NCBI GenBank assembly: GCA_902806085.1
Contig: CADCVH010000037.1
Coordinates: 1-40,825, forward strand
Reading direction: 5' to 3'
DNA: 40,825 nucleotides
Origin: an uncultured Rubrobacteraceae bacterium
GTDB taxonomy: Bacteria; Actinomycetota; Rubrobacteria; Rubrobacterales; Rubrobacteraceae
Part shown: one piece after another, positions 1 to 40,825 of the stretch
Layout: every line of letters begins with the position of its first letter
Position numbering within the stretch: position 1 is the first letter of the stretch
Program-made: the position numbers and the translations under genes
The notes under the pieces: model-generated
Told to the model about the DNA's origin: nothing
Seen by the model: the letters and a program-made list of their open reading frames with translations, nothing else
Databases searched by the model: none

Positions 1-150
1 ACCGCCCGCTGCCCTTACGCGATGAAGGTCTGCGGCGACGAGATGCCGCAGTACACGGCCTTTTCGGGGGAACACCGGGCGGCCTGCTGGCTGCACCACC
101 CGATGGCCCCCAACGTGGAGCCTCCCGTGCGGGTTAGGGGTGAACGATGA
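1..150 (+). CDS. Oligopeptide/dipeptide ABC transporter ATPase, C-terminal end (partial)
   Basis: Only the last 49 codons are inside the window; the gene begins to the left. The residues match the C-terminal oligo_HPY extension of OppD/DppD-type ATPases: a Cys in RCPYA followed by further Cys residues and an ending rich in His and Pro. The same extension is visible in the three complete ATPases downstream. The stop codon TGA at 148-150 overlaps the ATG of the next gene as ATGA, which indicates translational coupling in one operon. The protein would energise peptide import at the inner face of the membrane. Function rests on this short tail and on the OppF-type neighbour, so OppD rather than another paralogue is an inference. 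Confidence 0.8.
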
Positions 151-1139
151 CGCGCGGTGCGGAGAACGGCGCCCCCAACGGGCAGGCGCTGCTTCAGGTC
201 AAGGACCTCAAGAAGCACTTCCAGGTCGGGCGGGGGACGGCGCTCAAGGCGGTCGATGGGATCTCGCTCGAGATAAAGAAGGGCGAGACGTTCGGCCTGG
301 TCGGCGAGTCGGGGTGCGGCAAGTCCACGGTCGGCAGGACCCTCGTGAGGCTCTACGAGCCCTCCGGCGGCCAGGTCGTCTACGGCGGCAGGGACATCCA
401 CCAGGCGAAGGGCGAAGAGGCCAGGATCCTGAACCGGAAGATGCAGATGGTCTTCCAGGACCCCCAGGCGTCCCTGAACCCGCGCATGGTCGTCGGCGAC
501 ATCGTCGCCGAGGGCATCGACATCCACGGCCTCGCCGAGAGCAGGAAGGAGCGCCAGGACGCGGTGCACGAGCTCCTCGAGACGGTGGGCCTGAACAAGG
601 AGCACGCCAACCGCTACCCGCACGAGTTCTCTGGCGGGCAGCGCCAGAGGATCGGCGTAGCCCGCGCCCTGGCCGTGGACCCGGACTTTATCGTGGCCGA
701 CGAGCCCGTCTCGGCCCTGGACGTCTCCATCCAGGCCCAGGTCATCAACCTGATGAAGCGGCTCCAGAGGGAGCGGGACCTCACCTACCTGTTCATCTCC
801 CACGACCTCTCCGTGGTGAAGTACATAAGCGACCGCGTGGGCGTGATGTACCTCGGCGTGATGGTCGAGATGGCCCCGAGCGACGAGCTCTACGCCAACC
901 CGATGCATCCATACACCCAGGCCCTGCTCTCTGCCGTCCCCGTCCCCGACCCGGACGTGGAGATGGAGCGGGAGCGCATCGTGCTGGAAGGCGACGTCCC
1001 TAGCCCCGTGAACCCGCCCTCGGGGTGCCGCTTCCGCACCCGCTGCCCCTACGCCACCGAGGCCTGCGCCCACGAGGAGCCCGTCTGGCGCGAGGTGAGC
1101 CCCGAGCACTGGGTCGCCGCCTGCCACTGCATCGACTGA
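147..1139 (+). CDS. Oligopeptide/dipeptide ABC transporter ATPase, OppF/DppF type
   Basis: A 330-residue ABC ATPase of normal family length that drives peptide uptake with a partner OppD-type subunit. The Walker A is GESGCGKST with Lys59. The signature [14 protein letters not shown], Walker B with ADEPVSALD and the H-loop FISHDLSVV follow in order. The C-terminal oligo_HPY region carries [11 protein letters not shown]. The ATG at 147 overlaps the preceding stop by 4 nt. About 280 nt without a gene follow, so this gene closes the first transporter operon. Its close similarity to the OppF-type gene at 6803 suggests the two transporter sets are related. The peptide specificity cannot be read from the sequence. 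Confidence 0.93.
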
Positions 1140-1330
1140 GGATCGGGTTTCGGGCCTTAGGCCGCCGTCGCGTCGGGGATGATCGAGCGCGCGGGGCCTT
1201 CTCGGAAGCTCGTTGTACCGACGGCTGATTATCGTCTGGTGGCAGAGTGCGGGTGCTGGCCTTCGGGCCGATGCCGGACCCGGGGGCTTCTCGTACATTT
1301 TGCGTGTGGCAGACGTATACGGATAGAGGG

Positions 1331-1359
1331 TTGACCCGGATTCGGGCGGATGCTACGTT
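1331..1359 (+). promoter_or_regulatory. Sigma-70-type promoter of the second peptide transporter operon
   Basis: TTGACC at 1331-1336 and TACGTT at 1354-1359 are separated by 17 nt. They lie about 60 nt before the receptor gene at 1419. The rest of the gap 1140-1418 shows no gene. No clear operator was seen. Confidence 0.55.
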
Positions 1360-1418
1360 GCGCGTAGGGAACAGGTCATCAAGGATTTTAGACCCAATAG
1401 GGAGATGTCGGGGGGACG

Positions 1419-2963
1419 ATGAAGCTTATGCGTGTCGGGGCGGTCGTGTTGTTGGCAGTCGTGTTTTCCCTGGCCGCGGCTTGCGGCGGCGGGGGAGGGG
1501 GAGGGGGTACGGAGTCGAACACGCCTCCGGGGACGCTCGAGGTCGGGTTGGAGGCGGAGCCGCCGGAGCTCGACCCCAACCTGTCGAGTGCCTACGTGGA
1601 CCGGCAGGTCATGGCGAGTATCTACGACAGGCTCGTGGACATCGACGAGAACGGCGAGGTCGTGCCGATGCTCGCCGAGAGCTACGAGGTCTCCGACGAC
1701 GGAAGGGAGTACACCTTCAACCTCCGCCAGGGCGTGAAGTTCCACGACGGCGAGCCGTTCGACGCGGAGGCCGTGAAGTTCAACCTGGAGCGCTACCAAA
1801 AAAAGGACTCCGTAAGGAGCACCGAGATAGAGCCCGTCGAGTCCGTGGAGGCGGTTGACGAGTCCACGGTGCGCGTCACGCTCAAGCGGCCGTTCGCGCC
1901 GTTTTTGACCGTGCTGACGGACCGGGCCGGGATCATGGTCTCCCCCAAGGCGGTAGAGGAGAGCGGGGGGCGCGTCTCCAAAAAACCGGTCGGCACGGGG
2001 CCGTTCGAGTTCGTCGAGCGGGTACGCGGCGACCGCATCACCGTCAAGAAGAACCCGAATTACTGGAAGGACGGCCAGCCCAAGCTCGACGAGATCGTCT
2101 ACAACGGCATCGACGACGAGAACGTCCAGTACCAGAATTTGCAGAGCGGCGAGCTCGACATGATCGACTCCATACCCTTCGTCAACTTCAAGAGCCTGCA
2201 GGAGGGCGGCGACTACAAGGTCTCCCAGGTGCCGGGCCTCGGCTACCAGGGCTTCTACCTCAACACCCGCCAACCCCCCTTCGACGACGTGCAACTCCGG
2301 CGGGCGGTCTACCGGCTCGTGGACCGCGAGGCCATCGTCAAGGCGGTGCTCCGGAACGTCGGCGGCACGCCGGCGAACTCGCCGTTCTCCGAGCAGTCCT
2401 TCGCCTACAGCCAGGAGAGCGATTCGTACCCGGAGCGCAGCGTCGAGGAGGCGAAGAAGCTTCTCGAAGGGGCGGGCAAGCCGGGCGGGTTCTCGTTCAC
2501 CTACAAGACGGACCCCTCGCCCGCGAGCCAGCAGATGGGCCAAGTCATCCAGAACAACCTCAAGCCCGCCGGCATAGACGTCAAGCTCGAGCAGCTCGAG
2601 TTCGGGACGCTTCTCGAAGATTCGTCCAGCGGGGACTTCGAGGCGCTTCACCTGGGTTGGAGCGGCAGGGTCGACCCCGACCTGAACATCTACGACTTCA
2701 TGACCACCGACGGCGACTTCAACGACTCCGGCTACAGCAACCCGGAGGTCGACGAGTTGTTGAACGAGGCACGCACGACGAGCGACGAAGGCCGGCGCAA
2801 GGAGCTCTACACGCAGACCATGGAGATCCTGCACGAGGAGGTCCCCTACGTCTACCTCTACCACTCCAACACGACCACGGACTTCGCCATGCAGTCCAAC
2901 GTTAAGGGCTTCACTGCCTATCCGGACGGCATCCTGAGGCTCGCGGACGTGAGCAAGCAGTAG
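1419..2963 (+). CDS. Peptide/nickel-type ABC transporter substrate-binding lipoprotein (SBP_bac_5)
   Basis: A 514-residue extracellular receptor that captures peptides or related solutes and delivers them to the permeases encoded next. It begins with a lipoprotein signal: Lys/Arg, a hydrophobic core and the lipobox LAAAC with Cys22 as the predicted lipidation site, followed by a run of eight Gly. The mature part has family 5 features: an early LDPN segment, NPNYW near residue 212, and a C-terminal segment describing paired lobes. The ATG at 1419 is preceded by a G-rich Shine-Dalgarno sequence. A 17-nt gap leads to the first permease. Ligand is unknown; Opp, Dpp or a glutathione-type system are all possible. 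Confidence 0.92.
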   Translation: MKLMRVGAVVLLAVVFSLAAACGGGGGGGGTESNTPPGTLEVGLEAEPPELDPNLSSAYVDRQVMASIYDRLVDIDENGEVVPMLAESYEVSDDGREYTFNLRQGVKFHDGEPFDAEAVKFNLERYQKKDSVRSTEIEPVESVEAVDESTVRVTLKRPFAPFLTVLTDRAGIMVSPKAVEESGGRVSKKPVGTGPFEFVERVRGDRITVKKNPNYWKDGQPKLDEIVYNGIDDENVQYQNLQSGELDMIDSIPFVNFKSLQEGGDYKVSQVPGLGYQGFYLNTRQPPFDDVQLRRAVYRLVDREAIVKAVLRNVGGTPANSPFSEQSFAYSQESDSYPERSVEEAKKLLEGAGKPGGFSFTYKTDPSPASQQMGQVIQNNLKPAGIDVKLEQLEFGTLLEDSSSGDFEALHLGWSGRVDPDLNIYDFMTTDGDFNDSGYSNPEVDELLNEARTTSDEGRRKELYTQTMEILHEEVPYVYLYHSNTTTDFAMQSNVKGFTAYPDGILRLADVSKQ

Positions 2964-2980
2964 CGAGAGGGGGGACGGGC

Positions 2981-3931
2981 GTGGCGTTTCTGGTCAGGCG
3001 GCTGCTGTTGACGTTGCCGATCCTGTTCATCGTCAGCGTCATCTGCTTCTCCATGATCAACCTGATACCGGGCGACCCGGCGACGGTCATCCTCGGCCCG
3101 GAGGCCACGGAGCAGGCCAAGGAGCAGATGCGCAACCGCCTGAACCTGAACGACCCCATCCCGGCCCAGTACCTGGACTGGCTCGGGGGCGTCCTGCGGG
3201 GCGACCTCGGCGAGTCCCTCATAGACGACGAGCCGGTCTCGACCATCATCCTGCAACGGTTGCCCGTGACGATAGAGCTCGCCATCGGGACCTTCCTGGT
3301 TAGCCTGACGATAGCCGTGATAGCCGGCATCTTGTCGGCGAGCAGGCGGGGGACGTGGGTGGATTACGTGAGCACGGGTATCGCGCTCGGCGGCATCTCC
3401 ATCCCTCACTTCTGGCTCGGGATGATGTTTATCATAATCTTTGCGGTCAGCCTCGGCTGGCTGCCGGCCTCCGGCTACGAGCCGTTTTTCCAGAACCCCG
3501 TCGCGAACATCACGGCAATGATCCTGCCGGTCTTCGCCACGGGCTTGCGCGAGTCGGCGGAGCTTACCCGGATGCTCCGGAGCAGCTTGCTCGAGGAGCT
3601 CGGCTCTGACTACGTGCGGACCGCTTTCTCCAAGGGGCTCAGCAGGCGGGTCGTGGTGATCCGTCACGCGGTCAGGAACGCGCTGGTGCCGTTCGTGACC
3701 GCGAGCGGGCTCCAGATCGCCGGCCTGCTCGGCGGGCTCGTGGTGACGGAGACGGTCTTCCAGCTCCCCGGCCTCGGGCGCCTGGTCGTCGACTCGATAG
3801 AGCAGCGCGACTTCACGACCGTGCAGGGCGCGGTGCTGACCATCACCCTGATCGTGGTGCTCGTGAACGTGCTTGTCGACACGCTCTACGCGTTCATAGA
3901 CCCGCGCATCTCCGCGAGCAGCAGGGGGTAG
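2981..3931 (+). CDS. Peptide ABC transporter permease, OppB/DppB type
   Basis: A 316-residue inner-membrane permease with six expected transmembrane segments. It starts MAFLVRRLLLTLPILF, the usual first helix of OppB/DppB proteins, followed by the periplasmic loop with IPGDPA. The ABC-ATPase contact loop (EAA motif) is in the region ELGSDYVRTAFSKGLSRR. A GTG start is used, with GAGAGGGGGG about 5 nt upstream. It lies between the receptor gene and the second permease with spacings of 17 and 3 nt, so it is clearly part of one operon. It forms the heterodimeric channel with the product of 3935-4831. Confidence 0.92.
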   Translation: MAFLVRRLLLTLPILFIVSVICFSMINLIPGDPATVILGPEATEQAKEQMRNRLNLNDPIPAQYLDWLGGVLRGDLGESLIDDEPVSTIILQRLPVTIELAIGTFLVSLTIAVIAGILSASRRGTWVDYVSTGIALGGISIPHFWLGMMFIIIFAVSLGWLPASGYEPFFQNPVANITAMILPVFATGLRESAELTRMLRSSLLEELGSDYVRTAFSKGLSRRVVVIRHAVRNALVPFVTASGLQIAGLLGGLVVTETVFQLPGLGRLVVDSIEQRDFTTVQGAVLTITLIVVLVNVLVDTLYAFIDPRISASSRG

Positions 3932-3934
3932 AGG

Positions 3935-4831
3935 ATGAGCGAAGCGGTCACCGCCGAGGGCTCCCAGACGCAGACGATACGGCCGCGCGAGCGGCGGCTG
4001 GCGGGCTTCTGGCGCCGCTTCAAGCGCAACAGGCTGGCCCTCGTGGGGCTGGTCATCGTCGGGATCATGCTGCTCACGGCCGCCCTCGCGCCCCTGATAG
4101 CGCCCTCCGACCCCCAGGCGCAGGACTACGCCCTCACGCTGCAGCCGCCGGGGGTGGGCGGGCTGATGGGGACGGACTCTTTGGGGGGCGACGTCTTCTC
4201 GCGGGTGGTCTTCGGGGCCAGGATCTCGCTGATCTCTTCCCTGATCTCCGTCGGGATCGCGCTGCTTATAGGAGTGCCGGTCGGCCTGACGGCCGGGTAC
4301 TTTCGCGGGATCTGGGACGAGTGGATCGTGATGCGCGTCGTGGACAGCCTGCAAGCCTTCCCGTTCTTGATCCTGGCCCTCGTGATAGCGGCGATCCTTG
4401 GCGGCGGCCTGGGCTACGCCATGATCGCCATCGGCATAGGTTTCATACCGGCGTTCGTCAGGATCACGCGCGCCCAGGTCCTCACCGTACGCTCCCTAGA
4501 CTACGTGGACGCCGCCAGGGCAATAGGCACCGGGCACGTAGGCATCATGCTCCGCCACGTCCTCCCGAACTCCCTGCCGCCGCTCCTGGTCCAGACGACC
4601 CTCGCCGTCGGCTACGCCATCATCGCGGAGGCGACTTTGTCTTTCCTCGGCCTCGGCGCGGAGCCGGGCCAGCCGAGTTGGGGATCGATGCTCTTCCAGG
4701 CCCAGTCGTACCTGACGACGGCCTGGTGGATGGCGTTCTTCCCCGGCATGGCGATCTTCTTCGCCGTCCTCGGCTTCAACCTCCTCGGCGACGGCGTCCG
4801 CGAGGCCCTAGACCCCAGAACCTACGACTAG
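3935..4831 (+). CDS. Peptide ABC transporter permease, OppC/DppC type
   Basis: A 298-residue permease, partner of the preceding OppB-type protein. The N-terminal cytoplasmic segment (RRLAGFWRRFKRNRLALVG) and the GTDSLGGDVFSRVVFGAR region are typical of OppC/DppC. The EAA loop is at DYVDAARAIGTGHVGIMLRHV, and FLGLGAEPGQPSWGSML is a conserved C-terminal family motif. The ATG follows the previous stop by 3 nt. Transmembrane helices alternate with short loops throughout. The stop is followed after 16 nt by the DUF1028 gene rather than directly by the ATPases. Confidence 0.92.
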   Translation: MSEAVTAEGSQTQTIRPRERRLAGFWRRFKRNRLALVGLVIVGIMLLTAALAPLIAPSDPQAQDYALTLQPPGVGGLMGTDSLGGDVFSRVVFGARISLISSLISVGIALLIGVPVGLTAGYFRGIWDEWIVMRVVDSLQAFPFLILALVIAAILGGGLGYAMIAIGIGFIPAFVRITRAQVLTVRSLDYVDAARAIGTGHVGIMLRHVLPNSLPPLLVQTTLAVGYAIIAEATLSFLGLGAEPGQPSWGSMLFQAQSYLTTAWWMAFFPGMAIFFAVLGFNLLGDGVREALDPRTYD

Positions 4832-4847
4832 AGAGCGAGCACACCTC

Positions 4848-5708
4848 TTGAGAGAGATCGTCGCCACCTTCTCCATCGCGGCTTTCGACCCGGAGACGGA
4901 GTCTTTGGGCGTCGCCGTCCAGTCCAAGTTCCTCGCCGTCGGCGCGGTCGTGCCGTGGGCGCGGGCCGGCGTGGGCGCCGTCGCCACCCAGGCGATGGCG
5001 AACTTCAACTACGGTCCCCGCGGCCTGGAACTGATGGCCGAGGGGCGGACCGCGGAGGAGACGGTGGAAGTCCTGATCTCGGCCGACGAGGGCCGGGAGC
5101 ACCGGCAACTGGGCGTCGTGGACGCGCGGGGCCGGGCGGCGACCTACACGGGCTCCGAATGCTTCGACTGGGCCGGCGGCGTGACGGGCGAGCACTACGC
5201 CGCCCAGGGCAACATCCTCGTCGGGCGGGAAACCGTCGAAGCGATGGCGAAGACCTACGAAGGAACCGACGGCGACCTGGCGGCGCGGCTCCTGGCGGCG
5301 CTCGACGCGGGGCAGGAGGCGGGCGGGGATTCGCGGGGTCGGCAGTCCGCGGCGTTGCTCGTCGTGAGGGAGGGCGGCGGGTACGGCGGGGACAACGACA
5401 GGGTCATCGACCTGCGCGTGGACGACCACCCCGACCCCGTAAAAGAGCTCATCCGCGTCCGGGATCTCCACACCCTGTACTTCGGCGAGACCGCCCCCGA
5501 CGACGTGGTCGCCATAGACGGCGACGTGCGGGAGTCTATCGTAGCCTCTTTGCGGAAACTGGGATACTTGCGGGAGGACGACCCGGACGAAGAGTCGCTC
5601 CACAGGGCCCTGACCGTCTTTATCGGGACGGAGAACTTCGAGGAGAGGGGACAGGCGCGCGGTCGCGTGGACCGGGCGGTGCTGGAGTTTATGAGGGGCA
5701 AGGGGTGA
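4848..5708 (+). CDS. DUF1028 family protein (Ntn-hydrolase-like fold)
   Basis: A 286-residue protein whose N-terminal domain of about 200 residues matches DUF1028. The start ATFSIAAFDPETESLGVAVQ and the later VVPWARAGVGAVATQA are diagnostic, and the C-terminal ~80 residues form the extra domain often appended to this family. DUF1028 proteins are annotated as resembling Ntn hydrolases, but a substrate is not established. There is no signal peptide, so a cytoplasmic location is likely. The TTG start at 4848 places the conserved TFSI segment within the first ten residues, as in the family. Its position between permease and ATPase genes of a peptide importer suggests a role in processing imported peptides or derivatives; that is inference. 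Confidence 0.8.
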   Translation: MREIVATFSIAAFDPETESLGVAVQSKFLAVGAVVPWARAGVGAVATQAMANFNYGPRGLELMAEGRTAEETVEVLISADEGREHRQLGVVDARGRAATYTGSECFDWAGGVTGEHYAAQGNILVGRETVEAMAKTYEGTDGDLAARLLAALDAGQEAGGDSRGRQSAALLVVREGGGYGGDNDRVIDLRVDDHPDPVKELIRVRDLHTLYFGETAPDDVVAIDGDVRESIVASLRKLGYLREDDPDEESLHRALTVFIGTENFEERGQARGRVDRAVLEFMRGKG

Positions 5709-5786
5709 GGGGCGCGCGCTGGCCGGGGCGCCGCCGCTGCTGTAGTCTGGTCCGCGAGGTTCTTTCGGGGATGGAGGAGTAATCCG

Positions 5787-6806
5787 ATGGCGATGCTGGA
5801 GGTAAACAACCTCAAAACCCACTTTACGACCCAGGACGGGGTCGTAAAGGCGGTTGACGGGGTCTCGTACTCGCTCGAGCCGGGGGAGACTTTAGGTATC
5901 GTCGGGGAGTCGGGGAGCGGCAAGAGCGTGACGGCGCTCTCGGTCATGCAGCTCAACCCGAAGCCGCCCGCCTCGTACCCGGAGGGTGAGATCCTCTTCG
6001 AGGGACAGAACTTGCTCACGGTGCCGGAGAAGAGGATGCAGCAGATCCGGGGCAACGACATCGCCATGATCTTCCAGGACCCCATGACGAGCCTCAACCC
6101 CGTCTTCACCGTCGGAAACCAGATCCGCGAGGCCATCCGCATCCACCAGGACGTCTCGAAGTCCGAGGCGGTGCAGAAGACCGTCCAGGTTCTGAAGGAC
6201 GTCGGCATCGCCAACCCCGAGCGCAGGGCCAAGGAGTACCCGCACCAGTTCTCCGGCGGGATGCGCCAGCGGGCCATGATCGCGATGGCGTTGTCCTGCA
6301 ACCCGAAGGTCCTGATAGCGGACGAGCCGACGACGGCGCTCGACGTGACCATCCAGGCCCAGATCCTCGAGCTCATGGTGGGTTTGCAGGAGAAGTACGG
6401 CACCGCGATAGTGATGATCACGCACGACTTGGGCGTCGTATCCCAGCTCGCCGACAAGGTGATGGTGATGTACGCCGGCCGCGCCGTCGAGCGGGCCACC
6501 ACCGACGACGTCTTCTACGACCCCCTGATGCCGTACTCGTGGAGCCTGCTGCGCTCCCTGCCGCGCCTGGACACGGCGGGCGAGGTCAGGCTGTTGCCGA
6601 TCAAGGGTACGCCGCCCAGCCTGATCTTCCTTCCGGACGGTTGCAACTTCCACCCCCGCTGCCCCTTCGCCAAGGGCGAGTGCAGGGAGGTGGACCCCGC
6701 CCTCGAAGAGAAGAAGCCGGGCCACGAGGCGGCGTGCATCCTCTCGGTCGAGGAGATAGAGGCGAGCAAGAGCCGCGTGGACCAGGAACTGGGGGTCGGA
6801 AGTTGA
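5787..6806 (+). CDS. Oligopeptide/dipeptide ABC transporter ATPase, OppD/DppD type
   Basis: A 339-residue ATPase, first of the pair for the second transporter. Walker A is GESGSGKS with Lys46. The Q-loop lies in [12 protein letters not shown], which is characteristic of OppD rather than OppF. The signature [14 protein letters not shown], Walker [10 protein letters not shown] and H-loop ITHDLGVV follow. The C-terminal oligo_HPY region contains [18 protein letters not shown] lies 7 nt before the ATG at 5787; a second ATG two codons later is possible. The stop TGA overlaps the next gene's TTG by 4 nt. Confidence 0.93.
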
Positions 6807-7897
6807 GCGAGGCGGCCACCGGAAACGGCCAGAACGGGAGCCTCGACGGCCACGCCGGCGAGAACCTGCTGGAGCTCAAGAACCTGAAGATGCACTTCCC
6901 GATAAAGGCGGGCGTCTTGAGGCGCACGGTCGGGCACGTCAAGGCGGTGGACGGGGTAAACCTCGAGATCCGCAAGGGCGAAACTCTAGGCCTCGTCGGC
7001 GAGTCCGGGTGCGGCAAGAGCACGCTAGCGCGGCTCGTCCTGCGCCTGCTGGAGCCGACGGAGGGCGAGGTCCTCTTCGAGGGCGAGGACATCCTGGGCT
7101 ACGACCGCAAGCGGATGCTCGGCGTGCGGCGCAACATGCAGATAATCTTCCAGGACCCCTACGCCTCGCTGAACCCCCGCATGAGCGTAGGCAACATCAT
7201 CGCCGAGCCGCTCAAAACGCACCACGTGAGCGAGGGCTCCGAGCGCAAGAAGCGGGTGCAGGAGCTCCTGGAGGTCGTCGGCCTCTCCCCCGAGCACTAC
7301 AACCGCTACCCGCACGAGTTCTCCGGCGGCCAGCGCCAGAGGATAGGGGTGGCGAGGGCCATCGCCCTCAACCCGCGCCTCATCATCTGCGACGAGCCGG
7401 TCTCGGCGCTCGACGTCTCGATCCAGGCGCAGGTCGTGAACCTGCTTGAGGACCTGCAGAAAGAGTTCGACCTCACCTACGTCTTTATCGCCCACGACCT
7501 CTCGGTGGTGAAGCACATCTCCGATCGGGTCGCGGTGATGTACCTCGGCAAGATCGTGGAGGTCGCCGACCGCAAGGACCTCTACGCCAACCCCCGCCAC
7601 CCCTACACCGCCTCGCTCCTCTCGGCCATCCCGGTCCCGGACCCTCGCAAGGAACGCGAGCGCCAGCGCGTCGTCCTCACCGGCGACGTGCCCAGCCCGG
7701 CCAACCCGCCGAGCGGCTGCCCCTTCCACACCCGCTGCCCCCGGGCCCAGGATTACTGCAAGAAGAACACCCCGCCCCTCGAATTGCAGGGCACCCCCCA
7801 AGACGGCGAGAACCACCTCGCGGCCTGCTTTTTCCCGGTAAAGGAGGGGCAGAGGATCGAAGAGGCCGCCACGAGCACCCCATACCGGGTGGAATAG
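6803..7897 (+). CDS. Oligopeptide/dipeptide ABC transporter ATPase, OppF/DppF type
   Basis: A 364-residue ATPase, partner of the preceding gene. The frame is open far upstream, but the TTG at 6803 (TTGA overlapping the previous stop) gives [12 protein letters not shown] and leaves the usual OppF N-terminus. The OppF hallmark [16 protein letters not shown] is present. Walker [10 protein letters not shown] has Lys72. [42 protein letters not shown] and the oligo_HPY Cys segment [11 protein letters not shown] follow. It ends the operon; the next gene is 335 nt away. It is highly similar to the OppF-type protein at 147-1139, consistent with tandem transporter sets. Confidence 0.92.
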
Positions 7898-8094
7898 CGT
7901 CGTGGCACGGGGCCTTCGGCGCCTCTCGGCACGCTACAGTCTTCAGCTTCCGCTTTCAGCTTCCGCCTGAGCTGGACCGGCCCGGCAGCACGCGTGTGTC
8001 TGCACGCGTCGCCTCTTGCAGGAGTTCGTCCGGCTCGGGGTGACGTAACCACCAGGGAAGCCGAAAGCGGCCGTCAGGCCGCGTGCCGGAAGTT

Positions 8095-8150
8095 CCTGTA
8101 GGGGACCCCCCCTGTAGGGGACACCCCCTGTAGGGGACCCCCTTAGGGGA
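8095..8150. repeat. Tandem repeat, 16-nt period, about 3.5 copies
   Basis: Units begin at 8095, 8111 and 8127 with the consensus CCTGTAGGGGACMCCC; a fourth, shortened copy starts near 8141. Each unit contains a small dyad GGGG-A-CCCC, so the array can fold into alternative hairpins. It lies about 85 nt upstream of the S41 peptidase gene. No coding use is apparent. Confidence 0.8.
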
Positions 8151-8220
8151 CGTGCCGAGGGCCGCGAAGCGCCGTGCTGACAAAGGTAGGAGAAGCCGCA
8201 GCGGGCCGACCGCTCGATAG

Positions 8221-8232
8221 TACAATCTTCCC
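8221..8232 (+). promoter_or_regulatory. -10 element and probable leaderless start of the S41 peptidase gene
   Basis: TACAAT at 8221-8226 is followed after 6 nt by the GTG start at 8233. A transcript begun at the usual distance from this hexamer would start at or next to the GTG, and there is no Shine-Dalgarno sequence. A good -35 hexamer is not visible. Confidence 0.5.
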
Positions 8233-9477
8233 GTGTGGAAGAGCGCCGATAAGAGGGGTTGGCAGCGCGGTGGGGTCTTGCGCTTGCTGGTGTTTGCCGG
8301 GATTCTGGTGGCGACCGCGGCCTTGGCGTTCTACGCGGGACGGTCTCAGAGCCCGGCGGCTCTGGGGGAGAGGGACCGGGAGAGCCTGGATCTCTACGCC
8401 GAGGCGCTCGACGTCGTTCGGGACGATTACGTGGACCAGGGGGCCATCGACCCCGAGAAGTTGACGTACGGGGCCATCGAGGGGATGCTGGACACCCTGG
8501 GCGACAAGGGCCACACGCGCTTTCTGACCCCGGAGGAGCGCGAGCAGAACCAGGAGGGGCTCTCCGGGACCTACGTCGGCATCGGGATCCAGTTGGAGGC
8601 CCGCGGGGACGACGTGGTCGTCACGGCCCCCATAGAGGGCTCGCCGGCGGAGGAGGCCGGCGTCGAATCGGGGGACGTGGTGGTCGGCGTGGACGGCGAG
8701 AGCGTGCGCGGCGAGGAGATCTCGGGGATCGTCTCGAAGGTCAAGGGGACGGAGGGGACGAGCGTGGAGTTGACCGTCTCGCGGGACGGCGACGAGCGGG
8801 CCTTCGACCTGCGGCGCGAGGAGATAGACTCGTCCGTCGTCACCTGGGCCCGTATCCCCGGCACCGACGTGGCCCACGTTCTCCTGTCGTCCTTCTCCGA
8901 CGACGCCGCGAAGGAGCTTCGGAAGGCCTTCGAGGAGGCGGAGGCCGCTGGCGCCAGGCGCTTCGTGCTCGACCTTCGGGACAACCCGGGTGGTAGGTTG
9001 GACCAGGCGGTCGAGGTGGCGGGCTTCTTCCTGGAGCCGGACAGCATCGCCTACGTCCGAAAAGACGCCTCCGGCGGGCGCGAGCCCGTCGAGGTCGAGG
9101 GCGAGCCGGGCCTGACCGACGCGCCGCTGGTCGTGCTCGTCAACTACGGATCGGCGTCGAGCTCCGAGATCGTCGCCGGCGCCCTCAGGGATAACGACCG
9201 CGCCACCGTCGTGGGGCAGACCACCGTCGGAACGGGGACCGTCCTCTCCGAGTTCGAGCTGGACGACGGCTCCTCCATCCTGCTCGGCGTCGCCGAGTGG
9301 CTGACGCCCGACGGGGACTTTATCCGGGAGACCGGCATCGAACCCGACGTGAAGGTCACCCAGGAAGAGGGGGACGAGCCCGTCTCGCCAACCGACCTTC
9401 GGAAGCTCTCCCGGGAAAAGGCCTTCGAGAGGGACGCGCAGCTACGCTCCGCCTTCGAAGAGCTCCCCGCCCGTTAG
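8233..9477 (+). CDS. S41 family C-terminal processing peptidase homologue, catalytic Lys replaced by Thr
   Basis: A 414-residue CtpA/CtpB-like protein. An N-terminal membrane anchor (residues ~14-35) places the rest outside the membrane. A PDZ domain spans about residues 105-195, followed by the S41 fold. The nucleophile region NYGSASSSE contains Ser309 at the position of the catalytic serine. The canonical motif FGKGTVQ, which supplies the general-base lysine 25 residues later, reads VGTGTVL here, so residue 334 is Thr and the following Gln is Leu. CtpA-like proteins cleave protein C-termini outside the membrane. With Lys and Gln gone, this protein is either inactive, uses another base, or belongs to a variant subfamily. 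It stands alone, with its own -10 element. Confidence 0.85.
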   Translation: MWKSADKRGWQRGGVLRLLVFAGILVATAALAFYAGRSQSPAALGERDRESLDLYAEALDVVRDDYVDQGAIDPEKLTYGAIEGMLDTLGDKGHTRFLTPEEREQNQEGLSGTYVGIGIQLEARGDDVVVTAPIEGSPAEEAGVESGDVVVGVDGESVRGEEISGIVSKVKGTEGTSVELTVSRDGDERAFDLRREEIDSSVVTWARIPGTDVAHVLLSSFSDDAAKELRKAFEEAEAAGARRFVLDLRDNPGGRLDQAVEVAGFFLEPDSIAYVRKDASGGREPVEVEGEPGLTDAPLVVLVNYGSASSSEIVAGALRDNDRATVVGQTTVGTGTVLSEFELDDGSSILLGVAEWLTPDGDFIRETGIEPDVKVTQEEGDEPVSPTDLRKLSREKAFERDAQLRSAFEELPAR

Positions 9478-9607
9478 TCCGGGCCCACCCGGAGGGGCAC
9501 CTCGTGCGAGGAAGACCTCAATGACCTTCGGCTTTTGGGGCCGCCGGCCGACGGGCGTGTGAGCCCGTGGTGCATGAAAACACCGCAACCGCAAAGCCCA
9601 TCTAAGG

Positions 9608-9613
9608 TAGTAT
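9608..9613 (+). promoter_or_regulatory. Possible -10 element before a small membrane protein gene
   Basis: TAGTAT lies 56 nt upstream of the GTG at 9670. No convincing -35 hexamer accompanies it. The call depends only on position and similarity to TATAAT. Confidence 0.25.
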
Positions 9614-9669
9614 GGGGGCAGTCGGGACTTCGGCCCCGCTGCCTCTATACGCGCGAGAAAGGGCGTCAA

Positions 9670-9840
9670 GTGAGCATCGCCATCGTATCCCTGATACTAC
9701 TGGTCCCGTTGGCGATCCTCGGGATCATAATATTCGCCGTGATCTCCGGACAGGCCACCAGACGCAACGAGAACCGTCCGGAGGGTGAGGGCAGCGACGA
9801 AACCAGGCCCGGCGAGCGGGGCCCCGGGGGGGAAGAGTAG
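9670..9840 (+). CDS. Small single-pass membrane protein, unknown function
   Basis: A 56-residue protein: about 27 hydrophobic residues at the N-terminus (IVSLILLVPLAILGIIIFAV) form one membrane helix, followed by a hydrophilic tail rich in Arg, Glu and Gly. I do not recognise a family. The frame is open further upstream, but a GTG at 9670 has AAAGGG about 6 nt before it, and everything upstream is low-complexity and Pro/Arg-rich. It resembles the short membrane proteins found in many actinobacteria. It may be an independent unit; the S41 peptidase gene ends 192 nt earlier. Confidence 0.5.
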   Translation: MSIAIVSLILLVPLAILGIIIFAVISGQATRRNENRPEGEGSDETRPGERGPGGEE

Positions 9841-9883
9841 CACGCCCCCCGCGGAAGGCTCGTAACCCCCGGCCGTTTCGGCG

Positions 9884-10212
9884 GCGACCGCTGATCTCGT
9901 AGACGTTGCCGTCCGGGCGTTGGACCGGGCCCGGAAACCCTACGCCGTAGCCTCCATGCTGGCGCGTGCCGCTTCCCCGTCGCCCACCCGGAAGCCCACG
10001 ATGGGCCCGGCGCCGAAGAAGGAGTGGAACTCGTTCTCGGCACGCCAGATCTCCATCCCGGTGCCGTCGGAAAACACGAAGCCGACCACGTCGCGCTCCG
10101 TGCGGGACGCCCCCAGGCCCATCACCCCACGGAAGAACCGCACGGACTCTTCGAACCTTTCCGTGCGGATGCCAAGCCACCCGGGCCCCTCGACCCTCGC
10201 GTACCCTTTTTC
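9884..10212 (-). pseudogene. Decayed VOC (glyoxalase/bleomycin-resistance) family gene
   Basis: Read on the minus strand, the sequence gives GYARVEGPGWLGIRTERFEE and then FFRGVMGLGASRTERDVVGF, a typical VOC N-terminal half. The frame ends at a TAG (9940-9942) after MEATA. The family C-terminal ending resumes in another frame as GFPGPVQRPDGNVYEIS at about 9943-9890. No ATG, GTG or TTG is in frame before the conserved N-terminus. The usual segment between PVQR and PDGNVYEI, normally about ten residues, appears missing. Lost start, frameshift and internal deletion together indicate a dead gene. It lies directly behind the sigma factor gene's terminator. Confidence 0.65.
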
Positions 10213-10217
10213 GGGTG

Positions 10218-10239
10218 AAACAAAAGGGCCACGCGGCCC
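10218..10239 (-). terminator. Rho-independent terminator of the sigma factor gene
   Basis: On the minus strand GGGCC, loop GCGT, GGCCC is followed by TTTTGTTT. It lies 20 nt after the stop codon of the sigma factor gene. Confidence 0.7.
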
Positions 10240-10258
10240 GATCCCGAAAACCCGAAGC

Positions 10259-11353
10259 TTAATCCAGCAGGTCCCGCAGCCCCGCGGCGTGGGGGCTGCT
10301 CTTTATCTTGGCCAGGGCGGTGAGCTGGATCTGGCGTATTCGCTCGCGGGTTACGTCGAAGCGTTCGCCGACCTCTTCGAGGGTCTTGGGCTGGCCGCCG
10401 GTCAGGCCGAAGCGGTACTCCAGCACCATGCGCTCGCGTTCGGGGAGGGTGCTAAGGGCCTCGCGCATCCGCGCTTTTAGAAGCGAGGATTTGGCGAGGT
10501 CGTGGGGGGATTCGGAGTCCTCATCGGCTATAAAGTCGCCGAGCTCCGAGGAGTGGTCCTCGCCGACGGGGGTCTCCAGGGAGATGGAGCGGCGGGAGAC
10601 GCGGCGGATGCGCACGATCTCCTCGGCGTCGACCTCCATGATGGTGCCGACCTCTTCGTCGGTCGGGTCGCGGTTGAGCTGGGAGGCGAGGCTGCGCTGG
10701 ACGCGGTAGTACTTGTTTATCTTCTCGACCATGTGGACGGGCACCCGGATGGTGCGGCCCTTGTCCGCGATGGCGCGGGTCACGGCCTGCCTTATCCACC
10801 ACGTGGCGTACGTCGAGAACTTGAAGCCCTTGCGGTGGTTGAACTTCTCGACAGCCCGCATGAGGCCTATGTTCCCCTCCTGGATCAGGTCCAGCAGGGA
10901 GACGCCCCTGCCCGCGTATTTCTTGGCTATGGAGACGACGAGCCTGAGGTTAGCCTTGGTAAGGTGCGCCTTGGCCCGCCGGTCCCCGCGCTCTATGCGC
11001 CGGGCGAGGTAGACTTCTTGCGCCTTGGTCAGGAGTGGCGTTTTTCCGATCTCGTCGAGGTACATCTGGACGGCATCGCCGGTGTAGCGGCTCTTCAGGT
11101 CGCCCTCCAGTACCTCTTCGACAAGCTGGGCATCTTCATCCTCTTGCAGCGTCTCGGTGAGGAAGCCCGCGTCCACCACCTCGACGCCGTGTTCCCGGAG
11201 AAGGCCGTAGACCTGTTGTATCTCGTCGGTCGAGAGGTCCACTTCCTGGAGCAGTTCGAGCACCTCGTTGGACTCCAGGGTACCGGTCTCCCGGCCGGCT
11301 TCGAAAAGCTCCTGTATCTCCTCTATGTCCCGCAGATCGCGTTGTGGCTGCAA
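10259..11353 (-). CDS. sigA: RNA polymerase sigma factor, primary (RpoD/SigA) type
   Basis: A 364-residue sigma-70 protein that directs core RNA polymerase to promoters. Region 1.1-like sequence ([19 protein letters not shown]) is at the N-terminus. Region 1.2 ([17 protein letters not shown]), region 2 ([16 protein letters not shown] ... [20 protein letters not shown]), region 3 ([15 protein letters not shown]) and region 4.2 ([17 protein letters not shown]) follow in order. The frame extends 24 codons further, but a promoter lies inside that extension, and TTG at 11353 is preceded by GGAGAGAG. I therefore chose TTG. The short N-terminus compared with RpoD of proteobacteria is normal for actinobacteria and Firmicutes. 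It is monocistronic, with its own promoter and terminator. A second group 2 sigma factor cannot be excluded. Confidence 0.92.
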
Positions 11354-11404
11354 GAAAACTCTCTCCGGAGATTTGAGGTTGAAACCCTTCCGTAGCCCAC
11401 ACGT

Positions 11405-11432
11405 AATATAACTTAAAAAGGTCATTAATCAA
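11405..11432 (-). promoter_or_regulatory. Promoter of the sigma factor gene
   Basis: On the minus strand TTGATT (11432-11427) and TATATT (11410-11405) are separated by 16 nt. The predicted start of transcription is about 45 nt before the TTG at 11353. The promoter excludes the ATG at 11425 as a usable start. Confidence 0.65.
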
Positions 11433-11435
11433 TTT

Positions 11436-11455
11436 GGGGTCCCCGCGGGGACCCC
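11436..11455. repeat. Perfect 20-bp palindrome beside the sigma factor promoter
   Basis: The half-site is GGGGTCCCCG and its exact reverse complement follows with no spacer. It lies 3 nt upstream of the sigma factor's -35 hexamer and about 30 nt before the divergent DUF697 gene. It could be an operator or an RNA hairpin in the leader of the divergent gene. Confidence 0.75.
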
Positions 11456-11485
11456 GCCCGTTGGGCCACGGAGGAGGACGCGCTT

Positions 11486-12235
11486 ATGATGGGCTTGAGG
11501 AACCTTTACAAGGTATTCAACGAGACGCGCAAGGCGAGCCGGGAGCGGGCGACGCTCGCGGTGGTGGGGGATTCCTTCCGAACGGGGGAGCTCGCCGACC
11601 TTCTGGGGGCGCAGCGGAACATGAGGAAGGCCGAGGTGATCCTGACCGTCTCGGACGACACGCTCTCCCTCTCCGGCAAGGCCGTGGAGGCCCCGGGCGA
11701 GATACCGCTGCCGCCCCCGGGGGCGGCGACGGCCGACGAGCTCGCGCCGCGACTCGTGAAGGCGCTTGACGAGGAGTACCTGGTGCCGCTGGCGAAGGCG
11801 TACCCGGCCATCCGGCGGGCGGCGGGCGAGGAGATCATCCGCAAGAACGCCCGCCAGAACGCGGTGGTGGGGCTCTTGCCCGTCCCGGGCGCGGACATGC
11901 CTGTGATGACGGCGAACCAGGCGAGGATGGTCCTTCACCTGGCCGCCGCCTACGGGGAGGAGTTGTCGCTGCAGCGGGCCCGGGAGCTTGTCGGGGTGCT
12001 GGCCGCGGGGTTCGGGTTGCGGGCTCTGACGCGGCAGGTCGTGAAGGTCGTCCCGGTTGGGGGTTGGGTCGCGGGGGCGGCCATCGGGTACGCGGGCACG
12101 GTGGCGATGGGCCGGTCCACGATGCTGTACTTCGAGCGCGGCGGGCAGAAGGTCGGGCAGGCCGAGATGGAGGAGATCCAACGCCGCGCCACCGAGGAGG
12201 CGAAGTCCTTCGTCTCCCGCTTCAGGCGCCGCTAG
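11486..12235 (+). CDS. DUF697 domain membrane-associated protein
   Basis: A 249-residue protein. The C-terminal half (about residues 118-225) matches DUF697, with GLLPVPGADMPVMTANQARMV, then Tyr/Gly-rich segments and two hydrophobic stretches near VVPVGGWVAGAAIGYAGTVA. DUF697 often follows an Era/YcjX-like GTPase domain; no GTPase motif is present here, and the first 110 residues look helical and charged with a Pro-rich linker (EIPLPPPG). GAGGAGG is 8 nt before the ATG at 11486; an ATG directly follows. It is transcribed divergently from the sigma factor. Function is unknown. Confidence 0.75.
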   Translation: MMGLRNLYKVFNETRKASRERATLAVVGDSFRTGELADLLGAQRNMRKAEVILTVSDDTLSLSGKAVEAPGEIPLPPPGAATADELAPRLVKALDEEYLVPLAKAYPAIRRAAGEEIIRKNARQNAVVGLLPVPGADMPVMTANQARMVLHLAAAYGEELSLQRARELVGVLAAGFGLRALTRQVVKVVPVGGWVAGAAIGYAGTVAMGRSTMLYFERGGQKVGQAEMEEIQRRATEEAKSFVSRFRRR

Positions 12236-12260
12236 CGTAAGCGGCGGGAGAACGCGCCGC

Positions 12261-12273
12261 TATAATCGGCCGC
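12261..12273 (+). promoter_or_regulatory. -10 element and probable leaderless start of the PLD-like gene
   Basis: A perfect TATAAT (12261-12266) is 7 nt before the ATG at 12274, and no Shine-Dalgarno sequence fits between. It lies just after the DUF697 stop. The -35 region is poor. Confidence 0.55.
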
Positions 12274-13530
12274 ATGGATCTCTCTTTGGGACGGACCTTC
12301 TCCGAGTTGCGGAGGATCGGGCTCAGGCTCTTCCTGGCCCTGACGGCGGCCCAGGCGGCCATCGTCGCCGTGCTGGTGGCGATGGGGCAGTTGCGCAAGT
12401 ACCGGGCGGGCCCCCAGGGCGGTTTCCCCTGGGAGGACCAGCCGGAGGTCTCGCTGGAGGGGGGCGACAGGCTCAAGCTCTACCCGTACGGCGTCCAGCT
12501 CTACGACGCCATGATAGAAGACATCCGCAACGCGAAGAAGAACGTCTACGTCGGCACCTTCATCTGGAAGGGGGACGAGGTCGGGAGGCGCTTCGTGGAG
12601 GCGCTCGCCGAGAAGGCCCGCGAGGGGGTCAACGTGTGCGTGATCTTCGACGGCCTCGCCAACGTCTTCGTCTCGTCGGAGTTCAAGGACTTCCCCGAAG
12701 AGATAAACACGCTCCACTTCAGGCCCATCTGGGGGCCGGAGAACCTCGTCAACCCGCGCAACATCTTCCGGTACCACAAGCACATCATGAGCGTGGACGG
12801 GGAGATCGGCTACGTCGGCGGCTACAATATCGGCTCGCTGTACGCGGAGGGCTGGCGGGACACCCATATCCGCATCGATGGGCCCGACGCCCGCGAGATC
12901 GAGAACGACATCGTGGACTTCTGGAACGACCACCGTACCCCGGGCCTCCCGGAGCTTGAGGCCGGCGGGGAGCGGGCCTGGAGCCCGGCCACCAGGTTTC
13001 ACAGGAACGACCCGTACATGAGGATGTTTCCCATCCGGACGGTGTACATCGAGGCGATAGACCGGGCCAACAAACACGTCTACCTCACCCACGCCTACTT
13101 TATCCCCGACAGGGCCATGCGCGCCGGCCTCGTGGACGCGGCGAAGAGGGGGGTGGACGTGCAGATACTCGTGCCCGAGAACTCCAACCACGTCACGGCG
13201 GACTGGCTGGCGCGGCGCCACTTCTGGGAGCTTCTGGAGGCGGGCGTCAGGATCTTCCTGTACAAGCACATCATGATCCACTCAAAGACCGCGACGATAG
13301 ACGGCGTATGGTCCACGGTTGGCACGGCGAACATCGACCGCTACAGCCTGCTCGGCAACTACGAGACGAACCTCGAGGTCTACAGCGAGGACCTCGCCGA
13401 CCAAATGGAGAGGATGTTCGAGCTCGACAAGACGAACGCGCGCGAGATCACCCTCGAAGAATGGGAGCGCCGCCCCCTACCGGCGAAGGTCGTCGAACGC
13501 GTCCTGGCCTCCTTGAGCCCCCTGGTGTAG
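12274..13530 (+). CDS. Phospholipase D-like protein, cardiolipin synthase type
   Basis: A 418-residue PLD-superfamily protein with an N-terminal membrane helix (residues ~14-40) and two HKD modules. The second motif, HSKTATID (His336, Lys338, Asp343), is intact and followed by GTANID. The first, YHKHIMSVDG (His168, His170, Asp175), has His where HxKxxxxD needs Lys, although a Lys sits between. Cardiolipin synthases of this type condense phosphatidylglycerol molecules at the membrane. Other PLD activities cannot be excluded. The gene is not in an operon with its neighbours, judging by its own TATAAT. Confidence 0.82.
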   Translation: MDLSLGRTFSELRRIGLRLFLALTAAQAAIVAVLVAMGQLRKYRAGPQGGFPWEDQPEVSLEGGDRLKLYPYGVQLYDAMIEDIRNAKKNVYVGTFIWKGDEVGRRFVEALAEKAREGVNVCVIFDGLANVFVSSEFKDFPEEINTLHFRPIWGPENLVNPRNIFRYHKHIMSVDGEIGYVGGYNIGSLYAEGWRDTHIRIDGPDAREIENDIVDFWNDHRTPGLPELEAGGERAWSPATRFHRNDPYMRMFPIRTVYIEAIDRANKHVYLTHAYFIPDRAMRAGLVDAAKRGVDVQILVPENSNHVTADWLARRHFWELLEAGVRIFLYKHIMIHSKTATIDGVWSTVGTANIDRYSLLGNYETNLEVYSEDLADQMERMFELDKTNAREITLEEWERRPLPAKVVERVLASLSPLV

Positions 13531-13554
13531 AGCTGGGAACTAATCTTCTCTCTG

Positions 13555-13560
13555 TATAAT
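13555..13560 (+). promoter_or_regulatory. -10 element of the recJ gene
   Basis: TATAAT lies 43 nt before the recJ TTG. Its context CTCTGTATAATG is identical over 12 nt to that at the tatD promoter (17538). A -35 hexamer is not evident. Confidence 0.5.
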
Positions 13561-13603
13561 GACGATGATTCGGGGTCGGGTTTTCTTATTGGCGGAGGGC
13601 TGA

Positions 13604-15259
13604 TTGGCGCGCTGGCGGTTTCTTGAGCCGGACGAGGGGGTGGTGGAGGATCTCGCGCGGACGGCGGAGGTCGACCGCCTCTGCGCCCGCGTTCTAGCGA
13701 ATCGGGGCGTGCCGCCCGAGGGCGCGTCCGCTTTTCTCGCCCCTTCCCTGAAGTCCATCGGGACGCCGGAGGAGGACCCGTGGGGGGTTGGGGCCCGTCG
13801 GGTTGCTAAGGCCATCAAGGCCGGCGAGCGCATCGGGGTCTTCGGCGACTACGACACGGACGGCCTGACCTCGGCGGCCGTGCTGTACCTGGCGCTCTCG
13901 AACTACACAGAGAACGTGGTCGTCGCCCTCCCGACCCGGCAGACGGGCTACAGCCTGCGGGAGCCCTACGTGCGCGATCTGTTCGCGGAGGGTGTGGACC
14001 TGCTCGTCACGGCTGACTGCGGCATCTCCAACCGGCGGGAGGTGGCACTGGCGAACGACCTCGGGATGGAGGTAGTCGTGACGGACCACCACATCCCGCC
14101 CGAGGACCCACCCGACTCGGCCGTCGCCGTCCTCGACCCGAAGCTCTGGGACCCGGAAGACCCTTTGGCCGGGGTGGGGGTGGCCTGGAAGTTCGCCTGG
14201 GCCGTCGCCCGCGAGCTCGGGGACGCGGAGGGCAAGAAGAGGCTGGGACGACTGCTTGACCTCGTCTCCGTGGGGACCGTCGTGGACATAGCGCCGCTCG
14301 TCGGGGACAACCGGGCGCTGGCGATGATGGGCCTCAGGCACATAAACCGGGGGCTCGCGGGGGGCATCGCCAGGCCAGGCATCGAGGCGCTCGTGAAGGT
14401 GGCGGGGGTGCGCGGGGAGCTCAACGAGGAGGACCTCGGGTGGAAGCTCGGGCCCAGGCTCAACTCCATCGGCAGGATCAAGAACCCCCGCCCCGCCCTC
14501 GACCTCCTGCTTACGAAAGACCCCAAAGAGGCGAACCGCATCGCCTGGGAGCTCAACCAGCTGAACTCCGAGCGCCAGCGCCGGACCCGCTACGCCGTCG
14601 AGCGGGCGATGGAGGAGGTCGACCCGGATCAGGACTTCAAGGTGGTCGTCACCGACGAGAGCGGCGGGCTCGCGGGTCTCGTCGCGGGCCGCGTTGCGGG
14701 GGCGACGGGGAGGCCGGCGGCGATCCTGCACAGGAGGGCGGACGGGTCCTACGGCGGCTCCGCCCGGGCGGGGGAGACGGACGTGGACCTCTACGGCGCC
14801 CTGTACTCCGTCAGGCACCTGATGGGGGACTGGGGCGGCCACCGCAAGGCCGCCGGGCTCTCCGTAAGGCCGGGGAGGTTCGACGAGTTCGTCGCGGGCC
14901 TGAACGAGGCGGTGCGGGCGCAGCAAACCGAGGACCCTGAGGTCTTCGTGCCGGCGCTCGAGGTGGACGCGGAGATAGAGCTGGGCAAGGTGCATAACGG
15001 CCTTCTCGACTGGCACGAGAAGTTGGCACCCTTCGGGAGCGGCAACCACAGGCCCGTCTTCGCGAGCGAGGGCTTGCGGATCGGGGGCATGAGGCAGCTC
15101 TGGGAGGGCATGAACCTCGTGAGCCTCGCGGGCGGCGTGAAGGCCAGGATGGCCGGCGACGCCGACGGTTTGCCGGAGGGGCCGTTCGACGCGGCGTACA
15201 CCGTATCGCGCAGCCGGTACTCGGGGCAGGCGGAGCTAGAGATACTAGACGTGGGGTGA
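13604..15259 (+). CDS. recJ: Single-stranded-DNA-specific exonuclease RecJ
   Basis: A 551-residue DHH-superfamily 5'-3' exonuclease acting in recombination and mismatch repair. The N-terminal metal motif GDYDTDG is at 81-87, ADCGI follows, and the DHH motif at 161-163 lies in VVTDHHIP. The DHHA1 domain begins around residue 340, with Gly-rich SYGGSARAGETDVDLY and the conserved GGHRKAAG. The C-terminal OB-type domain contains LAPFGSGNHRPVFA. The TTG at 13604 is preceded by GGAGGG. Length is slightly below E. coli RecJ. The next gene starts 4 nt after the stop, so recJ, the ROK kinase and rsmI appear co-transcribed. Confidence 0.92.
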   Translation: MARWRFLEPDEGVVEDLARTAEVDRLCARVLANRGVPPEGASAFLAPSLKSIGTPEEDPWGVGARRVAKAIKAGERIGVFGDYDTDGLTSAAVLYLALSNYTENVVVALPTRQTGYSLREPYVRDLFAEGVDLLVTADCGISNRREVALANDLGMEVVVTDHHIPPEDPPDSAVAVLDPKLWDPEDPLAGVGVAWKFAWAVARELGDAEGKKRLGRLLDLVSVGTVVDIAPLVGDNRALAMMGLRHINRGLAGGIARPGIEALVKVAGVRGELNEEDLGWKLGPRLNSIGRIKNPRPALDLLLTKDPKEANRIAWELNQLNSERQRRTRYAVERAMEEVDPDQDFKVVVTDESGGLAGLVAGRVAGATGRPAAILHRRADGSYGGSARAGETDVDLYGALYSVRHLMGDWGGHRKAAGLSVRPGRFDEFVAGLNEAVRAQQTEDPEVFVPALEVDAEIELGKVHNGLLDWHEKLAPFGSGNHRPVFASEGLRIGGMRQLWEGMNLVSLAGGVKARMAGDADGLPEGPFDAAYTVSRSRYSGQAELEILDVG

Positions 15260-15263
15260 GGGT

Positions 15264-16214
15264 TTGAACGCCGTCGGGGTTGACGTGGGGGGGACCAAGA
15301 TCGCCGCCGGCGTCGTCTCCCCGGCGGGCGAGATCCTCGCGGAGGCCCGCCACCCGACGCCGCACTCGCCGGAGAAGCTCGTCGAGGTGATAGTCCGGGC
15401 CATAGGGGAGGTCCGGGACGGCAACGAGGTCGACGGGGTGTGCCTCGCCGTGCCCGGCTTCGTCCTGGCCCCGGAGGACAGGGTCGTTTTTTCGCCGAAC
15501 CTGCGGGCGATCGAGGGCATCCCGCTCAAGGAGAAGATAGGGCCGGAGATCGGGCTCCCGCTCATTATCGAGAACGACGCGAACGCGGCGGCGTGGGGGG
15601 AGTTCCGGTTCGGGGCCGGCAGCGAGGTGGACCATCTGATCTTTCTCACCCTCGGGACGGGGATCGGGGGCGGCGTCATCTCGCACGGCGTGCTCCTGCG
15701 CGGCGCCCAGGGCTCGGGCGGCGAGCTCGGCCACGTCACCGTACACGCCACCGGGCCCCGCTGCGCCTGCGGCAACCGCGGCTGCCTCGAAGCCCTCGCC
15801 TCCGGCACCGCCATAGGCCGCCGCGCGAGGGAGGCGGCCGTCGAGAACCCGGGCTCCGCGCTCGGTCGCCTGGCCGCGCGGCGCAAGGTGCTCGGGGAGG
15901 ACGTCACCGAGCTCGCGCGGGACGGGGACGGGGTGGCGTTATCCGTGCTCGAAGAGACGGGGAGGTGGCTCGGTATAGGCCTCGCGGGCTTCGTCAACAT
16001 CTTCAACCCCGAGGTGGCCGCCGTAGGGGGCGGGGCGATGGAGGCGGGGGACCTGATCCTGGCCCCGGCCCGCCGCGAGTTGCGCCTCCGGGCCCGCCCC
16101 CCGTCGCGCGACCTGGTCGAGGTGCAGGCCGCCACCCTGGGGCCGGCGTCCGGCGTCCTCGGCGCCGCCGCCCTCGCCCGGAACGCCGACGGCCAGTACG
16201 CGCTCGGCGACTAG
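15264..16214 (+). CDS. ROK family sugar kinase (glucokinase type)
   Basis: A 316-residue ROK protein expected to phosphorylate a hexose, probably glucose, with ATP. The phosphate loop GVDVGGTKIAAGVV is at the N-terminus. The sugar-binding and catalytic segment ENDANAAAWGE, the LGTGIGGG loop, and the ROK zinc motif CACGNRGCLEALASG follow. The TTG start at 15264 has GAGGGT close upstream. It sits 4 nt after recJ and 4 nt before rsmI. ROK members also include N-acetylglucosamine and mannose kinases and repressors; there is no N-terminal helix-turn-helix, so a repressor is excluded. Confidence 0.88.
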   Translation: MNAVGVDVGGTKIAAGVVSPAGEILAEARHPTPHSPEKLVEVIVRAIGEVRDGNEVDGVCLAVPGFVLAPEDRVVFSPNLRAIEGIPLKEKIGPEIGLPLIIENDANAAAWGEFRFGAGSEVDHLIFLTLGTGIGGGVISHGVLLRGAQGSGGELGHVTVHATGPRCACGNRGCLEALASGTAIGRRAREAAVENPGSALGRLAARRKVLGEDVTELARDGDGVALSVLEETGRWLGIGLAGFVNIFNPEVAAVGGGAMEAGDLILAPARRELRLRARPPSRDLVEVQAATLGPASGVLGAAALARNADGQYALGD

Positions 16215-16217
16215 CCC

Positions 16218-17018
16218 GTGCCCCTGGCGCTCGTACCCACCCCCATAGGCAACCTCGAGGACATCACCCTGCGCGCGCTGCGCTACCTGCGCGAGGCCGA
16301 CCTCGTCGCCTGCGAGGACACCCGCCGCACCGGACGCCTGCTAGCCCACTACGGCATTGAGCAAACCCTCCTCGCTTACCACGAGCACAACGAGGAACGC
16401 CTCGCGGCTGAGCTCGCCGAACGGGCCGGGAGGGAGCGCCTCGCCCTCGTCTCCGACGCCGGGACCCCGCTCGTCTCCGACCCCGGATACCGCCTCGTCT
16501 CCGCGTGCATCGAGGCGGGCGTGGAGGTAGAGGTCCTGCCCGGCCCTTCGGCGCTCGTCACGGCGCTCGCGGTCTCCGGGCTGCCGTCGGACGCTTTCGT
16601 TTTCCTCGGTTTTCTCCCGCGCAAGGGACGGGAGCGGGGGGAGCTTCTGGCCCGGATCGCCGAAGAAGGGTCCACCTTCGTGATCTACGAGTCCCCCCAC
16701 AGGATCGGTAAGACGCTGGCGGAGTTGCCGGCGGAGGTCCCGGTGGCCGTCTGCCGGGAGCTGACCAAGCTGCACGAGGAGGTCTACCGCGGAACGGCCG
16801 TGGCGGCGGCTGCGCATTTCTCTGGGGGGACGAAGGGGGAGATCGTGCTAGTCGTGCGCGGCGGAACGGCCGCCGCCACCGGGAGCCTGGAAGACGCCGT
16901 GGAGAGGGCGCGGGGGTACGTGGCCGGAGGCGAGAGCCCCTCGCGGGCGGCGGCGCGGGCGGCCAGGGAGGCGGGGTTCAAGAAGGGCGAGGTCTACGAC
17001 CGGGTCACGAGGGGTTAG
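16218..17018 (+). CDS. rsmI: 16S rRNA (cytidine1402-2'-O)-methyltransferase RsmI
   Basis: A 266-residue SAM-dependent tetrapyrrole-methylase-fold enzyme. It methylates the ribose of C1402 in the decoding centre of 16S rRNA. The start LALVPTPIGNLEDITLRALR, the ACEDTRRT motif, SDAGTPLVSDPG and VLPGPSALVTALAVSGLP are all RsmI signatures. FVIYESPHRIGKTL is the later family motif. A C-terminal helical region ends in FKKGEVYDRV, seen in actinobacterial RsmI. The GTG start lies 4 nt after the ROK gene. Gene order rsmI before tatD and rsmA is shared with many Gram-positive genomes. Confidence 0.95.
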   Translation: MPLALVPTPIGNLEDITLRALRYLREADLVACEDTRRTGRLLAHYGIEQTLLAYHEHNEERLAAELAERAGRERLALVSDAGTPLVSDPGYRLVSACIEAGVEVEVLPGPSALVTALAVSGLPSDAFVFLGFLPRKGRERGELLARIAEEGSTFVIYESPHRIGKTLAELPAEVPVAVCRELTKLHEEVYRGTAVAAAAHFSGGTKGEIVLVVRGGTAAATGSLEDAVERARGYVAGGESPSRAAARAAREAGFKKGEVYDRVTRG

Positions 17019-17022
17019 CGGG

Positions 17023-17514
17023 TTGGAGATCCCCTACACCATCTGCTTCGTCCGGTGCGGGGGCTCCGTCCTGATGCTCCTCAGAAGCAGGCCGCCGAAT
17101 GCCGGGCTGTGAAACGGGGTCGGGGGCAAGATCTCCCCCGGCGAGACGCCGCTCGACTGCGTGAGGCGTGAGGTATTGGAGGAGGCCGGTATGGACCTGC
17201 GAAGCTCGGGAGGGGTCCGGTTCGGCGGCGTGGTGAGGTGGGCCTGCGGGGTGGACCCCACCGGCCCAAGCACCGGGATGTACGCGTTCGTCGCGGACCT
17301 GCCGCGCGGGATGGCCTGGGAAGAGGCGCGACGTACCCGCGAGGGGCCGCTTTCCCGGAGGCCCCTGGACTGGGTATGCGACCCCGGCAACGGGGCCGTC
17401 GTCAGCAACATCCCGCGTTTTCTGCCGGGTATCCTCGAAGGAAACGCGCCGATGGAGTACCGTTGCGAGTACGCGGGCGGGGAGTTGGTGGGCCTTACGG
17501 CGAGACCTCTCTAG
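17023..17514 (+). pseudogene. Nudix hydrolase gene with an in-frame TGA
   Basis: From a TTG at 17023, 5 nt after rsmI, the frame gives EIPYTICFVRCGGSVLMLLR and then NAGL, followed by TGA at 17110-17112, then NGVGGKI. Related MutT-like proteins read GLWNGVGGK, so the TGA replaces a Trp codon by one base. Downstream the Nudix box is intact (Gly-x5-Glu-x7-REVLEEAG) and the frame stays open for 133 codons. Nothing else is broken, so the mutation is recent, or it is a sequencing error or a readthrough site. Restart at GTG 17161 would lack half the Nudix fold. The full protein would be about 163 residues and would hydrolyse nucleoside diphosphate derivatives. Confidence 0.75.
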
Positions 17515-17537
17515 CGTCGCGGGTTTGCCGCCCTCTG

Positions 17538-17543
17538 TATAAT
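17538..17543 (+). promoter_or_regulatory. -10 element of the tatD gene
   Basis: TATAAT is 32 nt before the ATG at 17576. Transcription would start near 17550, leaving room for the Shine-Dalgarno sequence GGGGGAGAGG. The in-frame ATG at 17555 would have an almost leaderless transcript. Confidence 0.5.
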
Positions 17544-17575
17544 GCGGGCCGCTGATGTCTGTCGGGGGAGAGGGG

Positions 17576-18343
17576 ATGGGCGGCATGCTGGTGGACTCGC
17601 ACACTCACCTTCTGCGGCTCGAGGTATCGCCGGAGGACGCGATGAGGGAGGCCGCGGAGGCCGGGGTCGGGGCGGTCGTCAACGTCGGGACCGAGGTCGA
17701 GGACTCGCGGCGCGGGGCGGAGCTCGCGGCCGCGCTCCCGAACGTGTACTCGACGGCAGGTATTCACCCGCACAACGCCGGGACCTACGCGGCGACCGAC
17801 CTTGAGGCGTTGGCGGAGCTCGTCGAGTCTCCCGGGATCGTGGCGCTCGGCGAGGTGGGCTTGGACTACTACCGTTCCGAGTGGTCCGAGGACGTGCAGC
17901 GGGCGCTTTTCGAGGACGCGATCTCGCTGGCCAACGACGCGCGGCTGCCGCTCGTGATCCACTCCAGGCAGGCCTTCGCCGATACGATGGCCTACCTGGG
18001 AAGCGCCCGCGTCCCCGTCGTCCTCCACTGCTTCGAGGGCGGCGACCGCGAGGTCCGCGAGGCCACCGAGCGCGGCTACTACGTCGGCCTCGCCGGGAAC
18101 ATCACCTACAAGAACAACGAGACGGCCAAAGTGCTCCGCCTCATAAACCGAGACCGCATCCTCGTCGAGACGGACGCACCCTACCTGAGCCCCCAGCCCG
18201 TGCGCGGCACGAAAAACGCGCCCAAGAACGTCGCCCACACGGCCGCCTTCGTCGCCGAGCGCCTCGGGTTGGAGAGCGACGAGTTCGCCACCCTCACCAC
18301 CCGCAACGCCCGCACCTTCTACGGCTTGCCGCTCGAAGTGTGA
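17576..18343 (+). CDS. tatD: TatD family metal-dependent hydrolase (DNase)
   Basis: A 255-residue TIM-barrel metal hydrolase. The metal ligands are visible: HTH in DSHTHLL, Glu in ALGEVGLDYY, His in VIHSR, His in VLHCFEGG and Asp in ETDAPYL. The YcfH/TatD subfamily is indicated by GLAGNITYKNN and LSPQPVRGTKNAPKNV. TatD proteins have 3'-5' exonuclease activity on DNA and RNA, and the biological role is still debated. ATG 17576 was chosen because GGGGGAGAGG precedes it; ATG 17555 or 17585 is possible. Between this gene and rsmA, 18378-18405 contains an inverted repeat (GGAGGCCGG, 10-nt loop, CCGGCCTCC) without a T-run. Confidence 0.88.
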   Translation: MGGMLVDSHTHLLRLEVSPEDAMREAAEAGVGAVVNVGTEVEDSRRGAELAAALPNVYSTAGIHPHNAGTYAATDLEALAELVESPGIVALGEVGLDYYRSEWSEDVQRALFEDAISLANDARLPLVIHSRQAFADTMAYLGSARVPVVLHCFEGGDREVREATERGYYVGLAGNITYKNNETAKVLRLINRDRILVETDAPYLSPQPVRGTKNAPKNVAHTAAFVAERLGLESDEFATLTTRNARTFYGLPLEV

Positions 18344-18434
18344 ACGGGAGGACCGCGTGAGCGCCCGGGCCAACCAGGGAGGCCGGCGCGGGCCGCCCGG
18401 CCTCCGCGCGGCGCCGAAGGATGCGTGAGCCGGG

Positions 18435-19211
18435 GTGCCCGGTCCCGGCAGGCCCAAGAAGAAGCTCGGCCAGCATTTCCTCAAAGACCCGAACACGGCC
18501 AGGATAGTCGCCTCCGCCGCGACGCGGGAGGACGTGGTGCTCGAGATCGGCCCGGGGCGCGGCTTCTTGACGGGCTTCCTGGCCGAGAGGGCGAGGCTGG
18601 TCCACGCCGTCGAGCTGGACCCCGACGTGTTGCCCGCGTTGCGGGAGACCGTGAGGTCCGCGGGCAACGTCCGCGTCCACGAGGGCGACGCCCTCCGCTT
18701 CGACTACGCGACCCTCGACCCCGTGCCGAACAAGATGGTCGCCAACCTCCCGTACAACGTCGCGTCGCCGCTCGTGCTGATGCTGCTGGAGCAGATGGAG
18801 AACCTCGAGACCTTGAGGTTCATGGTCCAGTTGGAGGTGGCCCGCCGGATGGCGGCCGGGCGCGGGACGAAAGACTATGGCTCCTACGCGATCCTCGTAA
18901 GCCTTCTCGCGGGGGTGAAGATCCTGCACAAAGTCCCGCCCACGGTGTTCGACCCGCCTCCCCGGGTACACTCGGCCGTCGTGGAGATGGAGCGCAGAGA
19001 GCCCCCGAAGGACTACGACCGGGTCAAGGGCCTGGTGCTCGGCGCGTTCAGGAGCCGCCGCAAGCGGCTCGTCAATAACCTTCCGGAGCCCGCCCGCGCG
19101 GGGGCGCCGCGGGCCCTAACCTCTCTCGGCCACGGTCCGGACGCGCGCGCCGAGGAGCTGTCGCCGGAGGATTTCATAGCACTCTACCGGGCGCTCTCGT
19201 GGGCGCTGTGA
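18435..19211 (+). CDS. rsmA: 16S rRNA (adenine1518/1519-N6)-dimethyltransferase RsmA (KsgA)
   Basis: A 258-residue Rossmann methyltransferase that dimethylates A1518 and A1519 near the 3' end of 16S rRNA during 30S assembly. It has KKKLGQHFLKDPN at the start, SAM-binding motif EIGPGRGFLTGFL, motif II VELD, and the target-base motif IV NLPYNVASPL. A GTG start was chosen because it places the conserved QHFL at residue 13. The stop overlaps the start of ispE by 4 nt. rsmA followed by ispE is a conserved pair in actinobacteria. Confidence 0.95.
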   Translation: MPGPGRPKKKLGQHFLKDPNTARIVASAATREDVVLEIGPGRGFLTGFLAERARLVHAVELDPDVLPALRETVRSAGNVRVHEGDALRFDYATLDPVPNKMVANLPYNVASPLVLMLLEQMENLETLRFMVQLEVARRMAAGRGTKDYGSYAILVSLLAGVKILHKVPPTVFDPPPRVHSAVVEMERREPPKDYDRVKGLVLGAFRSRRKRLVNNLPEPARAGAPRALTSLGHGPDARAEELSPEDFIALYRALSWAL

Positions 19212-20083
19212 GGCGCGAGGTCCGGCTCAAGGCCTACGCCAAGGTCAATTATGCTTTGGACGTGGTCGGGGTGCGTGCGGACGGGTACCACGATATCCGA
19301 ACCGTCATGCAGAGCGTCTCGCTCGCCGACGTGGTGACGGTGGAGCGCATCGGCGGCGGGTTCGAGCTGCGCGTCGAGCCGGAGAACCCGGGGCTCGGGC
19401 CGCGGGAGCAGAACACGGCCTACCTGGCGTGGAGGCTGCTCGGCGAGCTCAGCGGCGCGGAGCTGCCGGCCAGGGTGACGCTGCGCAAGAACGTCCCGGC
19501 CGGCGCCGGCCTCGGCGGGGGTTCGTCGGACGCGGCGGCGGTGCTGCGCGGCCTGGACGAGCTCTTCGGCCTCGGCCTCTCCGCCGGGGAGCTGAGGGCC
19601 GCAGGTATGAGGATCGGGGCCGACGTACCCTTCTGCTTCGGCGGGGGGACCGCGCTCGGGGAGGGCGTCGGGGAAAGGTTGACCACCACCCCTGCGCCGC
19701 CGGACCACCGGTTGCTGGTCGCGAAGCCGCGCCGGGGGGCCGACACCGGCAAGGTGTACCGGGCGTTCGACGCGGACCCCGTCCGGGGCGGAGGCTCCGC
19801 CGACCGGGTCCTGGGGGCGCTGAGATCCGGGGACCTCGCCGCGCTGGCCGGATCTCTCGGGAACGACCTCGCGCCGTTCACGAAAGCGGAACTGCCGGAG
19901 GTGGCGGAACTAGAGGAGAGGCTGCTCGAGGCGGGCGCGCTCGGTACTTCGATGACCGGCAGCGGGAGCGCCGTCTACGGGCTGTTCCGCGACGAAGCGG
20001 CGGCCGAGTGGGCGAGGGAGAGGGTCGGCGCCCCCTTCGTCGGGGTCTACGCGCCCGTGTCCCGCGGGTCCGAGGAGATCTAG
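19208..20083 (+). CDS. ispE: 4-diphosphocytidyl-2-C-methyl-D-erythritol kinase IspE
   Basis: A 291-residue GHMP kinase of the non-mevalonate isoprenoid pathway, phosphorylating CDP-methylerythritol at the 2-hydroxyl. The N-terminal AYAKVNYALDVVGVRADGYH and the ATP-binding motif PAGAGLGGGSSDAAA are characteristic. GADVPFCFGGG and the C-terminal GTSMTGSGSAVYGLF complete the GHMP signature. The GTG at 19208 overlaps the rsmA stop as GTGA; GTG 19199 would add three residues. Its position between rsmA and glmU is usual in actinobacteria. Confidence 0.94.
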   Translation: MRREVRLKAYAKVNYALDVVGVRADGYHDIRTVMQSVSLADVVTVERIGGGFELRVEPENPGLGPREQNTAYLAWRLLGELSGAELPARVTLRKNVPAGAGLGGGSSDAAAVLRGLDELFGLGLSAGELRAAGMRIGADVPFCFGGGTALGEGVGERLTTTPAPPDHRLLVAKPRRGADTGKVYRAFDADPVRGGGSADRVLGALRSGDLAALAGSLGNDLAPFTKAELPEVAELEERLLEAGALGTSMTGSGSAVYGLFRDEAAAEWARERVGAPFVGVYAPVSRGSEEI

Positions 20084-20108
20084 CCCGGAGTACCGGTTCC
20101 CCGTCTCG

Positions 20109-20498
20109 GTGAAGGGCGTGCTCCTCGACCGCGGAAGGGCCGTCTTGCTCCGCAACGAACGCGCGGAGTGGGAGCTCCCGGGCGGCAGGCTGGAGGCGGG
20201 CGAGACCCCTCGAGAGTGCGTGGCCCGCGAAGTCTTGGAAGAACTCAACCCGAAGGTCGGGGTGGGGCCGTTGCTCGACGCGTGGGTCTTCGAGGTCTTG
20301 CCGGGATCGCGCGCGCTGGTGCTGGCCTACGGTTGCTTTGTGCAGGACTTTGCCCGGATGGCGTATAGCGCTGAGCACGCGGGCGCGGCATTCTTCGGGC
20401 TCGACGAGTTGGGGAGCCTCGCCCTGCCAGCGGGGTACGCGCGGGCGGTTCGGGCGTGGGCCCGTCATCCGGCGGCTTTGGGGCCTTCCGGGATCTGA
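20109..20498 (+). CDS. Nudix hydrolase
   Basis: A 129-residue Nudix protein with box GGRLEAGETP-RECVAREVLEEL, so the catalytic REx2EE core is intact; the usual Gly after EEx is Asn. The substrate is unknown. The only standard start in frame is GTG 20109. The residues just before it read PEYRFPVSVKG, which look like part of the fold, so the true start may be non-standard or lost. It follows ispE by 25 nt. The -35 element of the tRNA-Gln promoter overlaps its 3' end. Function independent of ispE is likely. Confidence 0.75.
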   Translation: MKGVLLDRGRAVLLRNERAEWELPGGRLEAGETPRECVAREVLEELNPKVGVGPLLDAWVFEVLPGSRALVLAYGCFVQDFARMAYSAEHAGAAFFGLDELGSLALPAGYARAVRAWARHPAALGPSGI

Positions 20499-20523
20499 CG
20501 GGCAATAGGGGCTCCGGTATAAT
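20495..20523 (+). promoter_or_regulatory. Promoter of tRNA-Gln
   Basis: CTGACG at 20495-20500 and TATAAT at 20518-20523 have 17-nt spacing. They end 27 nt before the tRNA. The -35 hexamer overlaps the stop of the Nudix gene. Confidence 0.6.
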
Positions 20524-20550
20524 CCCAGCGTCGCGAAGCGTTGCGGTTTT

Positions 20551-20621
20551 TGGGGCGTGGCCAAGAGGCAAGGCACCGGGTTTTGGTCCCGGGATCGCAG
20601 GTTCGAATCCTGCCGCCCCAG
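20551..20621 (+). tRNA. tRNA-Gln (anticodon TTG)
   Basis: The acceptor arm TGGGGCG pairs perfectly with CGCCCCA. The D-arm has GCC/GGC, the anticodon stem CCGGG/CCCGG encloses the loop TTTTGGT with anticodon at 20583-20585, and the T-arm has CAGG-TTCGAAT-CCTG. The CCA end is not encoded. It lies upstream of glmU, as in other actinobacteria. Confidence 0.95.
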
Positions 20622-20667
20622 CCGCGGGTGCGCGACGAGAGGCTAGAGTAAGGAGTTTGCAGGACAT

Positions 20668-22062
20668 ATGCCCGAGATCTCGCCCATCTTCGCCGTGGTC
20701 CTGGCGGCCGGCAGGGGGACCCGGATGAAGTCCAACCGGGCGAAGGTGCTGCACACCCTCTGCGGCGTGCCGATGGTCAACTACGTTATAGAGGCAACCA
20801 GGCCCCTCCTGCCGGAGGGGCTCTTCGTCGTGGTGGGCCACCAGGCCGAGCTGGTCGAGGCGGTCCTGCCCCCCGACGCCACGCCCGTCTTGCAGAGGGA
20901 GCAGCGGGGCACGGGGGACGCGGTGCGGGTCGCGCTTGAGGCCCTGGAGGGGCAGGAGGACGGCGTGTTGCTCGTCGTCAACGGCGACGGGCCGCTCGTC
21001 TCGGACCGGACTCTCGATGAGCTTCTGGAGCGGCACCGTTTCGCGGGGGTGGGGGCGACGGTGCTCGTGGCGAAGCTCGAGGACCCCAGCGGGCTCGGGC
21101 GGGTAGTGGAGGAGGCCGGGGTTGTCAGGATCGTCGAGGAGCGCGACGCGAGCGGGTCCGAGCGGGAGAACCGGCTCGTCAACCTGGGGCTCTACGCCTT
21201 CGAACTCTCGGAGATCCGGGCCGCCATAGCGGGCCTCGAGTCCGGCAACGACCAGGGGGAGTTGTACCTGACGGACGTGCTCGAGACCATAGGGCGCAGG
21301 AGCCGGGCCGTCACCTACAGGCTGAAGAACCCGGAGGAGGCGAACCTCGTCAACGACCGGGCGCAGCTCGCGAGGGCGGAGGAGATCCTGCGCCGCAGGA
21401 TCCTCGACGCGCACATGAGGGACGGGGTGACGGTCAGGGACCCGGCGAGCACCCACATCGAGGCCTCCGTCGAGATCGGGCGCGACACGGTGATCCTGCC
21501 CGGCAGCTTCCTGCGCGGCGGGACGGAGATAGGCTCGGACTGCGTGATCGGGCCCTCCGCCGACCTGCTGGATACGAAGGTCGGGGACGGCGCCCAGGTC
21601 GAGCACTCCGTCGGGCGGGGCGCGGTCGTGGGCGAGGGGGTCACCGTCGGCCCTTACTCGTTTTTGCGTCCGGGGACGGTGCTCGAGGCCGGGGCGAAGG
21701 TCGGGGCTTACTGCGAGGTCAAGAACACGCGGGTCGGCAAGGGGAGCAAGGTGCCGCACCTCTCTTATGTCGGGGACGCGGAGATAGGGGAGGGGGCGAA
21801 CCTCGGGGCGGGGACCATCACGGCCAACTACGACGGGGAGAACAAGAGCCGGACGAACATAGGGGACGGGGCCTTTACCGGCGTAAACACCAACCTTATC
21901 GCGCCGGTTACAATTGGCGCGGACTCCTACACCGGGGCCGGGAGCGTCGTCAGCAAGGACGTCCCGGCCGGCAGGCTCGCCGTCGGGGCGCCGGCGCGCG
22001 CGATAAAGGAATCACCGCAGAGCCGGAGAAAGAGGGCGATGAACGACGAGAAGGGGGACTAG
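20668..22062 (+). CDS. glmU: Bifunctional GlmU: GlcN-1-P acetyltransferase and GlcNAc-1-P uridyltransferase
   Basis: A 464-residue enzyme making UDP-GlcNAc, the precursor of peptidoglycan. The N-terminal uridyltransferase domain has the motif LAAGRGTRMKSN and QREQRGTGDAV. From about residue 255 a left-handed beta-helix domain of hexapeptide repeats begins. It includes EVKNTRVGKGSKVPHLSYVG and AGTITANYDGENKSRTNIG, which carry the acetyltransferase site. AAGGAG is about 12 nt before the ATG at 20668. The C-terminus is charged (SRRKRAMNDEKGD). It is followed after 4 nt by prs. Confidence 0.97.
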   Translation: MPEISPIFAVVLAAGRGTRMKSNRAKVLHTLCGVPMVNYVIEATRPLLPEGLFVVVGHQAELVEAVLPPDATPVLQREQRGTGDAVRVALEALEGQEDGVLLVVNGDGPLVSDRTLDELLERHRFAGVGATVLVAKLEDPSGLGRVVEEAGVVRIVEERDASGSERENRLVNLGLYAFELSEIRAAIAGLESGNDQGELYLTDVLETIGRRSRAVTYRLKNPEEANLVNDRAQLARAEEILRRRILDAHMRDGVTVRDPASTHIEASVEIGRDTVILPGSFLRGGTEIGSDCVIGPSADLLDTKVGDGAQVEHSVGRGAVVGEGVTVGPYSFLRPGTVLEAGAKVGAYCEVKNTRVGKGSKVPHLSYVGDAEIGEGANLGAGTITANYDGENKSRTNIGDGAFTGVNTNLIAPVTIGADSYTGAGSVVSKDVPAGRLAVGAPARAIKESPQSRRKRAMNDEKGD

Positions 22063-22066
22063 CGCG

Positions 22067-23062
22067 GTGATGGAGGACGGCCACCTGACGCAGACCACGG
22101 AGAAGCGGCTGATGATCGTCAGCGGCCAGGGTTACCCCGAGCTCGCCGAGAAGATAGCCGACCGGCTCGACATGGGCCTCAGCGGGGTGGAACTCGTCAA
22201 GTTCCCCGGCGGCGAGCTCTACGCGAGGTACCTGGAGAGCGTGCGCGGGGCCGACATCTTTATAATCCAGTCCCTTTGCGAGCCCGTCAACGAGAACCTG
22301 ATGCAGCTCCTGATCATGATAGACGCTGCCAAGAGGGCGTCCGCCAAGCGGATCGTCGCCGTCATCCCCTGGTACGCCTACTCCCGCCAGGACCGCAAGA
22401 CCAAGCCGCGCGAGCCCATAACGGCCAGGCTGGTCGCCAACATGGTCCAGGCGGCGGGTGCGGAGCGCGTCATGACGATGGACCTGCACACGGGCCAGAT
22501 CGAGGGCTACTTCACCTTCCCCGTGGACCACCTCACGGCGATGCACACGTTCGTCGACTACTTCGTGGAACAGGGCTTCAAGGACGCCGACGACGCCGTC
22601 GTCGTTGCCCCCGACACGGGCGAGGTCAAGGTCGCCAAGCAGCTCGCCGGGCACCTGCGCCTGCCGTGGGCCATCGTGAACAAGCTGCGCGACAGGCCGG
22701 ACCGCTCGGAGGTGACGCACGTCATCGGCGACGTCGCGGGCAAGCGCGTCGTCATGATCGACGACATCATCGCCACGGGCGGGACGCTGGTGAACGCCGC
22801 CGAGCGCCTGGAGAAAGAGGGCGCGACGGAGGTCTGGGCGGCGGCGACGCACGGCGAGTTCTCGGGGGAGGCGTACCGCAAGATCGAGGGTTCCCTGATA
22901 AAAGAGGTCGTGGTGACGGACACGCTTCCCTTGAAGAGCGACCAGCCGCGGTCTAAGATCAAGACGCTTACTATCGCCCCGATCCTCGCAAGCACGATAA
23001 AGAACGTCTTTATGGACGAGTCCGTGAGCGAGGTCTTCATGGGCGAGAACCAACTTTTCTGA
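22067..23062 (+). CDS. prs: Ribose-phosphate pyrophosphokinase (PRPP synthetase)
   Basis: A 331-residue class I PRPP synthetase: ribose 5-phosphate plus ATP give PRPP for nucleotide, histidine and tryptophan synthesis. The regulatory-flexible loop and ATP site are in IPWYAYSRQDRKTKPREPITARLVA. MDLHTGQIEGYF is the divalent-metal motif and VVMIDDIIATGGT the ribose-phosphate loop. The start is GTG 22067 or the ATG directly after it. The N-terminus has about 15 residues more than the classical start. glmU-prs-rplY-pth is a standard actinobacterial operon. Confidence 0.96.
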   Translation: MMEDGHLTQTTEKRLMIVSGQGYPELAEKIADRLDMGLSGVELVKFPGGELYARYLESVRGADIFIIQSLCEPVNENLMQLLIMIDAAKRASAKRIVAVIPWYAYSRQDRKTKPREPITARLVANMVQAAGAERVMTMDLHTGQIEGYFTFPVDHLTAMHTFVDYFVEQGFKDADDAVVVAPDTGEVKVAKQLAGHLRLPWAIVNKLRDRPDRSEVTHVIGDVAGKRVVMIDDIIATGGTLVNAAERLEKEGATEVWAAATHGEFSGEAYRKIEGSLIKEVVVTDTLPLKSDQPRSKIKTLTIAPILASTIKNVFMDESVSEVFMGENQLF

Positions 23063-23081
23063 GAGAGGTCAGGAGAAAGAG

Positions 23082-23780
23082 ATGGCGGACAACGTTACTT
23101 TGCAGGCCAGAGAGCGCGACGAGCGGGGCAAGAACGCCGCCCGGCGTCTCCGGGCCTCCGGGATGCTCCCGGCGATCCTCTACGGCGACGGGGACAGCAC
23201 GTCCCTTGCGGTCGAGACGAGGACACTTGACTACACCCTCACCCACTTCGGCGACAACGCCCTCTACGACATCGACCTCGGCTCCGGGAGTGCTACGGCC
23301 CGCGTGGTGGACGCCCACCGCGACCCGGTCTCGGGGCTGCTGGTCCACGTGGACTTCGCGCCGGTGAACATGCGCGAGAAGATCGAGGTCACCGTCCCGC
23401 TGGCGGTCGTCGGCGAGGCGGCCGGGTCCGAGGAGGGCGGCGTGCTGCAGCAGGTCGCGTACGAGATCCAGGTCGAGACCCTGCCGGGCGACATACCGCA
23501 GGAGATCACGCTCGACGTCACCCCCCTCGGCATGAACGAGAACCTGACGCTCGGCGACCTGAGGCTACCCGAGGGCGTCGTCCTTCTCTCCGATCCCGAG
23601 GAGATCGCCGCGACGGTTACCGCGCCGACGGAGATCACGGACGAGGAGATGGAGGCCGCCGGCATCGTCGAGGAAGAGTCCGACGAGGATATTGCCGCCG
23701 CCGGGGAGACCGAGGGCGAGGAGGCCGCCGAGGGTGACGAGGTTCCCGCCGAAGAAACCAACGAAGGGGAGAACGGGTAA
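23082..23780 (+). CDS. rplY: 50S ribosomal protein L25 / general stress protein Ctc
   Basis: A 232-residue long-form L25 (Ctc/TL5 type) that binds 5S rRNA. The N-terminal L25 domain (residues ~5-95) has LQARERDERGKNAARRLRASG and GMLPAILYG. The second beta domain (~100-185) contains NMREKIEVTVPLAVVGEAAG. A tail of about 45 residues is almost entirely Glu, Asp, Ala and Gly, which is usual for actinobacterial L25. AGGAG precedes the ATG. Its end may overlap the start of pth. Confidence 0.95.
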   Translation: MADNVTLQARERDERGKNAARRLRASGMLPAILYGDGDSTSLAVETRTLDYTLTHFGDNALYDIDLGSGSATARVVDAHRDPVSGLLVHVDFAPVNMREKIEVTVPLAVVGEAAGSEEGGVLQQVAYEIQVETLPGDIPQEITLDVTPLGMNENLTLGDLRLPEGVVLLSDPEEIAATVTAPTEITDEEMEAAGIVEEESDEDIAAAGETEGEEAAEGDEVPAEETNEGENG

Positions 23781-24378
23781 CCTGAGGCTCGCCCGCTCCT
23801 TTTTCGAGCGCAAGAGCGGGGAGGAGCCTTCCGGGTCCCCCGCCGTCGTCGGCCTGGGCAACCCCGGCCGCTCCTACGAGCGCACCCGCCACAACGCCGG
23901 CTACCTGGTGGTCGAGGAGCTTGCCCGCCGCCACGGCGGCTCGTGGCGGCGGAAGAAGAAGGCCGAGGCCGCCGACGTCTCCGTGGGCCCGAAGAACGTC
24001 ACCCTGATGAAGCCGACGACGTTCATGAACCTCTCGGGCTCCGCCCTCGCCGGCCACCGCGCCGAGAACCTCATCCTCGTCCACGACGACCTGGACCTCG
24101 ACCCCGGCACCGTCCGTGTGAAGGTGGGCGGCGGCGCGGGCGGCCACAACGGGCTGCGCTCCACCATCCAGAACGTCGGCCCCGACTTCGTCCGCGTGCG
24201 CGTCGGCATAGGCCGCCCACCCGAGGGCGCCCGAATTACCGTGACGGACTTCGTCCTCGGCCGGATGGACCCCGCCGTGAAAGAGGCCCTGCCGCGCGCC
24301 GCCGACGCCGTCGAAGCCGTCCTGGCGGAGGGCGCCGAGTCGGCGATGAACCGGTTCAACGTACGCGGCGACGCGTAG
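23734..24378 (+). CDS. pth: Peptidyl-tRNA hydrolase Pth
   Basis: This enzyme recycles tRNA by cleaving peptidyl-tRNA that has dropped off the ribosome. The conserved core VVGLGNPGRSYERTRHNAGY contains the catalytic His53; VHDDLDLDPG and GGAGGHNGLRS carry the other active-site residues (Asp, Asn). The start is uncertain. GTG 23734 (214 residues) overlaps rplY by 47 nt. A CTG at 23782, 2 nt after the rplY stop and behind GGGGAGA, would give MRLARSFFERKSGEE and remove the overlap. No ATG, GTG or TTG lies between them and the core. The stop codon lies inside a palindrome shared with the convergent GntR gene. Confidence 0.92.
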   Translation: MTRFPPKKPTKGRTGNLRLARSFFERKSGEEPSGSPAVVGLGNPGRSYERTRHNAGYLVVEELARRHGGSWRRKKKAEAADVSVGPKNVTLMKPTTFMNLSGSALAGHRAENLILVHDDLDLDPGTVRVKVGGGAGGHNGLRSTIQNVGPDFVRVRVGIGRPPEGARITVTDFVLGRMDPAVKEALPRAADAVEAVLAEGAESAMNRFNVRGDA

Positions 24379-24402
24379 GGGCGGTTCGCGAACCGCCCCT
24401 AC
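24375..24402. terminator. Perfect 28-bp palindrome between convergent pth and GntR genes
   Basis: Each arm is GTAGGGGCGGTTCG, without spacer. The TAG of pth (24376-24378) and the TAG of the minus-strand GntR gene (24401-24399) both lie in the arms. A bidirectional transcription stop or a REP-like mobile repeat are both possible; the T-run expected of a classical terminator is absent. Confidence 0.7.
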
Positions 24403-25340
24403 GAGGGGTTCTGGCGGAGCATGCGGCCGAGCATCTCGATGCCGCCCTTGTCCAGGGTGCGGTCTTCTTCGATGATCTCGAGGTCGTCCGGGGCGCCGAG
24501 CTCCCGCAGCTTGCGCGCCGTGATGCTGGCGCAGACCACAGTCGGGACGTTTTCTAATATCCGCATCGCCTCCTCGGCGTCCTTATCCACGTAGGCCTGG
24601 ACGAAGTCGAGGTGGTCGAGGCCGGCGCCTTCGAGGGAGCGGGAGAGGTTCTCCATGCACGTCTGGCCCCAGCCCACGATCCCCACGGCGGTGCCGGCCG
24701 GAAGTTCGGTCAGGCGGCGCAGGCTCTCCAGGTTCGCCTCGGCCAAAAGCGCCACCGTCTCCAAGCCCAAAGGCTCCACGAGCTCCTGCACCTCGTGGAC
24801 GTGGAAGAAGGTGGTGACCGCGAGGCGCCAGGGCAGCTCTTCGCCCGAGGACACCCTCTGTGCGAGGTCCTCTAGCAAGACCCGCTCCACGACCACGGGT
24901 AGCTGCTGCTCGAGCTCGTCGGAGAACTGCTCGAGCTCCGCCCGCGTGCACTCCACGAACAGGATGTTCGTCTTCTCCGGCGGCTCCGTGCCCGCCCGGG
25001 CCAGCAACGCGTAGGCGAGCTCCTCCACGGGAAACCCCTGCGCCACCGCAAGGTCCATCACCCGGTCGAGCACCTCGCCTCGCATCTCCACAGCGTCGAC
25101 CGGCGGCTCCAAAACGTAGTATCCGCTCCCCCGGCGGCTCTCCACGAACCCCTCGCGCTCAAGGTCCGTGAACACCCGGGCCACCGTGTTGCGGTTGATC
25201 CGCAAGAATCCCGCCATCGCCCGGATGCTCGGCAACCGCCCGCCAACCTCGAAGTTGCCGGCCAGGATCAGGTGCTTTATCTGCTGCCCCAACTGCACGT
25301 GTACCGGCACGTGACTCTTCAAATTTATCTGCAGATCCAT
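24399..25340 (-). CDS. GntR family transcriptional regulator with unclassified C-terminal domain
   Basis: A 313-residue regulator. Residues ~10-75 form a GntR winged helix with LPSIRAMAGFLRINRNTVARVFTDLE followed by GFVESRRGSGYYV. The remaining ~235 residues do not match the FCD, UTRA, aminotransferase or small YtrA effector domains I know. They contain two or three beta-alpha units (NILFVECT, AVGIVGWGQT, TVVCASITA) suggestive of a periplasmic-binding-like or flavodoxin-like sensor. The gene is divergent from the acetyltransferase at 25435, and the shared promoter region contains symmetric elements it could bind. Autoregulation is likely but unproven. It borders an accessory block between pth and mfd. 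Confidence 0.8.
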   Translation of the reverse strand: MDLQINLKSHVPVHVQLGQQIKHLILAGNFEVGGRLPSIRAMAGFLRINRNTVARVFTDLEREGFVESRRGSGYYVLEPPVDAVEMRGEVLDRVMDLAVAQGFPVEELAYALLARAGTEPPEKTNILFVECTRAELEQFSDELEQQLPVVVERVLLEDLAQRVSSGEELPWRLAVTTFFHVHEVQELVEPLGLETVALLAEANLESLRRLTELPAGTAVGIVGWGQTCMENLSRSLEGAGLDHLDFVQAYVDKDAEEAMRILENVPTVVCASITARKLRELGAPDDLEIIEEDRTLDKGGIEMLGRMLRQNPS

Positions 25341-25359
25341 AAATTATCCTATTGTCCTA

Positions 25360-25372
25360 TGACAGTATGTCA
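25360..25372. promoter_or_regulatory. Inverted repeat, possible GntR operator
   Basis: TGACA-GTA-TGTCA lies between the GntR -10 element and its start codon. It overlaps TGTC-N4-GACA at 25353-25364. It would sit at the predicted transcription start of the regulator gene, a common place for an autorepressor to bind. Confidence 0.4.
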
Positions 25373-25401
25373 CTTATAATTGTCCTAGTCGAATAGGGCA
25401 A
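25373..25401 (-). promoter_or_regulatory. Promoter of the GntR regulator gene
   Basis: On the minus strand TTGCCC (25401-25396) and TATAAG (25378-25373) are 17 nt apart. It lies inside an inverted repeat that also forms the opposite promoter. Confidence 0.55.
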
Positions 25402-25408
25402 TTATACA
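25380..25408 (+). promoter_or_regulatory. Promoter of the GNAT gene at 25435
   Basis: TTGTCC (25380-25385) and TATACA (25403-25408) are 17 nt apart. The two facing promoters overlap almost completely, so each -10 lies next to the other's -35. Confidence 0.55.
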
Positions 25409-25434
25409 GCAAGCGGTTTGCCCGGAGGTGAGCG

Positions 25435-26013
25435 GTGTACGGGATGATGGATCTCGAGTTGGCGAGGGGGCGGCGGCGGGAGCTTCTTCGGGAGGCCGAG
25501 GGGCTTCGTCTGGCCCGGCAGGTGGGGTCGCGCCGGGCGGAAGAGCGGGGAGACGCTGGGATCTCGGCGCGCTGGGGGTTGGTCGAGGATGAGCCCGCGG
25601 TCGCGGACCTTTTGCAGCTCAACGGGATGCCGCGGTGGGTCGCTTTCGAGGAGCGGTTCATCGTCGCGGAGAAGGGCGGAAGGCTCCTTGGCGCCGTGCG
25701 CTACAGGACGGAGTCCAAGCGGCTCCTCCTGGGGCTTCTGGTCGTTGACCCCTGGGCCGGCGAGCGGCGGACGGCGTTGGCGCTGTACTCCGGGGCCGTC
25801 GGGCTGGCCCAAGAGCTTGGGGCCTCGGAGGTCCTGGCGGCCTCGGTGCCGGGCGGGAACTACCCGAAAGCCGCCGGATACGGGCGGGTCGGGGGCGGGT
25901 GGAGGTCGCCCGTGCCGCCGGAGGGTGGAGAAGGGCGCGTCGGCTTCTGGCGCGCGCTGCTGCATATCTGGGGCACGAAGGCGGCGTTGCCTCTCTACAG
26001 GGTCCCCCGTTAA
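25435..26013 (+). CDS. GNAT-like acetyltransferase
   Basis: A 192-residue protein. After a charged N-terminal helix (ELARGRRRELLREAEGL), residues ~45-150 look like a degenerate GNAT fold: a beta hairpin (VAEKGGRLLGAVRYR), the strand LGLLVVDPWAGERRTALALY in the acetyl-CoA loop position, and SEVLAASVPGG near the end. GNAT enzymes transfer an acetyl group from acetyl-CoA; the acceptor is unknown. The GTG at 25435 has GGAGGTG 4 nt upstream. It is the first forward gene after the divergent GntR and may be its target. A hairpin (GGCGGGG-AAGG-CCCCGCC, 26021-26038) follows it, without a T-run. Confidence 0.65.
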   Translation: MYGMMDLELARGRRRELLREAEGLRLARQVGSRRAEERGDAGISARWGLVEDEPAVADLLQLNGMPRWVAFEERFIVAEKGGRLLGAVRYRTESKRLLLGLLVVDPWAGERRTALALYSGAVGLAQELGASEVLAASVPGGNYPKAAGYGRVGGGWRSPVPPEGGEGRVGFWRALLHIWGTKAALPLYRVPR

Positions 26014-26115
26014 GGGCAATGGCGGGGAAGGCCCCGCCCGGCGCGGTCGGGGACGGGTTGGCTTCCGGCCGCGCGGAGGCTTTTCGACAAGCAAGACGAA
26101 CGCCTGGAGGGATGC

Positions 26116-26418
26116 ATGATCGCGAGGATCTGGCACGGCGTGACCGCCGCCGAGAAGTCCGACGAGTACCTGGACTACCTCAACGAAACCGGCGTGCCGG
26201 ACTACCGGGCGACGGAGGCCCGGGGCGTGTACGTCCTCCGCAGGATCGAGGGAGACCGGGCGCACTTCCTGACCGTGTCGTTTTGGGAGTCCGCGGAGAA
26301 GATAGAGAAGTTCGCCGGGTCCGACCCGGAGAGGGCCAGGTACTACCCCGAAGACGAAGAGTTCCTGCTCGGCTTCGAACCGACGGTCGAACACTACGAG
26401 GTCGTGGTCGGGCCGTAG
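26116..26418 (+). CDS. Antibiotic biosynthesis monooxygenase (ABM)-domain protein
   Basis: A 100-residue protein with the dimeric alpha-beta barrel pattern of the ABM family: MIARIWHGVT at the start, DYRATEARGVYVLRR, then HFLTVSFWESAEKIEKFAG and YYPEDEEFLL. Family members include cofactor-free quinol monooxygenases and IsdG-like haem enzymes, but many small members have no known activity. GGAGGG lies 5 nt before the ATG. It stands between the GNAT gene and azlC with its own ribosome site. Catalytic Asn/Trp/His of IsdG cannot be confirmed, so a precise reaction is not assigned. Confidence 0.7.
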   Translation: MIARIWHGVTAAEKSDEYLDYLNETGVPDYRATEARGVYVLRRIEGDRAHFLTVSFWESAEKIEKFAGSDPERARYYPEDEEFLLGFEPTVEHYEVVVGP

Positions 26419-26463
26419 GCCGCCCGGCGGCGAGGAACGGAGAGCGGTTCGGAAGAGGATTCC

Positions 26464-27165
26464 TTGAACAGGAGATCTAAGACCGGCGAGGGGGAGGGGA
26501 AGGAGCGCCTGGGCCGGTACTACGCCGGGGCCCGGGCCGCTGTTCCGTTCGTGCTGGCGACGCTCGTTCTGGGCGTCTCCTTCGGGGTGCTCGCCCGTTC
26601 TCTGGGTTGGGGGGCGGTGGCCGCCGTCGGCTCTTCCGTCCTTATCTGCTCGGGCTCGGCCCAGTTCGCGGTCGCGGCGGTCCTGGGCTCAGGCGGGGGG
26701 CCGTTCGCGGCCATCGTCGCCGCCGTGCTCCTGAACGCCCGCTTCGGGCCGATGGGCGTGGCGGTCGCGCCCTACCTCAAGGGCGGTCCGTTGAGGCGCG
26801 CCTTCGAGGGCCAGGCCGTGATCGACGCCTCGTGGGCCCTAGCCAGCCGGGGCGGGGGCCGGTTCGACCGCGAGTTCATGATCGGCGCCACGATCCCGCA
26901 GGTGGCCGCCTGGATCGGGGGCACGGCCCTCGGCGTGCTCGGCGGGGACCTCGTCGGGGACCCGGAGAGGCTGGGGCTCGACGCCATCTTCCCCGCGTTC
27001 TTCCTGGTCCTGCTCGTGGACGAGCTTCGGGGCGCCGGATCCGCGGTCACGGTGGCGCTCCTCGCCGCGGCGGTGGCGCTCCTGCTCGTTCCCGTAGCAC
27101 CCCCTGGCGTGCCCGTCATAGCCGCCTGCGCGGCGGCGCTTCTAGGCTTGAGGAGGACCCTTTGA
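26464..27165 (+). CDS. azlC: Branched-chain amino acid exporter large subunit AzlC
   Basis: A 233-residue membrane protein with AzlC hallmarks: PFVLATLVLGVSFGVLA, SGSAQFA in the second helix, NARFGPMGVAVAPYL, and the C-terminal DAIFPAFFLVLL. Together with AzlD it exports branched-chain amino acids or analogues. The N-terminus carries a charged cytoplasmic stretch (RRSKTGEGEGKERLG). It uses a TTG start; its stop overlaps the TTG of azlD by 4 nt. The pair is expected to be cotranscribed and translationally coupled. Confidence 0.85.
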   Translation: MNRRSKTGEGEGKERLGRYYAGARAAVPFVLATLVLGVSFGVLARSLGWGAVAAVGSSVLICSGSAQFAVAAVLGSGGGPFAAIVAAVLLNARFGPMGVAVAPYLKGGPLRRAFEGQAVIDASWALASRGGGRFDREFMIGATIPQVAAWIGGTALGVLGGDLVGDPERLGLDAIFPAFFLVLLVDELRGAGSAVTVALLAAAVALLLVPVAPPGVPVIAACAAALLGLRRTL

Positions 27166-27470
27166 CGACGCTCTGGCTCACGATCCTCGCCGTCGCGCTG
27201 GCAAACGCGGCCATCAAGGCCTCCGGGCCCGTGCTCGTCGGGGGGAGGGAGCTCCCGCCGCGGGCGACGGCCGTGATCTCGCTGCTCGCGCCTGCGCTCC
27301 TCGCCGCCCTCGTGGTCACCGAGACCTTCGGCGAAGACGGGGCGCTCGTCCTGGACGAGAAGGCCCTCGGCGTCGGGGTGGCGGCCGTCGCCCTCCTCCT
27401 GCGGGCGCCGGTGCTCGTCGCCGTCTTCCTCGCCGCCCTCACCGCCGCGCTGGCCCGGGCCTTCGGTTGA
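27162..27470 (+). CDS. azlD: Branched-chain amino acid exporter small subunit AzlD
   Basis: A 102-residue protein with four hydrophobic segments typical of AzlD. It starts LTTLWLTILAVALANAAIKA, then LLAPALLAALVVTETF and LLLRAPVLVAVFLAALTAALA. GAGGAGGA lies about 4 nt before the TTG at 27162, which overlaps the azlC stop. It is meaningful only with AzlC, with which it forms the exporter. No further gene of this operon follows; the next gene has its own ribosome site. Confidence 0.83.
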   Translation: MTTLWLTILAVALANAAIKASGPVLVGGRELPPRATAVISLLAPALLAALVVTETFGEDGALVLDEKALGVGVAAVALLLRAPVLVAVFLAALTAALARAFG

Positions 27471-27573
27471 CCGGGTGGAGGGCCCACGTCGCGGGGCCGC
27501 GTACCCAACGCGCCGGACCGCAGCCGGCATGGACGTCCGAGCTACGCCAGAAACGAGATTGCCGGGAGGTGCC

Positions 27574-28002
27574 GTGCAGGTAACAGAGCTACAGTACGAC
27601 GCGGAGTTTGAGGAGGCGTTCCCGGTGATCCGCGAACTCCACCACGACCTGGACGAACGGCGCTACCGGGAGCTCATACCCGAGATGCGCGCCGCGGGCT
27701 ACAGGATGTTCGCGGTGCGCGGGGAGGGCGTCCTCGTCGCCGTCGCCGGCGTCCAGAGGCTCACCAACCTCTACTACGGCCGCCACTTCTACGTCTACGA
27801 CCTCTCCGTGGCCGACGGCGCCCGCTCGAAGGGGCACGGCGAGAGGCTGCTGCGGCACGTCGAGGAGGTGGCCCGCGAGGAGGGGTGCGGCTTCGTGGCC
27901 CTGGCCTGCGGCAGGGAGCGCGACGCCGCGCTCCGCTTCTACGAGGACCGTATGGGCTACGAGCGGCCCGGCTACTCCATGCGCAAGGCGTTGTCGTCAT
28001 GA
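27574..28002 (+). CDS. GNAT family N-acetyltransferase
   Basis: A 142-residue single-domain GNAT. The N-terminal helix and hairpin are followed by the core VYDLSVADGARSKGHGERLLRHVEE, which is motif A: Asp-Leu-x-Val, then Arg-Ser-Lys-Gly-His-Gly in place of the usual R/Q-x-x-G-x-G/A. The C-terminal part has FVALACGRERDAALRFYEDRMGY, motif B. The open frame extends 33 codons upstream, but GGGAGGTG just before the GTG at 27574 decides the start. The substrate is unknown; the small size favours a small molecule or a protein N-terminus. Confidence 0.8.
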   Translation: MQVTELQYDAEFEEAFPVIRELHHDLDERRYRELIPEMRAAGYRMFAVRGEGVLVAVAGVQRLTNLYYGRHFYVYDLSVADGARSKGHGERLLRHVEEVAREEGCGFVALACGRERDAALRFYEDRMGYERPGYSMRKALSS

Positions 28003-28062
28003 TCCCGAAGGCCGTCGCACGTGGATGTCCGATTTCCGCCAGAAATAGGGGCGTGGGGGTGG

Positions 28063-28075
28063 GACAATCGGGTTC
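28063..28075 (+). promoter_or_regulatory. -10 element and probable leaderless start of the Ada-AlkA gene
   Basis: GACAAT (28063-28068) lies 7 nt before the ATG at 28076 and there is no Shine-Dalgarno sequence. A sequence resembling that upstream of the neighbouring GNAT gene (27529-27557) lies at 28021-28049. Confidence 0.4.
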
Positions 28076-29584
28076 ATGATCAGAGACTTCGACAGCAGGT
28101 ACAGGGCGGTCAGCAGCCGCGACGAGCGGTTCGACGGGTGGTTCATCGTCGCGGTGACTTCTACCGGGATCTACTGCCGCCCGAGTTGCCCGGCCGTCAC
28201 GCCCAAGAGGGCGAACGTGCGCTTCTACCCGACCGCCGGCGCCGCCCAGTACGCCGGCTTCCGGGCTTGCAAACGGTGTCTGCCGGACGCCGTGCCCGGC
28301 TCCCCCGAGTGGGACGTGCGGGCCGACGTCGCCGCCAGGGCGATGCGCCTGATCTCCGACGGCGTCGTGGACCGGGAGGGCGTCTCCGGCCTGGCCCGCC
28401 GCCTGGGCTACACGGAGCGTCACCTGCACCGCCTCCTCGTCGCCGAGCTCGGCGCGGGGCCGCTCGCCCTGGCGCGCACCCGGCGGGCGCACACGGCGCG
28501 CCTGTTGCTGGAGGCGACCGGCCTGCCCGTCACTGAGGTGGCTTTCGCCGCCGGCTTCTCCAGCATCCGGCAGTTCAACGAGACCGTGCGGGCCGTCTTC
28601 GCCGCGACGCCGGGCGAACTCCGCCGGGCGGGGAGGCGCGCCGGGGCACCGGAGGGCGCGGAGGGGGGCGGTATCCACCTTCGCCTTCCGTTCCGCGAAC
28701 CCTTCGATGCCGGAAGCTTGCTGAAGTTCCTCGGCGAACGGGCTGTCCCGGGCATCGAGGCGTACGAAGGCGGCGTCTACCGACGGACCCTGCGGCTGCC
28801 GCGCGGGGCGGCAACCGTCGCGCTCTCGGCGGGCGAGGGGCGCGTCCGGTGTGTACTGCGGCTCGAAGACCTTCGGGACTTAGGGGCCGCCGTTCAGCGC
28901 TGCAGGCGGCTCCTGGACCTCGACGCGGACCCCGCGGCCGTCGCGGAGGCGCTTGCCTCGGACGCCGCGCTCGCCCCGCTCGTCGCCCGCCGACCCGGCC
29001 TGCGCGCCCCCGGTAGCGCGGACGGGCCGGAGCTCGCCGTGCGGGCCGTGCTCGGCCAGCAGGTCTCGGTGGCCGGTGGCAGGACCCTCGCAGGCAGGCT
29101 CGTGGTCCGTCGCGGAGAGCCGTTGCCGCAGACGCTCGTCGAGGCGGACGGTCCCCTCACGCACCTGTTCCCCGAACCCGCGGCGGTGGCCGGGCTGGAG
29201 CCCGGCGAGGTGGGCCTGACGGCGGCCCGGTACGGGGCTCTGGTGGGGCTGGCGCGGGCGCTTGAGCGGGGGGAGATCACGCTGGATCCCGGCGCGGACC
29301 GCGACGAGGAGAGGCGGCGGCTCCTGTCGCTGAAGGGAATAGGCCCCTGGACGGCCTCCTACGTCGCCATGCGCTCGCTCGGGGACCCTGACGCCTTCCT
29401 GCCCACGGATCTCGGGGTTCGTAAGGCGCTCACCCGGCTCGGCGAACCGGACGATCCGCATGGCGTCGAGGCGCTGGCGGAGCGCTGGCGTCCCTGGCGG
29501 TCCTACGCCGTGCACCACCTCTGGGCTGGCCTCGAAGACGCGCCCACCGGGAACAGAGAACGTCGAGAGGAGACGGTCGCATGA
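28076..29584 (+). CDS. Ada-AlkA fusion: methyl-phosphotriester sensor/AraC HTH plus 3-methyladenine DNA glycosylase
   Basis: A 502-residue three-part protein. Residues 1-75 are the Ada zinc domain with GIYCRPSCP and FRACKRC; Cys34, Cys38, Cys65 and Cys68 correspond to the Ada zinc site, Cys34 being the methyl acceptor. Residues ~85-185 are an AraC-type double HTH. From about 200 onward follow the AlkA N-terminal domain and the HhH-GPD glycosylase, with LKGIGPWTASYVA and the catalytic Asp445 in LPTDLGV. It would sense methyl-phosphotriesters, regulate transcription, and remove 3-methyladenine. The stop overlaps ogt as ATGA. The fusion is known in actinobacteria. Confidence 0.9.
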   Translation: MIRDFDSRYRAVSSRDERFDGWFIVAVTSTGIYCRPSCPAVTPKRANVRFYPTAGAAQYAGFRACKRCLPDAVPGSPEWDVRADVAARAMRLISDGVVDREGVSGLARRLGYTERHLHRLLVAELGAGPLALARTRRAHTARLLLEATGLPVTEVAFAAGFSSIRQFNETVRAVFAATPGELRRAGRRAGAPEGAEGGGIHLRLPFREPFDAGSLLKFLGERAVPGIEAYEGGVYRRTLRLPRGAATVALSAGEGRVRCVLRLEDLRDLGAAVQRCRRLLDLDADPAAVAEALASDAALAPLVARRPGLRAPGSADGPELAVRAVLGQQVSVAGGRTLAGRLVVRRGEPLPQTLVEADGPLTHLFPEPAAVAGLEPGEVGLTAARYGALVGLARALERGEITLDPGADRDEERRRLLSLKGIGPWTASYVAMRSLGDPDAFLPTDLGVRKALTRLGEPDDPHGVEALAERWRPWRSYAVHHLWAGLEDAPTGNRERREETVA

Positions 29585-30108
29585 ACGTTTACGTGGACAG
29601 GGTCGGGTCGCCGGCCGGAGAGTTGGCCTTCGCGGTGGACGAGGAGGGGGCGCTCGCCGCGCTCCATTTCGTCGAGAGCGACGGCGGGCCCGATATGGAA
29701 GAAGCGCTGGAGTACGAGGGCTTCCAGGTCCTGCGCGACGAGGAGAAGACAGCCCGCCCGCGCGAGGAGTTGCGGGAGTATTACGCCGGCGAGCGGCGGG
29801 AGTTCGGGCTGCCGCTCGCGTTCGTCGGGTCCGAGTGGCAGAAGGCGGTGTGGCTGGAGCTCACGCGCATACCTTACGGCGAGACGCGCTCCTACGGGGA
29901 GATAGCGGACAGGCTCGGCAGCCCCGGCGCCGCCCGCGCCGTCGGCCGGGCAAACGCCACCAACCGGCTCCCCCTGGTCGTGCCCTGCCACCGGGTGATA
30001 GCGGCGGACGGCTCGCTCGGCGGCTTCAACGGCGGGTTGCACCTCAAGGAGCGGCTGCTGGAGCACGAGCGACGCGTGCTGGGCACCGTCCCTGACGGGA
30101 CGGCTTGA
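29581..30108 (+). CDS. ogt: Methylated-DNA-protein-cysteine S-methyltransferase Ogt
   Basis: A 175-residue suicide repair protein that moves the methyl group from O6-methylguanine to its own cysteine. The active-site motif PCHRVI is present with Cys136, and helix-turn-helix DNA binding is in SYGEIADRLGSPGAARAVGRAN. The N-terminal domain of about 85 residues is usual. It starts at ATG 29581, overlapping the Ada-AlkA stop, so both repair proteins are translated together. It is probably induced by the Ada domain upstream. Its stop overlaps the next gene's TTG. Confidence 0.93.
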   Translation: MNVYVDRVGSPAGELAFAVDEEGALAALHFVESDGGPDMEEALEYEGFQVLRDEEKTARPREELREYYAGERREFGLPLAFVGSEWQKAVWLELTRIPYGETRSYGEIADRLGSPGAARAVGRANATNRLPLVVPCHRVIAADGSLGGFNGGLHLKERLLEHERRVLGTVPDGTA

Positions 30109-30992
30109 CAGCCAAAGACTTCGCGGCGCTGATCTCGCTCGGCGCGCTCTGGGGCGCCTCGTTCCTGTTTATCCGGGTGGCCGTGCCGGTGCTCGGGCCC
30201 TTCGTTTTGGTGGGGGTTCGCGTGGGGCTGGCGGCGCTCGTTCTCGCGCTCTTCGCCGTGGCCGCGCGGCGGGCGCTGAAGCTGCGGGGGCTGTGGGCCC
30301 CGCTGCTGTTCGTGGGGATCGCCAACACGGCGGTGCCGTTCGCCCTGATCTCGGCCTCCGAGGTCCATTTGACCGCCTCCCTCGCCGCCATCCTAAACTC
30401 GACCACCGTGCTGTTCACGGCCCTCGTCGCCGCCGTCTGGCTGGGGGAGTCGCTGACGCCGAAGAAGATCGGGGGCGTGCTGCTCGGCATCTTCGGGGTG
30501 GCGGTGCTGGTGGGCTGGGACCCGCTGCCCCTGACCCCGGTGGTCTTGCTCTCCGTCGCGGCGGTGCTCGGGGCCTCCCTGTGCTACGGGGTCGGCGGGG
30601 TCTTTACCAAGCGGACCTTCGCCGGCGTCCCGCCGCTGACCCTCGCCGTGGGCCAGCAGACGGCCGCCGCCGCCGTCATGCTCCCCGTCGCCGTAATAGA
30701 CCTGCCGGTCGGGCGGCCGTCGGTCGCGGCTGCGCTCTGCGTGCTGGCGCTCGCGGTCCTCTCCACCGCCGTCGCGTACCTGCTGTTCTTCTACCTCATC
30801 GCCAGCGCCGGGCCGACGGCGACCTCGACCGTCACGCTCATCGTGCCGGTCTTCGGCCTGATCTTCGGCGTCCTCTTTCTCGACGAGCCGGTCGGCCCCG
30901 GAACGATCGCCGGGCTCGCCGTCATCCTCTGCAGCGTCGTCCTCATCACCGGAATAGGCTTCGGTAGGGCCGAGAAAGTCCCGGCCCGCTAA
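30105..30992 (+). CDS. EamA/DMT family permease
   Basis: A 295-residue drug/metabolite transporter with about ten helices in two EamA repeats. The first repeat begins LGALWGASFLFIRVAVPV, with the FVLVGVRVGLAALVLAL helix. The second repeat begins LCYGVGGVFTKRTF and has the late helices VPVFGLIFGVLFLDEPV. The substrate is unknown. The TTG start overlaps the ogt stop by 4 nt, so this permease is coupled to the alkylation-repair genes. The biological link could be export of a toxic or alkylating metabolite, but that is inference. Its end overlaps the convergent thioesterase by 4 nt. Confidence 0.87.
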   Translation: MTAKDFAALISLGALWGASFLFIRVAVPVLGPFVLVGVRVGLAALVLALFAVAARRALKLRGLWAPLLFVGIANTAVPFALISASEVHLTASLAAILNSTTVLFTALVAAVWLGESLTPKKIGGVLLGIFGVAVLVGWDPLPLTPVVLLSVAAVLGASLCYGVGGVFTKRTFAGVPPLTLAVGQQTAAAAVMLPVAVIDLPVGRPSVAAALCVLALAVLSTAVAYLLFFYLIASAGPTATSTVTLIVPVFGLIFGVLFLDEPVGPGTIAGLAVILCSVVLITGIGFGRAEKVPAR

Positions 30993-31393
30993 CGGGGGTA
31001 CAGGATCATCTGCGTGCAGCGAAAGAGCGCGATGGCCTTCTCCGGGCCCGTAACGGTGGCGTCCCACACCTGCGTGTTGCGCCCGCCGTGGACGAGACGC
31101 GCCTCGCACCCGATGGTCCCCTCGCGGGCCGTGCCGAGAAAGTTGCTCTTCAGCTCTATAGTGGTGAAGCCCGTGGCCCCTTCCGGGAGGCCCACGAACG
31201 TGCCGTAGCCGCAGGAGGTGTCCGCGAGCGCCACGACCGTCGCCGCGTGCAGGTAGCCGTTCGGGGCCAGAAGCTCCTCCCTCAGCCTCAGCCGGCTGGA
31301 GATGCGGCCCTCCTCCACGCCCACAACCTCAAGCCCGATAAGCCCCGGCAGCGCGCCCTCGCTGCGGCCGTTCAACTCCTCGAGCATCCCCAT
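30989..31393 (-). CDS. PaaI-type hotdog-fold thioesterase
   Basis: A 134-residue hotdog protein. The core LAPNGYLHAATVVALADTSCGYG resembles the PaaI motif, with the His and Asp positions (HAA... ADTS) typical of thioesterases that hydrolyse acyl-CoA. TTIELKSNFLG and AIALFRCTQMILYP complete the fold. The frame opens earlier at 31420, but ATG 31393 has GGGAGG about 7 nt upstream, and the earlier codons encode a short Gly-rich extension. It lies opposite to the DMT permease (4-nt overlap of stop codons). Substrate unknown. Confidence 0.83.
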   Translation of the reverse strand: MGMLEELNGRSEGALPGLIGLEVVGVEEGRISSRLRLREELLAPNGYLHAATVVALADTSCGYGTFVGLPEGATGFTTIELKSNFLGTAREGTIGCEARLVHGGRNTQVWDATVTGPEKAIALFRCTQMILYPR

Positions 31394-31464
31394 CGATCCG
31401 CCTCCCGCGTCCGCCCGCAACGACGGCCCATTCTCTCAGAGCCGCCGGTCGTTGGCTCCTGCGC

Positions 31465-31536
31465 CGGCCTGCTCCTGCGGTAGCCGTAGAGGGCGTAGAT
31501 GACGAGGCCAAAGTCCATCCAGGAGGCCCCGAAGCC
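31465..31536 (-). pseudogene. Possible remnant of an amino acid permease (APC superfamily) C-terminus
   Basis: The minus strand reads SWMDFGLVIYALYGYRRSR, close to the final helix and RRxSR ending of APC-type amino acid permeases. Upstream in the same frame no permease-like sequence remains. This looks like the last ~20 residues of a deleted gene. The match is short, so chance cannot be ruled out. Confidence 0.35.
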
Positions 31537-31729
31537 ATCAGAGCCAGGGGCCCGGGCGCCTCGCTTGGCCCGAGCTCCGGCTCCTCCGTGTCCCGTATGG
31601 GACCCTCCACGGACTTTGTCCTCGACGCTCTAGAATTATCTCTTGTTTCGTATGCGAATCATGCGGGGCCGCGTTTTGGCGCACGCGCCACGGGGGCCAG
31701 AAAGTGCCCGCGGGGTGGCTTTCGTCGCG

Positions 31730-31762
31730 TTGATTTCGGCCGGTAGCGGGTAGAATCCTCCG
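31730..31762 (+). promoter_or_regulatory. Promoter of mfd with leaderless start
   Basis: TTGATT at 31730-31735, 15 nt, TAGAAT at 31751-31756, then 6 nt to the GTG at 31763. The spacer is short for sigma-70. There is no Shine-Dalgarno sequence in the 6 nt, so the transcript probably begins at the start codon. Confidence 0.45.
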
Positions 31763-34700
31763 GTGAGCGAGAAGACGCAGACGAGGATCTTGCGCGCCCC
31801 GCGCAGGGTGCGTTCCTATCTTGCCGCGACCGCCGGGCCTCCGGTGTTGCTGCTCGCGGCGAGCGAGGAGGCGGCGGAGCGCTACGCGCGGGAGGCCGCG
31901 GTCTTCGCGGATGGGCCCGTGGTGCATCTTCCCTCCCGCGGCGTCGTGTTCGGGGACGTGTTCGAGCCGGCCGTGACGCGGGTCGGGCGGCGGCAGCGGG
32001 CTTTGAGGTCTTTCCCTTCGGCCCGGCTCGTGGTGGCGGGGCCGCTGGCCTTTATGGAGAAGACGCTGCTCCACGAGCCGCTCGGGTTGTCGGGTGGGAC
32101 GGAGATCGAGCTCGACGAGACGCTTGAGAGGCTCGTGGGCCTCGGCTACGAGAGGGTGGACCGGGCCTCGCGCCCGGGGGAGTTTGCGGTGCGGGGTGGG
32201 ATCGTGGACGTCTTCCCGAGCACCCGGCGCTCGCCCGTGCGGGTTGAGTGGTGGGGCGACGAGGTCGAGAGCGTCCGCGCCGTCTCGCTCGCCACCCAGC
32301 GCGTCGTCCGGGAGCTCGAAGGCGTGACCGTCTACGCCGCCCGCGAGGGGGACCTCGCGGGCCTCGCGGCGGCGGCCGGCTACCCAGAGGAGGCCCGCCT
32401 CGGCGCCCGCGTGCCTGGGCTAGACCGGCTGCTCCTTGGCCTCGATCCCGTCTCGACGGCGGATCTCCTGCCGGGCGGGTTCGAGGTGTGGCGCGAGGGG
32501 TCGCAGGAGGGGTTACCGGAGGGCCTCGAGGACCTCGTCGGCGGGATGTACGACGAGGCGTTGCCCGGGCCCGACGTGGAGTTCTCGTTGGGCGAGGAGG
32601 GGGAGGCCGTAGAGGCGCCGCCGGTGGCGGCGTTCGCGAACACGCTTCGGGAGGCGGCCCGCAGGCTGGACACGCTCGTCGACGGCGGGCTCGCGGTCTT
32701 TTTGGCCTGCGAGTCGGGAGGGGAAGCGAGGAGGACCGTCTACGCGTTCGGGGAGATCAACCGCACGATGCGCGAGGCCGAGCGCGTGGACCCGTCCCTG
32801 CCCCCGGGCCTCTACGCGGTGCCCGGCCCCGTCGAGGAGGGCTTCACCTACCCGGCGGACGGGGTCGCCGTGGTGCGGCGGGACGCGCTGCTCGGGCGGA
32901 GGCGCGAGGCGAAGCGCCGCCCGGGGCGGGTCGTCTCTTCTTTCGCCGACCTGAAGGTGGGGGACCTCGTCGTCCACGCGACGCAGGGCATCGGGCGGTT
33001 CGAGGGGCTCGTCGCCAAGGAGGTCCTCGGGGCGACCCGGGACTACATGCAGGTGACCTACAGGGGCGAGGACACGCTCTTCGTACCCTACGAACAGATG
33101 GAGCTCCTGCACAAGTACGTCGGCGGCGAGGGCGCCCGGCTGGACAAGCTCGGCGGCTCGACCTGGGCCCAGGTGACCGACAGGGTCCGCAAGCGCGTGA
33201 AGGCCCTGGCCGGCGAACTCTTGCGCCTCTACGCCCAGCGGGCGGCGGCGCCCGGCTTCGCCTTCCCGCCCGACGCCGAGTGGGAGCGCGAGCTCGAGGA
33301 GAGCTTCCCCTACCAGGAGACCCCGGACCAGGAGGCGGCCATCGCCGCCGTCAAGACGGACATGCAGAGGCCCCACCCGACCGACCGGCTGGTGTGCGGG
33401 GACGTGGGCTTCGGCAAGACCGAGGTTGCGGTGCGGGCCGCGTTCAAGGCAACGCTCGCGGGCAAGCAGACCATGATGCTCGCGCCGACCACGATCCTGG
33501 TCCAGCAGCACGAGCGGACCTTCAACCACCGCCTGGGCTCCTTCGCCGTCAGGGTGGAGAGCCTCTCGCGCTTCACCAAGCCAGCCGACAGGCGGCGCAT
33601 CTTGAAGGCCTTCGCCGAGGGCGAGGTGGACGTGCTCATAGGCACCCACGCGTTGCTCGGGGCGGAGGTCTCGCCAAAGGACCTCGGGCTCATCATCGTG
33701 GACGAGGAGCAGCGCTTCGGGGTCAAGCACAAGGAGCGGCTCAAGGAGTTCAAGGCCAGCGTCGACGTCGTCACGCTGACGGCTACCCCGATCCCGCGCA
33801 CCATGCAGATGGGCCTCGCCTCCCTGCGGGACATAAGCGTCATAGAGACCCCGCCCGCCGGGAGGCGCAGCATCCAGACGCACGTCGGCCCTTACGACGA
33901 GGACCTCGTCCGGCGGGCCATGGAGCGGGAGGTGGCGCGGGGCGGGCAGACCTTTTTTGTCCACAACCGGGTCGAGAGCATAGACGAGGTGGCCGAGAGG
34001 CTTCGCTCGCTGGTGCCCGGGGCGACGTTCGTCACGGCCCACGGGCAGATGCCGGAGAGGGCGCTCGAAGGCGTGATGCGGCACTTTCTCGACGGCCGGT
34101 CGGACGTGCTCGTGACGACGACCATCGTGGAGAGCGGCCTGGACGTGGCGAGCGCCAACACGCTCATCGTGGACCGGGCCGACGCGATGGGGCTGGCGCA
34201 GCTCTACCAGCTGCGGGGCAGGATCGGGCGCTCCAGCCAGCAGGGCTACGCCTACCTCTTCGCACCCCTAGGGGCCACCGTCGAGTCCCAGAAGCGCCTG
34301 GAGGCCCTGATGGACTTCACGGAGCTCGGCAGCGGCTTCGCCATCGCCATGCGGGACCTCGAGATCAGGGGCGCAGGAAACCTGCTGGGCGCCGAGCAGT
34401 CGGGCCACATAGCGGCCGTGGGCTTCGAGATGTACCTCCAGCTCCTCGAAGAGGCCGTCGCCCAGGCCAAAGGGGAGGGCCAGGAGCGCCAGGAGCAGAG
34501 GCCCGTCATCGTGGAGCTCTCGCTCGACGCGTACCTGCCGCCCGAGTACGTGATGGACGAGATCGAACGCGTGGACCTCTACCGCCGCGCCTCCGGAACG
34601 TCCTCCCTGGCCGAGGTGGACGACCTCGCCGAAGAGCTGACCGACCGCTTCGGCCAGTTGCCCGAGCCCGCCCTGAACCTGCTGGGAATCTCCCGCGCAA

Positions 34701-34921
34701 AGCTCCTGGCGCGCGGGATCGGGGCGACCTCCGTGACCTTCCGCTCGGGCACGCTCTCGGTCTCCGGCCTGACGGCGGACCCCGTCCAGTCCGCCCGCAT
34801 CAGAAAGAACACCGGCGGCACCCTCGGCGGCAGGGAGGGCCGGGTCACCGTCCGCGACTCGGAGATGGGGCCGCTCGAGCTCGCCGAGGCGACCCTCCGC
34901 GCCTTGGACCTGAGCGAGTAG
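31763..34921 (+). CDS. mfd: Transcription-repair coupling factor Mfd
   Basis: A 1052-residue translocase that dislodges stalled RNA polymerase and recruits UvrA. The N-terminal UvrB-homology part has SARLVVAGPLAFMEK, and GFTYPADGVAVVRRDALLG precedes the RNA-polymerase-interacting domain, with GDLVVHATQGIGRFEGL and YRGEDTLFVPYEQM. The RecG-like motor has Walker A GDVGFGKTE (Lys552), VDEEQRFGVKHKE, TLTATPIPRTMQMGL and the QLRGRIGRSSQQGYAYLF motif VI. The TRCF C-terminal domain follows. It is somewhat shorter than Mfd of E. coli, mainly in the N-terminus. The start codon is GTG 31763, since the -10 element sits 6 nt before it. Confidence 0.96.
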   Translation: MSEKTQTRILRAPRRVRSYLAATAGPPVLLLAASEEAAERYAREAAVFADGPVVHLPSRGVVFGDVFEPAVTRVGRRQRALRSFPSARLVVAGPLAFMEKTLLHEPLGLSGGTEIELDETLERLVGLGYERVDRASRPGEFAVRGGIVDVFPSTRRSPVRVEWWGDEVESVRAVSLATQRVVRELEGVTVYAAREGDLAGLAAAAGYPEEARLGARVPGLDRLLLGLDPVSTADLLPGGFEVWREGSQEGLPEGLEDLVGGMYDEALPGPDVEFSLGEEGEAVEAPPVAAFANTLREAARRLDTLVDGGLAVFLACESGGEARRTVYAFGEINRTMREAERVDPSLPPGLYAVPGPVEEGFTYPADGVAVVRRDALLGRRREAKRRPGRVVSSFADLKVGDLVVHATQGIGRFEGLVAKEVLGATRDYMQVTYRGEDTLFVPYEQMELLHKYVGGEGARLDKLGGSTWAQVTDRVRKRVKALAGELLRLYAQRAAAPGFAFPPDAEWERELEESFPYQETPDQEAAIAAVKTDMQRPHPTDRLVCGDVGFGKTEVAVRAAFKATLAGKQTMMLAPTTILVQQHERTFNHRLGSFAVRVESLSRFTKPADRRRILKAFAEGEVDVLIGTHALLGAEVSPKDLGLIIVDEEQRFGVKHKERLKEFKASVDVVTLTATPIPRTMQMGLASLRDISVIETPPAGRRSIQTHVGPYDEDLVRRAMEREVARGGQTFFVHNRVESIDEVAERLRSLVPGATFVTAHGQMPERALEGVMRHFLDGRSDVLVTTTIVESGLDVASANTLIVDRADAMGLAQLYQLRGRIGRSSQQGYAYLFAPLGATVESQKRLEALMDFTELGSGFAIAMRDLEIRGAGNLLGAEQSGHIAAVGFEMYLQLLEEAVAQAKGEGQERQEQRPVIVELSLDAYLPPEYVMDEIERVDLYRRASGTSSLAEVDDLAEELTDRFGQLPEPALNLLGISRAKLLARGIGATSVTFRSGTLSVSGLTADPVQSARIRKNTGGTLGGREGRVTVRDSEMGPLELAEATLRALDLSE

Positions 34922-34973
34922 GCAGCGCGCTTCCTTTTCGGCAAGCTCCGGCCTCGCCCACGCTCGTCAGCAC

Positions 34974-34991
34974 GCCGCTTGGCGGCTTTTT
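34974..34991 (+). terminator. Possible rho-independent terminator after mfd
   Basis: GCCGC, 3-nt loop, GCGGC, then TTTTT. It lies 53 nt after the mfd stop. The stem is only 5 bp but all G/C. Confidence 0.5.
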
Positions 34992-35052
34992 AACACGCCC
35001 TGTGGGCTCCGCTTTCGGCCTTTCGGCTTTCGGCCCGGGTGCGCGCCGGGCG

Positions 35053-35110
35053 CCGCTACGGGCAACACCGCTACGGGCAACACCGCTTCGGGCAACACCG
35101 CTTCGGGTGG
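35053..35110. repeat. Tandem repeat, 15-nt period, nearly 4 copies
   Basis: Units of CCGCTWCGGGCAACA start at 35053, 35068, 35083 and 35098; the first two have TAC and the last two TTC, and the final unit ends GTGG. The array lies in the spacer between mfd and the foldase gene. Being a multiple of three, it keeps all frames open and produces spurious reading frames. Confidence 0.85.
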
Positions 35111-35246
35111 TGGCCGGAACTCTGCGCCCGGCGGGGCCCGTCCACCAGAGAGCCGAAAGTCCTCGAAGAGGGCGTGCCGAAAGCGTGGGCCGTGGGCCGA
35201 AGCGTGCCGAAAGGCGCCAACGACGCCGTGCTGCAAAGCGGCGTGC

Positions 35247-35255
35247 TGATATAAT
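35247..35255 (+). promoter_or_regulatory. Extended -10 promoter of the PrsA-like gene
   Basis: TGA immediately precedes TATAAT (35250-35255), the extended -10 form. The -35 region is weak. Start codon TTG is 48 nt downstream. Confidence 0.5.
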
Positions 35256-35303
35256 CCGGCGCGGTTCAGAGAAAGCTATCCCGACAGCGAGGTTCCCGTC
35301 GCT

Positions 35304-36314
35304 TTGAGCAAGCATCTATCCTTGAGGGCATCCTTTGTCCTGTGCGCGTTGGTCTTCGCCGTTCTCGCGGGCTGCCAGCCGGCCGACCCGGTCGCGAACT
35401 CCGACTCGGGGGCCAAGAAGGTGGCCACCTACGAGGGTGGTGAGGTGACCGAGGGCGAGCTGCAGCAGTTCGCCCAGCAGAGCGGGCTCGGGGAGCTCGA
35501 CCCGAATTCTCCGGAGTACGAGACGGCCGTGCGGCAGGTCATGCCGCAGCTGGTGGGCATCGAGATCGCCAAGACCTACGCCCAGGAAGAGGGCCTCACG
35601 GTCTCGGACAAAGAGGTCGACCAGGAGCTCGATGCCATCAAGCAGCAGGTCGGGGAGCAGGCCAGGGCCTCGGGCCAGGACCTGGGCAATCAGGAGGCCT
35701 TCGACCAGGCGCTGGAGCAGAACCAGATCTCCGAGCAGCAGCTGCGCCAGGACATCCGGGAGAACCTCCCCGTGCAGCAGGTTCAGGAGAGGATCGCGGG
35801 CGACGCCGAACCCTCCGAGGAGGAGGTCCGGAAGTTCTACGACGACAATAAGGACGCCCAGTTCACCCAGCCGGCCCAGCGTTGCATGAGGCACATCCTC
35901 TTCACCAAGGACCAGGAGAAGAAGGCCGAGGAGGTCAAGGACAAGCTCCAGGACGGCGGAAACTTCGCCGACCTGGCCAGGGAGAACTCCCAGGACCCCG
36001 GCAGCGCCGAGAAGGGCGGGGACCTCGGCTGTCTGGGCAAGGGCGAGACCGTGCCCCCCTTCGAGGAGGCCGCCTTCGCCGCCGACCGGGGCGAGATCGT
36101 CGGCCCCGTAGAGACCGAGTTCGGGTACCACCTCATCGAGGTCACGGAGATCCGGGAAGAGCAGACCCAGCCCCTCGGAGACGTGGAGGCCCAGATCACC
36201 GACCAGCTCGCCGCCACCCAGCAGGAAGAAGAGTTCACCAAGTGGATCGAAGACCAGAAAGAGCAGCGCGACGTGAAGTACCTGCCCAGCTATAAGCCCG
36301 CCAGCCAGGGGTAG
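35304..36314 (+). CDS. prsA: PrsA/SurA-like peptidyl-prolyl isomerase lipoprotein
   Basis: A 336-residue foldase outside the membrane. A lipoprotein signal ends with the lipobox FAVLAGC, lipidated Cys24. An N-terminal chaperone-like helical domain (residues ~45-185, many Gln and Glu) is followed by a parvulin domain (~190-285) with RCMRHILFTK, KLQDGGNFADLARENS, KGGDLGCLGKGETVPPFEEAAF and GPVETEFGYHLIEV. The C-terminal helix closes the chaperone module. It catalyses prolyl isomerisation and assists folding of exported proteins. The start TTG 35304 is preceded only by weak GCGAGG. In actinobacteria a gene of this kind often follows mfd. Confidence 0.88.
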   Translation: MSKHLSLRASFVLCALVFAVLAGCQPADPVANSDSGAKKVATYEGGEVTEGELQQFAQQSGLGELDPNSPEYETAVRQVMPQLVGIEIAKTYAQEEGLTVSDKEVDQELDAIKQQVGEQARASGQDLGNQEAFDQALEQNQISEQQLRQDIRENLPVQQVQERIAGDAEPSEEEVRKFYDDNKDAQFTQPAQRCMRHILFTKDQEKKAEEVKDKLQDGGNFADLARENSQDPGSAEKGGDLGCLGKGETVPPFEEAAFAADRGEIVGPVETEFGYHLIEVTEIREEQTQPLGDVEAQITDQLAATQQEEEFTKWIEDQKEQRDVKYLPSYKPASQG

Positions 36315-36415
36315 CGGGCAGGCTTTAGGCTTCAGGTACAAGGCTCAAGGTAGTCGTTTCGGGGAGCGGCGATGGCCCGAAAATCGGCTTGTTCACTGGC
36401 GCCGCGCCTTGTTAG

Positions 36416-36431
36416 CGCGTAGAGTTACGCG
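36416..36431. repeat. Inverted repeat upstream of eno
   Basis: CGCGTA-GAGT-TACGCG lies 9 nt before a promoter-like pair, TTGGCA (36440-36445) and TAAGAA (36462-36467), spaced by 16 nt. It could be an operator for the glycolytic gene. Confidence 0.35.
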
Positions 36432-36439
36432 GAAAATGG

Positions 36440-36467
36440 TTGGCAAAAAGTGTTCCGCTGGTAAGAA
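36440..36467 (+). promoter_or_regulatory. Candidate promoter of eno
   Basis: TTGGCA and TAAGAA separated by 16 nt, or AAGAAT with 17 nt. It is the only reasonable match in 36315-36574 and lies about 105 nt before the gene. Confidence 0.35.
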
Positions 36468-36528
36468 TCGGCGCGGATGGGTAACTATTTGCGAACATCA
36501 GTACAGTGTTTGGCGATGGGACCTGTAG

Positions 36529-37864
<1,336 letters not shown>

Positions 37865-37865
37865 G

Positions 37866-39296
37866 ATGGCCGCCCGCAAGACAAAGATAGTCGCCACTTT
37901 GGGGCCCGCCACCTCCTCCGAGGAGAACATAGCGTCGCTCGTGCGGGCCGGGGTGGACGTGACGAGGTTCAACTTCAGCCACGGCGACCACAACATGCAC
38001 CTCAAGAACGCCAACATCGTCAGGGATACGGCGCGGGAGCTCGGCCGCACCGTCGCCATCCTGCAGGACATCCAGGGGCCGAAGATAAGGACCGGCGAGG
38101 TCGAGGGGGGCACGGAGCTCGTCGCGGGGAACAGGGTGACGATAGCCGCGGGGGACTTCGTCGGCGACGCGAGCAGGCTCTCCACCTCCTACGACGCGCT
38201 CGCCGAAGACGTGCGCACCGGCCACCGGCTGCTCATAGACGACGGGCTCATCGGCCTGCGCGTGGAGAGCATCGAGGGCACGGACGTCGTCTGCGAGGTC
38301 CTGGAAGGCGGCCCGGTCTCCTCCCACAAGGGCCTGAACTTCCCGGACTCGAACCTCTCCATAAAGGGACTCACGCCCAAGGACATCGAGGATTTGCGGT
38401 TCGGGATGGAGGAGGTGCAGCCCGACTGGGTCGCGGTCTCGTTCGTGAGGACCGGGGACGAGGTGCGGGAGGTCAAGGAGCGGATACGGGAGTTCGGCGG
38501 GAACGCGCCCGTGATCTCCAAGATAGAGAAGCACGAGGCCATAGAGAACATCGAGGACATCATGCAGGCCTCAGACGGCATCATGGTCGCCCGCGGGGAC
38601 CTGGCCGTCGAGCTATCGGCCGAGCGGGTGCCGATAGAGCAGAAGCGGATGGTCGCGCGCTGCCGCCGCCTGGGCAAGCCGGTCATCGTGGCTACGCAGA
38701 TGCTCGACTCCATGATCCGGAACCCGAGGCCCACGCGCGCGGAGGTATCGGACGTGGCGAACGCCATCTTCGACAGGACGGACGCGGTGATGCTCTCCGG
38801 GGAGACGGCGGTCGGGCGCTACGCGGTGCAGAGCGTTCAGGAGATGGAGAGGATCTGCCGCGCCGCCGAGGGCGCCATCAACTACGGTCGCGACATCCCG
38901 TCGTCGGCCTCCTGGGGCCGGGGGGACCGCTACGACGCCGTCACCCACGCCGCCTGCGAGCTCGCCGAGGACCTCGAGACGGAGGCCATACTGACCTCGA
39001 CCCAGACCGGGCTCTCGTGCATAAGGGTCGCGCGGTTCAGGCCGCCGAACAAGATCCTCGCGGTAAGCCCAGTCGAGCACACGGTGAGGATGCTCGCGCT
39101 GGTCTGGGGTGTAACCTCCATCTTAGGCGAGCAGGCGGGCTCCCTGGACGACCGCTTCACCGAGACCATCAAGGCCGCCAGGGAGGCGGGCCACCTGGAG
39201 GACGGGGACGAGGTGATCCTCACCGGCGGCAGGGCGGGCTCTCTGCCCGGTTCCACCAACATCGTGGAGGTCGTGACCGTGGGAGAAGACACCTGA
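37866..39296 (+). CDS. pyk: Pyruvate kinase
   Basis: A 476-residue glycolytic enzyme converting PEP and ADP to pyruvate and ATP. The barrel begins RKTKIVATLGPATSSEEN, RFNFSHGDHNMHL is the active-site segment, and the catalytic region ISKIEKHEAIENIEDIM plus MVARGDLAVEL follow. Domain C has TQTGLSCIRVARFRPPNKILAVSP. The ATG lies 1 nt after the eno stop, so the two are one operon. The length is standard; no extra C-terminal domain is present. The allosteric site is not interpretable by eye. Confidence 0.97.
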   Translation: MAARKTKIVATLGPATSSEENIASLVRAGVDVTRFNFSHGDHNMHLKNANIVRDTARELGRTVAILQDIQGPKIRTGEVEGGTELVAGNRVTIAAGDFVGDASRLSTSYDALAEDVRTGHRLLIDDGLIGLRVESIEGTDVVCEVLEGGPVSSHKGLNFPDSNLSIKGLTPKDIEDLRFGMEEVQPDWVAVSFVRTGDEVREVKERIREFGGNAPVISKIEKHEAIENIEDIMQASDGIMVARGDLAVELSAERVPIEQKRMVARCRRLGKPVIVATQMLDSMIRNPRPTRAEVSDVANAIFDRTDAVMLSGETAVGRYAVQSVQEMERICRAAEGAINYGRDIPSSASWGRGDRYDAVTHAACELAEDLETEAILTSTQTGLSCIRVARFRPPNKILAVSPVEHTVRMLALVWGVTSILGEQAGSLDDRFTETIKAAREAGHLEDGDEVILTGGRAGSLPGSTNIVEVVTVGEDT

Positions 39297-39318
39297 GGGG
39301 GAGGTTGAGGCCGGGCCG

Positions 39319-39594
39319 ATGAGCGTGCCCCGGAGATTCAGGCCCGTAGCGGTGCTTCTCTACGCCGCGTTCGTCGGCCTCCTCCTGGCTTCCTACATCT
39401 CCCCCCTGGAAAGCATCGTGGACGGCCGCGCCGACGTCGCCGCCCTCGAAAAAAGCCTCCACGAAACCAGGCTGCACAACACGGCCCAGCAGCGTCTCAT
39501 AGAGGACCTCAACACCCCCGCCGGCATAGAAAGGGTCGCCCGCGAACGCTACGGGATGATAAAGCCGGGCGAGAAGGTTTATATAGTCGAGTAG
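39319..39594 (+). CDS. Septum formation initiator, FtsB/DivIC-like
   Basis: A 91-residue bitopic membrane protein. A short basic N-terminus is followed by one membrane helix (VAVLLYAAFVGLLLASYI) and a coiled-coil segment (ALEKSLHETRLHNTAQQRLIEDL). The family ending is present: IERVARERYGMIKPGEKVY. Proteins of this family form the FtsL/FtsB/FtsQ (DivIC/DivIB) complex that activates septal wall synthesis. In actinobacteria it often lies after eno, as here after pyk. It starts at ATG 39319, 22 nt after pyk, and is followed by DUF501, its usual neighbour. Confidence 0.9.
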   Translation: MSVPRRFRPVAVLLYAAFVGLLLASYISPLESIVDGRADVAALEKSLHETRLHNTAQQRLIEDLNTPAGIERVARERYGMIKPGEKVYIVE

Positions 39595-39632
39595 GTTTTG
39601 AGGTTTTGAGGCGCCAGGTTCCAGGTATCGGG
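39595..39632. repeat. CCTAGAACCTCAAA-type repeat, inverted copy
   Basis: GGTTTTGA occurs twice in tandem (39594-39609), then CCAGGTTCCAGGT. Its reverse complement contains CCTCAAAACCT and is related to the repeats at 36529-36560 and 39742-39788. It directly follows the stop of the FtsB/DivIC-like gene. Confidence 0.6.
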
Positions 39633-39741
39633 TCTGAGGCGCAGGAGGGGGCGCATGCGGGAACCAGAGTCTGAAAGAAGCGTACGCCGGGCGGCGCCGG
39701 GGAGCCACTCTGCGAAGGCCGCGCCTGTTCGCGACCTCACC

Positions 39742-39788
39742 CCTCAAAGCCTAGAACCTCAAAGCCTAGAACCTCAAAGCCTAGAGCC
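39742..39788. repeat. Tandem repeat CCTCAAAGCCTAGAA, about 3 copies
   Basis: Units start at 39742, 39757 and 39772, the last ending AGAG. The array abuts the TTG start of DUF501, so the region where the ribosome binds is repeat. No Shine-Dalgarno sequence is apparent within it. Confidence 0.85.
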
Positions 39789-40220
39789 TTGAACGACCGC
39801 GACGCGGTGGCGCGGCAGCTCGGGCGCGGGCCCAAACCTTTCCGGGTGGCGGCGCGGTGCCCGTTCGGCCTGCCGAGCGTTATCGAGAACGAGCGGGCGC
39901 GTAACATGCCCACTAGCCTCTGGGTGACCTGCCCCAGCCTGGTTGCCGCGATCTCCAGGGTGGAGTCCACGGGCGGGGTGCGGGAGGCGGGGGACGCCGT
40001 CGGCGAGGAGGCGGTGGAGGCGATACACGAGGAGCACCGCGCCCTCTACGGGACGCGGGTGGCGGGGGTGCGGGATGGGGGGAACGTGAAGTGCCTGCAC
40101 GCGTTTACGGCCCTCCAACTCGCCGGGGCCATCCCGAACCCCGTGGCCGAATGGACGTTGGGGCGGCTGGAGCGGCCGTATCCCGAAGGGGGCTGTTGCA
40201 GCCAGGTCGCGGAAGAATAG
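39789..40220 (+). CDS. DUF501 domain protein
   Basis: A 143-residue protein of DUF501. Diagnostic parts are QLGRGPKPFRVAARCPFGLPSVIENE, then PTSLWVTCPSLVAAISRVES, and the ending KCLHAFTALQLAGAIPNPVAEW. The three Cys and one His at conserved positions (Cys-Pro, Thr-Cys-Pro, Lys-Cys-Leu-His) could bind a metal; this is inference. Function is unknown; the family is conserved next to eno and divIC in actinobacteria. It starts with TTG 39789 inside the preceding tandem repeat and ends 44 nt before a tRNA-like fragment. Confidence 0.88.
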   Translation: MNDRDAVARQLGRGPKPFRVAARCPFGLPSVIENERARNMPTSLWVTCPSLVAAISRVESTGGVREAGDAVGEEAVEAIHEEHRALYGTRVAGVRDGGNVKCLHAFTALQLAGAIPNPVAEWTLGRLERPYPEGGCCSQVAEE

Positions 40221-40263
40221 AAAACCCGACTGCTATCTCGGCGGCAGGCTTCGCGGCGCACGT

Positions 40264-40310
40264 GGGGGCGTAGCCCAACGGCAGAGGCAGAGGATTCAAG
40301 GTTCCGGTGT
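40264..40310 (+). other. Truncated tRNA-like sequence
   Basis: It starts GGGGGCG like an acceptor arm, followed by TA and GCC...GGC (D-arm), then a GGATTCAAGG segment that looks like an anticodon loop (CAA). Stem pairing around this loop is poor, and no T-arm (GTTCGAA) follows. The same GGGGGCGTRGC occurs at the tRNA-Leu start 473 nt later. It is probably a relic of a tRNA gene rather than an active one. Confidence 0.45.
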
Positions 40311-40331
40311 TCTGTACGATAACCGTTGTAG

Positions 40332-40787
40332 ATGCGCGGTCCGTACAAGAACAGGGAAGCCGAGTATGCCAGGGCCATCAAGTTGCGTAAGGCCGGTTGT
40401 GGATACAGGACCATAGCCGATCAAATCGGGGTGCCGTGGCGAACGGTCTGCGGTTGGGTGAGGCACATCCCGGTCGGCGAACGCGTGGCATACGAGCACG
40501 CGGCCACGCTCAGAAAGAGGAGGAGCTTCCCCGGTGGCAAGAGTGCGGTTCGTTTGAGGCTAATCGAGGAACGTGGTAACGTTTGCCAGGTCTGTAGGCT
40601 CGACGAATGGCTTGGCGAGCCGATAATGTTGGAGATGCACCGGAAGTGCGCGGGCGGGGGCTACACCAGGGAGAACGTGGTTCTTCTCTGTCCCAACTGT
40701 CATAGCACTACCGACACTTGGCGGAACAAGAAGCGCGGGGGCGTGGCGGAATCGGCATACGCGCCGGACTTAAAATCCGGTTCCTGA
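40332..40787 (+). CDS. HNH endonuclease with N-terminal helix-turn-helix
   Basis: A 151-residue protein. Residues ~10-45 are a helix-turn-helix (AIKLRKAGCGYRTIADQIG), followed by an HNH domain: Cys85-Q-V-Cys88, EMHRK with His103, Asn115 in TRENVVLLC, and Cys120-x2-Cys123-His124. Such free-standing HNH proteins occur in phages and near tRNA genes, and many are homing enzymes. The base composition is clearly less GC-rich than that of its neighbours and codon use differs (TGT, CGT, GTT, ATA). The last 16 residues (from Gly136) and the stop are encoded by the tRNA-Leu gene. No Shine-Dalgarno sequence precedes the ATG. Confidence 0.8.
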   Translation: MRGPYKNREAEYARAIKLRKAGCGYRTIADQIGVPWRTVCGWVRHIPVGERVAYEHAATLRKRRSFPGGKSAVRLRLIEERGNVCQVCRLDEWLGEPIMLEMHRKCAGGGYTRENVVLLCPNCHSTTDTWRNKKRGGVAESAYAPDLKSGS

Positions 40788-40820
40788 GAAGGATTGTGGG
40801 TTCGAACCCCACCGCCCCTA
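40737..40820 (+). tRNA. tRNA-Leu (anticodon TAA)
   Basis: A class II tRNA. GGGGGCG pairs with CGCCCCT (first pair G-T). The anticodon stem CCGGA/TCCGG encloses CTTAAAA with TAA at 40771-40773. The long variable arm pairs TCCT with AGGA, and the T-arm is GTGGG-TTCGAAC-CCCAC. The discriminator is A40820 and CCA is not encoded. Its first 51 nt overlap the HNH frame. Confidence 0.95.
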
Positions 40821-40825
40821 CCTAG

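Follow-up and report, generated by a model that had tools for sequence, protein, structure and literature searches.

The DNA window analysed here, 40,825 nucleotides in length, is the whole of one contig (C37) in the 4.41 Mb genome of an uncultured Rubrobacteraceae bacterium (G000), and the locus described lies close to its 3' end (Table 1). A DUF501 gene is followed there by a tRNA-like fragment, an ORF of 151 amino acids for an HNH endonuclease (40332-40787), and a tRNA-Leu(UAA) gene. The initial annotation had described the HNH frame as running 51 nt into a tRNA-Leu that supplies its last 16 codons and TGA stop, and the ARAGORN call for the tRNA bears this out. It had also placed a tRNA-like start 473 nt upstream of the tRNA, and the motif GGGGGCGTRGC on which this was based does occur in the window at 40264 and 40737 and nowhere else on either strand. 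The difference in base composition noted between the HNH gene and its neighbours exists as well, though it is modest, with a GC content of 0.60 and a GC3 of 0.74 against 0.63-0.72 and 0.81-0.93 for the three upstream genes.

Table 1. Features of the HNH/tRNA-Leu(UAA) locus, in window coordinates
Feature	Position	Strand	Evidence and remarks
DUF501 gene	39789-40220	+	Pfam PF04417, E 2.7e-19; in relatives, the chromosomal anchor immediately 5' of tRNA-Leu(UAA); adjoins it in about 30 genomes of the family
TATCTC, a decayed-looking putative remnant of the resident tRNA's -10 box	40234-40239	+	TATACT in relatives (G006 and others)
5' half of resident type A tRNA-Leu(UAA), ending at a break behind (C)TT of the anticodon loop	40264-40296	+	97% match over 32 nt to type A; junction common to G013 and G062
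Leader of 35 nt, left end of the unit, between broken tRNA and HNH start codon	40297-40331	+	Junction comparison; 33 nt in G013 and G062
HNH endonuclease core, 135 aa	40332-40736	+	HTH at residues 8-45; HNH/zinc module at residues 85-128
Last 16 HNH codons and TGA stop, inside the tRNA gene	40737-40787	+	ORF list against ARAGORN tRNA call
Type B tRNA-Leu(UAA), class II, long variable arm; replacement tRNA	40737-40822	+	ARAGORN; Rfam RF00005, 59.7 bits; 3' end abuts native host flank (contig C34)

The contig breaks off in an exact overlap of 127 nt (window 40699-40825) that spans the end of the HNH gene and the tRNA, its last 127 nt being identical to the end of contig C34. This second contig runs on into a nucleotidyltransferase-like gene, the same gene that lies 3' of tRNA-Leu(UAA) in the relative G006, and its flank after the tRNA resembles that of G003 and G004. 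The contig overlap and this synteny together support the junction from the fragment through the HNH gene to the tRNA. The break itself may possibly be a branching assembly node, for example one produced by a mixture of occupied and empty alleles.

Taken by itself, the shared 11-mer is weak evidence for a tRNA fragment. That the fragment is real follows from a longer match, since it corresponds, with 97% identity over 32 nt, to positions 1-32 of the tRNA-Leu(UAA) version that relatives carry and that is termed type A here. Its local variant AACGGC is also present in G003, G004 and G006, close relatives of G000. A fragment scoring as a full tRNA had been named as grounds against insertion; ARAGORN and Rfam make no call on it, and a full or split tRNA gene at this position is ruled out by the missing ARAGORN call. 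A search of related genomes for an empty form of the site was successful, DUF501 standing directly before one tRNA-Leu(UAA) gene. DUF501 is matched in 32 of the 39 genomes of the family, and in nearly all loci with enough sequence a single tRNA-Leu(UAA) gene follows at short distance. Another gene lies between the two in G018, and in G007 DUF501 is followed by a decayed tRNA-Leu fragment without a clear promoter (L022, about 1956-2000), no tRNA-Leu(UAA) having been found in that draft genome.

The tRNA-Leu(UAA) genes of the family come in two versions that are about 75% identical and have the acceptor stem, anticodon loop and T arm in common. Type A (GGGGGCGTAGCCCAAYCGGCAGAGGCAGAGGACTTAAAATCC...) is 73-75 nt long with a variable loop of 5 nt, and type B (GGGGGCGTGGCGGAAT...) is 83-86 nt long with the canonical long variable arm that is usual in tRNA-Leu. 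Class I genes for tRNA-Leu(UAA), those with a short variable loop, are found in G006 (L064:1688-1760) and in roughly 20 more genomes of the family. No UAA version other than type A was found in G016 and G027, both of them complete genomes, in which the remaining related tRNA-Leu has the anticodon CAA. Type A behaves as a real tRNA-Leu in these genomes because their rare TTA codons (15 among 87,530 aligned codons for G027) stand opposite leucine codons in alignments; with 13 of 15 and 23 of 25 TTA codons doing so, a reassignment of UUA where the only UAA tRNA found is class I is ruled out. In G000, type B is the only intact tRNA-Leu(UAA) detected. The tRNA-Gln of the window, which served as a control, is 94-100% identical across the same family.

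Two further genomes, G013 and G062, have the arrangement seen in G000: the 5' half of a type A gene ending at the CTT of the anticodon loop, a leader of 33-35 nt, the HNH gene, and a type B tRNA. By sequence comparison, the fragment is the dead 5' half of the resident type A gene, left behind, and the intact tRNA is type B. The earlier proposal that the unit carries or has duplicated a tRNA start is thus correct in one part only: the fragment, being the resident 5' half, is no copy of the start of the downstream tRNA, but the unit does carry a second tRNA-Leu(UAA), divergent and complete, with which the end of the HNH frame is fused. Since the insertion, after CTT, affects the tRNA and the anticodon-loop region that the known cyanobacterial tRNA-Leu(UAA) intron also occupies, a group I intron or its relic with the HNH gene as the intron ORF might be suggested. 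This is extremely improbable, as no group I match is obtained from Rfam even at a relaxed threshold, and the insert ends in a complete second tRNA with the type A 3' half absent from the locus, so that splicing would restore nothing.

The HNH protein matches the Pfam families HTH_23 (E 6.1e-5) and HNH (E 7e-4), both slightly below the cut-offs, and an HNH family in PHROG (E 2.6e-13). Its zinc cysteines, H103, N115 and H124 are invariant among 12 homologues. In the HNH motif (LEM-HRK, window 40626-40646), the residue before the catalytic histidine (H103) is missing in all three close copies; most relatives have Asp at this position, which is Asp, Glu, His or Asn overall. Given this missing residue, nuclease activity is not assured. 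The three close proteins are 72-79% identical and are under purifying selection, with dN/dS values of 0.10-0.16. Their conserved core ends exactly at the start of the tRNA, and the tail beyond it is whatever the tRNA encodes, read in a different frame in G013. A structure model of low confidence (pLDDT 62 overall, about 30 in the tail) has helices at residues 9-43 and a strand-strand-helix arrangement at 101-134. The tRNA-encoded C-terminal residues look incidental because of the core's end at the tRNA start, the frame change in G013 and the tail's pLDDT. A leader hairpin around the HNH start codon, present in G000, is absent in G013 and was dropped as a candidate feature. The ORF stands alone, outside any intron or intein, with no intron family detected in the Rfam scan, and by its combination of a nuclease of a homing family with a DNA-binding part the product is predicted to be a free-standing homing endonuclease.

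The unit is present in three of the 39 family genomes, each belonging to another genus; close relatives do not all keep the HNH gene and the fragment, and it was their retention in all of them that the initial annotation had held would speak against a mobile unit. Alignment of the three places the left border after the anticodon-loop CTT in each of them, and with empty sites in relatives and three occupied sites with one junction, the idea of a small mobile unit inserted at a tRNA has held up. Pattern scans for close relatives of the HNH gene returned only G013 and G062 among genome contigs, none in viral contigs and none in plasmids. The occupied genomes stand apart on a family tree of pyk, FtsB and DUF501, in which G062 fills only 17% of the columns, G000 joining three type A genomes at a support of 100/100 and G062 joining two such genomes at 98/95. 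Type A and type B labels require eight changes on this tree and are unclustered, 193 of 500 label shuffles being as low. The HNH proteins of G000 and G062 are more alike (79% identity) than those of G000 and G013 (72%), against the species tree, in a comparison of three sequences only. Vertical inheritance followed by loss is unlikely, because an A gene would not be regained when the unit was lost. Replacement of A by B is seen directly only three times, and other type B genes could be ancestral.

Since native flank lies directly after tRNA B in G000, the minimal unit consists of leader, HNH gene and tRNA B. In G013 and G062, tRNA B is followed by a further 1.7-3.4 kb of unrelated DNA, which differs between the two genomes, and then by the 3' half of type A. 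The stretch in G013 contains, as read from the sequence, a DUF4145-like ORF and an integrase-like pseudogene, and that in G062 encodes a 513-aa Mrr-type restriction endonuclease (PF04471, E 2.7e-30; L056:1070-2611) between tRNA B and the type A 3' half. Solo 3' halves of tRNA-Leu(UAA), starting from the anticodon loop and following unrelated DNA, are found at L057:2912-2954, L058:151-193, L061:1399-1457 and L065 (about 230-265), and 3'-half remnants are present in G033, G008 and G062; the solo halves probably mark former attachment sites of integrative elements. What looked like additional 3' tRNA halves in G023 and G020 proved on inspection to be overlaps of contig ends and not elements.

Such remnants bring into consideration an island moved by a tyrosine integrase into an attachment site in the tRNA-Leu(UAA) anticodon loop, with the HNH gene and a spare tRNA-Leu as cargo and with G000 as a remnant that lost the integrase. 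The distal type A 3' halves of G013 and G062, the integrase-like pseudogene of G013 and the 3'-half remnants of G033, G008 and G062 are all consistent with it, as is the attB of phage Omega, which ends in a tRNA-Leu anticodon loop (PMC3706429). The unit in G000, however, contains no integrase gene, has no distal tRNA 3' half and passes directly from tRNA B into native flank; the DNA after tRNA B differs between G013 and G062, which reduces the shared part to leader, HNH gene and tRNA; and the linkage of HNH genes to tRNA-Leu described below is widespread without tRNA duplicates. An island of this kind is accordingly considered unlikely. The extra DNA in G013 and G062 is instead read as separate integrative elements at the same anticodon-loop site, because the solo 3' halves, in G033 and G008 among others, point to repeated use of that site, though it may also be cargo that had belonged to the unit. 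From this extra DNA and the type A 3' halves behind it, a second recombination system also acts at the site, a point against the homing explanation given below.

A profile of the HNH core, built without the tRNA-encoded tail, was searched against 296 genomes of Actinomycetota and found 20 loci beyond the close copies. At 15 of these, a tRNA-Leu gene lies 25-100 nt downstream of the HNH gene on the same strand, and at two more it lies about 760-870 nt downstream, one of them being clearly the first of a tandem HNH pair. As a control, tRNA-Leu was near none of the 30 top loci of the generic Pfam HNH family, and persistence of the linkage with the core-only profile excludes a bias from the tail. 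The anticodons at 19 linked loci are TAA (nine), CAA (eight) and TAG (two), never CAG or GAG. UUA, UUG and CUA are low-use leucine codons of G+C-rich genomes, and a disturbed tRNA should be tolerated best at rare leucine codons. Displaced tRNA fragments were not found beside the distant HNH genes. Related HNH genes in Gordonia and Rhodococcus phages end in or abut tRNA-Asn, tRNA-Glu and tRNA-Gly genes (L051, L171, L169), the linkage in phages being wider than tRNA-Leu. That a decayed HNH gene merely happens to neighbour a tRNA and an accidental tRNA-like 11-mer might be proposed from the sheer number of HNH genes and from a tRNA-read tail without evident function, but chance of this kind is refuted, to the point of being negligible as an explanation, by the 97% match of the fragment to type A, the three identical architectures and the linkage of 15 in 20 against 0 in 30.

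A further set of loci was found in genus g35, which we take to be Streptomyces, as a bldA tRNA query matched it at up to 99%. The tRNA-Leu(UAG) gene in the bcp-rdgB interval of 57 genomes falls into 12 types (85% single linkage) with a median pairwise identity of 0.68, class I and class II forms both being present, and the control, bldA tRNA-Leu(UAA), matches the query with 87-99% identity in 60 of 61 genomes. The tRNA-Leu(UAG) locus (L104, L215-L284) often lies behind one or two tandem HNH genes, and HNH genes stand 5' of the tRNA in 37 of the 57 loci. The canonical tRNA type is present at five of the 37 loci with HNH genes as against 12 of the 20 without (Fisher p 5e-4, ignoring phylogeny, for which the Streptomyces statistics are uncorrected). 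The tRNA type requires nine changes on the HNH tree (shuffled mean 14.5; 0 of 200 shuffles as low) and 12 on the rdgB tree (14.4; 11 of 200). It tracks the HNH tree better than the species (rdgB) tree: HNH gene and tRNA type travel together. In Streptomyces the unit seems to take up all of the bcp-rdgB interval together with its tRNA. Since no left-over tRNA fragment was found in these loci or in other distant ones, the splitting step is seen only in the three family genomes.

It could also be that tRNA-Leu genes are swapped because a divergent tRNA evades integrases or tRNA-cutting toxins, with the HNH gene as a hitch-hiker and not the driver. The anticodon loop has apparently been used repeatedly as an attachment site in this family, and phage defence by tRNA cleavage, evaded by means of an amplified phage tRNA linked to a homing endonuclease, has been documented for SegB (PMC13096335). 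Selection for escape is nonetheless quite unlikely as the principal cause, given that a core-related HNH family is tied specifically to the 5' side of tRNA-Leu, that HNH type and tRNA type travel together and that the junction lies exactly beside the HNH gene.

The locus is probably best explained as a mobile cassette of HNH gene and replacement tRNA that is moved by homing of the free-standing HNH endonuclease. Its parts, the leader of 33-35 nt, the HNH gene and the type B tRNA-Leu, interrupt the anticodon loop of a type A tRNA-Leu(UAA) gene that was resident there. The HNH protein would make its cut in this resident gene, at the anticodon loop or close to it, and repair would copy the cassette in from a donor, the shared tRNA 3' half serving as the right homology arm. 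The divergent tRNA B would keep UUA decoded and, its sequence being different, may be immune to further cutting. As a guess, recombination between the GGGGGCGTRGC repeats could later drop the HNH gene and the fragment, with a clean type B gene as the footprint. Homing of such cassettes would likewise account for the HNH genes next to tRNA-Leu (UAA, CAA, UAG) elsewhere in Actinomycetota and for the 12 forms that tRNA-Leu(UAG) takes at one Streptomyces locus. A wider reading is put forward more tentatively, as a serious possibility with the odds slightly against it, in which these genes form a natural bacterial cleave-and-rescue drive: HNH genes of Actinomycetota would break tRNA-Leu genes for UUA, UUG and CUA and carry a divergent, cut-resistant tRNA with the same anticodon, and recurrent rounds would lead to hypervariability, including switches between class I and class II for the same codon.

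Genes for tRNAs are among the most conserved genes. In the lineages described here, one tRNA-Leu gene alternates between two architectures within genera, and another, in Streptomyces, occurs in 12 types at a single locus, in step with a linked nuclease family. Because HNH relatives adjoin unusually variable tRNA-Leu genes across Actinomycetota, selfish genes may be remodelling tRNA genes, which as a rule are strongly conserved. If the mechanism is true, a selfish nuclease can replace a core gene of translation and drive tRNA evolution, including the emergence of leucine tRNAs without the usual long variable arm, and the cassette would yield testable triples of nuclease, target and resistance, natural counterparts of engineered cleave-and-rescue drives, and a reason for the odd tRNA-Leu genes in genomes of Actinomycetota.

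Synthetic Cleave-and-Rescue drives combine a nuclease with a divergent functional copy of the gene that it breaks. The likeness to such drives consists in the split type A gene and the intact type B gene with the same anticodon, the function of B and cutting by the nuclease being predictions; unlike them, the unit described here is natural and bacterial and concerns a tRNA gene, with cleavage and resistance both presumed. Among natural systems, the free-standing HNH homing endonucleases that T5-like phages encode within tRNA clusters (HegA / F-TflIV type) are 38-39% identical to the core over about 75-90 residues; the open-access literature has only passing mentions of F-TflIV. A phage match (E 4e-11, 39% over 58% of the query) comes from an alignment that continues past the phage stop codon into its tRNA, the core alone being 38% identical over 76 amino acids. 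In the T5-like phages SmurfNell, Slocum and Arash, the HNH gene ends 6-10 nt inside the downstream tRNA-Leu, whereas the gene in the window is chromosomal, lies at a housekeeping locus and reaches 51 nt into the tRNA, and the resident tRNA is split and replaced. SegB of T4/T6, the most thoroughly studied of the tRNA-linked homing endonucleases found, has a free-standing gene linked to tRNA genes, and the tRNA so linked spreads with it by intronless homing (PMC13096335). SegB, which is likened here by description and not by sequence, acts in phage genomes, whereas here the linked tRNA, strongly different, replaces the host's own gene. The anticodon region is likewise the target of tRNA-Leu(UAA) group I introns and of the intron endonuclease of tRNA-fMet, which is described as specific for that region (Bonocora and Shub 2001, as cited in PMC3984707); in contrast to these, no intron is present here, and a second gene rather than splicing restores the tRNA. 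Islands and prophages with tyrosine integrases, such as Omega (PMC3706429), share with the unit a breakpoint in the tRNA-Leu anticodon loop and the functional tRNA left behind, but the unit contains no integrase, and the tRNA that is kept is a different one and not rebuilt from an identical attP. In the open-access papers searched, no prior description of a unit of HNH gene and replacement tRNA was found. Intronless homing and HNH genes ending in tRNA-Leu in T5-like phages were already known; to these, the present analysis adds as new features a chromosomal setting, a resident gene that is split, its replacement by a divergent tRNA, and a hypervariability of tRNA genes that is linked to the nuclease.
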